DNA of 64,000 nt from Fibrobacter succinogenes. GTDB lineage: Bacteria > Fibrobacterota > Fibrobacteria > Fibrobacterales > Fibrobacteraceae. The stretch is from the NCBI GenBank assembly GCA_902762305.1, contig CACWNW010000011.1, forward strand, positions 1-64,000. Reading direction: 5' to 3'. The notes under the pieces were generated by a model. That model was given only the letters and a program-made list of their open reading frames with translations. It was not told the origin of the DNA and made no database searches. Shown in pieces: positions 1 to 64,000 of the stretch (position 1 is its first letter; the number at the start of each line of letters is the position of its first letter). Made by a program: the position numbers and the translations under genes.

Positions 1-90
1 CTACAGAAGGCTCTTGCCGAAGGCGAACGCTCCGCCGAACAGGGACGATGGCTTTCCGCCGCTGATGTGCGGAAAAAATACGAGGTCTAG
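1..90 (+). CDS. Antitoxin, 3' end only (ParD-like)
   Basis: The last 29 codons of a gene entering from the left edge, ending in TAG at 88-90. The residues (LQKALAEGERSAEQGRW, then a DVRKKYEV tail) resemble the C-terminal tail of ParD/RHH-type antitoxins, the part that wraps the toxin. The toxin ATG follows the stop codon directly, which is the usual translational coupling of a type II toxin-antitoxin operon. The DNA-binding half lies outside the window, so the family assignment is an inference from this tail and the neighbour. Confidence 0.6.
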   Translation, partial: LQKALAEGERSAEQGRWLSAADVRKKYEV

Positions 91-399
91 ATGCCCTCCG
101 TCGTATTTTCGCCAAAAGCCGTCGAAGATTTAGACGGTATCAAAGCTTATATCGAAACCGAGCTGGGAAGTCCCAAGGCGGCGAACGAAAAACTCATTGA
201 AATTCTTGATGCCATTGACAACTTAGCCGTCTTCCCTGAGATTGGTCCTTCGTTAAGAGGTAAAGTAAATAACCTGGTGAAGTATCGTTGTCTATCTGCC
301 GGCGGCTGTTTGGTCTTTTATCAACATGAATGCGATAAAGTTTTTGTCGTTAGAATTTTGAACAGTCGGATGGATTACCTGAAGATTCTGGGATTGTGA
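91..399 (+). CDS. ParE/RelE-superfamily toxin
   Basis: A 102-residue protein, the normal length for RelE/ParE toxins. Family features visible are the start (VVFSPKAVEDLDGIKAYIE, a helical hairpin), the central FPEIGPSLRG segment, the YRCLSAGGCLVFYQHE strand pair, and the C-terminal VFVVRILNSRMDYLKIL, matching the usual 'V.RI.H.R.D...L' ending. ParE members poison gyrase and RelE members cleave mRNA; the sequence alone does not say which, although the ParD-like tail upstream favours ParE. It begins immediately after the antitoxin stop codon. It sits at the edge of an AT-rich accessory block. Confidence 0.85.
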   Translation: MPSVVFSPKAVEDLDGIKAYIETELGSPKAANEKLIEILDAIDNLAVFPEIGPSLRGKVNNLVKYRCLSAGGCLVFYQHECDKVFVVRILNSRMDYLKILGL

Positions 400-444
400 A
401 GTTGGTTACAACGAACCTGTGCTATTTTTGCACAAGTTGAATTT

Positions 445-594
445 TCATACAATTCCTGCGTCTGAAAAATGTTGCGAATATGCCGATTTATTGAAGTTCA
501 GCCCGTATTGAACAGCTCGGCCATTTGCACTACGTGCAATCGGCTGCAACTCGGTCATAAAATCAAGCAAGCTTGATTTTGCGACATTCTTCAT
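445..594 (-). CDS. Small ORF (49 aa) behind the shared accessory leader
   Basis: Reading minus from the ATG at 594 gives 49 codons ending TGA at 445-447 (starts MKNVAKSSLLDFMTELQ). I do not recognise the protein. The reason to list it is its 5' end: it carries the same hairpin, Shine-Dalgarno (GGAGGAAAG) and ATGAAGAAT start as the RhuM gene upstream, copied almost exactly. It may be a real short gene, or the stump of a longer gene lost after the leader was duplicated. No membrane segment or known motif is evident. Confidence 0.35.
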   Translation of the reverse strand: MKNVAKSSLLDFMTELQPIARSANGRAVQYGLNFNKSAYSQHFSDAGIV

Positions 595-632
595 CTTTCC
601 TCCATCCGCCTACATGCATAAAAAGGCGAGGC
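588..632 (-). repeat. Accessory leader repeat, copy 1
   Basis: Read on the minus strand, the unit has a CCGCCT-type arm, a loop containing ATGCAT, an AGGCGG arm, then GGATGGAGGAAAG and the ATG of the 49-aa ORF. It begins at the stop codon of the RhuM gene (cta at 632-634). It differs from copies 2 and 3 by only a few bases (CTCGCC for CCCGCC, GGATGG for GGAGGG). Confidence 0.85.
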
Positions 633-1534
633 TACTTGATCATCTCCAACAGTTGTTGCTTGATCACGAAATTCAGTACAGAAAATGCCGTGAGTTTATT
701 GCCAAGGTCCTTAATTGAAGCCCCGATGTGGTAAACGGTCTCGTCAACGACAATGAACCGGTCGTGGACTTCGCGCATCGTCCGCAATTTCACAGGCGGG
801 CACTGCCGATTCAGCCGTTCGCATTCAACTTTCATCGTCTGATTGATGCGGGCGGAATAGATTATCGCGTTCACTCCGGGATTTCGCTTGGGCATAAGCG
901 ACAAGGCCATATCGTCTGCAAACGGGTCGATAATGACAATCTCTTGTTTTGCCAACCGGACGAGCAGAACCGCGAACTCATAGCCGCTCCAGAACGCTTT
1001 CGCCTGCAGAACGCCCTCCTTAGGCGGCAAGTTCGCCTTCACGAAGAAATCCACCTGCTTTTCAAGATAGATTAAGCGAGAATCGTGATTTTCCAGCCTG
1101 TTTTCATGAGCGACAAGGCGCTGGTTTACGCTAAAGCCCTTCAACATGTGCTCTTTGAGGACCTTATTGGCCCAGCGACGGAACCGAGTTGCAACTACAG
1201 ATTTAACTCGGTAGCCAAGAGACAATATCATGTCAAGATTGTAAAAAGGAATTTGGCGATTGACCCTGCGATTTCCCTCAATCTGAACCTGTCGGAATTT
1301 CCGACAAGTTGACTCCAAATCCAATTCATTTTCTTCGTAAATATGGCTAATATGTTCAACGATGTTCGTTCGAGATGTCGAAAACAACTCCGCCATCTGC
1401 GCCTGCGTCAGCCAAACAGTATCCTGATCCACGCGGACTTCGATGTGAAATTCGCCCCCTTCCGGCTGATACACGATGATTTCGTTCTTTCCGCCGTCAA
1501 CCTCATCCGACGGCAACAAACCGCTATTCTTCAT
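632..1534 (-). CDS. RhuM-family / ORF6N-like protein with C-terminal HDRFIVVD segment
   Basis: A 300-residue protein. Residues about 15-125 match the RhuM/KilA-type N-terminal region often found beside restriction-modification genes: GEFHIEVRVDQDTVWLTQAQMAELF, the NIVEHI and ELDLESTCRKFRQVQ segment, then YNLDMILSLGYRVKS and FRRWANKVLKEHMLKGF. The C-terminal third (IVIIDPFADD, later VHDRFIVVDETVYHIGASIKDLG) resembles the tail seen in several such proteins and is reminiscent of a degenerate phospholipase-D fold. The function of the family is unproven. It starts at the ATG in leader copy 2, preceded by GGAGGGAGGAAAG. Base composition is as AT-rich as the neighbouring restriction-modification genes. 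Confidence 0.75.
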   Translation of the reverse strand: MKNSGLLPSDEVDGGKNEIIVYQPEGGEFHIEVRVDQDTVWLTQAQMAELFSTSRTNIVEHISHIYEENELDLESTCRKFRQVQIEGNRRVNRQIPFYNLDMILSLGYRVKSVVATRFRRWANKVLKEHMLKGFSVNQRLVAHENRLENHDSRLIYLEKQVDFFVKANLPPKEGVLQAKAFWSGYEFAVLLVRLAKQEIVIIDPFADDMALSLMPKRNPGVNAIIYSARINQTMKVECERLNRQCPPVKLRTMREVHDRFIVVDETVYHIGASIKDLGNKLTAFSVLNFVIKQQLLEMIK

Positions 1535-1573
1535 CTTTCCTCCCTCCGCCTACATGCATAAAAAGGCGGGGCA
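1529..1573 (-). repeat. Accessory leader repeat, copy 2 (RhuM gene)
   Basis: On the minus strand: CCGCCT, a loop with TTTATGCATGT, AGGCGG, then GGAGGGAGGAAAGATGAA. The hairpin sits directly in front of the Shine-Dalgarno and start codon of the RhuM-type gene. It is essentially identical to copy 3 over 40 bases. Confidence 0.88.
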
Positions 1574-1651
1574 TTCGGATTTACATTTTTTAGTTAGTAA
1601 GGAATCCTTACATACTGAGATTACTTCCGATTCATATCCTTTTAATTTTTC

Positions 1652-1930
1652 TTAGCAGAAATACGATATTTCGTTGAAATGAGCAATCCATTTCGCAACA
1701 ACATCCTCATGACGAGCTTCAATAATCCGAAGAATATTTTGCAAGACATGCGGATTAATACGCGAATTGTTATTTGCCAAGAGACATTTTCTAGCTCGAG
1801 TTATCCAGATTTTAGTGGCATTGGCAGCAGGTACACCTTCCGATACATGAACATGTACCGGTTCCAGAGGAACACCCTCATTGGACCAGAAATAAACCCA
1901 GAAAGATCCTATCTTAAAGATTTGCGGCAT
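1652..1930 (-). CDS. DUF4160 domain protein
   Basis: A short protein with the hallmark DUF4160 start MPQIFKIGSFWVYFWSNEG followed by PLEPVHVHVSEG, and a C-terminal helical region (NPHVLQNILRIIEARHEDVVAKW). The ATG at 1930 is preferred over an upstream in-frame GTG at 1942 because it matches the family start and has AAGGTGGG upstream. DUF4160 genes are commonly paired with a small partner gene in a toxin-antitoxin-like layout, and here the partner overlaps it by 17 nt. The biochemical role is unknown. Confidence 0.8.
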   Translation of the reverse strand: MPQIFKIGSFWVYFWSNEGVPLEPVHVHVSEGVPAANATKIWITRARKCLLANNNSRINPHVLQNILRIIEARHEDVVAKWIAHFNEISYFC

Positions 1931-2237
1931 TGCTGAACCCACCTTTCTGAGAAAATTCCATTATCAAATGAGCCGTAGATTCAATCACCTTCTTATAGCG
2001 ATTGATTTCCTCATCTGAAAAACCGAATATATCTTCCCATGTATAGGAGGGTAAATAGCATGTCGCCCGATGGAAGCCGTCTTTTGCGTCGGGCTTTTCG
2101 ATGTACACCTTAACGCGGCCATCCTTGCCCATTTCGGAATGGACAATTTCCGCGTTATCGTCAAGTGTCATGAAGGGGTACATCATATTGCTTAATGGCA
2201 ATATAACATTTTCAGGCCTTGTTTGGCTAGTATTCAT
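1914..2237 (-). CDS. Partner protein of DUF4160 (DUF2442-like)
   Basis: A 107-residue acidic protein with segments YPFMTLDDNAEIVHSEM, VYIEKPDAKDGFHRATCYLPSY, WEDIFGFSDEEINRY, and an ending AHLIMEFSQKGG. From memory this resembles the small gene that precedes DUF4160 in many genomes, where the pair behaves like a two-gene cassette; the DUF2442 label is tentative. The start ATG at 2237 lies inside leader copy 3 with the same strong Shine-Dalgarno as the RhuM gene. The 3' end overlaps the DUF4160 gene, so the two are translationally coupled. Confidence 0.65.
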   Translation of the reverse strand: MNTSQTRPENVILPLSNMMYPFMTLDDNAEIVHSEMGKDGRVKVYIEKPDAKDGFHRATCYLPSYTWEDIFGFSDEEINRYKKVIESTAHLIMEFSQKGGFSNAANL

Positions 2238-2276
2238 CTTTCCTCCCTCCGCCTACATGCATAAAAAGGCGGGGCT
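2232..2276 (-). repeat. Accessory leader repeat, copy 3 (DUF4160 pair)
   Basis: The same 40-base hairpin, Shine-Dalgarno and start-codon unit as copies 1 and 2, here heading the two-gene DUF4160 module. A TATATTTA box on the minus strand (2328-2335) lies about 50 bases upstream and could be the promoter for this module or for the whole series. Confidence 0.88.
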
Positions 2277-2372
2277 TTGATTGTTTTACACCGTGCGCGA
2301 AAAGCCACTTTCTATACACTTGTGCACTAAATATAAATTACTAGATGGCGGTTGTCAAGAGGTTTTGACAAA

Positions 2373-5180
2373 TTATTTCAAAAGTCCTTTCTTGAACGTA
2401 TCGTAGAATACAAACATTTTTTCTGTTTTACCGAATTTGACATGGATATACTTATAATCTTTGGATATCCTATCAACAACGCCTTTGCCTAGTTGCTTGT
2501 GCGTAACAACAGAGCCGGCTTTGATGCGTGAATATAGAGCTTGCTTTTCTGCAGCCATTGCAACTTCAGGCGAAACATTGTCGCCTTCAACATAATCTTC
2601 ACCATGTTCTACAGCCATCATTGATCGCTGTTGCCCATAGAACAATTCCTCGTACTCTTTGCGACGAAGCACTGTATCAAAACCGCCGACATCGTCTCCA
2701 GCGTGGAGGTCAAGGCCGGTATAGCTCAGGCTAGAATCTTCGTAACGCTTGAAGCTGAAGATTGCTTCGTTCATCAAGCTGGCGTTGAATACATTGAGCG
2801 AACACAACAATTCAAAATCCTTGACTTCAAGGCCCGTGACCTTCTTGAAAAGTCCCGGTTCTAGCTGAGTAATCACATCTTTTAGGCATCGTTCGCGGTA
2901 ATCCGTTAGGTACATGAATACGGGAACACGCGTCGCGAACTTGATAAGTTTTTCTTGAATCTGTTTGCGCTTCGCCTTGAATTCTTTTTCTTCTTCGGTA
3001 AGTTCTCGTTTCTGCTTTGGCGTCAACGGACCATCTTTAGTTTTTGCTTTCTTGACTTTCTCCGATTTATTGATAATCGTTTCAATATCCGAATTAAGAC
3101 TGCGGAAACCTTCAATACGCATCAAAGCTTCCATTGCATCAGGATTGTCCATCAATCGCTTAAGAGTGTCGTTATCAACGTTCACAAGCAAGGCGGATTC
3201 CCAACGGCGAGCCAAAAGTGTTGCAGAAGTTCCCGACATGGCAATATCAAGAATCGCCTCTGCATTTAGTTGCATCATGGCGGAACCGTCATAAGCAAGC
3301 ACCGGCAGGAACTTAGTGAATTCGGCAACACGCTTTTCTGGGTCCGATTCGTTGATATCAAGTCTTGAGCTATAACTTGAAATCTGCTTCAGCGCTCGGT
3401 CTAGCGCAAAGTCAAACACATAGCAGTTTTCCTTGATAATCTGCGGACTACCCTTATCGTCCTTGATTTCCCAAGGAGATTGCACGCGGAATGCCGTCTG
3501 GAAATACGTTTCAGGGCTTTTCAGATTACGGAGCATGAATACGCCCGTCCAGGGGCGAACCGTCACACCTGTCGTTAGCTTACCACACGAAAGCGTAATA
3601 GTTTTCGAATTGAGCGGATTCGCCATTGCAGCTTGCACTGGTTTGAGAGCCTCTAGGCCAATGCCCGCCTTTGTCCCGGCACATACGATGACTTTATAAT
3701 CGTGATAGAAGGTATTTTGCCTTTGGTCTATCAGATTCTTCATTGCATCGCATGCGGCTACATCGGGCAAGAACCATAAAGTGTGCGTCAAGATATTCAG
3801 CAAACGCGTATCGGAATACGGCATAGGCGGACGTTTGTCTTGTCCGAGTTTCAAGTCATCAACACTGGATGGCAAATAAGAACCACGAATCAAATCGAGC
3901 CATTTCTGCACTTCATTTTCGTGCTTAAATTTGGCATCTTCGCCTTTACCTTCCGCCTTAAAGAACTCGTTCAAATCGAATTCGTCAAATTCACCCTGAC
4001 TTGCAACCTCACGAATGCTTTCGGGAATCTTGTAAGTCATCAGCACCATACGCGGGAGAGCCTTGTATGGATTATTTTTTCCTACCCAGGTTTCTTTGGC
4101 GCGCTGTTCATCGGAATATGTCCAGTTAAATATCTGTTCTTCGATGAATTCACCGGAATTAAGTGCACGGAACGGCGTTCCCGAAAGATAGAGATAATAC
4201 TTTGTCGTTATTGGCAAGAAAGATTCATCCATCGCATTCGCGGCTTCCTTGCGTTGAAATTCTTCTTGGTCAAAATTAACTTCCGCTTCTTCGTCCTGCT
4301 TTTCGAAGAGATTCTTCGCATTTTCTCGCCATGCGCCAAAATGGTATTCGTCAAAAATGACTAAATCCCATTTTTCAGAGTGGATAAATTCATTTTTCGC
4401 CTTGATACCACCAGCATCATTACGCCCTAGCAGATCTTGAAACGAACCGAATACTACAATCGGTTTATTCTTGTCCGCTTCTTCAAATTCTTCATCTATA
4501 GAAAAATTGATATCCCTAGCGTCTTTATTCGAGATGAATTGCCATCCCTTAAAATCTACATGATGATACAGGTCATCAGCCCAGGCACTTTCCACCGCAG
4601 GCTTGAAAGTCAGAACCAAGATTCGCTTCAACTTCATTGACTGTGCCAGCTTATAGGCGGCAAAAGTCTTGCCAAAACGCATCTTTGCATTCCAAAGGAA
4701 TTTTGGCGAACTCTCGGGCTTTTCCTTCAAAGTCGCCTTAAAGTAGGCGCTCGTTATTTCAACGGCACGTTCCTGCTCCGGGCGCATTTCAAACGTTTCG
4801 TTGCGGTCCTCATCAATACGCTTGCCTGTACGGAGTTCCTTGATGGCCGCAAGAACATCTTCTTCTTTACAGAAAAACCATTCGTTTCGGTCTTTGCCTT
4901 GGTTCAGCCGAGTAAAACCTTTGCGTTCAAGAATCTTGTGAACTTGTTTATCAGTAAAGCATGAACCATCGGCGCACATTGCCGATTCCTTGAAGAGTAT
5001 TTTTCCTTCAAGGCCTGCCGTGTGCAGTTGCTCCTTGATTCGGGCTTCGACATTACGGTCTGTAAAGCCGACCTTGATATAGCCTCTAAGTTTTTCTACC
5101 TCGGGGATTGTATAGGCATAGATGGTTGGGTTGACTTCAGGACGCTCCCTGAGAAATTCGTCTAGCAGAACGGAAGGCAT
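2373..5180 (-). CDS. GIY-YIG (T5orf172-type) nuclease fused to SF2 helicase, restriction-like
   Basis: 935 residues. Residues about 20-115 form a T5orf172/GIY-YIG-like domain (IYAYTIPEVEKLRGYIKVGFT, then a helical segment ending NEWFFCKEEDVLAAI). A superfamily 2 helicase follows: Walker A variant KMRFGKTFAAYK (about residue 170), Walker B box DEYH (about 276), motif III LSGTPFRAL (about 333), and an arginine-finger region AFRVQSPWE. The C-terminus (VVTHKQLGKGVVDRI, IHVKFGKTEKMF) resembles the tail module of UvrD-like proteins. It would be the DNA-translocating and cutting part of the operon. It starts at ATG 5180, sharing one base (TAATG) with the upstream methyltransferase stop. Confidence 0.85.
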   Translation of the reverse strand: MPSVLLDEFLRERPEVNPTIYAYTIPEVEKLRGYIKVGFTDRNVEARIKEQLHTAGLEGKILFKESAMCADGSCFTDKQVHKILERKGFTRLNQGKDRNEWFFCKEEDVLAAIKELRTGKRIDEDRNETFEMRPEQERAVEITSAYFKATLKEKPESSPKFLWNAKMRFGKTFAAYKLAQSMKLKRILVLTFKPAVESAWADDLYHHVDFKGWQFISNKDARDINFSIDEEFEEADKNKPIVVFGSFQDLLGRNDAGGIKAKNEFIHSEKWDLVIFDEYHFGAWRENAKNLFEKQDEEAEVNFDQEEFQRKEAANAMDESFLPITTKYYLYLSGTPFRALNSGEFIEEQIFNWTYSDEQRAKETWVGKNNPYKALPRMVLMTYKIPESIREVASQGEFDEFDLNEFFKAEGKGEDAKFKHENEVQKWLDLIRGSYLPSSVDDLKLGQDKRPPMPYSDTRLLNILTHTLWFLPDVAACDAMKNLIDQRQNTFYHDYKVIVCAGTKAGIGLEALKPVQAAMANPLNSKTITLSCGKLTTGVTVRPWTGVFMLRNLKSPETYFQTAFRVQSPWEIKDDKGSPQIIKENCYVFDFALDRALKQISSYSSRLDINESDPEKRVAEFTKFLPVLAYDGSAMMQLNAEAILDIAMSGTSATLLARRWESALLVNVDNDTLKRLMDNPDAMEALMRIEGFRSLNSDIETIINKSEKVKKAKTKDGPLTPKQKRELTEEEKEFKAKRKQIQEKLIKFATRVPVFMYLTDYRERCLKDVITQLEPGLFKKVTGLEVKDFELLCSLNVFNASLMNEAIFSFKRYEDSSLSYTGLDLHAGDDVGGFDTVLRRKEYEELFYGQQRSMMAVEHGEDYVEGDNVSPEVAMAAEKQALYSRIKAGSVVTHKQLGKGVVDRISKDYKYIHVKFGKTEKMFVFYDTFKKGLLK

Positions 5181-6757
5181 TATTGTTCACCTCCAATTTC
5201 TCCTATTCGAGAAGCTATATATTCCCACTCTTTATCATTAATATTCCATCGCTCTCGCAAAATATCATCTGTATAAGTTTGGTCATACGTACCCAAATCA
5301 GGAACAAAACAGAAATTCTTTTTTGTAACATCTTGAGATACGACTGTTTGCAGCAGAAGAAACCGTACAATTTTCGTAAAAATGTACGACTTGTAATTTA
5401 ATGTTTCTGCCTTTGTATCAAACGCACCCGCAACCAGCCAAGATTCAGTACAGCATTCTCCTGGCTTTGCAATTCGAGTATTGCCATCGTAATAAAAACC
5501 TACGGGTTTTGAAAAATCAGTCTGACCAGCGATGGGTGATTTTGGAATCAAAAATTTCCATTTATTGAGATAATGTAAGGAATCGTCAACATCCTTTGGT
5601 AATGCATAACGTAAACCAATCTTTTGAATAAAATGACAAGGTATTCCTTTTGATACGGGTTCATAATTTGTAGGTAAGTCAAATGGTTTTCTTGAAGAAA
5701 TTCTCTCATTCAAGAAATCTTCATTCTGTTCAACAACTTTTTTCACAATGCGAACAGCTTTATTCTGCCTTACAAATGTTTCATACTCATCCAAATACCT
5801 AGATGCCGATTCATTCATTTCGTTTGTTTGATTAACTACTTCGCAACGTCCCTTATTATCTCTATCCCACAAGAAATAACAGGCTCCACCAGCCAAATCT
5901 ACTCCGGGAAAGACATCCTTGAAATTTTCAAAATCCACAAGTTTTCTTACACTCCGATCATGAAGCATTTCTGCACGAAATTCATCAAGTCCTTTTCCTC
6001 CAGCAAACCAACGAGAAGGAATAATCATCGTCAAAAAACGTGGTTTCATTTTCTTTGCTTGAAGAACAAATCGTTGATATATCGGTTTTGCACTTTTCCC
6101 ATTGCCACCATCGCTCAATTGGTACGGCGGGTTGCTGATAATCACGTCAAACTTCATGTTGAAAATTCCTTCGGGGTTTTCAGTGTGAATCCATTCGTAG
6201 GCATGCGTTTCAAGAGCATCACCACGGCTATACTGTTCTTCACTTGCTCCGCAATACTTGCACTTGCCATTTACCCAAGTGTGGTTTATCCGTTTGAACC
6301 GGATATTTCCTTCGGGATTATCGAACTTTGATACAGAGTATTCGCCATTAGGCCACTTGGAACAATAGACACTTCGGCGAGACACTAGACTCGTCATTTC
6401 GGTAATGGCTATTCCGAACAACTGGTTGTGGAATATATGGTCTATGGAATGTTGCAACTGGTTCATAAACCATTTTTCATCAGGCGAAAGTTTTTGACCG
6501 TTCGCTTTCTTGGCGTTTATTTCTTCTACGGCTTGCTCGTATCCCGGCATTTGATTCGCCAACAAACGCTTTGCAATTTCTCGCAAAAACACACCCGTTT
6601 TGCAACAGGGGTCAAGGAACGTTGTCTCGGTACTTTCAAACAGTTCCTGCGGGAGCATATCAAGCATGCGGTTCACCACCTCGGGCGGCGTAAACACTTC
6701 ATCGTTGCTCAAGTTTGCAAGGCAACTCAAGACATCAGGATTATGCTTGTTTATCAT
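5180..6757 (-). CDS. Eco57I-type N6-adenine DNA methyltransferase
   Basis: 525 residues. It has the motif VFTPPEVVNRMLD, the S-adenosylmethionine-binding loop as LDPCCKTGVFLREIAKRL (about residue 48, a subfamily variant of DPxxGTG), and the catalytic motif IV as SNPPYQLSDGG (about residue 209). The following FLTMIIPSRWFAGGKGLDEFR block is typical of Eco57I-like enzymes. A short Cys pair, GKCKYCGAS, lies between motifs and may bind zinc. It would methylate adenine to protect host DNA from the helicase-nuclease next to it. It overlaps the upstream methyltransferase-like ORF by 17 nt and the downstream helicase by 1 nt. Confidence 0.88.
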   Translation of the reverse strand: MINKHNPDVLSCLANLSNDEVFTPPEVVNRMLDMLPQELFESTETTFLDPCCKTGVFLREIAKRLLANQMPGYEQAVEEINAKKANGQKLSPDEKWFMNQLQHSIDHIFHNQLFGIAITEMTSLVSRRSVYCSKWPNGEYSVSKFDNPEGNIRFKRINHTWVNGKCKYCGASEEQYSRGDALETHAYEWIHTENPEGIFNMKFDVIISNPPYQLSDGGNGKSAKPIYQRFVLQAKKMKPRFLTMIIPSRWFAGGKGLDEFRAEMLHDRSVRKLVDFENFKDVFPGVDLAGGACYFLWDRDNKGRCEVVNQTNEMNESASRYLDEYETFVRQNKAVRIVKKVVEQNEDFLNERISSRKPFDLPTNYEPVSKGIPCHFIQKIGLRYALPKDVDDSLHYLNKWKFLIPKSPIAGQTDFSKPVGFYYDGNTRIAKPGECCTESWLVAGAFDTKAETLNYKSYIFTKIVRFLLLQTVVSQDVTKKNFCFVPDLGTYDQTYTDDILRERWNINDKEWEYIASRIGEIGGEQ

Positions 6758-7457
6758 CTTGCCATAGTCTCCTGTAATCAGAGGTGTACTGCGTCAAAAA
6801 ATTTCCTTCGTCACTTGGCATTGCAAGTTCAGAGCCTTCACCAATGCGCATCAAATCCGCAAAGGTGTAGTCTTTGCGTTGCATAGTGTTGCCCCGCACA
6901 AAAGCCCATTCCGAAAACACAATCGGACTATCCGTATCGTTTCCGTTTTCATCGACCTTCATCAAAGACAGAGCATTTCCGCAAACGATATTACGTTCCA
7001 AAATGAACTGTGCCGACTTTTGCGTATCTTCGTTCAGGTCGCTTTTACAAACAGACTTGTAAGCCTTATTCCAAATCTTGAAGAGACGGCCGCGGCAGGT
7101 TTCCGCATTGTCCGCGAGAATATCAACACCATAGATGCTGGATAGAGCCAGGACGGAGTTTCGCTCGAAGTCCAACGGGCTACGGCGGTATTTTTTCTTG
7201 GCCACGTCAAGTTTGCGTTCTAGAATTTTTACGAGAAAGTTGCCCGTTCCACAGGCGGGTTCCAAGAATCGAGAATCAATGCGCTCGGTCTCCTGCTTTA
7301 CCAAGTCAAGCATTGCGTTCACTTCGCGGTCGGCAGTAAATACCTCGCCATGGGCGGCGACGCGTTCCTTGGACTTAATCTGCGCCGGATTCTTTTCCGG
7401 CTTTGTCTTTTGAACCTTCACAGGACCTCGGGGCTGCTTGCCCCGATTCCCGTACAT
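6741..7457 (-). CDS. Second methyltransferase-like protein, SAM-binding half only
   Basis: 238 residues with a family entry motif AHGEVFTADREVNAMLDLV, a canonical SAM-binding loop FLEPACGTGNFLVKIL (about residue 66), SIYGVDILADN, and the acidic GNAL and PIVFSEW segments. No NPPY catalytic motif follows: the ORF ends shortly after RRLWQDDKQA and the next gene begins. It may be a SAM-binding partner of the complete methyltransferase or a naturally split subunit, as in other three-gene systems of this type. The start is uncertain: the ATG at 7457 gives an odd Gly/Pro/Lys-rich lead, and an internal GTG about 14 codons later is possible. Confidence 0.75.
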   Translation of the reverse strand: MYGNRGKQPRGPVKVQKTKPEKNPAQIKSKERVAAHGEVFTADREVNAMLDLVKQETERIDSRFLEPACGTGNFLVKILERKLDVAKKKYRRSPLDFERNSVLALSSIYGVDILADNAETCRGRLFKIWNKAYKSVCKSDLNEDTQKSAQFILERNIVCGNALSLMKVDENGNDTDSPIVFSEWAFVRGNTMQRKDYTFADLMRIGEGSELAMPSDEGNFLTQYTSDYRRLWQDDKQA

Positions 7458-7567
7458 TCAAAACCAAATAAAAAAGGCGTAAAGCGAGAGTCGCGACCGT
7501 GCTTGCACGGACATGACCGAGCCGAAGTCCTTTTCTACAAAAAAAGGCGTGGAATCGAATGCACTTA

Positions 7568-7684
7568 CTCATTTCAGGCTCTGGAAAACCTCTTCAACAT
7601 AAGCACAAACGACCCACGCACAGGGTGCGTGAGTGTCTGCCTTATCCTCGTTGAAGTTCAAAATTTTCCAGATTTCGAAATGAG
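7568..7684. repeat. Long nested imperfect inverted repeat (117 nt)
   Basis: Five complementary blocks occur in mirrored order: CTCATTTC/GAAATGAG (7568-7575, 7677-7684), TCTGGAAAA/TTTTCCAGA (7580-7588, 7664-7672), CTTCAAC/GTTGAAG (7592-7598, 7650-7656), ATAAG/CTTAT (7599-7603, 7641-7645) and CACGCAC/GTGCGTG (7615-7621, 7625-7631). The whole folds into one long bulged hairpin. It lies about 110 bases upstream of the restriction-modification operon. Confidence 0.7.
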
Positions 7685-7764
7685 AGAATAAGAGCAATAA
7701 CTCAAATTTCTATGCGCCCCAAACCGTGAGGAATGGGGCTATGTCAGTGGGAAATATATATAAA

Positions 7765-7866
7765 TACGCGAGAGATGGATTGCCACGGGTTCTACGAACC
7801 CTCGCAATGACGTGTATCAAGCCCGGGATGACGTATGGAAAGGAGATCCCCGGTCAAGCGGGGGGT
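7765..7866. repeat. Cluster of dispersed palindromic repeats
   Basis: Several short units in a row: TTGCCACGGGTTCTACGAACC ending in CGCAATGACG, then AAGCCCGGGATGACG, then AAGGAGATCCCCGGTCAAGC followed by a run of G. The last matches the unit in front of thrH (28029-28062). Similar units ending in ATGAC or GTGAC recur throughout the window. Confidence 0.65.
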
Positions 7867-8023
7867 TTTAGGGGGCGGAGCCCCTTAGGCGAGGGGGTGG
7901 AGAGCAACGAAGTGCGAACCAGGGGGACACATCCCCCACCATCAAATCAACCAGTTATTCCTTTCGGGCATTATTTTTGCAAATTCATACCTGCGGGGCT
8001 TGAATTTTATTAGTTTTCGGGTA

Positions 8024-8905
8024 ATGGAACTTCGAGTTTTGCGGTATTTTCTGGAAGCGGCGCGGTTGGGAAATGTCTCGCGCGCGGCGGATAATCTTTG
8101 CGTGACGCAGCCAACGGTGAGTCGCCAGCTCAAGGAGCTGGAGGAGGAGCTGGGCGAGAAGCTTTTCGAGCGCACGAACTACGCGATTCGGCTGACGCCT
8201 GCGGGGGAACTCTTGCGGGAGCGTGCGGAGGATATCCTTTCGATGGCGGACAGGACGGTGCAGGATTTCAAGTCGCTGAAGGAAGACGAGGTGGTGGGTG
8301 AAATCGCCATTGCCTGCGCGGAATCGCGGAACGTGAATTTTCTTTCGAAGTGCATCGGGATTCTCCGGGACGACTATCCGAAGATTAAGTACAACTTATA
8401 TTCGGGCGACAGCGAGCGCGCCCTGGAAAAGCTGGACAAGGGCATTTTCGATTTCGCGGTGGTTGTAGACAACGTTGATTTGGAAAAGTACAACTGCCTT
8501 GCGGTGCGTTCGGTGGACCGCTGGGGCGTGGTGATGCGCCGCGACGATCCTTTGGCCAAGCGGGATTTCATCGAGCCGAGGGACTTGCTCGACAAGCCGC
8601 TGATGGCGTCGCGCCAGGCGATGGTGGCGGATTTGCCGAAGTGGTTCGGCGACGATATTTCGAGATTGAACGTGATTGTGGGGCTGGATCTTTCGTACAA
8701 CGGTTCGGTGCTTGCGAAGGAGGGCACGGGCTACCTGCTCACTTTCGACGGACTGGTGGATACGAGCCGCAGTTCGCGCTTGTGCTTCAGGCCGCTCATG
8801 CCCGAACTCACCACCAACATGTACATCATTTGGCGGCGGGGCCAGCAGTTCACGCGGGCGGGCGAACTTTTCCTCGATACGCTCCGGCACGTGCTGGGGG
8901 AATAG
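8024..8905 (+). CDS. LysR-family transcriptional regulator
   Basis: 293 residues from the ATG at 8024; the upstream in-frame TTG is rejected because LysR proteins start MELRVLRYFLEAA or similar. The N-terminal winged helix-turn-helix is clear (NVSRAADNLCVTQPTVSRQLKELEEELGEKLFER). A dimerisation helix and a two-lobe effector-binding domain follow (EIAIACAESRNVNFL, then FDFAVVVDNVDLEKY). The target and ligand cannot be read from sequence. It is transcribed away from the restriction-modification block and converges with the lipoprotein gene, so its own regulon is not obvious from neighbours. Confidence 0.93.
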   Translation: MELRVLRYFLEAARLGNVSRAADNLCVTQPTVSRQLKELEEELGEKLFERTNYAIRLTPAGELLRERAEDILSMADRTVQDFKSLKEDEVVGEIAIACAESRNVNFLSKCIGILRDDYPKIKYNLYSGDSERALEKLDKGIFDFAVVVDNVDLEKYNCLAVRSVDRWGVVMRRDDPLAKRDFIEPRDLLDKPLMASRQAMVADLPKWFGDDISRLNVIVGLDLSYNGSVLAKEGTGYLLTFDGLVDTSRSSRLCFRPLMPELTTNMYIIWRRGQQFTRAGELFLDTLRHVLGE

Positions 8906-8912
8906 GCAGAAG

Positions 8913-10061
8913 CTAGAATTCTACGCCTTCAAAGACGATTTCATCGATTTCGAGGAAACTGCCGCTGCTGGCAAAGATGCTCACGAACCCGATTTCGCGG
9001 GCGATATTTTTCCACTCCACCTGGTAGACGGATGCGTTGAGCTTTTCGTTGCCGGGCCTGAACACGATTTCCTTCCAGGTGGTGTCGGCGGTCGCGTGCC
9101 AGAGCGATTTCTGGAAGTTGTTGTCGCCAAGATCCTTGTAGTGCTCCAATGCGAAACTGAAGTCGCAGTCCCCGCGCACCTTCATGCGGATGGCGGTGAG
9201 AGCGCTCAGGTCATAATAGCCCGTGTCGAGTCCGAGATGCGTGCCGAGAAGCACGTAGCCGGAATCGCCCAGGTCGAACTGCAGCGAAAGGTACTTCCCG
9301 CGGTCACCGTCCACGATGGCACTGCCGAATCCGCCTGCAGAATCGGGCTTTATCCAGATCGCCGTACCCGAGGCGATTTTGTACCAGCCGTAGTTTTTGT
9401 AGGTCTTCGCGAGGTTGTTCAGGCTGTCGCCATCGTCGAAATCTTCGAAGACGTATTCGCGGGTAAATCCGGGAACGTTCACGAGCGTATCGGCTTCGGC
9501 TCCCGCTTCGAGCGAGAACGTGGCGACAACGGAATCTCCGGCAACTACGGTGAACAAGCCTGCGGGTACGTGGGCGAATACGTAATCGCTTCCGGAGCGC
9601 GAGGCCATGTAGGGGGTAGCTTCCAGGCGCAGGAATTCAAAGACTTCATCGTCAATCGTCGCTCCCGTACGCAGCGTGAGCGATGCCGACGGGGCGAGCT
9701 CAATTTGCGTCGCGATTTCGGTTTCAGAAACGGCGGGCTTGAATTCGCTCCAGTTCATGAGTGCAGAATCTGCCCCGGCGATACCTTCGACAAAGCAGTT
9801 CCCGCTGGAACATTCGTCCGTGAGCGAATCGAAGCGGACTAGCCCCGAATCGTTGGCGACGGCGCTATTGACTACGGCAAAATCTGCTTTTGAATACAAG
9901 GTAACACGCGCCTGAGGAATCGGATCGCGATTTACATCATACACCGCGACGGCAATCCCGTTCGTCGTCTCGCTCGTGGCTCCCGCAGTCTCGGACCCGG
10001 TGTCGGAACAACCGGCAAGCAAGGCCACGCCCAATATTAAACACTCCACAGCCCTTTTCAT
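8913..10061 (-). CDS. Lipoprotein with carboxypeptidase-regulatory-like and CBM11-like domains
   Basis: 382 residues from the ATG at 10061. A signal peptide with lipobox (LILGVALLAGC) makes it an outer-surface or periplasmic lipoprotein. Residues about 30-130 (AVAVYDVNRDPIPQARVTLYS) look like a carboxypeptidase-regulatory-like beta sandwich. Residues about 200-382 (FEDFDDGDSLNN, YYDLSALTAIRMKVRG, IGFVSIFASSGSFLEIDEIVFEG) resemble CBM11-type or galactose-binding-like jelly rolls. Its start overlaps the TIGR02147 gene stop (ATGA), so the two are co-translated. A role in binding plant polysaccharide is an inference. Confidence 0.7.
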   Translation of the reverse strand: MKRAVECLILGVALLAGCSDTGSETAGATSETTNGIAVAVYDVNRDPIPQARVTLYSKADFAVVNSAVANDSGLVRFDSLTDECSSGNCFVEGIAGADSALMNWSEFKPAVSETEIATQIELAPSASLTLRTGATIDDEVFEFLRLEATPYMASRSGSDYVFAHVPAGLFTVVAGDSVVATFSLEAGAEADTLVNVPGFTREYVFEDFDDGDSLNNLAKTYKNYGWYKIASGTAIWIKPDSAGGFGSAIVDGDRGKYLSLQFDLGDSGYVLLGTHLGLDTGYYDLSALTAIRMKVRGDCDFSFALEHYKDLGDNNFQKSLWHATADTTWKEIVFRPGNEKLNASVYQVEWKNIAREIGFVSIFASSGSFLEIDEIVFEGVEF

Positions 10062-10906
10062 CGTTCTTCCTTTTTCATCATCGGGAACAACTGGAAATTT
10101 AACTGATAAACGCTGTCGCAAATTTGCGAAGGCATCGCATTGACCACATTTACGATGGATTTTCGCGTCTCGGCGAGGATTTCGCGGATTTTTTCAATCT
10201 GTTTCGAGTCGAGCGCCATCGTGAGCGTGCTGATATCGCGCTTTTCCTTCGGGGTATCGGTGATGGACTTGCGGGCAAGTTCCGCGATGCTCGCCTGGTA
10301 GTCGCTGATGCAGGCGCTCAGCCAGTGTTCCTTCGTCTTGAGGTGGGCCTCGGTTGGTACCACGCGGCCGTCCTTGCGGGTATGCGCGAGCCCGAGCTGC
10401 AACAGAGCGTCTACTGCGGCCTGTACCTGCGTGGCGGTGAGTTTCGGGACGCTGCTCTCGCCGAGCTTTGCGGCATCCTGCGGCCCGCGGTAGTCGAATA
10501 CGTCCAGCGCCGAGCGTATCATCGGGTAGAACCACTGCTGAAAGTAGCGGTAGCGGGCTTCGTCCAGCTCGCGGCAGGCGGCAGGGCGCATCTTCTGGAG
10601 CGTTTCGAAATGCTTGCGGACCTGCTCGTCGTTTTTCGCCTTGCCGTAGGCGACCATCTCGCGGAAATATTCCGCCTTGGCTTCCTTGAAGCGGAAAAAC
10701 TGCACGAACGTCTCGATGCACTTGGGCGAAACGTGGCGTTTGCCCTGCAAAATCTTCACCAGGAGGCTCGCATCCATGTTGACCGCAGTGGCAAACACGC
10801 GGTAGCTGAACGTCGGGTCCAGCGACTTTTCCAGTTCGTAGAACTCCTGCAAAAACTTGCGGTAGTCGGAATAGTCGTATATGTTGATCTTGTTTTTCGA
10901 AAACAT
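10058..10906 (-). CDS. TIGR02147-family regulator
   Basis: 282 residues. The start (INIYDYSDYRKFLQEFYELEKSLDPTFSYRVFATAVNMDASLLVKILQGKRHVSPKCIETFVQFF) matches the TIGR02147 paralogous family that is expanded in Fibrobacter, with a helix-turn-helix-like N-terminal segment. The C-terminal half carries DISTLTMALDSKQIEKIREILAETRKSI, another family landmark. Members are thought to be transcription factors. It is followed by a lipoprotein gene with a 4-base overlap. On the minus strand TATATTTA lies upstream of the start at about 10925-10932. Confidence 0.85.
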   Translation of the reverse strand: MFSKNKINIYDYSDYRKFLQEFYELEKSLDPTFSYRVFATAVNMDASLLVKILQGKRHVSPKCIETFVQFFRFKEAKAEYFREMVAYGKAKNDEQVRKHFETLQKMRPAACRELDEARYRYFQQWFYPMIRSALDVFDYRGPQDAAKLGESSVPKLTATQVQAAVDALLQLGLAHTRKDGRVVPTEAHLKTKEHWLSACISDYQASIAELARKSITDTPKEKRDISTLTMALDSKQIEKIREILAETRKSIVNVVNAMPSQICDSVYQLNFQLFPMMKKEER

Positions 10907-11002
10907 GGCGGGCCTGCCGGTATAAATATAGTTTCTCGCTATTAAATTTCCAATTTTTTTCGGGTCAATTTGTAAATTTTTTCACAACAATGTTGACTTT
11001 TT

Positions 11003-11020
11003 TGTCCACACACGTGGACA
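11003..11020. promoter_or_regulatory. Perfect palindrome upstream of the mannanase gene
   Basis: TGTCCAC-ACAC-GTGGACA is a perfect inverted repeat (7-bp arms, 4-nt centre). It lies 56 bases before the GH26 start and just after TTGACT at 10993-10998. A TATATT box is at 11050-11055. The geometry fits an operator for a dimeric regulator, which is an inference. Confidence 0.5.
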
Positions 11021-11076
11021 TTTTACTGGCAGCAACCCGCAAAACAAGGTATATTCAGTACAACCAAGGAGTTTCA

Positions 11077-12753
11077 ATGAATATCGGCCTTAAATTCGCA
11101 ATTCTCGGTCTGTGCGTCTCGACGGCGGCATTTGCCACCAAGTACGAGGCGGAATCGGCAACACTCTCCGGAGGTGCCAAAAATGTCAACAGCTCGGGTG
11201 TTTCGGGCACGGGGTACGCCGACATGCAGGAAGGCAACATCACCTTCGCGGGCGTTACCGCAGAAAAGGCGGGCAAGTACCAGGTGACCATCCGCTACAA
11301 GGCGGGCGATTTCAAGGCGAACTACATCGTGGTCAACGGAGCCACCTCGGGCACCGTCGACTTCGAGGCAACCTCCAACTGGTCCGACGTCTCGACCGTC
11401 GTCACGCTCAAGGCGGGCACGAACACCATCTCGCTCGAAAAGTACTGGGGCTGGATCAGCGTGGACTATATCGACGTGGAGCCCTACGAATCCTCCCCCT
11501 TCAAGATTTCCGCGACCCCGGTCACCCCGAACGCGACCGAAAGCGCCGTGAAGCTCTACAGTTTCTTGCGCGAGAACTTCGGCAAGAAGACGATTAGCGG
11601 AATCATGACCGGCGACATGAGCGGATACACGCTGGGCGCCGACTTCAAGACCCACGACGACGTGAAGTACATCTACACGCGCACGGGCAAGTACCCGGTA
11701 CTCGTCGGCCTCGACTTCCTTTTCGCGACAGGCCCGAAAGCATCGCAAAGCTGGAACACGGAATATACGAACAAGGCAATTTCTATAGCGAAGAACCTCT
11801 GGAAGGCTGGCGGCATTCCCGCATTTACCTGGCACTGGAAAGACCCTCTGGACAAGGATGACGCATTCTACATCCAGGGCGCAGACAACGGCCAGGGATA
11901 CACGACATTCGATTTTGCGACCGGATTCAAGGCCGGCACTACCGAATGGAACACCGAAAGTGCTGCCTACAAGGGAATCGTCGCTGACATCGACCACATC
12001 GCCGATTACTTCCTCGAACTGCAGAAAGAAGGCGTCGCGGGCATCTTCCGCCCCCTGCACGAAGCGGGCGGCAAGTGGTTCTGGTGGAGCATCAATTCGG
12101 GCGACCAGTTCGCGGCCCTCTACCGCCTTGTCTATGACCGCATGGTGAAAGTCAAGGGCGTGAAGAACATGATCTGGGTGTTCAACCCCGAAGGCTCTAC
12201 CGTCACCACCTGGGATCCGGGCAGCGAATATTACGACGTGCTCTCCATCGACATCTACAACAGCGCAAATGACCATTCCAGCAACGCAAGCGCCTTCGAC
12301 AAGTTCAAGAGCGCCTCGAAGGGCACCAAGATTCTCGCGCTCAGCGAAAACGGGCCCATTCCCGACGTGAACAACATGCATACCGACGAAGCGGTATGGA
12401 GCTGGTGGATGCCGTGGTACAGCACCTGGAGCGGAACCTGGCCCGGCCAGACGAAGGATGCCGTGTGGAAGAGCAACATGGACGACGAACGGGTTCTTTC
12501 GCTCGAAGACATGCCCGGCTGGGACAAGTACACCGCAAGCATCTCCCCCGATACAACAGTAACGCCCCCCGACACCGGCACGACCCGCATCGCGACCGCA
12601 CCGCGTCTGCTCGGGACAGCAACCACCATCGGAATTTTCGACATGAACGGCCATTACATGGGAATCTCTACGCAGGGGCTTCCGCAGGGCCGCTACGTCA
12701 TCCGCAAGCAGGTGCAGGGCCACGTCGTGAATACGGTTTACCTCAAGAAATAA
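11077..12753 (+). CDS. GH26 beta-mannanase with N-terminal CBM35-like module
   Basis: 558 residues from the ATG at 11077, which has AAGGAG upstream. Order: signal peptide (about 1-20), a CBM35-like module (YEAESATLSGGAKNVNSSG, to about 140), a GH26 catalytic domain (about 150-490), a short Thr/Pro linker, and a C-terminal about 45-residue sorting-like module ending GRYVIRKQ and YLKK. The acid/base is Glu329 in FRPLHEAGGKWFWW and the nucleophile is probably Glu424 in ILALSENGPIPD. GH26 enzymes mainly hydrolyse beta-1,4-mannan. The neighbouring SGNH esterase could deacetylate the same polymer. Confidence 0.92.
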   Translation: MNIGLKFAILGLCVSTAAFATKYEAESATLSGGAKNVNSSGVSGTGYADMQEGNITFAGVTAEKAGKYQVTIRYKAGDFKANYIVVNGATSGTVDFEATSNWSDVSTVVTLKAGTNTISLEKYWGWISVDYIDVEPYESSPFKISATPVTPNATESAVKLYSFLRENFGKKTISGIMTGDMSGYTLGADFKTHDDVKYIYTRTGKYPVLVGLDFLFATGPKASQSWNTEYTNKAISIAKNLWKAGGIPAFTWHWKDPLDKDDAFYIQGADNGQGYTTFDFATGFKAGTTEWNTESAAYKGIVADIDHIADYFLELQKEGVAGIFRPLHEAGGKWFWWSINSGDQFAALYRLVYDRMVKVKGVKNMIWVFNPEGSTVTTWDPGSEYYDVLSIDIYNSANDHSSNASAFDKFKSASKGTKILALSENGPIPDVNNMHTDEAVWSWWMPWYSTWSGTWPGQTKDAVWKSNMDDERVLSLEDMPGWDKYTASISPDTTVTPPDTGTTRIATAPRLLGTATTIGIFDMNGHYMGISTQGLPQGRYVIRKQVQGHVVNTVYLKK

Positions 12754-12776
12754 TTGAAAAAAAATTGGATGTGTGT

Positions 12777-14162
12777 ATGGGATGCATAAGCAAAAAAGTC
12801 GTTGTCGCCTCCACTGTGATATTCTGGGTTGGTTTGGCAAACGCCATTGTTCCGAACAAATTGGTTTCTGGCGGTTTGCCGGCACATACGGGGGCGGCAA
12901 CGACCGATTACTTGACAGACGGATATCTCACGAACTGGAAGAGCAGCAGCGCCAAGGAAATCGCGCTGAACGTGGGCGAAGGCCCCACGAAACTGCGAAT
13001 CAACTGGGAATCGTACGGCGATTGCGCCTGGGCCACCGACTTTACGAGCGGCTGCGGGCATAGCGGCGTCGCGCTTTCGAATTTCAAGATTTTGACCTCC
13101 GCAAATTCCACCGACGGCAAAGACGGCGACTGGGTCGAGGCGGCAAGCGTCAAGAACAATCCCGTGATGGCGCGCGGCGTCGACATCGAATTTGCGGGAA
13201 AGTCGTGGTTCAAGTTCGTGAGCGAAGGCGACGTGGGCCAGATTCTCGAAATCGAGGCATTCGACATGAGCGCGGGCGGAACCGACACGTGGTTCTTCAT
13301 GGGCACGAGCATCAGCCAGATGGGAATCAAGCAGCAGGATACCGACTCCACGACGGCGCAAATCATTCACGCGAAGTTCCCGGAATACACGCCCGCCATG
13401 CTCCGCGGGGGCATCGGCTGCATCAACAGTTCCGAGGTCGTCGAGCACTTGGGCGAATACCTGGAGTACGCAGGCAACGTGAAGTTCTGGGCCATCGAGA
13501 TGGGCACGAACGATGCCTGGGGCGGCGGCGACTGGAACCTCGCCACATACAAGAAGAACATGCAGACGATTATCGATTCGGCTAAGGCGCACGGAATCAC
13601 CCCGATTATCGCCCGCATCATCGCGACAGATTCTTCCAAGGCGGGCTGGCAGGTGAACCCCGCATTCCTCGAGGCCGTCGACAAGCTGACCGAAGAAAAC
13701 AACCTCCCGAAGGGTCCCGACTTTTTTGCCTACTTCAAGGAACATCCGGAACAGCTCGCAAGCGACGGCGTTCACCCGAACGGCGACAAGAAGGGCGGGC
13801 AGGCGATGCACCACCTGTGGGCCGAAGCGCTCGCCCCGCTGTACGCCGCGGGCGACACGACGAAAGCAGACAGCTCCAAACAGGATTCTTCTGGAATTAT
13901 TTCTGGCGATTCCTCAAACAGCCTTGCTTCGCAAAAAAGAAACATTTCCCTCCCCCACATTTATTCGGAGGGCAAAAGCATCGTCATCAATACAATCGGC
14001 CATTCCGTTGACATTATCTTGATTTCGCCATTAGGTCAAGTTCTTGCCCAAAGCAAAACATCTTATGGAGCAGTAAGATTTGACAACCTTTCTGCAGGAC
14101 GATACGTTGCAATCATTCGCGGCAACGGGATCCGATTCGAAGCGAACGTTATCGTAAAATAA
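12777..14162 (+). CDS. Secreted SGNH-type carbohydrate esterase
   Basis: 461 residues from the ATG at 12777 (a GTG two codons earlier is possible). A signal peptide (to about 23) is followed by a galactose-binding-like domain (about 24-160, TTDYLTDGYLTNWKSS, WATDFTSGCG). The SGNH domain has nucleophile Ser178 in FFMGTSISQMG (GTS replaces the usual GDS), the Asn block as MGTNDAWGGG, and the Asp/His pair as SDGVHPNG. A Ser-rich linker and a C-terminal sorting-like module (ending GRYVAIIRG and NVIVK) follow. It probably removes acetyl groups from hemicellulose. It lies 23 bases after the mannanase gene and is likely co-transcribed. Confidence 0.85.
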   Translation: MGCISKKVVVASTVIFWVGLANAIVPNKLVSGGLPAHTGAATTDYLTDGYLTNWKSSSAKEIALNVGEGPTKLRINWESYGDCAWATDFTSGCGHSGVALSNFKILTSANSTDGKDGDWVEAASVKNNPVMARGVDIEFAGKSWFKFVSEGDVGQILEIEAFDMSAGGTDTWFFMGTSISQMGIKQQDTDSTTAQIIHAKFPEYTPAMLRGGIGCINSSEVVEHLGEYLEYAGNVKFWAIEMGTNDAWGGGDWNLATYKKNMQTIIDSAKAHGITPIIARIIATDSSKAGWQVNPAFLEAVDKLTEENNLPKGPDFFAYFKEHPEQLASDGVHPNGDKKGGQAMHHLWAEALAPLYAAGDTTKADSSKQDSSGIISGDSSNSLASQKRNISLPHIYSEGKSIVINTIGHSVDIILISPLGQVLAQSKTSYGAVRFDNLSAGRYVAIIRGNGIRFEANVIVK

Positions 14163-14171
14163 ACCACCAGA

Positions 14172-14864
14172 CTAAAACGGCTGCACACCTAAATCGGTGT
14201 CGCCGTCTTTCACTTTTGCAAGGATTTCGAGACCTGTCAAATCCTGCATCATGCGGATGTTGTCGTCTTCCATTTCCAGGTTTCCGCTAGAACCGTAGCG
14301 GTTTATGATGAGCCCACGGACATCGAGGCCGCGGCTGCGAGCGTATTCCACCGTGAGTACGCAGGCGTTAATGGAGCCGAGTGCCGCCGTCGTCACCACG
14401 AGAATCGGGAGGTTCACGGTCTTGATAATGTCTTCGAGAAAAATCTTTTGTTGTTTGTCGCCAGAAGAAATTGCGTCGACATCATAGCGGATGGGGCAAA
14501 TGATTCCCCCGCTGCCTTCGGCAAAAATAAACTCGTGGCGAGCGCATGCTGCCTCAAAATCGGCTTTGACCTTCGTCAACTCCACGGGATTTCCTTCTTT
14601 GCGGGCAGCGAGATGCGGAGAGACAGCCTCTTTATAGACATAGCTCACGAGCTGTTCTTGCGTATCGGAAAGATTCGCGATGCGCTTCACGTAATCGGCA
14701 TCGCCTGCGACCCATTTGCCGTCACGGAGTTCAGCGCCGCTGAGGGCCGCCTTGTAGTAGCCCGCGTCAATGCCGGAATCGCGCCACTTTTTAACGAGAA
14801 GGGCTGTGACGAATGTTTTGCCGACATCGGTCCCTGTTGCTGTAACGAAATAACCTTTAGACAT
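14172..14864 (-). CDS. bioD: Dethiobiotin synthetase BioD
   Basis: 230 residues, the typical length. The P-loop GTDVGKTFVTALLVKKW is at the N-terminus, followed by substrate-lysine region YYKAALSG, the EGSGGIICPI loop, and the LPILVVTTAALGSINACVLTVEYAR segment. It closes the ureido ring of 7,8-diaminopelargonate using ATP and CO2. It is the last gene of the minus-strand bio cluster, 40 bases after bioF. On the other side it converges with the SGNH esterase gene with only 9 bases between. Confidence 0.95.
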   Translation of the reverse strand: MSKGYFVTATGTDVGKTFVTALLVKKWRDSGIDAGYYKAALSGAELRDGKWVAGDADYVKRIANLSDTQEQLVSYVYKEAVSPHLAARKEGNPVELTKVKADFEAACARHEFIFAEGSGGIICPIRYDVDAISSGDKQQKIFLEDIIKTVNLPILVVTTAALGSINACVLTVEYARSRGLDVRGLIINRYGSSGNLEMEDDNIRMMQDLTGLEILAKVKDGDTDLGVQPF

Positions 14865-14904
14865 ATAGAGTAAACACTTTTTTTTATTAAGTAAATGTCG
14901 TTTA

Positions 14905-16146
14905 TTACGTCATTCCGGCCCGTGAGCCGGAATCTAAATGGCGGATCACGTCCGCCATGACGGTAGCGGCGGTTTGAAGTTGTTCATGCGTATGCGTGGC
15001 CATCAGGCTTGCACGCAGGCGAGCTTGCCCCTTGGCGACTGTCGGATAGCGAATCGCGGGAATCAAGATTCCCTGTTCCTGAAGCTTTGCAGAAATCTGC
15101 ATTGCTTTCGCTTCGTCGCCGATGACAATCGGAACAATCGCCGAAGGAGACTGTTCTAGATTCACGCCCTCGTGCTGCAAGGCGTCGCAGAAAAATTTCA
15201 CGTTATCGCGCAAGTTCTGCACGCGTTCAGGATGCGCATCGATATAGCGCAAGTTGTTGCAGGCGGCAGCGGCAACGGCAGGAGCCATCGCTGTTGTGAA
15301 AATAAAGCTGCGGGCCTTGTTGCGGAGGAAATCAATCAGCTGCCGCTTGCCCGCCACGAAGCCGCCTTCGGCGGCAACGGCTTTGCTCAATGTGCCGACG
15401 GTTACGTCGGCATGAGCACAGCCGTAGTGTTCGGCAAGTCCGCGCCCGGTCTTGCCGAGCACGCCCGTGGCGTGGGCTTCATCAATCATCAAGAGGCAAT
15501 CATTTTCTTTCGCGATGCGCAAAAGTTCCGGCAAATTTGCGAGGTCGCCATCCATGCTGAAAACAGCGTCTGTCACAATGAGTTTGCGAGGAGCCGGCAA
15601 TGTAGGCGCATACGCACGAGACTTATCCGCTTCTTGAATCACTCGCTGCAAATCAGCCATATCGTTATGCTTATAGACAAAGCACTTGGCGCGAGAAAGG
15701 CGGATACCGTCGATAATGCTAGCGTGGTTCAGTTCATCGCTAAAAATGTAATCGCTCTTGCCACACAATGCCGAAATCGTACCGACATTCGCCATGTAGC
15801 CCGTATTGAAGGTGATAGCGGATTCTTCGCCCTTGAATTTTGCGATAAATTCTTCCAGTTCCTGATGCGGAGTCTTGTTGCCCGTCGTAAGCCGAGCGCC
15901 GCCGCTACCTGTTCCCCACTCCAAAACAGCCTGGGCCATCGCCTGCTTGAGTTCATCGATGTTTGCCAAGTCCAGGTAAGAATTGGAGGCCAGCAGAATC
16001 TGTTCCTGCGAAACGCCGTCGGGCATGCGGATTTTCACACAAGACGATTCCGGCGTTTCCATCAGGCGCATCGAGCGATAAGTGTTATTCGCCCGCGCCG
16101 TTTCCAAAGTGTCTTTCGTAAATGAGTCTAAGATTCGTTCGTTCAT
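14905..16146 (-). CDS. bioF: 8-Amino-7-oxononanoate synthase BioF
   Basis: 413 residues of the alpha-oxoamine synthase family. Visible are NSYLDLAN, the GSGGARLTTGNKTPHQELE substrate loop, DELNHASIIDGIRLS, DEAHATGVLGKTGRG, and the PLP-lysine segment TVGTLSKAVAAEGGF. It condenses pimeloyl-CoA with L-alanine. The last residues (LDSGSRAGMT) are encoded by a dispersed palindromic repeat rather than by ancestral gene sequence. It is preceded by 118 bases containing another repeat, separating it from bioW. Confidence 0.95.
   Translation of the reverse strand: MNERILDSFTKDTLETARANNTYRSMRLMETPESSCVKIRMPDGVSQEQILLASNSYLDLANIDELKQAMAQAVLEWGTGSGGARLTTGNKTPHQELEEFIAKFKGEESAITFNTGYMANVGTISALCGKSDYIFSDELNHASIIDGIRLSRAKCFVYKHNDMADLQRVIQEADKSRAYAPTLPAPRKLIVTDAVFSMDGDLANLPELLRIAKENDCLLMIDEAHATGVLGKTGRGLAEHYGCAHADVTVGTLSKAVAAEGGFVAGKRQLIDFLRNKARSFIFTTAMAPAVAAAACNNLRYIDAHPERVQNLRDNVKFFCDALQHEGVNLEQSPSAIVPIVIGDEAKAMQISAKLQEQGILIPAIRYPTVAKGQARLRASLMATHTHEQLQTAATVMADVIRHLDSGSRAGMT
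14909..14934. repeat. Dispersed palindrome forming the 3' end of bioF
   Basis: ATTCCGGC-CCGTGA-GCCGGAAT is a perfect 8-bp stem at 14912-14933, preceded by GTC on the plus strand. It has the look of the window's other ATGAC-type repeats. It supplies the final codons and the stop of bioF. Confidence 0.75.
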
Positions 16147-16157
16147 ACTATTCTGCC

Positions 16158-16203
16158 CTGGATCCTTCGACTTCGCGCCTTACGGCGCTCCGCTCAGGAT
16201 GAC
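16158..16203. repeat. Dispersed repeat between bioW and bioF
   Basis: The unit runs from CTGGATCCTTCGACTTCGCG to CCGCTCAGGATGAC and matches the CCTCAGGATGACAC unit at 52064-52101. A second partial copy, TTCAGGATGACGTG, follows at 16234-16247. Confidence 0.65.
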
Positions 16204-16264
16204 ACAATTCCCTTTTTACATATACTTATTTCATTCAGGATGACGTGTTTCTCCATCATCAACA

Positions 16265-17059
16265 TTACTTCTTTTGACACGGAGCAACATCCACTAGTAC
16301 TTTTTTCTTCTGCAAGTACTCGATGCATTCTTCGGCAGAGGCCTTGCGCGAATCAAATAGGAATATGCGGCCTCCGTTTTCGTCGCCCATTTCCTTCATC
16401 TTCATGATGCGCACATAGCCGAGTTCTTTGCTCGCGACATAGCCAGTCACGTAATTCGGGTCATCACTCACGCAAAATTCCGCCACCATTCCGGGAGCAT
16501 TCGCCACCTTGGTCGCAAGCACAATTGCTTCGTTAAAATGATTCTTGCAACCGTCCACTTCGCTTGAATGAAGTGCATCCATATACGTTGCACGTACACC
16601 GCGTTCGTGGTCAGGTTCCAGACGCTCGCCCGTCGCGATATCGTACAGCATCGCACCACGCATCGGGAACGTTTCGCGCAGGAGTTCTGGAAGTTTCTGG
16701 GCAAAACTTTTGATGAGGTCTTCGCGGCTTCCGTCACATTCCACAACGGCATTGCCGACCAGTCCAAAAGCCATCTCCAACCCTTCCTGCCATGTTTCCA
16801 CATCTACGCGTGTCACCGGCAAGGCCTTCAAAATCCGAATATCGCTTTCGTGAACCTTTTCGATTTTCACGTTGATAAAATCCGGGTCGCCCTTGGAATG
16901 CGTCATGGCCCGGCGCACCATCGCCGCACAAACAGCCTCAACAGAATCCCGATTTACAATACGCTCGGCACCGGAAATATGCTGTTCACGTTTCTGTTCG
17001 CCATCGCCCACTTGCTGCGAGGCCCGCATTTTTAAGCTGTAGTAATCCATATCACTCAT
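16265..17059 (-). CDS. bioW: 6-Carboxyhexanoate-CoA ligase BioW
   Basis: 264 residues. Family landmarks are the YYSLKMRAS start, HISGAERIV, the MTHSKGDPDFINVKIE region, RGVRATYMD, NHFNEAIVLATKVANAPGMVAEFC, and GYVRIMKMKE near the end. BioW activates pimelate to pimeloyl-CoA, which BioF then uses. The start may be the ATG at 17059, which overlaps the bioA stop by 8 bases, or the second Met at 17050, which matches the usual family start more closely. The presence of BioW means the pathway would begin from free pimelate rather than from BioC/BioH fatty-acid diversion. Confidence 0.92.
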   Translation of the reverse strand: MSDMDYYSLKMRASQQVGDGEQKREQHISGAERIVNRDSVEAVCAAMVRRAMTHSKGDPDFINVKIEKVHESDIRILKALPVTRVDVETWQEGLEMAFGLVGNAVVECDGSREDLIKSFAQKLPELLRETFPMRGAMLYDIATGERLEPDHERGVRATYMDALHSSEVDGCKNHFNEAIVLATKVANAPGMVAEFCVSDDPNYVTGYVASKELGYVRIMKMKEMGDENGGRIFLFDSRKASAEECIEYLQKKKVLVDVAPCQKK

Positions 17060-18306
17060 GAAATTCGTCTTCGCCTTCTACGACAGGCGCGGGTTCACAT
17101 TCACCAATCATCTTGATGGCTTCGCAGATGCGGTCAACTTCAGAATCGGTCGTAATGAGCGGAGGCATCGTGTAAACGTAATTGCAGAACGGTCTGAGCC
17201 ACACGCCGGTTTTGCGAATCACGCGCAGAATATCGTCTGCCGAAGGTTTCGCCTTCAGTTCCAAGACACCAATCGCACCGAGAACACGCACGTCGGCCGC
17301 ATTTTCAAGCGCACGGAGCGGTTCCAAATTCTGCTTTAGGCGCTTTTCAAGCCGAGCAACGCTCGATGCATAATCGCGGCTTTCGAATAGCGAAAGCGAA
17401 GCGATTCCCGCAACACAAGCCAACGGATTCGCCATGTAAGTGGGGCCATGCATAAAGGCAGGAATCTTGCTGTTCGTAATCGTTTCGGCAACCTTCTCGG
17501 ATGCCACGCAAGCCGCCATGGTAATGCTTCCGCCAGTGAGCGCCTTACCGATACACATGATATCCGGCTTAATGCCAGCATGTTCCATCGCAAAACGCGG
17601 GCCCGTGCGGAAAAAGCCCGAAGCGATTTCGTCCAGAATCAACAGGATGCCGTAACGGTCGCAAAGTTCGCGGAGAGCCTTCAAGTAGCCAGCATTATAA
17701 AGCCACATGCCGTTTCCGCCCTGAAACACGGGCTCGCAAATCACGGCAGCGATTTCATCCTTGTGTTCCTCGACGACACGCTCCATCGAAGCGAAATCCG
17801 CCGGATTCCAGACTTCGTCAAAGCGGCAGTTCGGGCGTTCCGCAAAAAAATGATGCGGCATGATTCCGCGGAAAAGCGTATGCATTCCGTCAGGGTCAGA
17901 AAGTGCCATCGCGCCTGCGGTATCGCCGTGGTAGCCGCCCTTCAAGGCGACCAACTTGCAACGTTCCGGGCGCGAGAGCGAATGCTGGTACTGCACCGCC
18001 ATCTTGGCGCTGCATTCCACGGCGATGCTTCCCGAATCTGCGAAGAAAATCTTGTTCAAGCCTTCGGGCAAAAATTTCACCAGCTTTTCGCCTAACTCAA
18101 TCGCGGGTTCGTGCGTAAAACCGCCGAACATCACGTGGCACATCTTTTCGCTCTGTTTCTGAATCGCCTCGACGATTTCAGGGGCGTTATGCCCGTGCGC
18201 CATGCACCACCAACTCGATACCGCATCAATACCTGGCCGGAGTATTCTTCAGCGCCGCATAGGGGTGCCACAAATGCTCGCTATCAAAATCAAGTAGCTT
18301 TTCCAT
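17052..18306 (-). pseudogene. bioA: bioA, broken near the 5' end by an internal deletion and frameshift
   Basis: The 383-codon stretch from 18203 is a clear adenosylmethionine-8-amino-7-oxononanoate aminotransferase (HVMFGGFTHEPAIELGEKL, DSGSIAVECSAKMA, GGYHGDTAGAMALS, LILDEIASGF, GKALTGGSITMAA). Its true N-terminus lies upstream in another frame: ATG at 18306 gives MEKLLDFDSEHLWHPYAALK and stops at TGA 18226-18228. The main frame resumes with GIDAVSSWWC just before MAHGHN. Compared with E. coli BioA, about 20 residues between these parts are missing and the frames differ by one. No ribosome binding site supports an internal start. It is either a real null allele or an assembly error. Confidence 0.82.
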
Positions 18307-18313
18307 TTGCAGC

Positions 18314-18321
18314 CAAATATA
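18314..18321 (-). promoter_or_regulatory. TATATTTG box, 7 nt before the bioA start
   Basis: On the minus strand CTATATTTG is followed by GCTGCAA and the ATG at 18306. It matches the Bacteroidota-type TAnnTTTG -7 element seen before dgt, lptD and hslO in this window. No Shine-Dalgarno lies between. Confidence 0.5.
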
Positions 18322-18381
18322 GAAATTCCCCTACACCACGGCATTTTTTATATATTCTTCCAATAAAAAGTGGTGAAAAAC

Positions 18382-18873
18382 ATGCTCAAAATTGAAGCCT
18401 ATAGCGAAAAATATATCAACGACGCCATTGCAATCTGGAACGACATCGTCGAAGACGGCATCGCGTTCCCGCAAAAGGAAACACTTGACGCGCAGACGGG
18501 CGGCGCCTTTTTCAAGTCACAGTCATTTACGGGCATCGCCATCGACGCGGACTCCGGCGAAGTGGTCGGACTGTACATTCTTCACCCGAACAATGTCGGG
18601 CGCTGCGGGCACATTTCAAATGCGAGCTATGCCGTCAAGAAGAACAAGCGCGGCCAGCACATCGGCGAATTCCTCGTGAAGGATTGCCTCGCGAAAGCAA
18701 AGGAAATCGGCTTCAGGATTTTACAGTTTAACGCAGTTGTCGCTACGAATACGTCAGCGCTGAAGCTCTACAGAAAACTCGGCTTTACGCAACTCGGCGT
18801 GATTCCCAAGGGATTCCTGCTCAAGGACGGGAGTTACGAGGATATCATCCCGCACTATATAGAACTGCTCTAG
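18382..18873 (+). CDS. GNAT-family N-acetyltransferase
   Basis: 163 residues from the ATG at 18382; two in-frame GTG codons just upstream are alternatives. The GNAT core is visible: IWNDIVEDGIAFPQKE, then VVGLYILHPNN, the acetyl-CoA-binding loop VKKNKRGQHIGEFLVKDCL, and the C-terminal NAVVATNTSALKLYRKLGFTQLGVIPKGF. The substrate is unknown; the family includes phosphinothricin-type and amino-acid acetyltransferases. It converges directly on the second GNAT gene with no gap. Confidence 0.88.
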   Translation: MLKIEAYSEKYINDAIAIWNDIVEDGIAFPQKETLDAQTGGAFFKSQSFTGIAIDADSGEVVGLYILHPNNVGRCGHISNASYAVKKNKRGQHIGEFLVKDCLAKAKEIGFRILQFNAVVATNTSALKLYRKLGFTQLGVIPKGFLLKDGSYEDIIPHYIELL

Positions 18874-19404
18874 CTATTTTTCTTTCGGCATCGCATCCCA
18901 ATAAGAGCGAAGCTCGTTTATAATCTGGTCGTAATCGCGTTGCGTGAACGTGCCTTCGCCAATCATCATGATGGTGTAATCAATGCCTTTGAATGATTTG
19001 CCGACGCCCGTATCACGGAAGCCGTTGCGCAGGTAGAATGCGTGGCGGCGCTTGCGTTGCGCGGAATTGTCGCAAACCTGCTCGGGCGATTCCATGTCAA
19101 GAATGTTGGACTGCCCCCTATACTTTTCAAGCAACTGCGATAGGATTCTTTGCCCTATCCCTTTCCCGCGCAAGGATTCGAGTACGGCGAAATACCAGAA
19201 CCAGTTAAACTGTGTCCGCGGATAGACAATTGTCAACCCGACAAGATTTCCGTCTTCGCGATAAACAGCAAAGTCCAGCGACATCGTTTTAACAAGCCGC
19301 ATCAAATCGCCCCAGGGAATCTGTTCCTCTTCCGGAAACGCTGATTCGTAAAGGCTTCGAACCTGGGCGTTTTCTTCGTCTGGATTTAGCTGTACAGTTT
19401 GCAT
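18874..19404 (-). CDS. GNAT-family N-acetyltransferase
   Basis: 176 residues. It starts SLYESAFPEEEQIPWGDLMRL, with a beta-strand FAVYREDGNLVGLTIVY, the acetyl-CoA loop SLRGKGIGQRILSQLLEKY, and a C-terminal AFYLRNGFRDTGVGKSF typical of GNAT enzymes in Bacteroidota/Fibrobacterota. The substrate is unknown. Its start is 50 bases from the divergent lipoprotein gene; TATATT-type boxes on both strands lie in that gap. Confidence 0.87.
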   Translation of the reverse strand: MQTVQLNPDEENAQVRSLYESAFPEEEQIPWGDLMRLVKTMSLDFAVYREDGNLVGLTIVYPRTQFNWFWYFAVLESLRGKGIGQRILSQLLEKYRGQSNILDMESPEQVCDNSAQRKRRHAFYLRNGFRDTGVGKSFKGIDYTIMMIGEGTFTQRDYDQIINELRSYWDAMPKEK

Positions 19405-19454
19405 AATGATATTTGGCAGAATCGTTGTAAATAATATATTTTATTCTAGAACTT

Positions 19455-20435
19455 ATGAGAATTCGCCGCAAAGAAACAAGTCTTTTTGCACAAATGTTCG
19501 GAGCGCTACCGTGCGTGATTTTATGCGCATGTGCAACACCGACGATTGATGTCGACAATTCAGAAGACGAATTAAGTGACCTATCCGTGAAAAAAGCTCC
19601 TACGACAGAAACGTCCTTGATTACGAAGGATGTATTAAGATATTATGTATTCGATACTCTTCGTTCCGTCGTGAATAATCACTTTAACGGCATGTGCTAT
19701 GCCAAGAATGGGGTATTGGCTTGGGATCCCGAAATGGATCATTCTAATGAATATTATAGTTATCGACTTTCGGGGGACACTCTGTTTTTCTCTAATTCGA
19801 CTTCACTAGTGAAAACGTATATACGCGAAACGAATGACGGCAGCGCCCTGGGCGGCAGATGGATTCTACTGGAAGACGAAAGCGAAATTTTTACTCCGGA
19901 ATACCTGATTGTTTCGGGACTCACGGCGGTATGGGAGTTTTCCATCAAAGAAAATGCTCCCGTCACAAGCACAGACGCATTTACTGTAATGATGCAGGAC
20001 GTTGTTGCTGAACAGGATGGAACAAGACATCCCCATCAAGTGAGTGATACATCCAGTTGGAGACCTGATTGGTATATATTGTTCGGCAAAGGATTCGAAA
20101 TTCAATTGACGGATGACGAACTATACGAAATCTGCGACCCTTGCGAAGACCTTGAGCGAACCAACACCGCTATCAAATTTGAAAGGAAAGGAAAACAATT
20201 CAAGATTTCCATGGAAAACTCCGTATACAACGAGAAAAAGATGAGTTATTTCTTTAAAGTTGTTGCAGACGGGAAATCCTGCGTACTGCATATGGAGTTG
20301 ATTGATGCGACCAAGGACGTGTGCCTGAATAAGGAATATATACCCGACGATTTAATAGAAAGCCATACATACACGTCCCTTGGATATAAAGAAAATTTCG
20401 ACAAATTTGTAAAATGCTTTAAGGAGTTGTTTTAG
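19455..20435 (+). CDS. Hypothetical lipoprotein
   Basis: 326 residues I do not recognise. The N-terminus has a positively charged start (MRIRRK) and hydrophobic stretch ending in a Cys-containing box (VILCAC), consistent with lipoprotein export. The mature part is rich in acidic residues and beta-strand-like segments (YYSYRLSGDTLFFSNS, LLEDESEIFTPEYL), plus a CDPC motif and further Cys near the end. This style is common in Fibrobacter surface lipoproteins of unknown function. The following broken gene uses an AAGGAG that lies inside this gene's 3' end, suggesting they were co-translated. Confidence 0.65.
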   Translation: MRIRRKETSLFAQMFGALPCVILCACATPTIDVDNSEDELSDLSVKKAPTTETSLITKDVLRYYVFDTLRSVVNNHFNGMCYAKNGVLAWDPEMDHSNEYYSYRLSGDTLFFSNSTSLVKTYIRETNDGSALGGRWILLEDESEIFTPEYLIVSGLTAVWEFSIKENAPVTSTDAFTVMMQDVVAEQDGTRHPHQVSDTSSWRPDWYILFGKGFEIQLTDDELYEICDPCEDLERTNTAIKFERKGKQFKISMENSVYNEKKMSYFFKVVADGKSCVLHMELIDATKDVCLNKEYIPDDLIESHTYTSLGYKENFDKFVKCFKELF

Positions 20436-20437
20436 TA

Positions 20438-20615
20438 ATGAAGCGTTTCTTGTGCGGCATTTTACTTGCGGCATCATTCGCCCTTGCACAGGTGGCGCAT
20501 CGGCAACACTTTCTACAAAGAAAAGACGGGCAAAGCAAATGGAGCAATCAAGGTCACCGTCGCGCCCATTTTTTACGACGACACCAAGGGTGCCGTTATC
20601 AGCGTAAACATCTAA
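20438..20615 (+). pseudogene. Broken gene for a small secreted protein
   Basis: ATG 20438, with AAGGAG 11 bases upstream, encodes a good signal peptide (MKRFLCGILLAASFALAQ). The original frame then runs into the antisense of nadK. In the +1 frame the bases just after the signal peptide encode RIGNTFYKEKTGKANGAIK then VTVAPIFYDDTKGAVISVNI and stop at TAA 20613-20615, two bases before the convergent nadK end. A one-frame jump near 20495 is the simplest reading: a frameshifted remnant, perhaps shortened. The family is not recognised. Confidence 0.6.
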
Positions 20616-20616
20616 A

Positions 20617-21501
20617 CTACGCCAGCCTGGGCTTTCCCGTCCAGCCGAGCTTTTCGCGCAGGGCGCCTACGAATCCAGTATGGCGCATGCGGATAAACGT
20701 GGTCACGGACTTGCTTTCGACAAGCGTCACGCGGTCACCCGGTTTTGCTTCCACTGTTATGCGGCCATCGAACACGAGGTCAAGCGATCGACCCACGGCA
20801 GAAACGATTTCGAGCTTCTTGTCAGTAAGCGAAAGCACGAGCGGACGCACGGAAAGGCTGCTAGGAGCGACAGGCGTGAGCACGACTGCGGGCGTACTCG
20901 GGTGGATAATGGGGCCACCCGCCGCAAGGTTGTATGCGGTCGAACCCGTCGGAGTCGAAATCAGCAGGGAATCGGCCCAATATTCGGTCAAGTCCGTGCC
21001 GTTGTAGGCCACGTTCACGTTCACCATGCGGTCGGGAGCATGGGCGCGTATATGCACTTCGTTTAGCACGGTCTGCTTTGCGACGCATTTCTTGCCGCGG
21101 AAAACAGACGCATCGATCATCATGCGGTCGCGTGTAGAAAAATCGCCAGCAAGCAGGTCATCGAGCGTTTTTGCAAGCCCCTCCACGCGGCTTTCGGCAA
21201 GGAACCCCACGCGGCCGGCATTCACGCCCAGAATGGGAATGCTGTGGCCGAGCGCGATATGCGCGGCCGAAAGCACCGTACCGTCGCCGCCGATAGCGAG
21301 AAGCAGGTCCACACTGCGGAGGCCGGCTTCCTTCACCACACGGATCGGCTTCTGCACAAGCCCGCTCAGGCTATCGAGCGCAAAGAACTTCACCTGCGGA
21401 TGGGCGACTGCCCAGAGCGCAATCTGATTCAACGCGCAAGCCAGATCCGCGCTCTTTTCCTTGAAACCGACAATCCCGATTTTCTTGAAAGTGCCTTTCA
21501 T
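20617..21501 (-). CDS. nadK: NAD kinase
   Basis: 294 residues of the NAD kinase (PpnK) family. Signature motifs are AIGGDGTVLSAAHIA, the NAGRVGFLAE loop, LNEVHIR, and STPTGSTAYNLAAGGPIIHP. It phosphorylates NAD to NADP in the cytoplasm. The start ATG at 21501 follows the aroA-like gene by 17 bases, so it is probably the fourth gene of the aroQ-tyrA-aroA-like unit. It converges with the broken secreted-protein gene. Confidence 0.95.
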   Translation of the reverse strand: MKGTFKKIGIVGFKEKSADLACALNQIALWAVAHPQVKFFALDSLSGLVQKPIRVVKEAGLRSVDLLLAIGGDGTVLSAAHIALGHSIPILGVNAGRVGFLAESRVEGLAKTLDDLLAGDFSTRDRMMIDASVFRGKKCVAKQTVLNEVHIRAHAPDRMVNVNVAYNGTDLTEYWADSLLISTPTGSTAYNLAAGGPIIHPSTPAVVLTPVAPSSLSVRPLVLSLTDKKLEIVSAVGRSLDLVFDGRITVEAKPGDRVTLVESKSVTTFIRMRHTGFVGALREKLGWTGKPRLA

Positions 21502-21518
21502 ATTCTGCCTCGAATGGA

Positions 21519-22886
21519 TTAGCCTTCATTTTCGGTCTTTTCGGAGACCAGGACCTGTTTGAGCCGCTCGGCGACACCAGGGAAAACGCGTTCCACGCAT
21601 TCGGAACCACCGACAGGCTCGTCAATCTGGAGCGAAAGCGAGAGAACGCCCAGGGCAAGCCCCGTCTCGGGAGAGTCTCCCCCGTCGAATTCGTTCCCGT
21701 TCACGATAGTTTCCATCCCGCGGATGACAAGCCCATCGTCGTAGACGCCGACTTCTACACCCGTCTTGCGCAAGTTTTCGGCCAGGAATTCGTTCTTGAC
21801 GCGCATCTCCTTGCGGTATTCCTTGGGCACGCGGAGGATGGTTTCGCCTTCGGCATAGCATGCGGCAACTGCTAGTAGCGGGAACTCGTCGAGCGCGGTC
21901 GCGATGGTATCTTCGCTGAACCGGCGGCCCTGAAGGCGCTTGCCCGCGGCAAGCGGGTAGATTTCCACATCGCCATAGACATCACCGAACTTTTCGCGGC
22001 GGGTGACGGTCTCAACGTTCGCGCCCATGCGCTTGAGGCACGTGAGGGCACCTGCACGGGTGCTGTTCAAATCCACGTTCAAGAGGCGCACCACGTTTTC
22101 CTTGGGCATGTTCCCGATGGTCGCGAGTAGGGCGAATGCCGTCGCCTCGGTAGTATCGCCGGGCACGTAGTATTCGCGCCCGGTAATCACGCGGGCCTCC
22201 GAAAGCTCGGTAAACTGCGTGCGTTCAATCTTCTTGCCCTGCGCAATCATGAGGCGGCGTTCGAATTCGCTCAGTTGCTCCATGCCGCGGCCTTCGTAAC
22301 GCACCGGGACGCCGAAATACATGAGCATCTTCGTCCACTGGTCATGAACCGTCGAACGTTCCTCGAAGCTCAGGTATTCCCCGCGCACGAGCGCACGCAA
22401 CAGAAGGCGATTGCGCATGATAAAGGCGACGTTCCCGAGGGAATCCTTCTTGAGCGCGGGTTCATCTGCAGAAAACCGGAATACGAACCTCGCCGGGGAA
22501 TCCTCCTCGACGTTCAACTTGAAATACTTGAGCAGGCAATCCCTGACGGCAGCAACCTTCGCGATGCCCGCCTCGTCAGGTTCTTCGGCAAGGGTGAACA
22601 CGTGTTCGGGATCCTTGCTCGAAAGCGTCCAGAGGAGCACGTTTTCGCTCTCGGAAAAACCGCAAGGCAGCATCGACGGGAGCGAATACTGGAAGCCCTT
22701 GCCGTCAAGCACCAGTTGGTGACCGTGCTGTTCATATACAAGCCCGAATTCGGCAAGCGCACGGGCGAAAGCCTCGGAACCGCTCGCCCATGAAAAATCT
22801 TCGAGCACGGTGCGGCCGTTGACCAGGAGCCCCATCACCAGGGTGAGCGCCATGCGTTCGCGGTCTGGATTCAGCGTAAATTCCAT
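21519..22886 (-). CDS. Divergent EPSP-synthase-fold protein (AroA-like)
   Basis: 455 residues. The C-terminal half has recognisable EPSP synthase segments: YYVPGDTTEATAFALLATI, DEFPLLAVAACYAEGETILR, LRKTGVEVGVYDDGLVIRG and VFPGVAERL. The N-terminal half fits the fold but lacks key substrate motifs: where AroA has the PGDKSxSxR phosphate loop this protein has NPDRERMALTL, and the NxGTxxR loop is not apparent. Context (tyrA stop adjoining its start as TAGATG, aroQ upstream) supports the shikimate pathway. It could be a divergent working AroA, or a paralogue with a changed role. Confidence 0.7.
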   Translation of the reverse strand: MEFTLNPDRERMALTLVMGLLVNGRTVLEDFSWASGSEAFARALAEFGLVYEQHGHQLVLDGKGFQYSLPSMLPCGFSESENVLLWTLSSKDPEHVFTLAEEPDEAGIAKVAAVRDCLLKYFKLNVEEDSPARFVFRFSADEPALKKDSLGNVAFIMRNRLLLRALVRGEYLSFEERSTVHDQWTKMLMYFGVPVRYEGRGMEQLSEFERRLMIAQGKKIERTQFTELSEARVITGREYYVPGDTTEATAFALLATIGNMPKENVVRLLNVDLNSTRAGALTCLKRMGANVETVTRREKFGDVYGDVEIYPLAAGKRLQGRRFSEDTIATALDEFPLLAVAACYAEGETILRVPKEYRKEMRVKNEFLAENLRKTGVEVGVYDDGLVIRGMETIVNGNEFDGGDSPETGLALGVLSLSLQIDEPVGGSECVERVFPGVAERLKQVLVSEKTENEG

Positions 22887-24038
22887 CTAGCGTTCCTTCA
22901 CTTCGTAGCCGAGGTAGCGCAAAATTTTCACAGCACGGGCAGCCTCGTCGGGCGTCTTGAATGCGAGCAAGAGGGTGCCCGCGACATTCTCGCGTACCTT
23001 CATGAGTTCGATGTCGCGGATGTTCAGGCCCTCTTCGGCAAGCGGCTGCATCACGCTCAGCAGCGCGCCCGGCTTGTCCTTGAGCTGCACCGTAATTTCG
23101 GAGAAGGCGGCGCCGGCATTGCGTCCGGGAGCGAACAGGCTCGCGCGGCCTTCGTTACCCGCCTTGAATATCTTTTCCAGGCCATCGGCATGGTCTTCGG
23201 CGGCAGGCTTCCCGTCCACAACAACATCGAGGGCGTTCATGGCCTCGATCGTCTTCTCGAGCCCGTCGCGGACTTCGCCGAGCGCGCGCACGGTCTCGTT
23301 GCGGTTCGTGACCGCGATATCGTGCCACATGCCCCAACCACTGGCGGCAATGCGCGTCATATCGCGGAAAGCCCGGCCCGCGTAATGCTGGTAGTTGTAC
23401 TTCAGCAGGCGTTCGGGCAGGTTGCCCGCAAGCGTCGAACTGAGCATCTGCGGCATGTGCGAGACCCACGCCATCGTACGGTCGTGGTGCTCCGGCGGGA
23501 AAACGACGGGAGTCGCCCCGAGGAACTTCACTAGATCGAGGAGAATCGAATATGTGGATTCCTCGGTACCCTCGGGCGGGCACACGAACCAGTAGGCATT
23601 CTCGAAAATCGCGGGGTCGTTGTATTCGCAGGTGCGCTTTTCGGAACCGGCCATCGGGTGGCTACCGACAAAGCGGAACGGCGCGGGCAGCTTGACGCCT
23701 GCCTTGCAGATTTCGACCTTCGTAGAACCGATGTCGCTCACGAGACATACCGACTGCTCGGTACCAGGCTGCGCGGCCCATTTCACATGCGCGAGCGCAT
23801 CGATTGTCTTCAGGATATGCAGAATCGGGCTGCAAAGCAGAATGAGGTCGCAATCCCTGGACCACTGCTCGACATCGCCATATTCAAAAAATTCATCGGC
23901 AAGTTCCAGCTTGCGGGCGCGCGAAAGCGTCGCGGGGGAACTCACGGCACGGATTATAGTCGGGCGCTTCGCCTGCTTGAGGGCAGAGGCGATGGAACCC
24001 GCGAGCAGACCGAACCCTACTAGCGCAATACGTTTCAT
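22887..24038 (-). CDS. tyrA: Prephenate dehydrogenase with ACT domain
   Basis: 383 residues. The NAD-binding Rossmann start is ALVGFGLLAGSIASALK; catalytic-region motifs include DIGSTKVEIC and FVGSHPMAGSEKRTCEY with the prephenate-binding His, then TMAWVSHMPQML. The C-terminal ACT domain (ITVQLKDKPGALLSVMQPLAEEGLNIRDIEL) is the probable tyrosine feedback site. It oxidatively decarboxylates prephenate for tyrosine synthesis. The ATG follows the chorismate mutase stop directly, with a GGAGG 5 bases upstream, so the two act in sequence from one transcript. Confidence 0.92.
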   Translation of the reverse strand: MKRIALVGFGLLAGSIASALKQAKRPTIIRAVSSPATLSRARKLELADEFFEYGDVEQWSRDCDLILLCSPILHILKTIDALAHVKWAAQPGTEQSVCLVSDIGSTKVEICKAGVKLPAPFRFVGSHPMAGSEKRTCEYNDPAIFENAYWFVCPPEGTEESTYSILLDLVKFLGATPVVFPPEHHDRTMAWVSHMPQMLSSTLAGNLPERLLKYNYQHYAGRAFRDMTRIAASGWGMWHDIAVTNRNETVRALGEVRDGLEKTIEAMNALDVVVDGKPAAEDHADGLEKIFKAGNEGRASLFAPGRNAGAAFSEITVQLKDKPGALLSVMQPLAEEGLNIRDIELMKVRENVAGTLLLAFKTPDEAARAVKILRYLGYEVKER

Positions 24039-24302
24039 CTATTCCTCCACCTTGCGGGTTTCTTCCATTATCGCCTTAAAAATGCGGCGCATGGATTCAC
24101 CGGAAAGCGGGCCGGCAGCCTTTTCCGCCTTTTCAGCGACTAGTGCGAGTACGGCCTCTTCACGGGCGACATCCAGCACGGGAAGGCCCTTCTGCTTCTT
24201 TATTTTTCCAATTTCTGTCGCACAGGCGGCGCGCTTGTTCAAAAGCCCAATCAGGGTATCGTTCATCTCGTCTATGCGTAAGCGCCAGTCTTCAATTTCC
24301 AT
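24039..24302 (-). CDS. aroQ: Chorismate mutase, AroQ class
   Basis: 87 residues, all-helical AroQ type. It shows LRIDEMNDTLIGLLNKRAA, the EIGKIKKQKG segment with the active-site Lys, and VAREEAVLALV with the conserved Arg-Glu pair. It converts chorismate to prephenate, the substrate of the next gene. It is the first gene of the minus-strand aromatic unit and is divergent from the lichenase gene across 189 bases. Confidence 0.9.
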   Translation of the reverse strand: MEIEDWRLRIDEMNDTLIGLLNKRAACATEIGKIKKQKGLPVLDVAREEAVLALVAEKAEKAAGPLSGESMRRIFKAIMEETRKVEE

Positions 24303-24434
24303 ACGAAAAAAGATAGTAATTTGAAAACCCCGTTTTACGCGTATAGGACCCTAAATCCTTATGCGCCAATTCGTCCTTTTTTCTAAATATTCAGTACACT
24401 TGATACAGTTAGTTCACAATTGATTTTCATCACA

Positions 24435-24463
24435 TTGCGGGTACCAAAAAACAGACCTATATT
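24435..24463 (+). promoter_or_regulatory. Candidate promoter of the lichenase gene
   Basis: TTGCGG (24435-24440), a 17-base spacer, then TATATT (24458-24463). The start codon is 28 bases downstream with a strong AGGAGGTGA between. Confidence 0.5.
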
Positions 24464-24491
24464 ACAAGTACCAAGTGTTTAGGAGGTGATT

Positions 24492-25544
24492 ATGAGAATC
24501 ATCAAGATTTTTTCGGCAGGAACCCTCGCGGTAATGACCATGGCAGCTTCCCTCAATGCAAAGGACTTCAGCGGCGCAGAACTCTACACCAATGAAGAAT
24601 TCTCGTACGGCAAATTCGAAGCCCGCATGAAAATGGCAGCCGCTTCGGGAACAGTCAGTTCCATGTTCCTCTACCAGAACGGCTCCGAACAGGCCAGCGC
24701 AGAACGCTGGGTCGAAGTCGACATCGAAGTTCTCGGCAAGGAACCTGAGAAATTCCAGTCCAACATCATTACCGGCAGGGCCGGAGCGCAAAAGACTAGC
24801 GAAAAGAAACATGCTGTCAGTCCGGCAGCAGACCAGGGATTCCACACCTACGGTCTCGAATGGACCCCGAATTACGTCCGCTGGACCGTGGACGGCAACG
24901 AAGTCCGCAAGACCGAGAAGGGCGTGAACGACCCCAAGGACCAGGTAGCAAACCTTATCGGCACCCAGGGCCTCCGCTTCAATATCTGGTCTTCTGAAAG
25001 CGCCGAATGGGTCGGACAATTCGACGAATCCAAGCTTCCGCTGTTCCAGTTCATCAACTGGGTCAAGGTCTACAAGTACACTCCGGGCCAGGGCGAAAAT
25101 GGCAGCGACTTCACGCTCGACTGGACCGACAACTTCGACACGTTCAACAGCGCCCGCTGGAGCAAGGGCAACTGGACCTTCGACGGCAACCGCGTCGACC
25201 TCACGCCGAACAACATCTATTCCAAGGACGGCATGCTGATTCTCGCCCTCACCCGCAAGGGCCAGGAAAGCTTCAACGGCCAGGTCCCGAAGGACAACGA
25301 GCCTGAACCGACTTCTTCGAGCAGCAACGTCACGCCGCCGTCTTCGAGCAGCGTTACCCCGCCGAGCTCCAGCAGCATGGTGACTCCGCCGCTCTCCTCC
25401 AGCATTATTGACGCCATCCCCCAGATGCACGCCAAGCAGCTGCAGGACAAGGATTCCCGCACCGTCAACGCGAAGGGCGCCCGCGTGAACAACACCCGCG
25501 CGAACAATCCCCGCAACCGTTACCGTGTGAACTTCAAATTTTAA
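24492..25544 (+). CDS. Circularly permuted GH16 1,3-1,4-beta-glucanase (lichenase)
   Basis: 350 residues; the ATG at 24492 is set by AGGAGGTGA directly upstream. After a signal peptide (to about 23), the catalytic core closely matches the F. succinogenes lichenase, known for its natural circular permutation. The catalytic strand WVEVDIEVLG (Glu75, Asp77, Glu79) comes first, and the FTLDWTDNFDTFNSARW block that is N-terminal in Bacillus enzymes comes last. A Ser/Pro/Thr-rich repeat linker and a basic C-terminal module (VNAKGARVN, NRYRVNFKF) follow. It cleaves mixed-linkage beta-glucans outside the cell. Substitutions in the linker and surface loops relative to the well-known enzyme suggest a different species. 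Confidence 0.96.
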   Translation: MRIIKIFSAGTLAVMTMAASLNAKDFSGAELYTNEEFSYGKFEARMKMAAASGTVSSMFLYQNGSEQASAERWVEVDIEVLGKEPEKFQSNIITGRAGAQKTSEKKHAVSPAADQGFHTYGLEWTPNYVRWTVDGNEVRKTEKGVNDPKDQVANLIGTQGLRFNIWSSESAEWVGQFDESKLPLFQFINWVKVYKYTPGQGENGSDFTLDWTDNFDTFNSARWSKGNWTFDGNRVDLTPNNIYSKDGMLILALTRKGQESFNGQVPKDNEPEPTSSSSNVTPPSSSSVTPPSSSSMVTPPLSSSIIDAIPQMHAKQLQDKDSRTVNAKGARVNNTRANNPRNRYRVNFKF

Positions 25545-25561
25545 GAGAACACCCCCCAAAC

Positions 25562-25603
25562 AACAAAGTCTACGTGGCGAATGTCGCGTAGACTTTGTTA
25601 TTT
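25562..25603 (+). terminator. Rho-independent terminator after the lichenase gene
   Basis: AACAAAGTCTACG and CGTAGACTTTGTT form a stem of about 13 bp around TGGCGAATGTCG, followed by ATTTTAT. It separates the lichenase from the downstream regulator gene. Confidence 0.8.
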
Positions 25604-25610
25604 TATAGCC

Positions 25611-26984
25611 ATGCACAAGGAACTCGCACACATCCTGGAAAAACTTCCGCACAAGGACGGGGACAGGCTCCCCAGCGTACGCGAAATCATGAAGGTGTAC
25701 AGTCTGTCGTCGAGTACGGTGCAAGCGGCGTTGCGCACGCTCGAGCTTGAATCAAAAATCTGCCGCATCCAGGGAAAAGGCTGCTTCTGGACATCGCAAG
25801 GCATCGGCAAGATTTACGCGGGAAATTCCGTTCCCGCAATCCGCGAAACCGCCATGGAGAAGGCGGAGAAACTCTTCCGCGAGGACTGGGAACGCGGGGA
25901 ATTCAAGATAGACGGCAACCTCCCCCTCATGAAGGAACTTTCCATCCGTTACAACATCTCGCAGGCGGTCATCCGCAAGTTCCTGAACCAGCAGGAATCC
26001 CGCGGGATACTCAAGCGGGTCGGGCGCCATTACCGGTTCACCCGCAAGGACGAGAAAAAAGCGGGCGCATCCCTGAGCGAAGTCATCTTTGTCACCCGCT
26101 GCAACAGCTGGGGCGGATTCACCGCCGAAAGCGAGCGCGAGATGGATTTTCTGCGCATGGTCTACAAGAAGGCGGGCGCCGAGCACTACAAGCTTATTCT
26201 GCTAGGCCTGAACGAGAAGACCGGAATGCTAATCGACCGGAGCGGTAAGCCCCGCAAGCTTACCGACTTCCGCAATGCCGTCGGGGCAGTACTCTCCACC
26301 CTGCTCGTGATGGAACCGAAAAAACTCCTGCAGCTGTTCGCCGAGGTCTCCTACCCGGTAGCCGTGTGGTGGGAACATCCCGTGCTGTCGCTGCCCGAGC
26401 GCTATCTCCGCAAGGAAAACTGGACATTCTTCAATTCCACCTTCGGGCCTGGCCCCGGAAAGGAGATGGGCAAGTACCTGCTTTCGCGCGGGGTACACGA
26501 TGTAGCCTTCTTCTCGCCGTACCACGACAGTTCCTGGTCCAAAGAACGCCTCGCCGGCCTGCGGGAGATGGGCCTGAGCGTCATGGACTGCACCGACGAT
26601 GAATTTGCGAGCCCGTGGGACTACAAGCAGATCGCCCGAAGCAAGGTGGAAAAGCATTCGGTGGAAGCCTACGCCCGCGAACTTTTGAAGCGCAAGATGG
26701 TCAGCATCCTGGAAAACCGCGACTACGGGCAAATTCCCATCGTATGCGTGAACGACGACGTGGCATCCGCCCTGCTCGAACTCCAGGAAGAAGGCCGCAT
26801 CGGCCCCCTCGGGCCGCTATACGCCTTCGACAATTCCGCAGAAAGTTACCTGCTGAGGCTTCCCTCGTACGATTTCAACACGCAGGCCCTTGTAGACCGC
26901 ATGTTCTACAGTCTCGTGAACAGCGACGCCTTCCGCATGCAGCACCGCATACAGCAGGTTCTCGGCCAGGTCGTTGAAAAATAA
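25611..26984 (+). CDS. GntR-type regulator with two winged helices and a LacI-like sensor domain
   Basis: 457 residues from the ATG at 25611. The first winged helix-turn-helix is residues about 1-65 (DGDRLPSVREIMKVYSLSSS, TVQAALRTLELESKICRIQG). A second one follows at about 80-145 (GNLPLMKELSIRYNISQAV, IRKFLNQQESRGILKRVGRH). The remainder looks like a periplasmic-binding-protein-type sensor domain (EVIFVTRCNSWGG, LSRGVHDVAFFSPYHDSSW, IPIVCVNDDVASALLEL). Such regulators often sense sugars. The lichenase gene just upstream is a natural candidate target, but that is an inference. Confidence 0.8.
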   Translation: MHKELAHILEKLPHKDGDRLPSVREIMKVYSLSSSTVQAALRTLELESKICRIQGKGCFWTSQGIGKIYAGNSVPAIRETAMEKAEKLFREDWERGEFKIDGNLPLMKELSIRYNISQAVIRKFLNQQESRGILKRVGRHYRFTRKDEKKAGASLSEVIFVTRCNSWGGFTAESEREMDFLRMVYKKAGAEHYKLILLGLNEKTGMLIDRSGKPRKLTDFRNAVGAVLSTLLVMEPKKLLQLFAEVSYPVAVWWEHPVLSLPERYLRKENWTFFNSTFGPGPGKEMGKYLLSRGVHDVAFFSPYHDSSWSKERLAGLREMGLSVMDCTDDEFASPWDYKQIARSKVEKHSVEAYARELLKRKMVSILENRDYGQIPIVCVNDDVASALLELQEEGRIGPLGPLYAFDNSAESYLLRLPSYDFNTQALVDRMFYSLVNSDAFRMQHRIQQVLGQVVEK

Positions 26985-27131
26985 GGCCTCCCAGAAGCCT
27001 TGCTGAAACCATCAAAAACGCTGCGTTCAGTATATAAATTTCACGGAAAAACGCGCATTTTCCATTCCTTTTTTGCCCGCTTTTCGCACAAGAAGCGAGG
27101 GATAGCCATTCCCTTCCCAGCCGCTTTTTAC

Positions 27132-27139
27132 TAAATTTG
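27132..27139 (+). promoter_or_regulatory. TAAATTTG box, 5 nt before hslO
   Basis: TTTTTACTAAATTTG-TGCCC-ATG with no Shine-Dalgarno. It matches the TAnnTTTG element of dgt, lptD and bioA, and even the following TGCC is shared with dgt. It suggests a leaderless or very short-leader transcript. Confidence 0.5.
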
Positions 27140-27144
27140 TGCCC

Positions 27145-28023
27145 ATGAATTTCAAGGACCGCATTATCCGCGCCACGGGCCAAAAGACGCCCTTCCGCCT
27201 GATTGTCGTCGACTTGACCGCGACGATGAACGAAATCGGCAAGCAGCACAACGCACGGGGGTTCGCCCTCAAGCTCCTGGCCGAAAACTCAATCGCAAGC
27301 ATCTTCCTGAGCGCCTCGCTCAAGTATGCGGGCACGGTCTCGCTCACCACGCGCTTCGGCGGCGAAATCACGAAGGTTTCCTCCGACACGACGCCGATGG
27401 GCCTCGTGCGTGCGATGATCCCGCAGGCCGAACTCCAGGCCGTGGGCGGTAACGAGCCCGCACTCATCCCGCAGAGCGTGCAGGTCGTCAAGCTCAACGA
27501 GCAGGGCAAGCGCGTCCACGAGAGCATTATCGAGGCTCCATCGATTTCGATGGGCCAGAACCTCGCCACCTACCTTTTGCAGTCCGAGCAGATCCGCTCT
27601 GCCGTGGGCATCGAGGCCGCATTCAACCGCGAAGACCCGAGCAAGCTCGACTACGCCGCCGGCTTCTACATCGAGGCCTTCCCCGACCTCGAGGACAAGG
27701 ACATCAACCTGATCGAAGTCATCGTGCAGAACCTGCCGAAGTTCAAGGACATGAACACGCCCGAGGGCTTCAACCTGGACGAACTGCTGGACCAGCTTCG
27801 CGGGCCGTACGAAATCGACATCGTCAAAGAAATCGACCCGAAGGCATTCTGCCCCTGCAGCCGCGAACGCACAGTGGCGACGCTCGCCACGCTCCCGCTC
27901 AAGGACCTGCAGGAACTCGAAGCCGAAGGCAAGAACCTCGAAGTCATCTGCGACTTCTGCCGCACGCCGTACCAGATTACGGTAGAGGATTTGCGCGCAA
28001 TTATTAAGGAACGGAAGAATTAA
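27145..28023 (+). CDS. hslO: Redox-regulated chaperone Hsp33
   Basis: 292 residues from the ATG at 27145. The N-terminal fold matches Hsp33 (FRLIVVDLTATMNEIGKQHN, LSASLKYAGTVSLTTRFGGE). The zinc-binding redox switch near the C-terminus is FCPCSRERT and EVICDFCRTPYQIT, giving the CxC and CxxC pairs. Under oxidative stress the Cys form disulphides, zinc is released and the protein becomes a holdase. The TAAATTTG box lies only 5 bases before the start. The thrH gene follows after a dispersed repeat. Confidence 0.95.
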   Translation: MNFKDRIIRATGQKTPFRLIVVDLTATMNEIGKQHNARGFALKLLAENSIASIFLSASLKYAGTVSLTTRFGGEITKVSSDTTPMGLVRAMIPQAELQAVGGNEPALIPQSVQVVKLNEQGKRVHESIIEAPSISMGQNLATYLLQSEQIRSAVGIEAAFNREDPSKLDYAAGFYIEAFPDLEDKDINLIEVIVQNLPKFKDMNTPEGFNLDELLDQLRGPYEIDIVKEIDPKAFCPCSRERTVATLATLPLKDLQELEAEGKNLEVICDFCRTPYQITVEDLRAIIKERKN

Positions 28024-28028
28024 ACGTT

Positions 28029-28062
28029 AAAGGAGATCCCCGCATTCGCGGGGATGACAGCC
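28029..28062 (+). repeat. Dispersed palindrome at the thrH start
   Basis: AAGGAG followed by ATCCCCGC-ATTC-GCGGGGAT (28036-28055) and GACAGCC. It matches the unit at 7838-7861. It replaces the space where a normal leader for thrH would be, and its own ATG (28054) is in frame with thrH. Confidence 0.75.
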
Positions 28063-28065
28063 ACT

Positions 28066-28683
28066 ATGTTTACGAAGCAATGTGTCGTTACCCTGGACCT
28101 TGAAGGTGTCCTCGCCCCCGAAATCTGGATCGCCGTCGCCGAAAAGACGGGCATCAAGGACCTGCGCCTCACCACGCGCGACATCCCCGACTACGACGTG
28201 CTCATGAAGGGCCGTATCGCGATTCTCGACCGCGAGAACATCAAGCTTTCGGACATCCAGAACGTCATCGCGAACTTGGGCCTGCTCGACGGCGCGCGCG
28301 ACTTCATGGACAAGCTCCGCGACGAAGCACAGGTGATTATCCTCTCGGACACGTTCCAGGAATTTGCCTACCCCATCATGAAGAATCTCGGGTTCCCGAC
28401 CATCTTCTGCCACAACCTCATCGTGGAAAACGACCGCATCAAGAGCTACCGCCTGCGCATGAGCGACCAGAAGACTCAGGTCGTTCAGCACCTGCAGGCG
28501 CTGAACTTCAAGGTGTTCGCGAGCGGTGACTCCTTCAACGACACGGGCATGCTCAAGCAGGCAGACAAGGGCTGCTTCTTCTGCGCGCCGGACTCCATCG
28601 TGGCACAGTTCCCGCAGCTCGAGGCCACCAAGACCTACGCCGAACTGCTGGAAAAGTTCCACCAATTCCAAAATACATTGTAA
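28066..28683 (+). CDS. thrH: ThrH-type phosphoserine phosphatase / homoserine phosphotransferase
   Basis: 205 residues from the ATG at 28066. It aligns by eye with Pseudomonas ThrH: VTLDLEGVLAPEIWIAVAEKTG, TTRDIPDYDVLMKGR, VIILSDTFQEFAYPIMKNLGFPT and ASGDSFNDTGMLKQA. It is a HAD-superfamily enzyme with the variant DLEGV nucleophile motif. ThrH dephosphorylates phosphoserine and can transfer the phosphate to homoserine. An alternative in-frame ATG at 28054 lies inside a dispersed repeat and would add four residues. Confidence 0.9.
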   Translation: MFTKQCVVTLDLEGVLAPEIWIAVAEKTGIKDLRLTTRDIPDYDVLMKGRIAILDRENIKLSDIQNVIANLGLLDGARDFMDKLRDEAQVIILSDTFQEFAYPIMKNLGFPTIFCHNLIVENDRIKSYRLRMSDQKTQVVQHLQALNFKVFASGDSFNDTGMLKQADKGCFFCAPDSIVAQFPQLEATKTYAELLEKFHQFQNTL

Positions 28684-28741
28684 TATACCGAGCACTCGAC
28701 GTCTCTGGAGCTGAACCTCCGGACTCTCGTGCTTTAATACT

Positions 28742-28769
28742 GCGCGCACCAATACTGCGCGCGTTTTTT
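28742..28769 (+). terminator. Terminator after thrH
   Basis: GCGCGC-ACCAATACT-GCGCGC followed by GTTTTTTATA. The sequence AATACTGCGCGC is repeated twice in tandem here. Confidence 0.6.
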
Positions 28770-28830
28770 ATAGTAAGCGGGGTGTTTTTTATTGCGTGCG
28801 GGGTGTTTTTCAGAGCTTTTTCGGCATTTC

Positions 28831-28868
28831 GGCTGACTAAACGCTCAATTTTCTCCATTTAGTCAGCC
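28831..28868. repeat. 38-bp inverted repeat, copy 1
   Basis: GGCTGACTAAA, 16 nt, TTTAGTCAGCC: a perfect 11-bp palindrome pair with an AT-rich spacer. Confidence 0.9.
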
Positions 28869-28999
28869 ATTTTACACACAAAATAACAGCAAACGGTCTG
28901 TTTTTTAGAGGAAAACAGCGACAGACAACATATTCAACGCGGAATCTGCGTAGAAAAACGTTCATAAAGCTCATTTTTATAGCAAACAAACTAGTTTTT

Positions 29000-29037
29000 G
29001 GCTGACTAAAATCCCAAAAACCAGCATCTAGTCAGTC
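29000..29037. repeat. 38-bp inverted repeat, copy 2
   Basis: GGCTGACTAAA, 16 nt, TCTAGTCAGTC: two mismatches in the right arm, same 38-bp length and same 16-nt spacer length as the other copies. Confidence 0.85.
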
Positions 29038-29106
29038 ATTTCGACCATTTCGGCCACACTCGCACCCGAAAACGAGCACGTTCCGAGCAATTCAACACCC
29101 CAAACG

Positions 29107-29218
29107 TAGCGCGAACGGTATGAATACGTGAGCCACAAAGCGACTCATCTTAATGAGTCGCGGTGGTGAGAGTGAGCGCAAACCGGAGACGCCATACCCC
29201 AAACGTAGCGCGAACGGT
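29107..29218 (+). repeat. GCGCGAACGGT-flanked structured element, copy A
   Basis: It starts TAGCGCGAACGGT and ends with the same 13 bases (29206-29218); the repeated block extends to 27 bases (29098-29124 and 29197-29223). Inside lie GTGAGCCACAAA, the hairpin GCGACTCAT-CTTA-ATGAGTCGC (29140-29161), then GGTGAGAGTGAGCGC and CCGGAG. The same order is found in copy B at 44059-44165 on the other strand. Confidence 0.8.
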
Positions 29219-29225
29219 ATGAAAA

Positions 29226-29250
29226 CGGGGCCGGATTAACCCAGCCCCGC
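29226..29250 (-). terminator. Terminator after the CE15 gene
   Basis: On the minus strand GGGGC-TGGGTTAATCCG-GCCCC is followed by GTTTTC. It lies about 30 bases after the CE15 stop codon. Confidence 0.55.
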
Positions 29251-29281
29251 CCGATTTTATCAGGAGTTATATCGGGAGATT

Positions 29282-30865
29282 CTAATTAAGATTCGGCGTT
29301 TCCCAGTCAATCCATTCAGACTTCTTGAAGTTAATCGTCTGGGTGTTCTTGCTATAGTCAATCTTACCCGTCTTGGCGTCCTTGCCGAGCAGGAACTTGT
29401 TCATGAAGTCCTTCACCTCGTCAAACTGTCCGTTCGGGAGCTGGCAGTGACCATGACCGCCTTCCTGGCTGTAGGTGTAGTTTTCCGTCACACCGAGAGC
29501 CTTGTAGGTTTCGAGAGAAGCCTGGCCGCAGTAGTTCGACGGCACTTCACCAAGCCATTCCTGGCCCGCGTTGTCGATGATGAGGAGCGGACGCGGAGCG
29601 ACCATGCTTACGAGCATGTGCTGGTCGAACGGGAGCGTATTTTCCCTGCCGTCATAGCTCTTGAAGGAGGAAATCATCCACTTGCCTTCGGAACCAGCGC
29701 TGTTCAGGCCCTGCACGAACTGCTTGCCCTTCTGCCTGTTGACCTGGGCGCCCACACGCCAGAGGGAAGCGCCACCGGAACCGGATTCCTGCGGGATGGT
29801 AAGTGCGATACGTTCATCGAATGCACCCACGGCAAGCGTACCCTTGCCCCAACGAGAGCAACCCGTCATGGCGAGGTGCTTCACGTCGATACCGGCTTCA
29901 GGCGTCTTTTCGAGAGCATCGATAATGCGGCTTACACCCCAAGCCCATGCAATGATGGTGCCATACTTGTCCGTGTTGCCACCATAGATGTTGAAGAACA
30001 TGCCTCCACCGCTTTCGGGGGCAACGTTATCCGGGTTGAACGTAATCATGGCAATGTCGAGACCATTGGTGGCGCTGCCGAGGCTTCCGCAACCACCCAT
30101 CATGCCGCCGCCAAACCCGATGAGAGCCGGCTTCGGCTTGTCCTTGGTGCCAGCATTTGAAATGCTTACAGAGAAGCTGCCGGACTTGCCCTTGTCAGTC
30201 ACCTTGATGGTGAGCTTTCCGCCAGAGTAGGAGCCTTCGACCTTTTCCGGATTGCGCGGCTTTTGGCCGAACATGAGTTTTTCAAGCATCGCACCGATTT
30301 CTTCACGGCGGCACTTCCATTCCGCCTTCGAAGAAATACGCTTGCCGTCGAGGCCCATGAACGGATCCGGGAGCTTCGCGTTGTTCACGCTCGTCGGGAT
30401 GTTGCCAATCTGGCATTCGCTGCGGTGGTCTTCCACGAAGTCGTTTCCGGGTGTCGGAGGTACGACTTCAACGCTCGAACTGGATACTTCCGGCTTAACG
30501 GCAGAACTGCTGGACGAGCGGTGGCGATGGGAACTGCTCGAGACAACAGGCGGCAATGCGCTCGAACCCGGCACCACCGCAGAACTAGACGATTCCAGCG
30601 GCAACACAGAGCTCGAAGACTTCACCTGCGTACTATCATCCTGATCTCCCAGATAGTGCGGCTCCTGCCCCATCACCGACGACGAGGAAAGGGAATCCCC
30701 TACCGGAGGAACAGTTGCCGAACTCGCAGGTTCGTTTTCCTGCGCCGCAAGGCATTCTGGCGTGGTGCAATTTTCCGGGCCTACGTTTGCGTTTTCGTTT
30801 TCACCGCACGCCCACAAGCCGATGGCAACAAGAGCCACCGGAAATAGATATTTCCTTTTTTTCAT
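29282..30865 (-). CDS. CE15 glucuronoyl esterase, secreted lipoprotein
   Basis: 527 residues from the ATG at 30865 (an in-frame ATG at 30877 is an alternative). The N-terminus is a lipoprotein signal (FPVALVAIGLWAC) followed by a long Ser-rich linker (about 30-130). The catalytic domain matches family CE15: KPALIGFGGG, the nucleophile motif MTGCSRWGKG, the IPQESGSGG segment, and the His motif EGGHGHCQLP. CE15 enzymes cut ester links between lignin and glucuronoxylan. Lipid anchoring would place it on the cell surface. It is divergent from rel across 199 bases. Confidence 0.92.
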   Translation of the reverse strand: MKKRKYLFPVALVAIGLWACGENENANVGPENCTTPECLAAQENEPASSATVPPVGDSLSSSSVMGQEPHYLGDQDDSTQVKSSSSVLPLESSSSAVVPGSSALPPVVSSSSHRHRSSSSSAVKPEVSSSSVEVVPPTPGNDFVEDHRSECQIGNIPTSVNNAKLPDPFMGLDGKRISSKAEWKCRREEIGAMLEKLMFGQKPRNPEKVEGSYSGGKLTIKVTDKGKSGSFSVSISNAGTKDKPKPALIGFGGGMMGGCGSLGSATNGLDIAMITFNPDNVAPESGGGMFFNIYGGNTDKYGTIIAWAWGVSRIIDALEKTPEAGIDVKHLAMTGCSRWGKGTLAVGAFDERIALTIPQESGSGGASLWRVGAQVNRQKGKQFVQGLNSAGSEGKWMISSFKSYDGRENTLPFDQHMLVSMVAPRPLLIIDNAGQEWLGEVPSNYCGQASLETYKALGVTENYTYSQEGGHGHCQLPNGQFDEVKDFMNKFLLGKDAKTGKIDYSKNTQTINFKKSEWIDWETPNLN

Positions 30866-31064
30866 AACCAACCCCATTTCCTGAGCTGATGAATTCAGCC
30901 CGATGAGTGAACATAAAAATAAAAAACATTTATAGAGATATTTTCCGATTTTTTTATAAAGCGTTGTTCGTACTTACAACATGGACGCGAAAATGCCTTA
31001 TTTTTCACTTATTTAACGATTTTTCACATTCCAAGCAGCGCATTTTTAGATATAATTAGGGGCG

Positions 31065-33203
31065 ATGGATACAGTGAACCTGACATCGAATCAGGAGCAC
31101 ATTGTCGACGTGCTCATCAAGAAGAACCCGAACCTAGACCGTCGGGTCCTGGAAAAAGCCGTTGCCTTCATCGCCGACGCCCACGACGGCCAGTACCGCA
31201 AGAGCGGCATGCCCTATACCGAGCACCCGTACGAAGTCGCGAAGATTCTCGCCGAACTCCAGCAGGACCAGTCCACCGTACTCGCGGGGCTACTGCACGA
31301 CGTGGTCGAGGATACGCAGCACACGCTCGCAGAAATCGCGCAGGAATTCGGCGAAGACACTGCGTTCATGGTGGACGCAGTCACCAAGATTACCGCGGCC
31401 CAGGAACAGAACAAGACCGCGCAGAAGGCGGAGACTTACCGCAAGCTCATCACCGCGATGGCAAAGGACCCGCGGGTCATCATGATCAAAATCGCCGACC
31501 GCATCCACAACATGCGGACGATGCGCTACATGAAGCCCGAAAAACGCCGTTCCATCGCACAAGAAACGCTCGACATCTACGTGCCCCTCACCCACAGGTT
31601 CGGTCTGTACAAACTGAAGACCGAACTCGAAGACCTGAGTTTCAAGTACGTCAATCCGGACGAATACCAGAAAATCGTCGACGCCCTTATCGAGAACAAA
31701 GAAAGGCGCGAGAAGTACGTGCAGTCCGTCATCGGGCCTCTGCAGATCAAGATGGCGCTCGAAGACTTCGACTGCACCATCCAGGGACGCACCAAGAACA
31801 TATACAGCATCTACAACAAGATGCTCAGCCGCGACTGCCAGTTCGACGACATCTTTGACATCTTCGCCATCCGCATCATCGTGGAGACGATTCCCGAATG
31901 CTACCTCGCCCTCGGGTACGTCCACAACCTGTGGACCCCGATGCAGAGCCGCTTCAAGGACTACATCGCGACCCCGAAGCCGAACCTGTACCAGAGCATC
32001 CACACCACGGTCATCGGGCCGGAGAACAAGATGGTCGAAGTCCAGATCCGCACGAAGGACATGGACCTCACCGCCGAGAAGGGTTTCGCCGCGCACTGGG
32101 CCTACAAGATGGAGACGCAGCACGAAGGCGAAGAGCTCGCCTGGCTCGACCACATGGTCAAGCTGCAGTCCGAAATCTCGGACTCGAAGGAATACCTCGA
32201 CTTCCTGAAAGTCGACCTCAAACCCGAAGGCATGACGGTGTTCACCCCGAAGGGGGCATCCATCGAGTTGCCCGAAGGTTCGACCGTCCTCGACTTCGCG
32301 TTTGCCATCCACACGGAACTCGGGCTCCACTGCATCGGTGCACGCATCAACGACGAGGTGGTGAGCCTCGACAAGGTCGTGACCCACGGCGCAACAATCC
32401 AGATTCTCAAGAGTCCGCACCAGGAACCAAGCCCGGAATGGCTCGACATCGTGAAGACGGTAAAGGCCAAGCAGGAGCTGCGCCGCTGGATGAAGACCAG
32501 CATTATCCAGCAGTCCATGAACCTGGGCAAGGAAATCTGGACGCGCGAGCTCAGGATTGCAAAAATCGAGAAGGACAAGCGCCCCGGCGAAGAGGAAATC
32601 CGCAAGTACTTCGGTACGCTCAACATGGACGACTTCTACGAGCGCATCGGCCAGGGCGAACTGCCCCTGCAGGACATCCACAGGTTCCTTTCGGGCGGAA
32701 GCTCTCTCCCGAAGGAAATGTCGCTCCGGTTCTTCCCCATCTTCGGGAACGACAAGAGGGCCATCCCCGAAGAAATGCCCCTGCAAATCGGGCAAGAGAC
32801 GAGCCTCGTCATCCACTTCGCGGACTGCTGCGCACCGCTTCCCGGTGACGAAATCGTGGGCATCCTCAGGCCGAAGATTGGTATCGAGGTGCACAACAGG
32901 AACTGTCCGAACCTCAAGGACTTCCCCGTCGAACAGCAGATTGCAGTCGCCTGGAGCGCCGACGTATCGAAGCCGTTCATGACGCACCTCACCATCGATA
33001 CCGACAACCGCAAGAACATCACGCTCGACGTGCTCGAGCAGCTCAAGGGTTCCGACGTAGCGCTCGACCGCATGAGTGTAGCAAGCGCCCAGTCCACGGG
33101 CCGCATCCGCATGGAATTCAAGGCGTTCCGCAAGGAACAGGTCGACTCCATCATCACCAAAATCAAGCAGATTTCAGGCGTAAGGGAGGTTTCTAAGGCA
33201 TGA
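31065..33203 (+). CDS. Bifunctional (p)ppGpp synthetase/hydrolase (Rel/SpoT)
   Basis: 712 residues. The HD hydrolase domain is at the N-terminus (TEHPYEVAKIL, GLLHDVVEDT, MIKIADRIHNMRTM), then the synthetase domain (FGLYKLKTELEDLSFKY, DIFDIFAIRIIV, YIATPKPNLYQSIHTTV, EVQIRT). A TGS domain (VFTPKGASIELPEGSTVLDFA), a zinc-finger-like CCAPLPGD region and a C-terminal ACT domain (THLTIDTDNRKNITLDVLEQL) follow. Both catalytic sites look intact, so it should make and degrade the stringent-response alarmone. A TATAAT-like box is 8 bases before the start. Its last bases overlap the next gene (ATGA). Confidence 0.95.
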   Translation: MDTVNLTSNQEHIVDVLIKKNPNLDRRVLEKAVAFIADAHDGQYRKSGMPYTEHPYEVAKILAELQQDQSTVLAGLLHDVVEDTQHTLAEIAQEFGEDTAFMVDAVTKITAAQEQNKTAQKAETYRKLITAMAKDPRVIMIKIADRIHNMRTMRYMKPEKRRSIAQETLDIYVPLTHRFGLYKLKTELEDLSFKYVNPDEYQKIVDALIENKERREKYVQSVIGPLQIKMALEDFDCTIQGRTKNIYSIYNKMLSRDCQFDDIFDIFAIRIIVETIPECYLALGYVHNLWTPMQSRFKDYIATPKPNLYQSIHTTVIGPENKMVEVQIRTKDMDLTAEKGFAAHWAYKMETQHEGEELAWLDHMVKLQSEISDSKEYLDFLKVDLKPEGMTVFTPKGASIELPEGSTVLDFAFAIHTELGLHCIGARINDEVVSLDKVVTHGATIQILKSPHQEPSPEWLDIVKTVKAKQELRRWMKTSIIQQSMNLGKEIWTRELRIAKIEKDKRPGEEEIRKYFGTLNMDDFYERIGQGELPLQDIHRFLSGGSSLPKEMSLRFFPIFGNDKRAIPEEMPLQIGQETSLVIHFADCCAPLPGDEIVGILRPKIGIEVHNRNCPNLKDFPVEQQIAVAWSADVSKPFMTHLTIDTDNRKNITLDVLEQLKGSDVALDRMSVASAQSTGRIRMEFKAFRKEQVDSIITKIKQISGVREVSKA

Positions 33204-33790
33204 TAACCCCACTGCACCACAGCGACTACACCCTCAAGAACCGTGCGTTCAACTGCCGCATGCGCAACCGCTACTATGAGGAGGTGTACTACGCCTTCCG
33301 TGCAGTGATGCCGCTCGACGCCAAGGGCGATATTGACGGTTCGGCCATGAACCTCGACTGGTTCAAGAACCTCGCCCAGGAAATCAACCGTCTCGACCGC
33401 GTGCTCAAGACATGCCTCGAATATGCGCAGGCCGCCGTCTTCTACGGCAAGGCCGACATCGCCACGCTCTACTCCAAGGACAAGCGCTGGGGTATTCTCC
33501 AGGAAGAAATATTCCTCGTGCATTTTTTGCAGGAACTGCTTTCCACGACCCGCTATATCATCGCGCGAATGGAAACCGACCGCATCCTGCAGCAGTGGAG
33601 CGGCTCCATGCAAGACATGAAGGCCAAGCCCATGAATTCCGGTTTCGTGAGTTCCATCCAGGAAAAGCTCACCGCGATGAACAACGCGACCATCGAAGAA
33701 TTCAAGGACCTTTTCAAGCACATCATCGACCGCTTCCAGATCGGCAACACGCTCTTCGGGACGGTACAGGAGCTGCAGAATTTCTACTAA
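33200..33790 (+). CDS. Hypothetical protein coupled to rel
   Basis: 196 residues I do not recognise. It is predicted to be mostly helical and soluble, with no signal peptide, membrane segment or catalytic motif I can name (NRYYEEVYYAFRAVMPLD, INRLDRVLKTCLEYAQAAVFYG, EEIFLVHFLQELLSTTRYII). Its ATG overlaps the rel stop codon by 4 bases, so it is made in step with the alarmone enzyme. It is followed by 40 bases before nuoA. A role in stringent control is only suggested by position. Confidence 0.6.
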   Translation: MITPLHHSDYTLKNRAFNCRMRNRYYEEVYYAFRAVMPLDAKGDIDGSAMNLDWFKNLAQEINRLDRVLKTCLEYAQAAVFYGKADIATLYSKDKRWGILQEEIFLVHFLQELLSTTRYIIARMETDRILQQWSGSMQDMKAKPMNSGFVSSIQEKLTAMNNATIEEFKDLFKHIIDRFQIGNTLFGTVQELQNFY

Positions 33791-33830
33791 TGTGGAATGT
33801 GAAATGTGTAATGTGAAATGAGTAGAATCT

Positions 33831-34211
33831 ATGTCTGAATATATCATCCTATCCATATTCCTTTTCCTGGGCGCGTTCATCGCTGCGGCGGCGACCGTCG
33901 TCGGGCTTTTGCTCGGCTACAGGACCAAGAATACCAAGAACAAGATGGCGCCCTACGAATGCGGCATGGAGACCATCGGCAACGCCCGTATCCAGTTCAA
34001 GGTGGGCTACTACCTGTTCGCTCTCCTGTTCCTCGTGTTCGACATCGAAGCGCTGTTCCTCTTCCCCGTCATGATGAACTTCAAGGAAATCATGGCAGGA
34101 CATACGGCGCTCTCGCCCATCATCGTCCTTGTTGACCTTGCGATTTTCATAGCCATCCTCGTTTCCGGCCTCGCATACGCCTGGAAAAAAGGTATCCTCA
34201 AATGGGAATAA
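33831..34211 (+). CDS. nuoA: Complex I subunit NuoA
   Basis: 126 residues with three membrane helices. The first ends in an Ala-rich stretch, the second is YYLFALLFLVFDIEALFLFP with the conserved acidic pair, and the third is near the C-terminus. The loop KMAPYECGMETIGNARIQFKV carries the conserved ECG motif. It is the first gene of the ten-gene nuo operon and overlaps nuoBC by 10 bases. No clear Shine-Dalgarno is seen; the 40 bases upstream are an AATGTG-type short repeat. Confidence 0.95.
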   Translation: MSEYIILSIFLFLGAFIAAAATVVGLLLGYRTKNTKNKMAPYECGMETIGNARIQFKVGYYLFALLFLVFDIEALFLFPVMMNFKEIMAGHTALSPIIVLVDLAIFIAILVSGLAYAWKKGILKWE

Positions 34212-35461
34212 TCAACTTCGCCCCCAAGATACTCGACCCGATTCCCGGCGGCAAGTACGTCGTGAACGCCATCGACTACGTGGTGAACTGGGCTCGAGCG
34301 AATTCCATCTGGCCCCTGACCTACGGTACTAGCTGCTGCGCCATCGAAATGATGAGCAGCTCCATGGCACGCTACGACATCGCCCGCTTCGGCTCCGAAG
34401 TGTTCCGTGCCTCCCCGCGCCAGGCCGACCTCTTTATCCTCGCGGGTACGATCACCCGCCGCATGGCCCCCGCCATCCAGATGCTCTGGGAACAGATTCC
34501 CGGGCCCAAGTACGCGATCGCGATGGGCGCATGCACCATCAGCGGCGGACCGTTCATCTACGACAACTACGCCGTCGTCCGCGGTGCGCAGAACCTGATT
34601 CCGGTCGACGTGTTCGTCCCCGGCTGCCCGCCGCGCCCCGAAGCGCTTTTCCACGGGCTTCTGACCCTGCGCGAAAAAATCCTGAAGGAAACCTGCCGCA
34701 ACCCGTGGCACGAAGGCAACCCGAAGGACGTCTCCACCATGGACCGCTACCGCGAGGCGGCGAAGACATGGGCCGCCCTCGAAGAGATGAAGGACGAGGA
34801 GATGGCCGAGGCCCGCGCGAAGTTCAAGGAAGAACACCCGGATTACAAGTCCAGCTTCAAGCCCATCCGCGTAAAGAAGGAAGACTTCCCGGAAGTACCG
34901 CGCGTTCCCTTCAACAGGTTCGGCCTCACGCAATCCGAGATTTTCGCCAAACTGCGCGAGAAGTTCCCGAACGTAACGGTGCACACGCACAGCGAAGACC
35001 CGATCGAAGACGTGGTGGCGGCAATTCCCGCCGACCGTCCGCTCGAAGTGATGGTGGAACCCGAGGACTACCTCCCCATCGTCGAGTTCGTGAAGAATTC
35101 TCCCGAGTTCGACATGGACTACCTCATCGACGTGACCGCCATCGACTACGACGACCACTTCGACATGGTGACAATGCTGCGCAGCCTGAAGCACGGCCAC
35201 AAGCTCTTCCTCTGCGTGCAGATGAAGAAGGACTTCAGCATCCCCGAGGAGAAGCGCCCGACGTCGCTCCTCGCAAGCGTCAAGAGCATCAGCCACCTGT
35301 ACCCGGGCGCCGAAGTCAAGGAACGCGAAGTGTACGACATGTTCGGCATCAACTTCGAAGGCCATCCGGACCAGCGCCGCATATTCCTCGACAAGGACTT
35401 CGTGGGTTACCCCCTGCGCAAGGACTTCACCCACCCGCAAATGATCAGGAGGCCCGTATAA
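34202..35461 (+). CDS. nuoBC: Fused complex I subunit NuoB-NuoC
   Basis: 419 residues. Residues 1 to about 175 are NuoB, with all four ligands of iron-sulphur cluster N2 present: Cys45 and Cys46 (GTSCCAIEM), Cys111 (GACTISGG) and Cys142 (VPGCPPRPEAL). A charged linker (about 175-235) leads to a NuoC domain ending with the 30-kDa subunit signature KEREVYDMFGINFEGHPDQR. The common fusion elsewhere is NuoC-NuoD; here C is joined to B, and D is separate. It passes electrons from the cluster chain to quinone. The stop shares a base with nuoD (TAATG). Confidence 0.94.
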   Translation: MGIINFAPKILDPIPGGKYVVNAIDYVVNWARANSIWPLTYGTSCCAIEMMSSSMARYDIARFGSEVFRASPRQADLFILAGTITRRMAPAIQMLWEQIPGPKYAIAMGACTISGGPFIYDNYAVVRGAQNLIPVDVFVPGCPPRPEALFHGLLTLREKILKETCRNPWHEGNPKDVSTMDRYREAAKTWAALEEMKDEEMAEARAKFKEEHPDYKSSFKPIRVKKEDFPEVPRVPFNRFGLTQSEIFAKLREKFPNVTVHTHSEDPIEDVVAAIPADRPLEVMVEPEDYLPIVEFVKNSPEFDMDYLIDVTAIDYDDHFDMVTMLRSLKHGHKLFLCVQMKKDFSIPEEKRPTSLLASVKSISHLYPGAEVKEREVYDMFGINFEGHPDQRRIFLDKDFVGYPLRKDFTHPQMIRRPV

Positions 35462-36597
35462 TGCCGAGTCTGCCTCCAGGATTCCGCCTCCAGCGCGAAA
35501 CCAATACCGAAGAATTCTTCATCAACATGGGTCCCCAGCACCCGAGTACGCACGGTGCGCTCCGCCTTGCGCTGCGCATGGACGGCGAGACCATCGTCGA
35601 AGTCGTCCCGCATTTCGGCTACATCCACCGCGGCATGGAAAAGCAGGCGGAATCGATGAGCTACCTGCAGTACATCGCGCTCTCCGACCGTCAGGACTAC
35701 CTCACAGCTATCCAGAACAACCTGGGCGTCGTGATTGCACTCGAAAAAGGCATGAACGTGGGTGTGCCCGAGAAGGGCGAATACATCCGCGTGATGCTCC
35801 AGGAACTGGGCCGCATCGCATCGCACCTCGTGTTCTACGGCTGCTTCGGCGGCGACCTCGGCGGGCAAACCTGCCTGCTGTTCGGGTTCAAGGAACGCGA
35901 GATGATTCACGACATCCTCGAGGAAGTCACGGGTTCGCGACTCACCACGAACTACTTCAGGCCGGGCGGAAGCCGCTACGACGTGCCCGAAACGTTTATC
36001 CCGCGTGTGAAGGCGTTCCTAGATTACCTCGAAGATTCCATGAGGGACTACGAACGCTTCCTCTCCAAGAACATCATCGTGCTTGAACGCAGCATAGGCA
36101 TCGGCGTGCTCAGCAAGGAAGACGCCATCGCTTACGGATGCTCGGGCCCGGTGCTGCGCGCAAGCGGCGTCGAATTCGACGTGCGTCGCGCCAACCCGTA
36201 CAGCATCTACGACCAGTTCGATTTCGACATTCCGACATTCAAGAACGGCGACTGTTACGACCGTTACAAGATCCGCATTGCCGAAATACACGAATCCATG
36301 AAAATCCTGCGCCAGTGTGTCGAAAAGTTCCCGAAGGAAGGACCTTGGCGCAGCAAGGAAAAACCGGTGCGACTCCCCGAGGGCCGCTACTACAGCGAAA
36401 TCGAGACGGCGAAAGGCCTGTACGCCACCTACGTGGTGGCGGCAACAACCGGCGAGAAGCCCTACCGCATCCACACGCGCGGTCCCAGCTTCCCGCATAT
36501 CGCAGCGCTCAACAAGATGGCGCAGGGCCACAAGATATCCGACCTCGTGACCATCATGGCAACCCTCGACCCGGTCATTCCCGAAATTGACAGGTAA
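35461..36597 (+). CDS. nuoD: Complex I subunit NuoD
   Basis: 378 residues from the ATG at 35461. The 49-kDa subunit landmarks are clear: FFINMGPQHPSTHGALRLAL, HFGYIHRGMEKQAE, DRQDYLTAIQNN, ELGRIASHLVFYG, TGSRLTTNYFRPGGSRYDVP and the C-terminal SDLVTIMATLDPVIPEIDR. It forms the quinone pocket with NuoB. The much longer in-frame reading upstream is antisense-like noise inside nuoBC; the TAATG junction fixes the start. Confidence 0.95.
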   Translation: MPSLPPGFRLQRETNTEEFFINMGPQHPSTHGALRLALRMDGETIVEVVPHFGYIHRGMEKQAESMSYLQYIALSDRQDYLTAIQNNLGVVIALEKGMNVGVPEKGEYIRVMLQELGRIASHLVFYGCFGGDLGGQTCLLFGFKEREMIHDILEEVTGSRLTTNYFRPGGSRYDVPETFIPRVKAFLDYLEDSMRDYERFLSKNIIVLERSIGIGVLSKEDAIAYGCSGPVLRASGVEFDVRRANPYSIYDQFDFDIPTFKNGDCYDRYKIRIAEIHESMKILRQCVEKFPKEGPWRSKEKPVRLPEGRYYSEIETAKGLYATYVVAATTGEKPYRIHTRGPSFPHIAALNKMAQGHKISDLVTIMATLDPVIPEIDR

Positions 36598-36600
36598 TAT

Positions 36601-37722
36601 ATGTTTGTACCTTCAGTCACTAACCCCATCGGCGATTTCGTACGCGACATGGTTCCGCGCCTCGCGGAATTCCTGCCGGCGAGCCTCCAGAGCGATACGC
36701 TCAACAGCATCGTCGCCTTCTTGATAAACGCGGTCATCTGCGTCATCGCCGTATGCGTGGTGAACATCGGTTCCGCTCCCATCCTCATCTACATGGAACG
36801 CAAGGTCTGCGCCCACATCCAGTGCAGACTCGGCCCCATGCGCCTCGGCTGGCACGGTACCATCCAGACCATCGCCGACGTGCTCAAGATGCTCTTCAAG
36901 GAAGTCTACGCCCCGAGCGGCGCGGACAAGTTGATGTTCTATCTCGCACCGCTCATCGTGCTCATCGCCCCCTTCATCGTGTGCGCACTCATCCCCTTCG
37001 GCAGGAACCTCGTGGTCGCCGACGTGTCGATGGGCATCCCGCTCATCATCGCGGTAAACGGTTTCGGCGTGTTGGGCATCTTGCTCGGCGGCTGGAGCAG
37101 CAACAACAAGTACTCCCTGCTCGGAGCGCTGCGTAGCGGCGCCCAGATGATCAGCTACGAAATCTCGTTCGCGATGATCCTTCTGTTCGTCGTGATGATT
37201 TCGGGTTCCACGAACCTCATGAGCATCACGCTCGGCCAGGAAGGCACAATCGCCGACTGGTGGATTTTCAAGATTCCCGTACTCGGCATCATCGCCTTCA
37301 TCCTGTTCTTCATTTCTTCTACCGCCGAAATGAACCGCGCCCCCTTCGACATCGCCGAAGCGGAGCAGGAACTCACCGGCGGCTACCATACCGAATACAA
37401 CGGCACGCCTTTCGCCATGTTCTACCTCGCCGAATACATCGCGTTGGTGACGAACTCGGCGCTTGCGACCACATGCTTCCTCGGCGGATTCCTGCCGCCC
37501 TGCATCGGTGTCTCGTTCGTGGACAACTACCTCAACATGGTGCCCGGTGTCGTGTGGTTCTTCGCGAAAGTCTTCTTCATGATTTGGTGCTACATGATGG
37601 TCCGCTGGACGTTCGTGCGCCCGCGCGTCGACCAGCTGATGGATTTCGAATGGAAATTTTTGTTGCCCGTAAACCTCGTGCTGCTCGTTGCCGGCGCGGC
37701 ATACATCGTGGTCTGTGGTTAG
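36601..37722 (+). CDS. nuoH: Complex I subunit NuoH
   Basis: 373 residues, about eight membrane helices. Conserved parts are YMERKVCAHIQCRLGPMRLGWHGTIQ near the quinone entrance, and STAEMNRAPFDIAEAEQELTGGYHTEYNG in a cytoplasmic loop. It joins the quinone chamber to the proton channels. It starts 3 bases after nuoD. An N-terminal extension of about 40 residues before the first helix is slightly longer than usual. Confidence 0.95.
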   Translation: MFVPSVTNPIGDFVRDMVPRLAEFLPASLQSDTLNSIVAFLINAVICVIAVCVVNIGSAPILIYMERKVCAHIQCRLGPMRLGWHGTIQTIADVLKMLFKEVYAPSGADKLMFYLAPLIVLIAPFIVCALIPFGRNLVVADVSMGIPLIIAVNGFGVLGILLGGWSSNNKYSLLGALRSGAQMISYEISFAMILLFVVMISGSTNLMSITLGQEGTIADWWIFKIPVLGIIAFILFFISSTAEMNRAPFDIAEAEQELTGGYHTEYNGTPFAMFYLAEYIALVTNSALATTCFLGGFLPPCIGVSFVDNYLNMVPGVVWFFAKVFFMIWCYMMVRWTFVRPRVDQLMDFEWKFLLPVNLVLLVAGAAYIVVCG

Positions 37723-37735
37723 GCGGGAGTTTGCT

Positions 37736-38209
37736 ATGCAAGAGAACATAACCTTACTGCAATATTTCAAGCGCTACTTCAAGCGCTGCATTACCGGGCC
37801 CTGGAGCCTGATTTGCGGGCTGTCCGTTTCGCTCAAGTACTTCTTTGACCCGAGACGCATCGTCACGGAGCAGTACCCCGAAAACAGGAAAACGCTCAAA
37901 ATGCATGACCGCTACCGCGGCCGCCTCGAAATGATCGAGGACGAAGAAGGCAACAACCACTGCACCGCCTGCGGCATGTGCGAACGCGCCTGCCCGAACG
38001 CGAGCATCAACGTGCTCTCGACCAAGAACATCGCGGGCAAGAAGGTGCTGGGCCGCTACGTATACCATTTCGCGAGCTGCACCCAGTGCGGGCTCTGCGT
38101 GGAAGCGTGCCCGTTCGGCGCCATCCGCATGAACCAGGATTTCGAGGTGGCGACAACCGACCCGAACTCGCTCGAAATGATATTGAACAAGAAGGAGGGA
38201 CAAGGATAA
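37736..38209 (+). CDS. nuoI: Complex I subunit NuoI
   Basis: 157 residues from the ATG at 37736, chosen because GGCGGGAG precedes it. Two 4Fe-4S motifs are intact: CTACGMCERACP and CTQCGLCVEACP, binding clusters N6a and N6b. An amphipathic N-terminal segment should lie on the membrane. It would be the first cluster-bearing subunit after the electron entry module, which is not encoded here. The stop overlaps nuoJ (TAATG). Confidence 0.95.
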   Translation: MQENITLLQYFKRYFKRCITGPWSLICGLSVSLKYFFDPRRIVTEQYPENRKTLKMHDRYRGRLEMIEDEEGNNHCTACGMCERACPNASINVLSTKNIAGKKVLGRYVYHFASCTQCGLCVEACPFGAIRMNQDFEVATTDPNSLEMILNKKEGQG

Positions 38210-38817
38210 TGTTCCCGAATCTAGCCTTACCTAATCTGCAACTGCCGGAGTTTCCGCTTGCCTTCCCGTTGGGAGGCATGGATATCGCATTTTACGTGGT
38301 CGCCGCCGTCATGCTCTTCACCGCCATCTGCACCGTCGCCGTGAAGAATATCCTGCAAAGCGCCGTGTTCCTGATTTTCAGCTTTGTCGCGACCGCCATC
38401 CTCTACCTGCTCCTGCATGCGGAATTCATCGCGCTCGCGCAGGTGATGGTCTACGTGGGCGGTGTCGTCATCTTCGTGGTATTCACCATACTTTTGACAA
38501 GCCACCTCGGCGAGGACGCCTTCACCACGAAAATCCCGCGAGTGTTCGCGGCATTCGTGCTGTCGATTGCCTTCGTGTTCGTGATGGTCAAATGCATCTT
38601 GCCGACGCCGGAACTTGCCAGCGGTACCATCAGCGCCCCGGAAAACTACTCCGGGCTGGAACCCTTCGCCATGAGGCTCCTCGGCTACGGCCAGGACGGA
38701 TTCATCATCCCCTTCGAAGTGGTTAGCGTGCTCCTGCTGATGACGCTCATCTGCGCCATCACCGTCGCCCGCAAGACTAAGGACGAAGTCGAAAAAGAAA
38801 AGGCGGTAAAACAATGA
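38209..38817 (+). CDS. nuoJ: Complex I subunit NuoJ
   Basis: 202 residues with about five membrane helices. The third includes AEFIALAQVMVYVGGVVIFVVFTILL, the pi-bulge helix motif of NuoJ. Another helix is near the C-terminus (FEVVSVLLLMTLICAITVAR). It forms part of the proton-channel connection. The stop overlaps nuoK by 4 bases. Confidence 0.93.
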   Translation: MFPNLALPNLQLPEFPLAFPLGGMDIAFYVVAAVMLFTAICTVAVKNILQSAVFLIFSFVATAILYLLLHAEFIALAQVMVYVGGVVIFVVFTILLTSHLGEDAFTTKIPRVFAAFVLSIAFVFVMVKCILPTPELASGTISAPENYSGLEPFAMRLLGYGQDGFIIPFEVVSVLLLMTLICAITVARKTKDEVEKEKAVKQ

Positions 38818-39119
38818 ACCTGATGAACTGCCTCATATTGGCTTTCCTCCTGTTCGGCATCGGAGTCTGGGGCCTCATGCGCAGGCGCCACCTTATCGGG
38901 ATGCTCATTTCTATCGAGCTCATGCTGAACGCGGCGAACATCAACTTCATCAGTTTCGCCTATTTCTCCGCGCACGACGCCACCGCCGGTGCGCTCTTCA
39001 GTATTTTCGTCATCGCCGTGACGGCCTGCGAAATGGCAATCGCCCTTGCCATCATCGTCACCATGTACCGTCGCCACAAGAGCCTTGACGTAGACCAGTT
39101 GAGGGATTTACATGATTAA
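38814..39119 (+). CDS. nuoK: Complex I subunit NuoK
   Basis: 101 residues, three membrane helices, with the conserved acidic residue in LIGMLISIELMLNAANINFI and the second in ACEMAIALAIIVTMYR. These acids belong to the central proton path. It overlaps nuoJ by 4 bases and nuoL by 8. Confidence 0.95.
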   Translation: MNLMNCLILAFLLFGIGVWGLMRRRHLIGMLISIELMLNAANINFISFAYFSAHDATAGALFSIFVIAVTACEMAIALAIIVTMYRRHKSLDVDQLRDLHD

Positions 39120-41067
39120 CGACGTTACCCTCGGTTACCTCATTTTCCTGTGCCCGCTCCTGACGTTCGTCATCAACGGGCTGTTCGTCGGCAACAGGAA
39201 CGCAAAAGCCGCCGCGGCCATCGCCGTCACGCTCAACGGAGTTTCGGCCCTGTCCGCCATACTCGTCGCAGTCCACTACTTCTGCTCGACATTCGCCCCG
39301 CAGAAGGCCGTCCTCTTCGAGTTCACGTTCCTCCCCTTCGTCGACGACCTGGTCGCACGAATCGGCATGCTCGTCGACCCGCTCTCAGTGATGATGCTCG
39401 TCGTAGTCACGTTCATCAGCCTCATGGTGAACATCTACAGCATCGGCTACATGCGCGAAGACCGAGCCGAAGGACGCTTCTTCGCATTGCTCTCGCTGTT
39501 CAGTTTCTCCATGCTCGGGCTCGTCGTCGCGACAAACCTCTTCCAGATGTTCATCTTCTGGGAACTAGTGGGCGTTTCGAGCTACCTGCTCATCGGTTTC
39601 TGGTACCACAAGCCCTCCGCGGTCAGCGCCTCCAAGCAGGCGTTCATCCTCACGCGCTTCGCCGACAGTTTCTTCTTGCTCGGCATCGTGCTCGTGAGCT
39701 ACGTCGTGGGCTCGTTCGATTTCTCGACCATCAATTCTCTTTCGCTGTACCCCTTCCGCGCCGAGACCATCGACCTCGGAATCTGCGTGATGAGCAAGGC
39801 GAATGCCCTCGTCCTCGGGTCCATCCTGATATTCACCGGCGGCTGGGGCAAGTCCGCCATGTTCCCGATGCATATCTGGCTCCCGAACGCGATGGAAGGC
39901 CCGACTCCGGTATCGTCCATCATCCACAGCGCAACGATGGTGGTCGCGGGCGTCTACCTGGTGGCGCGCCTGTTCCCGTTCTTCGCCGTCTGCAGCGATT
40001 CCCTCACAATTATCATGTGGGTGGGCGCCTTCACGATGGTGTTCGCAGCCGTCATCGCCTGCACGCAGAAGGATATCAAGCGCATCCTCGCCTACTCCAC
40101 GCTCTCGCAGCTCGGTTACATGATGTTCGCGCTCGGCGCCTGCAAGATAGGCCAGGCGGTCATCACCACGGGCTGGACCGCATCGACGTTCCACATATTC
40201 ACGCACGCCTTCTTCAAGTGCAGCCTGTTCCTTATCGCGGGTAGCCTCATCCATCAGGTCCACACGAACGACCTCGACGCGATGGGAGGCCTCCGCAAGA
40301 AGATGCCTGTCACCTACGTCTGCTCGCTCATCTCGATTCTCGCGATTTCGGGCATTCCGCCGTTCTCCGGGTTCTTCTCGAAGGACGAAATCATCCTCGC
40401 CGCATTCCAGGGCCACCATTACGTGGTATTCGCGCTCGCCCTCCTCACGAGCGGTCTCACGACATTCTACATGTTCCGCCTGTTCTTCCTCGCCTTCCAC
40501 GGGGAACCGCGCCACGAAGGCGTCAAGGCGGGCCACGTGCACGAGGACCTCGCGATGACGCTCCCGATTGCCGTGCTCGCCATCCCGGCGCTCCTTTCGG
40601 GCCTGCTCGGCAAGGGACTCTTCGAGAAGTTCTTCACGCCCGGCAAGCTCCACGCACCCGTTTTCGTGAAGCTCCCCGAAGCATCATGGATTCCCTTCGC
40701 TGCAGTCGGCATCGCCGTACTCGCACTTGCCATCGCATGGTTCCTGTATGCAAGCCCGAAGGCTAAAGTCCAGCGTGCGCTCGATGCAGAAAACCGTTCG
40801 GGCCTGTACAAGGTAGTCTACAACAAGTTCTATTTCGACGAGATGTACTACGCCGTCGTCCGGCAGTTCATCATCGGCGGAGTCGCCCGCGTCTCGCGCG
40901 CCTTCAACGACTATGTTGTCGAAGGCCTGCTCGCTTTCTCCGTATGGTTCATCCACAAGTTGGGCGACCTCGTACGCACGGCACAGGCGGGTTACCTCCC
41001 CTTCTATCTCGGCACTCTGATTGTCGGCGTTCTCATCTGGCGTTTCTTCGGCCAGCTTCCCCTGTAG
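39112..41067 (+). CDS. nuoL: Complex I subunit NuoL
   Basis: 651 residues, an antiporter-like subunit with the long C-terminal lateral helix expected of NuoL. Conserved parts are FIFWELVGVSSYLLIGFWY, WGKSAMFPMHIWLPNAMEGPTPVSS with the key Lys, TQKDIKRILAYSTLSQLGYM, and STFHIFTHAFFKCSLFLIAGS. It pumps protons at the distal arm. It is the largest membrane gene of the operon. Confidence 0.96.
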   Translation: MINDVTLGYLIFLCPLLTFVINGLFVGNRNAKAAAAIAVTLNGVSALSAILVAVHYFCSTFAPQKAVLFEFTFLPFVDDLVARIGMLVDPLSVMMLVVVTFISLMVNIYSIGYMREDRAEGRFFALLSLFSFSMLGLVVATNLFQMFIFWELVGVSSYLLIGFWYHKPSAVSASKQAFILTRFADSFFLLGIVLVSYVVGSFDFSTINSLSLYPFRAETIDLGICVMSKANALVLGSILIFTGGWGKSAMFPMHIWLPNAMEGPTPVSSIIHSATMVVAGVYLVARLFPFFAVCSDSLTIIMWVGAFTMVFAAVIACTQKDIKRILAYSTLSQLGYMMFALGACKIGQAVITTGWTASTFHIFTHAFFKCSLFLIAGSLIHQVHTNDLDAMGGLRKKMPVTYVCSLISILAISGIPPFSGFFSKDEIILAAFQGHHYVVFALALLTSGLTTFYMFRLFFLAFHGEPRHEGVKAGHVHEDLAMTLPIAVLAIPALLSGLLGKGLFEKFFTPGKLHAPVFVKLPEASWIPFAAVGIAVLALAIAWFLYASPKAKVQRALDAENRSGLYKVVYNKFYFDEMYYAVVRQFIIGGVARVSRAFNDYVVEGLLAFSVWFIHKLGDLVRTAQAGYLPFYLGTLIVGVLIWRFFGQLPL

Positions 41068-41074
41068 GCGCAAC

Positions 41075-42613
41075 ATGGAAACGATACTTTTCAATAACAT
41101 CTGGATAATCCCGCTCATCACGGTTCTCGCCTGCCTCCCCATTTCGGCGACACGCGAAAAACTGCTCCGCGGAATCCACACCGCCTCCGCGACACTCGTC
41201 CTCGCCATCGTCTGCTACCTCACCTACCGCGTCTACGCGCTCACGGGTGAGCCCGCGAACGAACTCGCAGCGCCGCTTGCGCTCCGCTTCTTCACCGATA
41301 TCCCGTGGCTATCCATGTTCAACGCCCACTATATCGTGGGTGCCGACGGCCTCAACATGCTGCTGCTCGCGCTCACCGCATTCATCGTGTGGGCGGGAGT
41401 CCTCGTAAGCTACAAGATTAAGGGGAACCAGAAGGTATTCTTCGCACTCATCCAGCTGCTCGCCACGAGCGTGTACGGCGTATACATGAGCTTCGACCTG
41501 GTGCTCTTCTTCGTGTTCTACGAGATGGAAGCGCTGTGCATGTACCTGATGATCGCCTGCTACGGCAGCGGCAAGCGCGACTACGGCGGCAAGAAGCTCA
41601 CCTTGACGCTCGCGTTCGGCTCCTCGATGATACTTGCGACCCTCTTCGGGCTCTACTTCGAAGGCGGCGTGAACAGCTGGAGCATCATGGAGCTTTCGAA
41701 GGTCAGCCTCCCGATGGAATTCCAGATGTGGGCCTTCCCGCTCATGTTCATGGGATTCGCCGTATCGAGTTCGCTGTTCCCGTTCCATTTCTGGAGCCCG
41801 GACGGCCACTCCGCGGCACCTACCGCAGTTTCAATGCTCGCCGCCGGCGTCATGATGAAGATGGGTGCCTACGGGTGCCTGCGCGTAGCCATGTTCCTCA
41901 TGCCCGAGGCAGCGAAAATCTGGCTGCCCTACGTGGTGGCGCTCCTCATATTCAACGTGGTTCTCGGCCCCTTCATCGCGCTTAGGCACAAGGACCTCAA
42001 GTACATTACCGCCTACAGCTCCATCAGCCATCTCGGCCTCATCTTCCTCGGGCTTGCGGCCCTCACGCCGGTCGGCCTGCGCGGAGCGAGCCTGCAGATG
42101 ATCTCGCACGGGTTCCTCACAGGCCTCTTCTTCGCGACTATCGGCATGATCTACGAACGCACGCATACCCGCGACATCACGCAGATGGGCGGCATCATGC
42201 GCAAGATGCCCTTCCTAGGCGTGGGATTCGTGCTCGCGGGCTTCGCGGGCCTCGGGCTGCCTGGATTCAGCGGGTTCATCGCCGAAAGCACAATCTTCAT
42301 CGGCGCCTTCCAGCAGGATTCCACACTCACCCGCGTCGTGACCATACTCGCAATACTCTCCATCACGACGACTGCGGTCTATATCCTCCAGACGGCGAAC
42401 CGCATGCTGCACGGACCGCTCCCGCAAAAGTACGAGAGCCTTACCGACGGCTGCTTCCGCGAGAAGCTCGTCATCATCGTGCTTGTCGCATGCCTCCTGT
42501 TCATCGGTATCTGCCCCGGTTGGATTGCCGACATGCTGGACACGAGCATCGCCCCGATATTCGAAAAGATTTCTGCGGCCACCCAGCCCGTTATTGGCGG
42601 GATAGGAGGTTAA
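41075..42613 (+). CDS. nuoM: Complex I subunit NuoM
   Basis: 512 residues from the ATG at 41075 (METILFNNIW). Antiporter-like motifs: VLFFVFYEMEALCMYLMI with the conserved Glu, FPFHFWSPDGHSAAPTAVSMLAAGVMMKMGAYG, RHKDLKYITAYSSISHLGLI and LPGFSGFIAE. It starts 7 bases after nuoL. Confidence 0.95.
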   Translation: METILFNNIWIIPLITVLACLPISATREKLLRGIHTASATLVLAIVCYLTYRVYALTGEPANELAAPLALRFFTDIPWLSMFNAHYIVGADGLNMLLLALTAFIVWAGVLVSYKIKGNQKVFFALIQLLATSVYGVYMSFDLVLFFVFYEMEALCMYLMIACYGSGKRDYGGKKLTLTLAFGSSMILATLFGLYFEGGVNSWSIMELSKVSLPMEFQMWAFPLMFMGFAVSSSLFPFHFWSPDGHSAAPTAVSMLAAGVMMKMGAYGCLRVAMFLMPEAAKIWLPYVVALLIFNVVLGPFIALRHKDLKYITAYSSISHLGLIFLGLAALTPVGLRGASLQMISHGFLTGLFFATIGMIYERTHTRDITQMGGIMRKMPFLGVGFVLAGFAGLGLPGFSGFIAESTIFIGAFQQDSTLTRVVTILAILSITTTAVYILQTANRMLHGPLPQKYESLTDGCFREKLVIIVLVACLLFIGICPGWIADMLDTSIAPIFEKISAATQPVIGGIGG

Positions 42614-42614
42614 C

Positions 42615-44057
42615 ATGTACAGCTTTTTCAACATGAATTTCATCATTCCCGACATTCTCCTGTTGCTGTTCCCCTTCATCGTCATCGGGAGCAGGCTGTT
42701 TTGCAACTACCGCTCGCAGCTGCCCTGGCGCATCGCGAACTTCGGTTTCATCGCCATCTTCATCCTGCTGAACTTCATCCCGCTCGCCAGCGGCGAAGGC
42801 AGGTTCTTCATCTGCAACTGGAAAATCGACGACTTCGGCGTGCTCATGCGCGAAGTCCTCATCGTTTCCGCGATTCTCGGAATCTGGCTTTCAAAGGACT
42901 ATTTCGAGCACGGCGCCGACGGCAAGCCGCAAATGCACCAGATTGCCGAATTCATCGGAGCCATCGCATTCGCCACCTTCGGCGGCGTAACCGTCGTGTC
43001 GGCGTGCGACCTGCTCACCTTCTTCCTCGGGCTCGAAATCGCGACCATCCCGATGTACGCCCTCACGGCCTGGAACAAGAAGGACCAGCTCGGCAGCGAA
43101 GCCGCGACCAAGTATATCTTGATGGGTTCTGTCGCTACCGCATTCGAACTATTCGGCTTCAGCTACCTCTACGGTTTCGCGGGTTCGCTGCACTTCGGCG
43201 AAATCCAGCAGGCCATCGCGACAGGCACCAGCCCGCTCCTTTGGGTCGCCGTGCTGTTCCTCTTCTGCGGAATCGGATTCAAGCTCACGCTGTTCCCGTT
43301 CTACACATGGGCACCCGATGTCTACGAAGGCGCACCGACTCCCGTCACCGCAGTCCTTTCCGTGACATCGAAGGCGACCGCCATCGCGTTCCTCGTGGTT
43401 CTCGTGTTCGGCCCCCTCGCCCCCGTCCAGGAACAGATTGCCCCGCTCATCGCGCTCCTTGCCGGCACAACGCTCTTCGTCGGCAACCTCGGCGCACTCA
43501 AGCAGAGCAGGCTCCGCCGGTTCATGGCCTACAGTTCCATCGCCCAGGCAGGCTACATCATGGTGGCCCTCCTCGGGCCCGCATCCACGGCAAAGACGGC
43601 CATCGTCTACTACCTGTTCGTGTACGCGGTATCGAACTACCTCGCCTTCTTCATCTTCGGCATCATCGGGCACCACCGCGAAGAAACGTTCGCCTCCCTG
43701 CGCGGGCTTTCGAAGCAGAACCCGAGCCTCGCCGTGGCACTCGCGATTTCGATGTTCAGCCTTGCAGGCATCCCGCCGCTTGCCGGCTTCTTCGGGAAGT
43801 TCCACCTGTTCTTCAGCGGAGCATCTACGGGCCATTACGCGCTGGTCGCCTTCGCCGTCCTGAACAACGTGCTCGCCCTGTACTATTACATACAACTTAT
43901 CAAGAGCGCTTGGGTCGACGAACCCGACGGCCACCTCTCCCCGCTGCGCCTCACCCGTCGCCAGCGCGGAGTCATCATCGCGCTCAGTATCTCCGTTGTC
44001 GCCCTCGGCTTCCTGCCGTTCCTCAGCAACAACGTGTTCGCCGGCTTTAGTTTTTAA
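42615..44057 (+). CDS. nuoN: Complex I subunit NuoN
   Basis: 480 residues from the ATG at 42615, preceded by AGGAGG. Landmarks are LLTFFLGLEIATIPMYALTAW, FKLTLFPFYTWAPDVYEGAPTPVTAVLS, RLRRFMAYSSIAQAGYIMV and LAGIPPLAGFFGKFHLF. It is the third antiporter-like subunit and the last gene of the operon. No nuoE, nuoF or nuoG is found anywhere in the operon, so the NADH-oxidising module must be encoded elsewhere or be absent. Confidence 0.95.
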   Translation: MYSFFNMNFIIPDILLLLFPFIVIGSRLFCNYRSQLPWRIANFGFIAIFILLNFIPLASGEGRFFICNWKIDDFGVLMREVLIVSAILGIWLSKDYFEHGADGKPQMHQIAEFIGAIAFATFGGVTVVSACDLLTFFLGLEIATIPMYALTAWNKKDQLGSEAATKYILMGSVATAFELFGFSYLYGFAGSLHFGEIQQAIATGTSPLLWVAVLFLFCGIGFKLTLFPFYTWAPDVYEGAPTPVTAVLSVTSKATAIAFLVVLVFGPLAPVQEQIAPLIALLAGTTLFVGNLGALKQSRLRRFMAYSSIAQAGYIMVALLGPASTAKTAIVYYLFVYAVSNYLAFFIFGIIGHHREETFASLRGLSKQNPSLAVALAISMFSLAGIPPLAGFFGKFHLFFSGASTGHYALVAFAVLNNVLALYYYIQLIKSAWVDEPDGHLSPLRLTRRQRGVIIALSISVVALGFLPFLSNNVFAGFSF

Positions 44058-44058
44058 G

Positions 44059-44165
44059 ACCGTTCGCGCCAGACTCGGGTTCTACTTCTCCGGCAAGCGC
44101 TCACTCTCGCAACCACGCCTCGTTAATACGAGGCGTTTGTTGCTCACAAGCGACCGTTCGCGCTA
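44059..44165 (-). repeat. GCGCGAACGGT-flanked structured element, copy B
   Basis: Read on the minus strand: TAGCGCGAACGGT, GTGAGCAACAAA, the hairpin ACGCCTCG-TATTAA-CGAGGCGT (44115-44136), GCGAGAGTGAGCGC, CCGGAG, and a closing GCGCGAACGGT. Its order and spacing match copy A (29107-29218), but the hairpin arms differ in sequence. Confidence 0.8.
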
Positions 44166-44195
44166 GAGCATTATCTGGTCGAAGTTTTCAAATAC

Positions 44196-44228
44196 AAAAG
44201 GCGCAAGCTAAATGCCCGCGCCTTTTTT
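44196..44228 (+). terminator. Terminator between nuoN and hisB
   Basis: AAAAGGCGC and GCGCCTTTTTT pair around AAGCTAAATGCCC. With A-tracts on one side and T-tracts on the other it should work in both directions for these convergent units. Confidence 0.75.
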
Positions 44229-44249
44229 ATACTTCACAGCTTCTTCTAA

Positions 44250-44834
44250 TTAAAGCACACCCTTGCTGCTGGGCACGCCCTTCACATTGCGGCTCGGGGC
44301 GACAGCCATCGCGACCGCGCGTGCGAAAGCCTTGAAGATACTTTCGAGGCAGTGGTGGTTGTCTTTTCCGTAGAAGAGTTCGATGTGCAGGTTCATGCGC
44401 GCATTCTCGGCAACGCTCTTGAAGAAGTGTTCGAACATGGAAGCCTCGATACCGCCCGCCATTGCAGCCGGGAGATTCACGTTCCAGACAAATCCGATAC
44501 GGTTACTGAAATCGAGGCAAACGCGGGAAAGCGCCTCGTCCATCGGGACGAAGTAGAACCCGTAACGTTCGATACCCTTCTTGTCGCCCAGGCATTCGAC
44601 CAGCGCCTGGCCGAGCACGATAGCGATGTCTTCCATGCTGTGGTGCATATCGACATTCGTATCGCCCTTGCAGGTGAGATCCAGGCGGAAACCGCCGTGC
44701 ACCTGGAAAAGATCGAGCATGTGGTCGAGGAACCCGTTGCCGGAATTCACGACACCGCGCGAAGCCTCGTCGAGATTGAGCGAAAGCTGGATATCAGTCT
44801 CGCCCGTCTTCCTTGATATTTTAGAGACGCGCAT
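44250..44834 (-). CDS. hisB: Imidazoleglycerol-phosphate dehydratase HisB
   Basis: 194 residues, monofunctional form. Metal-binding His motifs are GNGFLDHMLDLFQVHGGF, DMHHSMEDIAIVLG, EHFFKSVAENARMNLHIEL and GKDNHHCLESIFKAFARAV. It is the sixth step of histidine synthesis. It is the third gene of a maf-rodZ-hisB unit (TAATG junction with rodZ), away from other his genes. Confidence 0.95.
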   Translation of the reverse strand: MRVSKISRKTGETDIQLSLNLDEASRGVVNSGNGFLDHMLDLFQVHGGFRLDLTCKGDTNVDMHHSMEDIAIVLGQALVECLGDKKGIERYGFYFVPMDEALSRVCLDFSNRIGFVWNVNLPAAMAGGIEASMFEHFFKSVAENARMNLHIELFYGKDNHHCLESIFKAFARAVAMAVAPSRNVKGVPSSKGVL

Positions 44835-45826
44835 TAGCGACCTCCCTTGGCCGGAACGATTTCGCCAGCGAACACGCGGAACTTGGCGACGCGGCCGTAT
44901 TTCATTTCGGGAATCTTTGTTTCCTTGCCGTTCAGTTTCATCTTGGAAATGGCACGCGGTTCACCGATGACTACATACAAAGTATCATCCGAATCGTAAA
45001 TCATGCGAGCATCCTTCACGGCGATGTTCGCTTCCTTCACGAACGAACCGTCGTCTTCGTGACGCTTGAGGCCAATCCACGAAACCATCGTGCCCGAACC
45101 GATCAGTTCGAAATGCGTCTTGGTAGAGACTACCGCATTTTCCGTCTCGGACGTAGAAGAGATGAAGATGGTTGCAGAAGCGGGCAGCTCGGATTTCTTC
45201 ACGGCCTCGTCCACAATCGCCTGCGTCACCACGTCCTTGGACTTCGCGACAGAATCCTTCGCAGAAGAATCCGCCTGCACGGAATCCGGAGGAACGACTT
45301 CCGCACCGTCAGGTATTTCGGCCTGAGCGGTATCCGAAGGAACAGCATCCGCATTCATCTCGGTGTTAGTCTTTTCAGCAACCGCAGTCTGTTCGTCACC
45401 ACCCATTTCCTTCAAGAAATGAGACCCGACCACGAATGCCAGTCCGATCACGGCAATGACAATCGGCACCGCCTTGCTGCGGGGCTTGCGTTCTTCGTCC
45501 GTCATCGGGGAAATCTTCACGGGCTTCTCCGGAATCGGAGAAAGGAGGCTGGAGAACTTCGTGCCGGCCTCGCCCAGATAGTAATCGACAATCCTTCTCG
45601 ACTCGAGGCCGAGCTTCTCGCAAATGGAATTCAGGTAACCGCGCAGGTAGGCTTCCACCGGGAACGCCTTCCAATCGCCGCTTTCGATAAGCGTTATGTT
45701 TTTTACTGTGAGTTTCGTCACAGTGGCAAGTTCCTCTATGGTCATCCCCTTGGCCTCGCGAACGCGAGTCAGGTAAGACCCAAGGCGTTCATCCGGGCGT
45801 TTGTCTTCGATAGGGTTCGTATTCAT
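44834..45826 (-). CDS. rodZ: RodZ-like helix-turn-helix membrane protein
   Basis: 330 residues. The N-terminal helix-turn-helix (ERLGSYLTRVREAKGMTIEELATVTKLTVKNITLIESGD) and the AYLRGYLNSICEKLGLE segment match RodZ. A single membrane helix follows (AVPIVIAVIGLAFVVGSHFL, about residues 115-135), then a low-complexity Ala/Asp/Ser region and a C-terminal beta-domain of the DUF4115 kind. RodZ links MreB filaments to the wall-elongation machinery. It overlaps maf by 4 bases and hisB by 1. Confidence 0.82.
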   Translation of the reverse strand: MNTNPIEDKRPDERLGSYLTRVREAKGMTIEELATVTKLTVKNITLIESGDWKAFPVEAYLRGYLNSICEKLGLESRRIVDYYLGEAGTKFSSLLSPIPEKPVKISPMTDEERKPRSKAVPIVIAVIGLAFVVGSHFLKEMGGDEQTAVAEKTNTEMNADAVPSDTAQAEIPDGAEVVPPDSVQADSSAKDSVAKSKDVVTQAIVDEAVKKSELPASATIFISSTSETENAVVSTKTHFELIGSGTMVSWIGLKRHEDDGSFVKEANIAVKDARMIYDSDDTLYVVIGEPRAISKMKLNGKETKIPEMKYGRVAKFRVFAGEIVPAKGGR

Positions 45827-46395
45827 ACCTCAACCTCTTGCCTTGCCAGCATCTCTAACGTAAGGGCCACTGGCAAACCCACCACGTTGTAATAGCATCC
45901 AGAAATCGATTTGATGAGGCGCGCACCGCGGGTCTGGATTCCGTAAGCGCCCGCCTTATCCATCGGGTCTTTAGAATTTACATAATCTTTTAGCTCGCGT
46001 AAGGAGTTCTCTCGAAAAAGTACCCGTGTTTCTTCTTGTTGAGTATCAACGACTTGCGCATCTTTCGCAATCGCCACCCCTGTAATAACTTTGTGAGTTT
46101 TTCCATTCAATTTTTGTAACATTTCGAGGGCTTCCTCGGACGTTTTCGGCTTGCCCAGGGGCTTCCCGTCCAGGAAAACAAGGGTGTCGAAGCCCAAGAC
46201 GTAGGCCCCGGGAACCTTTTTCGAGACCGCGAGGGCCTTCATGGCGGCATTTTCGCGCGGGAAATCGAGCGGGTCGGCGCTCTTGGGGCATTCCTCCTCG
46301 TTCGAGACAATCACCTCGAAGTCCACCCCAATCTGTGTCAAAATCTCACGGCGCCTCGGCGAGCCGCTCGCAAGGACAATCTGATTTGCTTTCAT
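45823..46395 (-). CDS. maf: Maf-family nucleotide pyrophosphatase
   Basis: 190 residues. Family motifs are IVLASGSPRRREILTQIGVDFEV, GFDTLVFLDGKPLGKPKTSEEALEML, and the C-terminal YGIQTRGARLIKSISGCYYNVVGLPV. Maf proteins hydrolyse dTTP/UTP or modified nucleotides. It heads the maf-rodZ-hisB unit. An AATGTG-type short repeat lies between it and lptD. Confidence 0.93.
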   Translation of the reverse strand: MKANQIVLASGSPRRREILTQIGVDFEVIVSNEEECPKSADPLDFPRENAAMKALAVSKKVPGAYVLGFDTLVFLDGKPLGKPKTSEEALEMLQKLNGKTHKVITGVAIAKDAQVVDTQQEETRVLFRENSLRELKDYVNSKDPMDKAGAYGIQTRGARLIKSISGCYYNVVGLPVALTLEMLARQEVEV

Positions 46396-46451
46396 AAAAA
46401 ATCTTCACCTAAAAATTCCACATTACACATCACACATTCCACATCGCACTT

Positions 46452-48914
46452 TTACTTGGTTTCCGTACTTCCGGCATTGAGCTTGATATCGGGCAGGTCC
46501 CTCACGTACAGCGCGAACGACCAGCCCGCGGCAGGCCCGGTCGGCGTCCATGTGAAATCAAGCTGCCAGCAGTGCAAAGTCCTGTTGAAAGTGAATTTGT
46601 GCGTAACAAACTTTCCTTCGTTGTAATCGTACTGCGTGCTGTACGAAACTTCCCAGTTCACCGTCGGCTGGAACGACGCCGTAATGGAAGTCGAATGGCT
46701 TATGTTGTCCTGGAACAAGTCCTTGCCCACTCGCGTGCTGGAGAAGGAGTAGCGGTAGCTGAGTCCCAGCGACCACTTGCGCATCTCGTATTTGCCCATC
46801 TGCGACGGAAGCCCCGCATTGAACGTGCCGCTCCAGTGGAAACTGCGGCTGAAGTCGTAGCCCCAGTAGGTAAGTTCGGGGAAGCGCACCTTGTTGGGTT
46901 CCGTGGAATACTTGTGGTACATGCTGTGACGCGTCGTAATGGTGAAAAGGTAATCCGGCAGGATCTGCAGGCCGAAACTCGAACTGATGTCGGAGAAGTT
47001 CAGGGAATCCGCTGCAAAGTTGTACGAAACGCTATGGCGTGTCGTCAAAAGCCTCCGGTTGCCGTACTGGTCCTCTACCGCCTTCGAAGTATCGCCCTTC
47101 GTTGTATCGGGCTTGTGCCCCACCACCTTCAGGTATTTCAAGTCTAGGTCGTTACCCAGCGAGAACCCGATGGTCTGCTGTTCCTTCTGGTACGGCGACT
47201 GTCCCAAATGCGGATGCGGCGCAAAGTACTTCACCGTGTCGATTTCTGGCGCATACGTGTACGAGACGCTCGGGGAAAGGATGTGGCGAAGGCCCGTGAA
47301 TCGCCCGATTTCCGGGACCCAGATGCCGTATAGCTTGGTGTCGGCGGTAAGGCTGTAGTTGTGGTTGTACGCAAATTCACCGTAGGTATCGTGTTCCGGG
47401 TCGAGACTCGTGCGACGCTTCCAGTACTTGCTCGAATCATCCGGATTCACCCAGGACTGTCCAGTCCAGAAACCGCTCCATGTCGCACGCGGCGTGATGT
47501 TAATGACGTTGAACAAGGAGCCCGAATAATCAAGGGAGTATGTGCCGGTATAACCCACGTACTTCGCGGTCGTATCCATGTCGAGCGTGGTATCGCGGCC
47601 TTCCTCCATTTCATAGTTGAAATGGTTCGAGAAACTGTAGTTTAGTTTCTTCAGGTACGAGAAGAACGAGCCGTCGGCCGCCGCTACTTCGTCGTCGCTG
47701 GTCTCGAAGTCGAACAGCGGGCCGCTCATGTTGAAGCGGATATCGGGCAACTGCCTGCGAATAAATCCCGTCACCAAGTTGTGGTCCTGGCTCGCCTTCA
47801 CGGTAAGGCTCTTGTTCGTACCGAACCTGCCCGAATAAGTGAGCGACGCGTTCGCCTGCTGGTTGAGGATAGTCTCCGCATCGAGCGCATTGTCCTTGCG
47901 GACGCTCTGGTCGCTCACGAACGAACCCGTACCGCTCAACGTATGCTTCCTGTCGGGCGTGAGGTTCTGGTTGTGCGTAAAGTTGATGTCGTACCCGCTG
48001 TTGCTGAAATCAAATTCATTGAGATACGCGGTGTATTTCAAGTTTCCGTCGAGCACGTAGCGCTTGTTGTACCGCACCTGCCCCGTCAAAGTTGAACGTT
48101 CGAATCGAGCTTCGTCGCCTTCGATAATGTCGCCGCTGATGGTCGCATCCCAGTAGTCATTCGGCGCGTAATAGAAGCCGAGATTGCGCAGGTAGTAACC
48201 CTGCACCTGGTCGCCGCCGAACTTGGGTGTCAGGAGGCCCGACTTGCGCCCGCTCTTAAGCGGAGCCACAATCATCGGGAGTACCGCGACAGGGACGTCG
48301 GCGATATTCAACACGACGGGCCTTGCCGTAATCGTCTCCTTCGGCTTCACCACCATGCGGCGGCCGTAGAAGAAGAAGTGCTGGTGCGTAGAATCGTTAC
48401 ATGTACTGAAATCACCGCGGGCAATCTGAATTCTCTGGTCGGGCAGGCGGCGCACCTCCATGCCGTTCAACTGCTGGTTGTCCTGGAAGGTGGTCGCGTA
48501 GTAGATTTCACCGATGCGGCTGTTCATGTTGTACTTGAGGCGCATACCCGAGAGCGACGGGTTCTTCGTCTCGCGGAGGATAGGCCCGCCGCCAGCAACA
48601 AGCACGCTGTTCCTCTGGTCGAACCAGATGGTATCCGCATCGAGCGTCGCCGTACGATACTTGAGCTGCGCGTTGTTGTTCAGGTTGAAGGTTTCCTTTT
48701 CCACATCGTACACCAAGTCGACCGCATGGTACTCGATGGTGTCCGTCCCCGTGGTGTCGTTCATCCAGTCCACCTCGGTCGTGTCTTCCTCGACCTGCTC
48801 GCGTTCCTCGAGTTCAAAGCGGGTCATGTCCTGCGCGAAGGCGGCAGGAGCAAGTAGCACCGTAGCAAAAAGCAAAACGGCCCACAGCAGAGTATGGGTT
48901 CTAGACAAAATCAC
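46452..48914 (-). CDS. lptD: LPS-assembly outer membrane protein LptD
   Basis: 820 residues. It has a signal peptide (to about 27), a short OstA-like beta-jellyroll region (VDLVYDVEKETFNLNNNAQ, LDADTIWFDQRNSVLVA, YATTFQDNQQLNG), a core with ARGDFSTCNDSTHQHFFFYGR and IADVPVAVLPMIVAPLKSGRKSGLL, then a long beta-barrel. This is the LptD/OstA plan, which inserts lipopolysaccharide in the outer leaflet. The start is most likely GTG at 48914, since TATATTTG lies 7 bases upstream; an in-frame TTG two codons later is an alternative. Confidence 0.88.
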   Translation of the reverse strand: MILSRTHTLLWAVLLFATVLLAPAAFAQDMTRFELEEREQVEEDTTEVDWMNDTTGTDTIEYHAVDLVYDVEKETFNLNNNAQLKYRTATLDADTIWFDQRNSVLVAGGGPILRETKNPSLSGMRLKYNMNSRIGEIYYATTFQDNQQLNGMEVRRLPDQRIQIARGDFSTCNDSTHQHFFFYGRRMVVKPKETITARPVVLNIADVPVAVLPMIVAPLKSGRKSGLLTPKFGGDQVQGYYLRNLGFYYAPNDYWDATISGDIIEGDEARFERSTLTGQVRYNKRYVLDGNLKYTAYLNEFDFSNSGYDINFTHNQNLTPDRKHTLSGTGSFVSDQSVRKDNALDAETILNQQANASLTYSGRFGTNKSLTVKASQDHNLVTGFIRRQLPDIRFNMSGPLFDFETSDDEVAAADGSFFSYLKKLNYSFSNHFNYEMEEGRDTTLDMDTTAKYVGYTGTYSLDYSGSLFNVINITPRATWSGFWTGQSWVNPDDSSKYWKRRTSLDPEHDTYGEFAYNHNYSLTADTKLYGIWVPEIGRFTGLRHILSPSVSYTYAPEIDTVKYFAPHPHLGQSPYQKEQQTIGFSLGNDLDLKYLKVVGHKPDTTKGDTSKAVEDQYGNRRLLTTRHSVSYNFAADSLNFSDISSSFGLQILPDYLFTITTRHSMYHKYSTEPNKVRFPELTYWGYDFSRSFHWSGTFNAGLPSQMGKYEMRKWSLGLSYRYSFSSTRVGKDLFQDNISHSTSITASFQPTVNWEVSYSTQYDYNEGKFVTHKFTFNRTLHCWQLDFTWTPTGPAAGWSFALYVRDLPDIKLNAGSTETK

Positions 48915-48921
48915 GTGCGAG

Positions 48922-48929
48922 CAAATATA
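48922..48929 (-). promoter_or_regulatory. TATATTTG box, 7 nt before lptD
   Basis: On the minus strand CTATATTTG is followed by CTCGCAC and the GTG at 48914. No Shine-Dalgarno is present. Confidence 0.5.
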
Positions 48930-49024
48930 GGAATATTACACCCGAAAGCCCGCCTAATTTTGATTAAATAATGTTTATTCTAGAGAGGTATCGAGATGCG
49001 CGCGAAGAGGAAATTCAGGATTTT

Positions 49025-49062
49025 GGCTGACTAAAATAGCAATTTTCTGAAATTGGTCTGCC
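49025..49062. repeat. 38-bp inverted repeat, copy 3
   Basis: GGCTGACTAAA, 16 nt, ATTGGTCTGCC. Three mismatches between arms; length and spacer are the same as in the other copies. Confidence 0.8.
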
Positions 49063-49098
49063 AAAAATTAGTTTGTATGTCACGTTTTGGAAGATTGC

Positions 49099-49136
49099 GG
49101 CTGACCAAACGGCTGATTTGGCGATTTTGGTCTGCC
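49099..49136. repeat. 38-bp inverted repeat, copy 4
   Basis: GGCTGACCAAA, 16 nt, TTTGGTCTGCC. Both arms carry the same paired change (C with G in place of T with A), preserving complementarity. Confidence 0.88.
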
Positions 49137-49204
49137 ACCAAAATGAGAAAATGGCCGCGAAGCCACTGCAAAACGCGCAAAACCAGTTACTTTGTTCTAA
49201 AAAC

Positions 49205-49242
49205 GGCTGACTAAATTGCATTTTTCCGCAAGTTAGTCAGCC
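49205..49242. repeat. 38-bp inverted repeat, copy 5
   Basis: GGCTGACTAAA, 16 nt, GTTAGTCAGCC: one mismatch. The spacer itself begins TTGC and ends GCAA, extending possible pairing. Confidence 0.88.
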
Positions 49243-49272
49243 AAAATCCGAAAAACAGCCCCGCATATATGC

Positions 49273-49305
49273 AAAATGCCCCTGGTGCGAAACCAGGGGC
49301 ATTTG
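49273..49305 (-). terminator. Strong terminator after the PDZ-protein gene
   Basis: AAATGCCCCTGGT-GCGAA-ACCAGGGGCATTT, a perfect 13-bp stem. It lies 85 bases beyond the stop of the minus-strand PDZ gene. Confidence 0.75.
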
Positions 49306-49389
49306 CGAAAAGCGAGCGATAACCGGACTTTCAAGACCTGCATCTATCGCGAGCGGCTCTCGTAAAAACGAGCGGCCGCGCAAAGTTCA

Positions 49390-50205
49390 TTACTTCAAGA
49401 CAGCGAACTTGCCGGAGATGCCAAAGGACTGCTCGATGCTGACCATATAACGGCCGCTCGGGATGTTCTCGGAATTCCAAGCCACGGAATTGAAGCCGGC
49501 CGGAGCGTTATCCACACGCACAGTCGCAACCACTTCGCCGTTCGGGTCGGAGACCTTCACGACAGTCGTGCCCGCAGTCTTGAGCGTAAAGGCAATCGAA
49601 TTGCGGCTGAAGCCCTTCAGCACGGCGTCGTTGGACTTGACACCCTTGTTCGAGTTAGCCTTCGGAGCGACAACCTCGGCCTTCTTCACGAACACGCCGT
49701 TCAAATTCCTTGCAGAAACCTTCTCGGCATCGCCCGCAACGACAGAACCGCGGCTCAGCACGGCAAGCAGCTGCTTGTCGGTCTCGCTTCCGCTGGCAAA
49801 CGTCTCGAGTTCCTGGGCATTAAATTCATCCTTGTCGCCATACCATGCCGAAACATCCTCGGCATTGAAGTCCTTCACGAGCATGGATGTTCGGCGCACG
49901 ACGGCAGAAAGCGTATCGCCTTCGCTCACGTACGTGAGTTCGACCGGCTTGTCGATCTGGCCGCGAATCTGTTCCTTCGAGAAATCGATGGTCTTGCCCT
50001 TCAGGGAAACACCGTCCACCGCGACAATCACATCGCCGGTCTTGAGCTTGGTTTCAGAAGCGGGGCCACCGGGAATAACCTCGGCAACGTACACGCCGGC
50101 CGGAACCTGATAAATAGTAACACCAATACCGCCGAACTGTTCATCGGCCATTACGGGAGCGGCAAGCATGGCCGCAACGAGAGACGCCTTGACACACTTT
50201 TTCAT
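49390..50205 (-). CDS. Secreted PDZ-domain protein with C-terminal sorting-like domain
   Basis: 271 residues from the ATG at 50205, preceded by AAGGAG. Signal peptide (MKKCVKASLVAAMLAAPVMA), then a PDZ domain (about 22-105: GGIGVTIYQVPAGVYVAEVI, GGPASETKLKTGDVIVAVDG). A helical middle part follows. The C-terminal ~75 residues (FTLKTAGTTVVKVSDPNGEV, GRYMVSIEQSFGISGKFAVLK) look like a FlgD-Ig or sorting domain shared with other exported proteins here. No protease domain is present, so it is probably a scaffold or inhibitor rather than a DegP-type enzyme. Confidence 0.8.
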   Translation of the reverse strand: MKKCVKASLVAAMLAAPVMADEQFGGIGVTIYQVPAGVYVAEVIPGGPASETKLKTGDVIVAVDGVSLKGKTIDFSKEQIRGQIDKPVELTYVSEGDTLSAVVRRTSMLVKDFNAEDVSAWYGDKDEFNAQELETFASGSETDKQLLAVLSRGSVVAGDAEKVSARNLNGVFVKKAEVVAPKANSNKGVKSNDAVLKGFSRNSIAFTLKTAGTTVVKVSDPNGEVVATVRVDNAPAGFNSVAWNSENIPSGRYMVSIEQSFGISGKFAVLK

Positions 50206-50325
50206 TGATACTCCTTGAAATCTATTCTGTTCTAAATATACTATAAAAAATGCCAAACGAGCCGATAATACAACAAAAAAAGCCTTTTTAGCCCATAAAA
50301 GGCATTTTTTCAAGCCACGTGCCTA

Positions 50326-50826
50326 TTAATCGCGCGAGGAATCATCAGCCGGTCCGTCTTTTTCTTCGCGAAGCGGGAAAATTTCCTTCCCGATAACCAG
50401 AGTTTTTGCCTTTTCAAACTTCTTTGCAACGGTAAACGACATGTCTACCCAGAAGCAGATACAATCCGTCCCCCCATTAGGATCATAGTCAAGTGTTGCA
50501 TAGAGCGTATCGCCCTCCATGCGCACCTCTATATTTCTAACAATCCTGTTGCAAGCATCAACAAGTCCCGAGAGCGAAACAAGAACAGAATCCCCTAGAT
50601 CTTCGACATAAAAGCTGCGTTCCGGCTCCCGCTCGTCAGCAGATTCGGAATAAACCATTTTCTTCAAAGACATAGCTGCATTCGCATCTTCAAACCAGGA
50701 GTCGTCGAACTTACAGGAGCTCCTGATACTGGACGCCTTATTCGTGATGGACTCGGTCAAGGGATCGTCCGAACACGCAGCAAACATAAACGCGGTCGCA
50801 ACGAGCCACAAAAAAGCATTTTTCAT
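50326..50826 (-). CDS. Hypothetical lipoprotein
   Basis: 166 residues from the ATG at 50826, which has GGAGGGG upstream. The lipobox is FMFAACSDD. The mature part includes Cys pairs (SCKFDDSW, TDCICFWVD) and beta-strand-like segments; I do not recognise the family. The upstream minus-strand sequence has TATATTTA at about 50863-50870, a probable promoter. Many Fibrobacter surface lipoproteins look like this and have no assigned function. Confidence 0.65.
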   Translation of the reverse strand: MKNAFLWLVATAFMFAACSDDPLTESITNKASSIRSSCKFDDSWFEDANAAMSLKKMVYSESADEREPERSFYVEDLGDSVLVSLSGLVDACNRIVRNIEVRMEGDTLYATLDYDPNGGTDCICFWVDMSFTVAKKFEKAKTLVIGKEIFPLREEKDGPADDSSRD

Positions 50827-50903
50827 AAACAACCCCTCCTTCTTAATTTGTTGTATATCCTAAATATATACTTGCGCGGAAACTTTTGCAAGTTATTTTT
50901 CCG

Positions 50904-52022
50904 CTACTCCATCATTACGCCTTCTTCCTCGTCGCTCCCGTCGTCGTAATCCTCGATGGTCTTGTCCCCCGGCACGATAATCAGGCCGAGCGTCACGGGT
51001 TCGCCCTTCAGGTTGATGTAGGCTTCAAGGTACAGTTTGGTCGAAAGGCGGATCAGGCGCAAGTCGAGCATGGAACCGCCCTTGTGGATGCTCTTGGGAT
51101 TGCGGTTGAAGAAGAGGAATTTCTTGTTGATGTATTCGAACCTGTCCTGCTCGTAGTTGATGCTCCATTCGGAATTACCGTCGTTTTCCTGGCGGTACAG
51201 GCAACGGTCATGGTCGATATCACACTCGAAGCTCGCACTTTCCTGGTAGCGCTTGTTCCATTCGCGGCTGAAGGCACAGCTCTGCACGCGGCTTCCGCCA
51301 TTGCGCTTTTTGTTCAGCTGGTCGTTAATCACGACATAGTCCATCTTCTTGTCTTTGACCTGGTTATACACGTTCATCAGGATGATGTAGGCCTCGATGT
51401 TTTTGGGGCACTTGCCGTCGAGTTCCACCTCCTCGTGCGCCTTCAAAAGCGTCTGCTGCATGTCGAGGTCGATGGCATCGGGAATCTCGCTTTCACGAAG
51501 CTTGTCCAGGACCTTCTTCGGCGGGATGACGATAATCTTGTCGCCCTGCTTGATGGCATAACCCAGCTGGTCACGCACGTAGTCGAGGCACTGCTGCACG
51601 TGGATATGCACCGTATTCGAACCGCCCGAGACGAAGTCCACACCGATGCGCACGTTCCATGTGGAAGCGTCGCTCTTGGAGCCCTTCAAAAGCTCGCAGA
51701 AAGGATCCTCGCGGATACCGTCGATAAATACGATTTGCGCATTGAGCTTGGTGACAAGCGAGCCTTCCTTTTCCATCGCGCTACCGAGGCTCCAGAAGTT
51801 CGGATTCAGGCGGAGCACCTCGGCAAAAGCCTTGTCGCCATCGAGGGCAGGCAACAGCGAATCGTTGCGGGCATTCTTCTCCTTGAGGAGTTCGGAATAC
51901 TCCGTCGTCACGTTCATGTTGTTGAAACCGTTACGGGCTGCCGGAGCCGGGAAAGACCACGCAAGCGAGGCAAAAAGGGAGGCGAGCGTTACAAAAAGCG
52001 CAAAATATATAGTTCTTTTCAT
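50904..52022 (-). CDS. Hypothetical exported protein
   Basis: 372 residues from an ATG at 52022 (ATG at 52028 is an alternative; further upstream is repeat DNA). There is a signal peptide (MKRTIYFALFVTLASLFASLAWS). The mature protein has no family I can name; notable are four or five Cys (EDPFCELLKG, QQCLDYVRD, CPKNIEAY, ECDIDHDRCLYRQ) and an acidic C-terminal tail (EDYDDGSDEEEG). It is the last gene before the dgt-HAD pair and is probably transcribed separately. Confidence 0.6.
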   Translation of the reverse strand: MKRTIYFALFVTLASLFASLAWSFPAPAARNGFNNMNVTTEYSELLKEKNARNDSLLPALDGDKAFAEVLRLNPNFWSLGSAMEKEGSLVTKLNAQIVFIDGIREDPFCELLKGSKSDASTWNVRIGVDFVSGGSNTVHIHVQQCLDYVRDQLGYAIKQGDKIIVIPPKKVLDKLRESEIPDAIDLDMQQTLLKAHEEVELDGKCPKNIEAYIILMNVYNQVKDKKMDYVVINDQLNKKRNGGSRVQSCAFSREWNKRYQESASFECDIDHDRCLYRQENDGNSEWSINYEQDRFEYINKKFLFFNRNPKSIHKGGSMLDLRLIRLSTKLYLEAYINLKGEPVTLGLIIVPGDKTIEDYDDGSDEEEGVMME

Positions 52023-52063
52023 ATGCATATAAAATACAAAAAAATAGGATTCTCCGACTACCC

Positions 52064-52101
52064 CTACAGCCTTTGGTTCAAGGGTCCCCTCAGGATGACA
52101 C
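52064..52101. repeat. Dispersed repeat overlapping the HAD gene 3' end
   Basis: The unit is CTACAGCCTTTGGTTCAAGG followed by GTCCCCTCAGGATGACAC. It matches CCGCTCAGGATGACACAA at 16190-16207. It provides the last two codons and the stop of the HAD gene. Confidence 0.65.
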
Positions 52102-52758
52102 AACCGGAAGGATATCGCGCAGGTTCATCAGATGCGGGATATGGAAATCCACCCAGGCGGGCGCCTCGATATTCGGGTTTACGAGAACGGTAGTCCAGCC
52201 GCGGGCATGCGCAGGTTCCAGATTGCGGAGGGAATCCTCGAGCAGCACGATTTCGCGCTTGTCCGCGGGCATCGAGAGCCCGCGCTCCGGCAACGCGCGT
52301 GCAAGCCAGCGCTCCATCTTCTCGTACGCGCTTTCGTGCGGTTTGCCTTCCCAGCCAAGCCGCTTCAGGTCGAACACGCCGTCTATCGCGGAATCAATCC
52401 CCATGTGGGCCATGCCCGCCTCGCTCCAGTCGTGACGCCCGTTGGTAAACACGAACCGCGGGCCATCCAGCTCTTTAAGCAGGGCAAGCTTTTCCGGAGC
52501 CTTCCTGGGGTAAATCAGATGCTCCGGCTCGTGAATGAAATCGAAGAAGTCGTCCGGATCCGTGCCGTTCATCGCCATGAGACCCGAAAGCGTCGTGCCG
52601 AACTGCACCAGGTATTCCTTGCGGATGCGGGTCGCGTTCTCGAAGTCACCGCCTACGGTCTTCTGCACGAAAAGCGCAATTCGCCTGTCCAGCGAATCGA
52701 GGACAAAGCGTTCCTCCTCCCCGTACAAGGTCAGGTCGTAGTCGAAAAGCCAGACCAT
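52090..52758 (-). CDS. HAD-family hydrolase, pyrimidine 5'-nucleotidase type
   Basis: 222 residues from the ATG at 52758. HAD motifs are present: VWLFDYDLTLYG (motif I), FVFTNGRHDW (motif II), KPHESAYEKM (motif III Lys) and IVLLEDSLRNLEPAHARGW (motif IV). It resembles pyrimidine nucleotidases such as YjjG/SDT1. Its start shares a base with the dgt stop, so it may act together with the dGTPase in nucleotide control. Its last residues (VSS) come from a dispersed repeat. Confidence 0.85.
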   Translation of the reverse strand: MVWLFDYDLTLYGEEERFVLDSLDRRIALFVQKTVGGDFENATRIRKEYLVQFGTTLSGLMAMNGTDPDDFFDFIHEPEHLIYPRKAPEKLALLKELDGPRFVFTNGRHDWSEAGMAHMGIDSAIDGVFDLKRLGWEGKPHESAYEKMERWLARALPERGLSMPADKREIVLLEDSLRNLEPAHARGWTTVLVNPNIEAPAWVDFHIPHLMNLRDILPVVSS

Positions 52759-54065
52759 CAAACGCCCATCGCGAGGCCGCCAATCTGGCGCGCCAGATAC
52801 GTCGCATAGTTATCCGTCATGCCGCTTACGAAATCGAGCACCTGGTGGTAAGCCTCGGCCGCCGTGACGCTCTGGCCGATTTTTGCCTGCCCGATAAGCC
52901 GCACGATGCGGTCGGCGCGGTAGGAATTCTTGCCGTTTTCGCGATAGTCGTAAACGCCGTTGATGAAGGCGTCGAGCACGGTCGCAAGCGTCGTGTAGCT
53001 GCCCACTTCAAGTTCAGTCTTGCGACGGTCGGGGTAGATGCGTTCCTTCCCGAGGCGCTTGCCGATGCGAATTCCCCACATCGGGCTCGAATTCGAGAGG
53101 TCCATCAGGTGCTTTTCGAGCGAGCCGCTCATGATTTCTTCGTAATGCTTCACGAAAACGACTGCGACATCGTCAATCAGGTTCTGGATGGCCTTCCCGC
53201 GGATGCTGCTCAGGAAATCGCGGAAATTGCGGCCGTTTTCCTCGTATTCGCGGTCCACATCCACATCAGGACCGCAAAGGTAGCTGAACATGTCGCGCAC
53301 GTCGCCATAGCTCAGGATACCAAGTTCAATCGCATCTTCCACATCAAGGATGGAATAGCAGATATCGTCGGCCGCCTCCATCAGGTAGACAAGCGGGTGC
53401 CTCGTCCAGCGGCCCCTTTCCAACTGCGGGAGTCCGAGCGTCTCGGCAGTCATCTCGTACAAATCGTACTCTGTCGAAAACAGGCTTGTCGGGCATCCGT
53501 ACATCGCAAGCTGCGGGTACTTGATCATAGAGCCGATGGTCGCATACGTGAGCCGCATTCCGCCATCGAGAAAATGGTATTCCAGCTTGCTCAAGATGCG
53601 GTGCCCCTGCGCATTGCCGTCGAAATTCTCGAAATCGGCCATTTCACGGTCGTTGAGGCTGCGCAGCGGAGCGCTGTTCCTGTTCTTGCGGAACCACTCA
53701 CGTATGGCGGCCTCCCCCGCATGCCCGAACGGCGGATTGCCGATATCGTGCGCAAGGCATGCCGACTGCACGATGGTGCCGAACTGGTATTCGTTTATGT
53801 ACTTAGGCAGATACTTCTTTATCAGGTGGTAGACCGTAATCGCGAGGCTGCGACCCACGCTCGAGACCTCGATGCTGTGCGTGAGGCGGCTGTGCACGTG
53901 GTCGTTCACCGAGAACGGGTGAACCTGAGTCTTGCGGCCGAGCCTACGGAAAGCCGTCGAAAAAACAATGCGGTCGTAATCCCTGTGGTAATCGGACCTG
54001 TTCGGGTCCGGGTCGGCGGGATGTCCGTATCTCGTCGCCGACAAAAGTGTTTCCCAATTGAGCAT
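52758..54065 (-). CDS. dgt: Deoxyguanosinetriphosphate triphosphohydrolase-like protein
   Basis: 435 residues with an HD domain. Key segments are RLGRKTQVHPFSVNDHVHSRLTHSIEVSSVGRSLA, ACLAHDIGNPPFGHAGEAAI with the metal-binding HD pair, and EAADDICYSILDVEDAIELG. It hydrolyses dNTPs to deoxynucleosides and triphosphate, lowering the dNTP pool. A TATATTTG box lies 4 bases before the start with no Shine-Dalgarno. It is divergent from the rluA-family gene. Confidence 0.92.
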   Translation of the reverse strand: MLNWETLLSATRYGHPADPDPNRSDYHRDYDRIVFSTAFRRLGRKTQVHPFSVNDHVHSRLTHSIEVSSVGRSLAITVYHLIKKYLPKYINEYQFGTIVQSACLAHDIGNPPFGHAGEAAIREWFRKNRNSAPLRSLNDREMADFENFDGNAQGHRILSKLEYHFLDGGMRLTYATIGSMIKYPQLAMYGCPTSLFSTEYDLYEMTAETLGLPQLERGRWTRHPLVYLMEAADDICYSILDVEDAIELGILSYGDVRDMFSYLCGPDVDVDREYEENGRNFRDFLSSIRGKAIQNLIDDVAVVFVKHYEEIMSGSLEKHLMDLSNSSPMWGIRIGKRLGKERIYPDRRKTELEVGSYTTLATVLDAFINGVYDYRENGKNSYRADRIVRLIGQAKIGQSVTAAEAYHQVLDFVSGMTDNYATYLARQIGGLAMGV

Positions 54066-54069
54066 GGCA

Positions 54070-54077
54070 CAAATATA
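54070..54077 (-). promoter_or_regulatory. TATATTTG box, 4 nt before dgt
   Basis: On the minus strand CTATATTTG-TGCC-ATG. If transcription starts 5-7 bases after the box as in Bacteroidota, the mRNA would begin at or next to the ATG. Confidence 0.55.
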
Positions 54078-54138
54078 GATAAATGCGCATGTGCATTTTT
54101 TTCTAAATTGATTTCAAAACCAAAGTTTACAAGCCGCC

Positions 54139-55302
54139 ATGATTACCCGCCAGATAGACAGAAATTTCGCAAACATGCGCCTCGACCGATTCCTCCGCAA
54201 GGCATTCCCCGACGAATCCCTGTCCGTATTCTTTGCCGTCATCCGCAAGAAGAAGGTCCGCGTGAACGGAATCGTGGGCAAGGCGAACCAGATGCTCAAG
54301 GAAGGCGATACCGTCTGCATCTACGAGAATTTCAAGAGCGTGGAAGCAGATGACAGGACGCCAGTGGACACACTTGCCGCTGCGCAGGGTGACGAAAACA
54401 AAATGGACCCTATCGCTTCTGTCATTCTGGAGGGGCAACGCCCCGATAGAATCCAGGGTGACAGCAAACAAGCAACGCCCAGCAAGTCCGGTTTCGCGAA
54501 GAACAAGTCCACCTGGGGCAAGGCGCTCTCCCCCGCCGAAAAACATGCGGGCTGGGGCGCGAAAGACCTCGATATCGTCATCCAGACCGAAGACTACGTT
54601 ATCGTGAACAAGCCTTCGGGACTTGCAAGCCAACCCGGTTCCGGAACGCGACCCGGCGAAAGCCTCGTGGAATACCTGTGGGAATGGGGCCGCCGCGAAG
54701 GTCTCGACTTCAAACCCACCATCGCGCACCGCCTGGACCAGGAAACATCGGGTATGCTGATTGCGGCCCTCCACGGCGACACGCTGCGCGACTTCACCCG
54801 CATGATCCGCGAACACGAGGTGGAAAAGTTCTACTTCGCGCTCGTCAAGGGCAACCTGAAAAAGGAAAAGGGAACCATCGACGAGAGCCTCACCCGCACC
54901 GATGCGGCCAAGGGATCCAAGATGAAGGTCGGCGAAAACGGCAAGGACGCGCAGAAGGCCATCACGCACTACCGCGTCAAGCAGCACTACGAAGGCTACG
55001 ACCTCGTAAAAATCAAGCTCGAGACCGGGCGCATGCACCAGATACGCGCCCACTTCGCAAGCATCGGGCACCCGCTCCTGGGCGATTCCCGATACGGCGA
55101 CTTCGCGCTCAACCGCGAGGTAAAAAAGACGCTCGGGCTCCACAGGCTATTTTTGCACAGTTGCAGGCTCGAATTCGTATGGCAGGGCGAGCGCAAGGTA
55201 TTCGATTGCCCGCTACCGAAAGAACTCCAGAGCGTCATAGACAAACTAAAACCCATGCATTTCAGGCACGATTTTACCGACCCGCGTGGGGCAAGGAAAT
55301 AA
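54139..55302 (+). CDS. RluA-family 23S rRNA pseudouridine synthase
   Basis: 387 residues. An S4 RNA-binding domain (MRLDRFLRKAFPDESLSVFF, IRKKKVRVNGIVGKANQML) is followed by a long linker, then the catalytic domain (IVIQTEDYVIVNKPSGLASQ, IAHRLDQETSGMLIAAL with the catalytic Asp, KVEKFYFALVKG, ETGRMHQIRAHFASIGHPLLGD). It modifies uridines in 23S rRNA (RluC/RluD type). The linker is unusually long because a dispersed repeat (54404-54465) has been inserted in frame and is translated. The start has no strong Shine-Dalgarno. Confidence 0.93.
   Translation: MITRQIDRNFANMRLDRFLRKAFPDESLSVFFAVIRKKKVRVNGIVGKANQMLKEGDTVCIYENFKSVEADDRTPVDTLAAAQGDENKMDPIASVILEGQRPDRIQGDSKQATPSKSGFAKNKSTWGKALSPAEKHAGWGAKDLDIVIQTEDYVIVNKPSGLASQPGSGTRPGESLVEYLWEWGRREGLDFKPTIAHRLDQETSGMLIAALHGDTLRDFTRMIREHEVEKFYFALVKGNLKKEKGTIDESLTRTDAAKGSKMKVGENGKDAQKAITHYRVKQHYEGYDLVKIKLETGRMHQIRAHFASIGHPLLGDSRYGDFALNREVKKTLGLHRLFLHSCRLEFVWQGERKVFDCPLPKELQSVIDKLKPMHFRHDFTDPRGARK
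54404..54465. repeat. Dispersed palindrome translated in frame inside the rluA-family gene
   Basis: It runs from TGGACCCTATCGC through GGGGCAACGCCCC to ATCCAGGGTGACAGC, the same beginning and end as the intergenic unit at 55946-55987. It encodes MDPIASVILEGQRPDRIQGD in the linker between the S4 and catalytic domains. Confidence 0.8.
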
Positions 55303-55303
55303 G

Positions 55304-55930
55304 ATGCGCGCACTCATCCTCTCTGACATTCATGGTTCCGCCATCGCCGCAAGGCAGGCGCTTACATTTTTCGAGAAATTCAACTGCGACCGCATCTTTT
55401 TGCTCGGCGACACGCTTTACCACGGCCCGCGCAACCCGCTCCCCGCAGGCCACGGCCCGATGGGAGTCGTCGAAGCACTCGCTCCGTACAAGGAATGCAT
55501 TACCGCAGTGCGCGGGAACTGCGATGCGGACGTGGACCTGATGATGCTCGACATGCCTATCGAAGATGAATACGCCGTCGTGAGGGATCCGCAGGAAGGC
55601 GGCAGGCCCGAAAACGCGCTCTTCCTGAGCCACGGGCACATCTTTATGCCGGAATGCTTCCCTGCAGATGCGCTCCGGATGCTCGCCCCGAACGACCTGG
55701 AACTGAGCGCCACAAAAATAGACGCCTACCTCTACGGGCACACGCACATCTGGAAACTCGAGAAGAATTTCAAGGGCGTCCTGCTGGTGAATCCGGGCTC
55801 CACGAGCCTCCCCAAAGGCGGCAACCCGCCGACTTTCGCTCTTTACGAGAGCGCAACCGCAGCCTCCCCCGCCAGGTTCAGCATCTGCAGGCTCGACGAC
55901 GGCAGCGAACTCGCTTCTGCCGAAATTTAA
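55304..55930 (+). CDS. yfcE: YfcE-type metallophosphoesterase
   Basis: 208 residues from the ATG at 55304, preceded by AAGGAAAT. Metal-binding motifs are ALILSDIHGS, FLLGDTLYHGP, VRGNCDAD, FLSHGHIF and YGHTHIWKLE, in the order of YfcE phosphodiesterases. The physiological substrate is not known for the family. It starts just after the rluA-family stop and is probably co-transcribed with it. Confidence 0.92.
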   Translation: MRALILSDIHGSAIAARQALTFFEKFNCDRIFLLGDTLYHGPRNPLPAGHGPMGVVEALAPYKECITAVRGNCDADVDLMMLDMPIEDEYAVVRDPQEGGRPENALFLSHGHIFMPECFPADALRMLAPNDLELSATKIDAYLYGHTHIWKLEKNFKGVLLVNPGSTSLPKGGNPPTFALYESATAASPARFSICRLDDGSELASAEI

Positions 55931-55945
55931 CATAGATTATTTCTT

Positions 55946-55987
55946 TGGACCCTATCGCGGCAGCCTACGGCTTTGCTCCAGGGTGAC
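55946..55987. repeat. Dispersed repeat
   Basis: TGGACCCTATCGCGGCAGCC followed by TACGGCTTTGCTCCAGGGTGAC. Its ends are the same as those of the insert in the rluA-family gene. Confidence 0.75.
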
Positions 55988-56026
55988 AACCAACAACCAA
56001 AGCTCTTTTTTACTAACATTTAAGCC

Positions 56027-57271
56027 ATGGTCCTAAACGTCATCTGGCTCATATTCTTCTTTGGCGCGTTTGTCGCGTGCATGGTGCAGTGGCTCGCCTT
56101 CGGCGACACCGGAATCTTCAACAAGGCAATCCTCGGCGCGTTCGACATGTCGAAGACCGCGTTCGAAATCGCCCTCGGCCTCACGGGCATACTTTCCCTC
56201 TGGCTCGGCATCATGAAGATTGGTGAAAAGGCGGGAGCCGTCCAGATTCTCGCGAAAATCGTCTCCCCGCTGTTCAGCCGCCTGTTCCCCGAAATCCCGA
56301 AGGACCACCCGGTCGTGGGCACGATGCTCATGAACATCAGCGCGAACATGCTCGGGCTCGATAACGCGGCCACCCCGATGGGCCTGCAGGCGATGAAGCA
56401 GTTGCAGGAATTGAACCCGAACGAAGACAAGACCGTCGCAAGCAATTCGCAGATCATGTTCCTCGTGCTGAACGCGAGCGGCCTTACGCTCATCCCGGTG
56501 AGCATCATGACGTACCGCGCCCAGATGGGGGCCGCAAACCCGAGCGATATCTTCCTCCCGATTCTGCTTTCTACGTTCTTCAGCACCATGGCCGGTATTT
56601 TCGCACTTAGCTTTTTCCAGAAGGTCAAGCTCAAGGACCCAGTAACGGTCGCATGGCTCGGCGGGCTTTCCGCCTGCGTCATCGCCATCATGTTCTACTT
56701 CAGCCATCTCACCGCCGAAGCCATCGGCACCACGAGCCTCTTCATCAGTGGCATCGTGCTGTTCGGCATCATCGTCGCGTTCCTCGGACTCGCGGTGTAC
56801 AAGAAGGTGCAAGCCTACGAGGCGTTTGTCGAAGGCGCGAAGGACGGCTTCCATACCGCCGTGATGATTATCCCGAACTTGGTCGCCATCCTCGTGGGTG
56901 TCGCGGTATTCCGCGCGAGCGGTGCAATGGATTTGCTCATGAACGGGATTTCCTGGGTTCTCGGGCTGTTCGGTGTCGGCAACGACGTTGTCCCCGCGCT
57001 CCCGACCGCATTCATGAAGCCCCTTAGCGGGAGTGGTGCCCGCGGCATGATGATTGACGCCATGAAGGCGCTCGGCCCCGACAGCTTTGCAGGCCGCCTA
57101 AGCTGCATGTTCCAGGGAGCCGCCGACACCACGTTCTACATCATCGCGGTGTACTTCGGTTCTGTTGGGGTCAAGAAAACACGCCACGCAGTCACCTGCG
57201 CGCTCATCGCAGACGCCGTCGGCGTGATAGCAGCAATTGCAATAGCGTATTTGTTCTTCCCGCCTAATTAA
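56027..57271 (+). CDS. SpmA-SpmB-like nucleoside-recognition membrane protein
   Basis: 414 residues with about ten membrane helices. It reads as a fusion of SpmA (residues about 1-200: LGLTGILSLWLGIMKIGEKAG, NISANMLGLDNAATPMGLQAM, LNASGLTLIP) and SpmB (about 230-414: AFVEGAKDGFHTAVMIIPNL, PTAFMKPLSGSGARGMM, GAADTTFYIIAVYFG). Both halves carry the nucleoside-recognition (Gate) domain. In sporulating bacteria these proteins affect spore core dehydration; in non-sporulating Fibrobacter the cargo is unknown. TAACATTT lies 7 bases before the start. Confidence 0.85.
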   Translation: MVLNVIWLIFFFGAFVACMVQWLAFGDTGIFNKAILGAFDMSKTAFEIALGLTGILSLWLGIMKIGEKAGAVQILAKIVSPLFSRLFPEIPKDHPVVGTMLMNISANMLGLDNAATPMGLQAMKQLQELNPNEDKTVASNSQIMFLVLNASGLTLIPVSIMTYRAQMGAANPSDIFLPILLSTFFSTMAGIFALSFFQKVKLKDPVTVAWLGGLSACVIAIMFYFSHLTAEAIGTTSLFISGIVLFGIIVAFLGLAVYKKVQAYEAFVEGAKDGFHTAVMIIPNLVAILVGVAVFRASGAMDLLMNGISWVLGLFGVGNDVVPALPTAFMKPLSGSGARGMMIDAMKALGPDSFAGRLSCMFQGAADTTFYIIAVYFGSVGVKKTRHAVTCALIADAVGVIAAIAIAYLFFPPN

Positions 57272-57293
57272 ACGCAGACCATTCGAAAAAAAC

Positions 57294-57366
57294 TAAGGAC
57301 TCTCAGGGTGACCAAGCCTCAGCATGACATGCTGGAATTGAGTCCTCAGCATGACGTGCAGGAATT
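57294..57366. repeat. Dispersed repeat cluster
   Basis: AAGGACTCTCAGGGTGACC is followed by two tandem units of 23 bases, CCTCAGCATGAC and GGAATT at their ends (57317-57339 and 57344-57366). The second touches the antiporter stop codon. Confidence 0.7.
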
Positions 57367-58378
57367 AAATCTTTCCAGTGGCCTGTGCAATCAGGAACCC
57401 GATATATCCGACATATATGGCGAGGAACGTCGCACCTTCGATGCGATTAATGCGACCGATACGATGACCGCTAGCGTCTAACCTCTTTTTGCGCACGGGG
57501 AGCCCGAACAGCAACAGCAAGACGGTCAACACGGCCATCACTGGCATATCGCGGTTGAGTACTGAATGTTCAAAAGATTGCATCGGCGAAATTGTCGCAG
57601 CGATGCCTACGACCATAAGCGTATTGAACAGGTTCGAACCGATGATGTTCCCGAAAGCAAGATCGTTTTCGCCCTTGCGGGCAGCGGCAATGGAACTCGC
57701 TAGTTCCGGGAGCGAAGTCCCCACCGCCACGATGGTAAGGCCAATCAGAAGGTCGCTCACGCCGAGCGCGCGGGCAATCTCGACAGCACCCCAAACGAGC
57801 GCACGCGAACTGGCAACCAAGAGCGCCAGTCCAAGCAAGAGCCACAGGATTGACTTTCCCAGCGAAGTTTTTTCAGAGTGTTCCGTCTCAGCGGATAAAA
57901 CCTCTTCCCCCGTTTCGTTCCCTGACTTGCGCCTCATCTCGTTCCAGATGCTAAACGACATGACGGCAACAAAAACAGCAAGGAAAATGAAGCCATCCAT
58001 GCGACTGACAGAACCGTTCATCATCAACACGAACGAAAGCGCCGTTACGGCCAGGAGAATCGGGAGGTCCCGAAACAGGGCCTTACGAACAACGACGACC
58101 GGGGATACGATCGCCGTCATGCCGAGAATCAAAGCTATGTTCGCTATGTTGCTGCCATAGGCATTACCGAGAGCCAGTTCGGGAGCGTTCTGCATCGCAG
58201 ACAGGGCTGAGACCACCATCTCCGGAGCCGACGTTCCGAATCCGACGATTACCATGCCGATAAGGAGCGTACTCATGCCGCAAAAACGTGCGACACCGAC
58301 GGCTCCATCGACAAACTTGTCCGCACTCCAAACTAGAACCCCCAGCCCCAGAAGTACAGCAACAATAGGAAGGATCAT
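57365..58378 (-). CDS. Calcium/sodium antiporter (YrbG-like, CaCA family)
   Basis: 337 residues, about ten membrane helices in two inverted halves. Each half has the alpha-repeat signature: GFGTSAPEMVVSALSAMQN followed by GNAYGSNIANI, and AVGTSLPELASSIAAARKG followed by GNIIGSNLFN. It exchanges cations across the inner membrane. A charged cytoplasmic loop separates the halves. It starts 3 bases after the upstream barrel-protein gene and is likely on the same transcript. Confidence 0.92.
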   Translation of the reverse strand: MILPIVAVLLGLGVLVWSADKFVDGAVGVARFCGMSTLLIGMVIVGFGTSAPEMVVSALSAMQNAPELALGNAYGSNIANIALILGMTAIVSPVVVVRKALFRDLPILLAVTALSFVLMMNGSVSRMDGFIFLAVFVAVMSFSIWNEMRRKSGNETGEEVLSAETEHSEKTSLGKSILWLLLGLALLVASSRALVWGAVEIARALGVSDLLIGLTIVAVGTSLPELASSIAAARKGENDLAFGNIIGSNLFNTLMVVGIAATISPMQSFEHSVLNRDMPVMAVLTVLLLLFGLPVRKKRLDASGHRIGRINRIEGATFLAIYVGYIGFLIAQATGKI

Positions 58379-58381
58379 AAA

Positions 58382-59419
58382 TTAGAAGGCGTAGAAGGAG
58401 AATCCAAGAAGCAGAGTGCTGGAGGAAAGTTCATTGATACGCCAACTGGGAACATTTTCGTAGAAGTTCGAGAACCCGTATTCATAGCGGATATCGAACG
58501 ACATATAGCGATTGGCCTTGATGGTGAGCCCGAGCACAAGGCTGAAATCGGCCGAGGCACGGTAATCCAAGCCGATCATGTCAGCGTTACGCGTTGTCAT
58601 CTCCGTTTGTTTTGTGTCACTATTGTACATTTCGTACGAATAGATGAATTCATCACGCACAGGAATGGATACCTGGGCACCGAAATCGATGGTAAAGCTC
58701 GAATAGGGCGACTTCAGCACGAAAAGCATCGGCACCGAGATACGGTCCATCTTGAACTTGACTCGGACTTCCTTCTCGTTCGAATAGGGGTAAAGAGCGC
58801 TGGCATCGGAATGATCGAAGAGAGCGCCAATCTTGAAGCCCATCATGTATTCGTTCAGCGGGAACAAGGCAAAGGCACCGGCCTTCCAGGCAATACCGCT
58901 GTAAGATTCATCGAAATCCCAGTCGTTCGAGAAAAGCGTGTTCATGCCGATGAAACCCTGCACACCGAAGGTGAACTTCATCGGAACAGGTTCGCTGCTC
59001 GGACGGTACTCGGCCGGCCTTGCAGCCGGAGCCGTCCTGCGGACAACAGGAGCGGGTGCGGATGCGCCATAAACCTCGCCGGTAGAGGGATCTACGCCGC
59101 GGACAGCAGCAGGAGCGGGCATATCGCCATACAGATCAGCCTCGGTGACGGGGGCTGCCTGCGCTTCGACAGGGGCTGCAACGGGAGTTTCCTGCAAGAC
59201 TGGTGCAGGTTCCACAGCAGGCTGCTCGGCGGGTTCTGCAACAACTTCGCTCGGGGCCGGAGCGGGCGCTTCGGCAGCAGGAGCAGGTTCAGCAGGAGCC
59301 TCAGCGGCTACTGCAGGAGCTTCGGCGGGCTGAGCCGCCGGTGCCGTGGCGGGAGCCTGCGCGAACGCGAGCACCGCCGATACCATAACAATCCCAAGTG
59401 TTGTCACTTTCTTGTTCAT
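58382..59419 (-). CDS. Outer membrane beta-barrel protein with Ala/Pro-rich N-terminal region
   Basis: 345 residues from the ATG at 59419, preceded by CGGAGGG. Signal peptide (to about 20), then about 100 residues dominated by Ala, Pro and Glu (periplasmic or surface linker), then a beta-barrel of about 200 residues (FTFGVQGFIGMNTLFSND, FALFPLNEYMMGFKIGALFD, VLGLTIKANRYMSFDIRYEYG) ending in an aromatic residue pair (LGFSFYAF), the usual BamA-recognition end. The specific function is unknown. It pairs with the antiporter gene downstream. Confidence 0.8.
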   Translation of the reverse strand: MNKKVTTLGIVMVSAVLAFAQAPATAPAAQPAEAPAVAAEAPAEPAPAAEAPAPAPSEVVAEPAEQPAVEPAPVLQETPVAAPVEAQAAPVTEADLYGDMPAPAAVRGVDPSTGEVYGASAPAPVVRRTAPAARPAEYRPSSEPVPMKFTFGVQGFIGMNTLFSNDWDFDESYSGIAWKAGAFALFPLNEYMMGFKIGALFDHSDASALYPYSNEKEVRVKFKMDRISVPMLFVLKSPYSSFTIDFGAQVSIPVRDEFIYSYEMYNSDTKQTEMTTRNADMIGLDYRASADFSLVLGLTIKANRYMSFDIRYEYGFSNFYENVPSWRINELSSSTLLLGFSFYAF

Positions 59420-59572
59420 ATAACCCTCCGTTTGGATATTCATTTATCATTATAGCAAAAAAAAGCCGAAAAGCACCATTCTTTTTTCAAAAAATGCTTT
59501 TTTTCTAACCCGCCAAAGGGTCATCCATGCCCGCGAAGCCGTTGTAAGCAAAAAATTGCTATTATTCCAGAC

Positions 59573-61027
59573 ATGAATCTCAATATTTGCATCAAGGAAT
59601 CAGGCAAAGCGAACGCCTACGCACTCTTTTTCGTAAAGAAGTCCATCCAATTTTCGAATATCCTTACAGAAATCGGCGAAAAACAGGTCGAATCGGTACT
59701 TGACGGCATGCAGGACGGCCCCTTCGAGGACCTCGAATACCTCGAAATTGACGGTAAACCGACTATTTTCGTGGACGCCGCCAAGGAACGCGGACTCTCG
59801 AACCTCGACCACCTGCGCATGGCAGGCTACCGCCTCGCCGGCCGCGCCATGAAAAAACAGATCAGCTGCGTGAGCCTCATGCTCGCCGACTGCGCAGACG
59901 AACAGTTCAAGGCAATCCTCCACGGGCTCCACTACGCCGAATACAAGTTCGACGCCTACAAGACAAAGCAGAAGCCGAACTTCCAGGTGACCTACGAGAT
60001 CGTCGCCGGCGAACATGCCGCGGCCTTCAAGAAAATTGCCGAAGAAGTCGCCATCGAGAACAAGGCAGTCGTGCTCGCAAAGAACCTCATCAATACCTGC
60101 GCCGCCGACCTCTACCCCGCTGAGTTTGTCCAAAATGCGAAGACAATCGCGAAATACACTCCGGGCCTCACCATGAAGGTACGCGACATGAAGCAACTCG
60201 AAAAGGAAGGCTTCATGGGGCACGTGACCGTCGGCAAGGGCAGTTCGCACGAGCCCTACATGGTGACGCTCGATTACAAGCCCGCCAAGTTCAACTCCAA
60301 GGACCACCTCGTCTTCGTCGGCAAGGGCCTCACCTTCGACACCGGCGGCCTCTGCCTCAAACCGCCCAAGTCCATGCCCGAGATGATTAGCGACATGAGC
60401 GGTGCGGCCACCGTACTTGCCGCCATCCAGGCCATCGCCACCCTCAAACTCCCCATCCACGTGAGCGCCGTCTGCTGCCTCGCCGAGAACGCCATCGGCA
60501 ACAAGTCCGTACTCCCGGGAGATATCTTCAAGGCGAAGAACGGCAAGACCGTGATGGTAGACAACACCGATGCCGAAGGCCGCCTGGTACTCAGCGACGG
60601 GCTTGCAGAAGCAGGCCTCATCGGGGCAACCCATATCGTGGACCTCGCCACCCTCACAGGAGCGATGGTTCGTGCGCTCGGCTATGCCGTCGCCGGGTTC
60701 TTCAGCAACGACGACGACCTCGGCCTGAAGGTCATCAACTGCGGCGAAGCGTGCTGCGAAAAGTTCTGGAGCATGCCGCTCGAAGAAGAATACGCCGACG
60801 CACTCAAGGACAAGTTCGCCGACCTCAAGAACACGGGTAGCGACGCCGGAGCAATCGCCGCCGCGCTCTTCTTGCAGGAATTCGTGCCCGAAAATACCGC
60901 CTGGGCCCACTGGGACATCGCAGGTACCGCATTCACGACAAAGAAGTGGAAATACACCGAATACGGCGCCACCGGTTTCGGCGTACAGACGCTTATCGAA
61001 CTAGCAAGAGAAATGAGCCTAAACTAA
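59573..61027 (+). CDS. pepA: Leucyl aminopeptidase (M17)
   Basis: 484 residues. The M17 catalytic domain is clear: VFVGKGLTFDTGGLCLKPP with the active-site Lys, DMSGAATVLAAIQAIA, and the family signature NTDAEGRLVLSDGL containing metal ligands. The N-terminal domain (about 1-160) is divergent, as is usual. It removes N-terminal residues from peptides in the cytoplasm and needs two divalent metal ions. TGCTATTATTCC lies just before the start, without a Shine-Dalgarno. Confidence 0.95.
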   Translation: MNLNICIKESGKANAYALFFVKKSIQFSNILTEIGEKQVESVLDGMQDGPFEDLEYLEIDGKPTIFVDAAKERGLSNLDHLRMAGYRLAGRAMKKQISCVSLMLADCADEQFKAILHGLHYAEYKFDAYKTKQKPNFQVTYEIVAGEHAAAFKKIAEEVAIENKAVVLAKNLINTCAADLYPAEFVQNAKTIAKYTPGLTMKVRDMKQLEKEGFMGHVTVGKGSSHEPYMVTLDYKPAKFNSKDHLVFVGKGLTFDTGGLCLKPPKSMPEMISDMSGAATVLAAIQAIATLKLPIHVSAVCCLAENAIGNKSVLPGDIFKAKNGKTVMVDNTDAEGRLVLSDGLAEAGLIGATHIVDLATLTGAMVRALGYAVAGFFSNDDDLGLKVINCGEACCEKFWSMPLEEEYADALKDKFADLKNTGSDAGAIAAALFLQEFVPENTAWAHWDIAGTAFTTKKWKYTEYGATGFGVQTLIELAREMSLN

Positions 61028-61055
61028 ACAGCCTCACAGCAAAAACGGAGCCGAC

Positions 61056-62702
61056 ATGAAAAAAACAGCCTTCATTATTTCCGGTGTTGCTCTGCTCGGC
61101 GCAACATTCCTTTTCACAGCCTGCGGCGATGACGATTCCTCCGGACGTAAGGTCATCACCGAAGTAAACTCAATTTACGAACTGGGAACCTGCGACGAAG
61201 ACAACCAAGGCGATACCGTATATGCCAAGGAACAGGACGCAGAATATTTTTGCGATGAAAACAAGTGGCGCCCCGTCGAAGACACCAGTACGACAAGTTC
61301 GTCGAGCAAGGCTAATTCCTCCTCTTCGGGCAAGAAGAGTTCTTCAAGCACCAAAAACAGTTCTTCATCCGCTTCGGAAGAAGAACTAAAGAACTTCGTC
61401 AAGCTCTGTGAAGCTTCCGGAGGCAAGGAAAAGGACGGCGTCTGCGTCTGCAATGAAGAAATCTGCGACGTCGGTTCCGTATGCAATACCGTGAGCAAAA
61501 AATGCGCGAACCCCATCAGCACAGCCGAAAGCGAATGCGACGACAGCTACAAGAGCACCTGCTCCGATAGCCCCGTAGGAATCGGCATCGTCAAGGAATG
61601 CGTAAAGGGCGTTCTCGTGAACCGCTCATGCGGAACGGTATCTTGTAACGAAGAAGGTACGGACTGCGGCGAATGCGTCAACGACGTACAGACCTGCACC
61701 GAAGACAAGAAATTCCACGCAACAGTCACACACTGCGAAAAGGGCAAGAAGGTGACCGAAAGCTGCGGCGATAAATCCTGCGACCCGCGCGACAACGGTT
61801 GCGGCGCATGCACGAACTACGAACACACCTGCACCAACGATGAAACAGGAAAGGGAACCGTCTACGAGTGCGTCGCCGGCGAAGCCAAGAAGGCAGTTTC
61901 CATATGCGGCAACAAGTCGTGCCGTACCGACAAGGCCATCTGCGGCGAGTGCCTGAACGGCGAACTGAGGTGCGACAACGACAACAACAACAATGCCGTC
62001 ATGTACAGGTGCGTCGACGGGCAATGGGAACGGCTCCATAACAAGTTCGACCCGCTCGACAAGGACAATTACAAATGTCCCGTCGCTTGTAGAGAGGGCA
62101 CCGATCCACAGATAATGGATTACGAATGCGACATAAACCAATGTTCTGATTGTGATCCATGCTGGGGTGAACCAATGGTGGGATCTCCCTCCAATCCAAA
62201 CCCCTGCTACGACGAGAAACGTTGCAAACAAATTCTCAAGGATGAAGATCCCGACTACCCGCCGTTCAGGGATTTCGAAACGAAAAATAAATGGAAGGCC
62301 CTGATTCCCGAAGAAAAAATGGCCGTGAAGACCGTTACAGGATACAACTGGAAAGACTATACCCACACTGACGTTAATGACCGAGTGGGGCCTTTCGAGT
62401 TTGACCTTACAAACGAGACGCGCCGCGTATCGTGCAACGCCTTGGGAACCTACTTCGGCAAATGCCACAACACCCTGCAGACCTGCATCAACACAAGTTA
62501 TCACAAAGGCGGATTCATGGTGGTCTGCGCTAACGGTGAACTTATCGACGAAGAGAAGGAAGGAGACGGAATCGCTTGCAATTGCGAAATAACAACTAAC
62601 AACGCCGAGGGATGTTGTTACACCAGAAGTGCCTGCTTCAAGCAAACCAACTGGTCTAGGGACCGCTGCGCTAAACCCCAGAGCACCGCTGCCGACGAAT
62701 AA
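61056..62702 (+). CDS. Cys-rich lipoprotein with tandem repeats
   Basis: 548 residues from an ATG with GGAG upstream. Lipobox LLGATFLFTACGDD, then a short domain with GDTVYAKEQDAEYFCDENKWR of the kind found in many Fibrobacter lipoproteins, then a Ser-rich linker (about 75-110). Residues about 170-330 contain three full and one partial copy of a ~46-residue unit with the pattern CGxxSC, CGxC, TC, and xxxC before a Gly. The C-terminal ~200 residues are also Cys-rich (SDCDPCWGEP, CNCEITTNN). All spacing suggests disulphide-stabilised surface modules. The function is unknown. Confidence 0.75.
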   Translation: MKKTAFIISGVALLGATFLFTACGDDDSSGRKVITEVNSIYELGTCDEDNQGDTVYAKEQDAEYFCDENKWRPVEDTSTTSSSSKANSSSSGKKSSSSTKNSSSSASEEELKNFVKLCEASGGKEKDGVCVCNEEICDVGSVCNTVSKKCANPISTAESECDDSYKSTCSDSPVGIGIVKECVKGVLVNRSCGTVSCNEEGTDCGECVNDVQTCTEDKKFHATVTHCEKGKKVTESCGDKSCDPRDNGCGACTNYEHTCTNDETGKGTVYECVAGEAKKAVSICGNKSCRTDKAICGECLNGELRCDNDNNNNAVMYRCVDGQWERLHNKFDPLDKDNYKCPVACREGTDPQIMDYECDINQCSDCDPCWGEPMVGSPSNPNPCYDEKRCKQILKDEDPDYPPFRDFETKNKWKALIPEEKMAVKTVTGYNWKDYTHTDVNDRVGPFEFDLTNETRRVSCNALGTYFGKCHNTLQTCINTSYHKGGFMVVCANGELIDEEKEGDGIACNCEITTNNAEGCCYTRSACFKQTNWSRDRCAKPQSTAADE

Positions 62703-62723
62703 TTTCAAAGCCAAAACAAGCAG

Positions 62724-62750
62724 AAAGGAACCGCAAGGTTCCTTTTTTGC
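62724..62750 (+). terminator. Terminator after the Cys-rich lipoprotein gene
   Basis: AAAGGAACC-GCAA-GGTTCCTTTTTT, a GCAA tetraloop on a 9-bp stem with a T run. Confidence 0.85.
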
Positions 62751-62831
62751 ATATTGACGTATTGTCCACGATAAACGGCGCCGCCCTGGGAATTTATCCC
62801 TAAAGGGAATATATGATTATAATGGATAGCT

Positions 62832-64000
62832 ATGACTTCTCGAATTTTAAAAATTGTCACTCTTGCACTTTTATACGCATTTACGGGTGTATTTGCCGGC
62901 CCCGGCCTTGCCGACGGGGCCGCAAAGTTCGTCGGCAACATTCCGGTTGATGGCGAAGTTCCGTCTGATTTCACAAAATACTGGAACCAGATTACCCCTG
63001 AATACGAATGCCTGTGGGTCCAAATCGAAGCGACTCGTGGCGAATTCGACTTTTCCAAGTGCGATGCGATTTACAATTGGGCAAAAGAGAACGGAGTCCT
63101 ATTCAAGTTCAACACACTCGTATGGGGCACACACTACCCAGGTTGGGTCAATCAACTTAATGTCGAAGAAACCAAGGATGCCATTACCGCCTGGTTCGAT
63201 GCCGTCGCGGAACATTACCCCGACCTAGAAATGATCGATGTGGTAACCGAGGCTGGCCGATCAGCGACAAACCAGTACCACTCTGGATTCGGTAGAGGCA
63301 ACCACTTTATCGAGGCCCTGGGCGGCGACAACGATGGAGACTACAATTTCATCACTACGGCCTTCAAGATGGCTCGCGAGCGCTGGCCCAAGGCGATCCT
63401 CATTTACAACGACTACAATACGTTCCAATGGCAAAGAGATGTCGGAATAAATCTTATCAATACCATCAAAAAGAACGGTGCACCAGTCGACGGCTACGGA
63501 ATGCAAGGACATGATTTAATGGCAACGGGCTCCGGCCCGACAAACTGTCTCAACTTCAATATCCTAAAAAAATACCTACAAGAAATTATAGACAGTACGC
63601 AGATTCCATTGTTCATTACCGAGTACGATATTGCGACTTTGGACGATGAAATTCAGAAAAGATGCTATTCAGAACAAATCCCCCTTTTCATGGAAGAGGA
63701 GCGTATTGCTGGCATTACCCTTTGGGGCTATATCTATGGCAAGACATGGGCATCTTGCAGCGCAAAGGAACTAGGATGTTCCGGCATTATCAAGGACGGT
63801 GAAGACCGCCCAGCAATGACCTGGCTCAAGGAGTATTTCAATTTTCAGGACGATACCTCAGCAAAGGATACGACTATTGCCGATTCCACGATTGCAATCG
63901 GTGGCGGCCTCCACCTGCAGGCGAAAACCCTTCAGGCATACGACGTGTTTGACTTGAATGGCGTCCGACTCGGTCGTTTGCGCGCCTACACTATCGACGA
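62832..64000 (+). CDS. GH10 endo-xylanase, 3' end outside the window
   Basis: 389 codons from the ATG at 62832 to the edge, still open. Signal peptide (to about 24), then a GH10 barrel: FKFNTLVWGTHYPGWV, the acid/base Glu140 in MIDVVTEAGR, ILIYNDYNTF, VDGYGMQGHDLM, the nucleophile Glu264 in PLFITEYDIATL, and ITLWGYIYGKTWAS. The barrel is followed by an Asp/Thr-rich linker and the start of the same kind of C-terminal module seen in the GH26 protein (AYDVFDLNGVRLGRL). It would hydrolyse beta-1,4-xylan outside the cell. Confidence 0.93.
   Translation, partial: MTSRILKIVTLALLYAFTGVFAGPGLADGAAKFVGNIPVDGEVPSDFTKYWNQITPEYECLWVQIEATRGEFDFSKCDAIYNWAKENGVLFKFNTLVWGTHYPGWVNQLNVEETKDAITAWFDAVAEHYPDLEMIDVVTEAGRSATNQYHSGFGRGNHFIEALGGDNDGDYNFITTAFKMARERWPKAILIYNDYNTFQWQRDVGINLINTIKKNGAPVDGYGMQGHDLMATGSGPTNCLNFNILKKYLQEIIDSTQIPLFITEYDIATLDDEIQKRCYSEQIPLFMEEERIAGITLWGYIYGKTWASCSAKELGCSGIIKDGEDRPAMTWLKEYFNFQDDTSAKDTTIADSTIAIGGGLHLQAKTLQAYDVFDLNGVRLGRLRAYTID

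Follow-up and report, generated by a model that had tools for sequence, protein, structure and literature searches.

Different CGTC-REP-like palindromes occupy the same loops of conserved enzymes in different Fibrobacter species

The window analysed here, a stretch of 64,000 nucleotides from Fibrobacter succinogenes, carries a gene for a pseudouridine synthase of the RluA family whose reading frame runs without a stop straight through a short palindrome (Table 1). Since Pfam places the S4 domain of this protein at residues 13-59 and the catalytic domain (PseudoU_synth_2) at residues 152-308, the palindrome falls in the linker between them. The initial annotation had described a unit at 54404-54465 that is read through as about 20 residues of this linker. 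The stop-free frame, the 20 codons and the Pfam bounds agree with this, except that the true unit, 54404-54463, is 60 nt long and ends two bases earlier. Its beginning and end had also been said to recur in an intergenic repeat 1.5 kb away, and exact twins of both arms were indeed found: TGGACCCTATCGC occurs at 54404-54416 and 55946-55958, and TCCAGGGTGACA at 54452-54463 and 55977-55988, with no other exact site of either in the window. When two mismatches are allowed, TGGACCCTATCGC has 3 matches in the window (shuffle mean 1.31, with 13 of 100 shuffles as high) and TCCAGGGTGACA has 6 (shuffle mean 3.53, with 16 of 100 as high), and neither count is beyond chance. The 11-mer CCAGGGTGACA has 21 exact matches in the genome versus 1 for its reversed control. 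Therefore, the case for a dispersed repeat is built on the exact twin arms, the genome counts of this 11-mer and searches with a covariance model of the family (R1), and not on mismatch-tolerant counts in the window.

Beyond what had been described before, the window unit proves to be a complete, reversed copy nested in an interrupted forward copy, and a nested junction like that of the window pair recurs at another locus (L010). RNA folding of 54419-54466, which covers the inner hairpin, gives -26 kcal/mol (z -4.5), and that of the intergenic copy at 55946 is moderate (-16.4, z -1.5). A second partial copy had been suspected at 54383-54394; these bases are the tag end of a repeat-like unit, but they belong to a degenerate, hairpin-like unit upstream of the palindrome, which was not picked up by R1. 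Units related to it are present in HrpB of the window's genome (G000), G029 and G033 and in RluA of G033, and the coding part DTLAA recurs among them.

Table 1. Repeats of the window and the gene that hosts the nested pair.
Feature	Position	Strand	Basis
Host gene, RluA-family pseudouridine synthase, 387 aa, S4 and catalytic domain	54139..55302	+	ORF and Pfam
Upstream degenerate hairpin-like unit; codes VDTLAAAQGDE; reverse strand has CGTC at one end and CCA at the other	54365..54394	-	sequence
Outer palindrome copy, interrupted, TGGACCCTATCGC...TCCAGGGTGACA, residues about 89-108	54404..54463	+	exact arms; R1 31.7 bits
Inner copy, complete, reversed: TGTC-AT-TCT-GGA-GGGGC-AAC-GCCCC-GAT-AGA-AT-CCA	54420..54455	-	R1 51 bits
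Intergenic copy of the window family, 43 nt	55946..55988	+	exact arms; R1 44.5 bits
Intergenic copy, related GTCATYCTGA...GAAGRATC family	16161..16203	-	exact pattern
Canonical CGTC-type hairpin, 8-bp stem, in the last codons of gene 14905-16146 (-), part of RHLDSGSRAGMT	14908..14936	+	model R2
Canonical CGTC-type hairpin, uninterrupted stem	28033..28059	-	model R2, 29.7 bits

An alignment of 22 copies of the window family gives a consensus hairpin of 30-43 nt. It opens with TGGA and a stem of 5 bp, which lead through a 3x3 internal loop (ATC/TCC) to an apical stem-loop whose length varies, and it closes with GACA. The structure in R1 was drawn from the same 22 copies on which its pairing was counted: 85.6% of the pairing cells are paired (shuffled mean 74.3) and 38 cells are changed on both sides of a stem pair (16.0 in shuffles), with 0 of 500 shuffles as high in either case, and the covariation score is 0.308 versus 0.143. 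Two of the five covariation measures do not exceed the shuffles and do not favour the structure, namely pairs with both-side change (7 versus 5.9, with 67 of 500 shuffles as high) and further pair types (12 versus 15.1, with 498 of 500 as high). When the pairing partners were slid by 1-3 columns, no arrangement beat the structure on any measure, and one tied with it on pair types. Additionally, 54 of the 66 copies found with R1 itself in the window's genome can be assigned to stem dialects (CC/GG in 18, TC/GA in 17, TT/AA in 17 and CT/AG in 2) with no mixed pair among them; the other 12 are unclassed.

These 66 copies (E<=1e-3) are spread over a genome of 3.6 Mb. R1 copies are present in all 37 genomes of the genus that were searched, with 3 to 116 in each, some of the genomes being incomplete drafts, and in none of 23 genomes from other genera of the phylum. 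An exact pattern of the CC/GG form, searched in one genome per species across 84,980 species, matched 62 stretches, of which, by record name, 61 belong to Fibrobacter, Fibrobacteraceae or Fibrobacterales and one to a Clostridia MAG. In the window's genome, copies also lie outside genes with varied flanks, and four R1 pairs abut without a gap, three tail-to-tail and one tag-to-tag, a small sample to which the nested window pair adds. Overall, the element is dispersed, structurally constrained and, among the genomes searched, restricted to the genus. Dense R1 clusters with copies in both orientations lie on two Fibrobacter-type MAG contigs (17 matches at L210:6104-7329 and 9 at L238:1414-2172). 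A contig labelled Clostridia (L262:1788-2335) has six R1 matches that form three pairs 418 nt apart, and its GC content is 0.387 versus 0.47-0.56 in 20 Fibrobacter loci. These copies could stem from misbinning, from transfer or from an independent relative.

The window's genome holds related repeats as well. The canonical form of the hairpin, searched with model R2, has 58 copies at E<1e-3, and all nine R2 matches viewed, one of them weak, have an uninterrupted stem of 7-10 bp. A third type, GTCATYCTGA...GAAGRATC, has 72 copies versus 0 for the reversed control; this GAGC/GAAG type was searched by exact pattern, its alignment being too poor for a covariance model. Its copy in the window sits just upstream of gene 14905-16146 (-), which encodes a protein of 413 aa that we take to be BioF/KBL-like. 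A weaker second hairpin at 14935-14962 overlaps the canonical one in the last codons of this gene. Elsewhere in the window, 33790-33819 and 46415-46444 are an inverted pair of ATGTGGAATGTGAAATGTG-type repeats, 90% complementary and 12.6 kb apart, 28827-29041 and 49021-49246 contain a GGCTGACTAAA / TTTAGTCAGCC repeat in several copies, both direct and inverted, and a tandem pair of 27-nt units (CCTCAGCATGAC..., 85% alike) at 57317-57370 lies near the end of ORF 57365-58378.

The ends of the window family place it close to the CGTC REPs, which are described as having a CGTC or TGTC tag, a stem opening with A-T and then T-A, and a tail that is mostly CCA; they are without transposase association and mostly intergenic, with some copies in genes, in loops or linkers (PMC3733652, Di Nocera, De Gregorio, Rocco 2013). 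As far as that account goes, the Fibrobacter element resembles them in its terminal tag, A-T stem base, CCA tail and dimers, and also in having no dedicated transposase in the RAYT and Y1 screens: the RAYT model (NCBIfam NF047646) is over its cut-off in 0 of 37 genomes, with weak sub-threshold matches in 10 of the 37. The reversed element begins with TGTC, and in the 22 copies the G, A and C of GACA are invariant and the final A is present in at least 90%. Calling this tag unpaired follows the reading in PMC3733652, whereas the structure drawn here pairs its outer two bases. At its other end the element begins with TGG (CCA on the reverse strand), with G at the second position in 17 of 22 copies. 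The first stem pair is A-T in 20 of 22 copies, and the second is T-A in 7 and C-G in 15; the inner window copy has A-T and T-A. In contrast to the uninterrupted stems of 8-9 bp with loops of 4-5 nt given for the published CGTC families (PMC3733652), the Fibrobacter element has 5 bp, a 3x3 loop and a variable apical stem, and, whereas tag-to-tag (HH) dimers are said to predominate among the former, three of the four abutting pairs here are tail-to-tail. Given the shared tag and tail together with the bulged stem and, in this small sample, more tail-to-tail dimers, the window family appears to be a CGTC-type REP variant and not a member of a published family.

A search of the genome for other coding sequences with the repeat, proposed in the initial annotation, was productive: at least 20 of the 66 copies sit in 16 Pfam-supported ORFs. 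The hosts, whose short gene names are a reading of the Pfam hits, are pseudouridine synthase (2 copies), HrpB (3), a DEAH-type helicase, a class I/II aminotransferase (2), RNase HII, HemA, TilS, Dus, two ABC ATPases, a DEAD-box helicase, NfeD, GSCFA, HsdS, an ABC-class ATPase and a Fib_succ_major protein. Twenty proteins were sent to Pfam; three are without a family (L085, L074, L109), L057 was left out of the coding count because its copy precedes the first domain, near an uncertain start, and other ORFs overlapping copies, antisense or unlikely, were left out of the Pfam set. By a strict codon-score test, 12 of the 66 copies count as coding. Among 180 copies, 23 lie in a frame flanked on either side by coding-like codons. 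Of these, 14 are read on the forward strand of the element, 12 in the D-(P/S)-I frame, 2 (homologous) in another and 0 in the third. This bias is as expected if only hydrophilic readings survive, but in a small, partly related sample it is suggestive only.

Comparison with domains and structures indicates how the copies sit in their hosts. Copies split the Pfam match in two stretches for RNase_HII, ATP_bind_3 and GSCFA, and the match spans the insert for DEAD (in the DEAH-type helicase) and Aminotran_1_2. Against solved homologues, the site of the HemA insert corresponds to a short loop in 1GPJ; in RNase HII, residues 143-204 take the place of 16 residues of 5Y9P, and in TilS, residues 111-144 and 176-228 take that of 7 and 4 residues of 1WY5. 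Several hosts carry more than one repeat. The TilS gene (G000 C2:72578-73846, L107:1679-2947) has three types, R1 (72904), GAGC/GAAG (72950) and canonical (73532). The aminotransferase gene (G000 C2:173450-174829, L067:665-2044) has a tail-to-tail R1 dimer and a canonical hairpin (174013), apparently read RDSRLRGND, and a further canonical hairpin (173445) overlaps its C-terminal end. Similarly, HemA has a canonical hairpin near its C-terminal end (G000 C7:69323-69350, L089) besides the R1 copy in its loop. The copy in the Fib_succ_major protein (G000 C16:9265, L090:1379-2395) lies at the start of a Ser-rich stretch.

The host genes appear to be conserved, judging by RluA, which differs from its orthologue in the nearest relative (G033) in 25, 20 and 95 places at codon positions 1, 2 and 3, a synonymous bias. 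The linker, measured from FKSV through FAK, is 57 residues long in the window's gene, 46 in G033 and 28 in G029, and among 13 printed orthologues it is shorter than that of the window in ten and longer in three. Repeat-free linkers of equal length and sequence had been named as the observation that would count against an insertion; the orthologue linkers differ in both. R1 has no match in the RluA linker of G033, which nevertheless retains the counterpart of the upstream unit; a fully clean empty site for the window insertion is therefore lacking. The window copy may have been gained here or lost or decayed in G033, where part of the linker is kept, and the two seem equally possible. In five other loci (L024, L025, L036, L048 and L034) the RluA linker is filled by the non-palindromic direct repeats DERRE, SRLEAR and ASSLEP, and thus it accepts tandem repeats too.

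Variation of this kind extends to other hosts. Length and content vary by species in the RluA linker, in three loops of HrpB and in one loop each of HemA and RNase HII. For instance, the HemA loop contains CHSGAEQGGAIES in the window's genome, CHPEQAKRVEGS, CHSERSAKHEVEES or FERHCSKVAEHPG in other species and almost nothing in some, and HrpB loop 2 contains, depending on the species, MDPISRPTDSFQGD, NIVIASEAKQS or IPACAGMT. Within the genus the HemA loop measures 9 to 56 residues between fixed anchors (30 rows). In the outgroup, where 5 of 23 genomes were without a HemA match and 15 of 18 loci were aligned (L303, L316 and L317 left out), 14 of the 15 rows have no insert in this loop and the fifteenth (L311) appears to be the wrong ORF. 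One stop is present in each of five HemA matches, but it lies outside the loop, since their open frames all include the loop and extend 136-138 residues beyond the PRN motif that comes after it. R1 copies themselves occur in orthologues of other species, in HrpB of five, HemA of two, RNase HII of one and RluA of one. Additionally, some pairs of loci with about 95% identity are set apart by an in-frame insertion, of 54 nt in RluA (G001 versus G014) and of 45 nt in HemA (G012 versus G015).

Inserts were then compared between loops. The comparison covers 144 inserts of five loops, HrpB loop 1 being left out and HrpB loops 2 and 3, one gene, being counted as two; 6 of 150 inserts were lost because no anchor matched (HemA 1, RnhB 4, HrpB loop 3 1). 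DNA is shared between different loops at a local score of at least 18 in 85 of 7935 insert pairs, which are not independent because the species are related, versus 0 of 8289 for equal-length control segments of the same genes, and two dinucleotide-shuffled insert sets gave none. A GTC tag followed directly by a hairpin that opens with an A-T pair, has a stem of at least 5 bp and is closed by C was present in 51 of 144 inserts, as opposed to 1 control segment in 144 and, after codon shuffling, 3-7 inserts in 144; the remaining 93 inserts are below the threshold for this signature. Therefore, much of what fills the loops comes from a common pool of dispersed repeats, and in several conserved enzymes a given loop holds repeats of the CGTC-REP kind that differ between Fibrobacter species. 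Given the non-palindromic inserts such as DERRE and SRLEAR and the 93 inserts without the signature, a general tolerance of filler sequence may be as important as the element itself.

These palindromes are probably selfish, non-autonomous REP-like hairpins that are tolerated in surface loops and linkers. The element is a short hairpin of the CGTC-REP type (TGTC tag, CCA tail, A-T stem opening), here with a 3x3 internal loop, and it would be copied by some enzyme. Landing would be wide, whether random or biased toward repeats, and a copy inside a gene would survive only if it keeps the frame, brings no stop and falls in a surface loop or a linker between domains. The copy in the RluA linker would be translated into about 20 extra, probably disordered residues, a peptide that most likely would have little or no function. 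Later repeats would land in or beside old ones, as the nested window pair suggests, and the old ones would decay, leaving loops that are specific to a species. As for mobility, Pfam Y1_Tnp finds one Y1 transposase in the window's genome, on contig C18, which is without an R1 match, and no target-site duplication is evident by eye in three in-frame close pairs among the listed rows, whose flanks have partly diverged. Since the RAYT and Y1 screens yielded no mobilising enzyme and no such duplication was seen, transposition is what we infer from the pattern of copies.

The reuse of the same loops in many species, the window pair, the gapless dimers and the nesting junction at L010 would also be left by a machinery that favours certain sites, such as pre-existing repeats, in which case reuse would reflect site choice and not selection only. 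However, copies are also found outside genes with varied flanks, and selection for tolerant loops accounts for the reuse without targeting; targeted insertion is possible but, on balance, unlikely. It is considerably less probable that the insertions are adaptive or regulatory, with an mRNA hairpin within the coding sequence tuning translation or mRNA stability, or with the loops altering enzyme surfaces. The stable inner hairpin, the covarying stems and the many RNA-related enzymes among the hosts (RluA, HrpB, HemA, TilS, RNase HII, Dus) are all in line with such a role, but the covariation was counted on copies that include intergenic ones, and what fills the same loop in other species may be an unrelated repeat, a direct repeat or little at all, so conservation is seen for no single sequence or hairpin.

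The size and dimers of the element are REP-like, and together with the Y1 transposase and the weak RAYT matches they might suggest a GTAG REP of the classical sort, which a RAYT transposase in the window's genome would mobilise in cis. The Y1 protein, however, presumably is IS200-like, to go by its sequence, and its contig has no R1 copy; the TGTC tag in place of GTAG and the lack of a RAYT over the cut-off in 37 genomes speak against this system, which is very improbable. Ordinary low-complexity drift of a disordered linker, with a chance likeness to the repeat, would fit the hypervariable length and composition of the linker, but it is hardly credible in view of the exact shared arms, the 66 genomic copies and the cross-loop identity that is absent from controls and shuffles.

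The initial annotation had likened the insertion to the protein-coding palindromes of Rickettsia. This comparison holds for tag, tail and hairpin outline, which match the CGTC superfamily that contains RPE-4 and RPE-6, and not for stem architecture. Neisseria dRS3 and the R. conorii elements RPE-4 and RPE-6 were assigned to the CGTC REPs (PMC3733652). RPE-4 and RPE-6 are likewise small palindromes, in frame in conserved enzymes, but their hosts differ in phylum and lifestyle (obligate intracellular parasites as opposed to gut and rumen bacteria), and the likeness drawn here is one of description. Palindromes that are in frame and stop-free in conserved proteins, as in Rickettsia, are what the 20 copies in 16 genes represent. 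The Rickettsia RPE is also inserted in frame, in 19 protein genes, and one RPE-bearing product is reported as translated and active, but at 105-146 bp and with 12-bp terminal inverted repeats it is much longer than the Fibrobacter element (PMC2229807). For the Fibrobacter hosts, the open frames and the synonymous bias of RluA bear only indirectly on whether a protein with the insert would be made and active. WPE-like insertions of Wolbachia, as presented in PMC4224334, are similarly in-frame palindromic regions of conserved genes that make no stops, and they too are longer; WPE is termed unrelated to the CGTC-4 elements of other Wolbachia (PMC3733652). Loop reuse is seen here across a genus, whereas PMC3733652, in its part on shared sites, gives one such site, in recB of two Xanthomonas. 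Fibrobacter does not appear in the main text of that paper, nor does 'palindrom' in that of the genome paper on F. succinogenes S85 (PMC3079729), and none of the open-access papers listed in the literature searches concerns intragenic palindromes in Fibrobacter.

What is new is the phylum of the hosts, within the limits of the search, the family with a bulged stem, and the recurrent occupancy of loops. Protein-coding palindromes are best known from Rickettsia and Wolbachia, which are obligate intracellular bacteria. Palindromes in the same enzyme loops across an entire genus of gut and rumen bacteria, whose genomes measure about 2-5 Mb, make the phenomenon testable in a bacterium that is culturable and non-pathogenic, and the span of copy numbers between genomes, from 3 to 116, offers a natural contrast for tracing the enzyme that mobilises CGTC REPs. 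Annotators and structure predictors will encounter species-specific, repeat-encoded loops in core enzymes. More tentatively, and with considerable doubt, fixed loops of Fibrobacter housekeeping enzymes may be standing landing sites in which many REP families succeed one another in evolution through a repeat-preferring mechanism; if so, the genus would continually rewrite the same surface loops of its core proteins.
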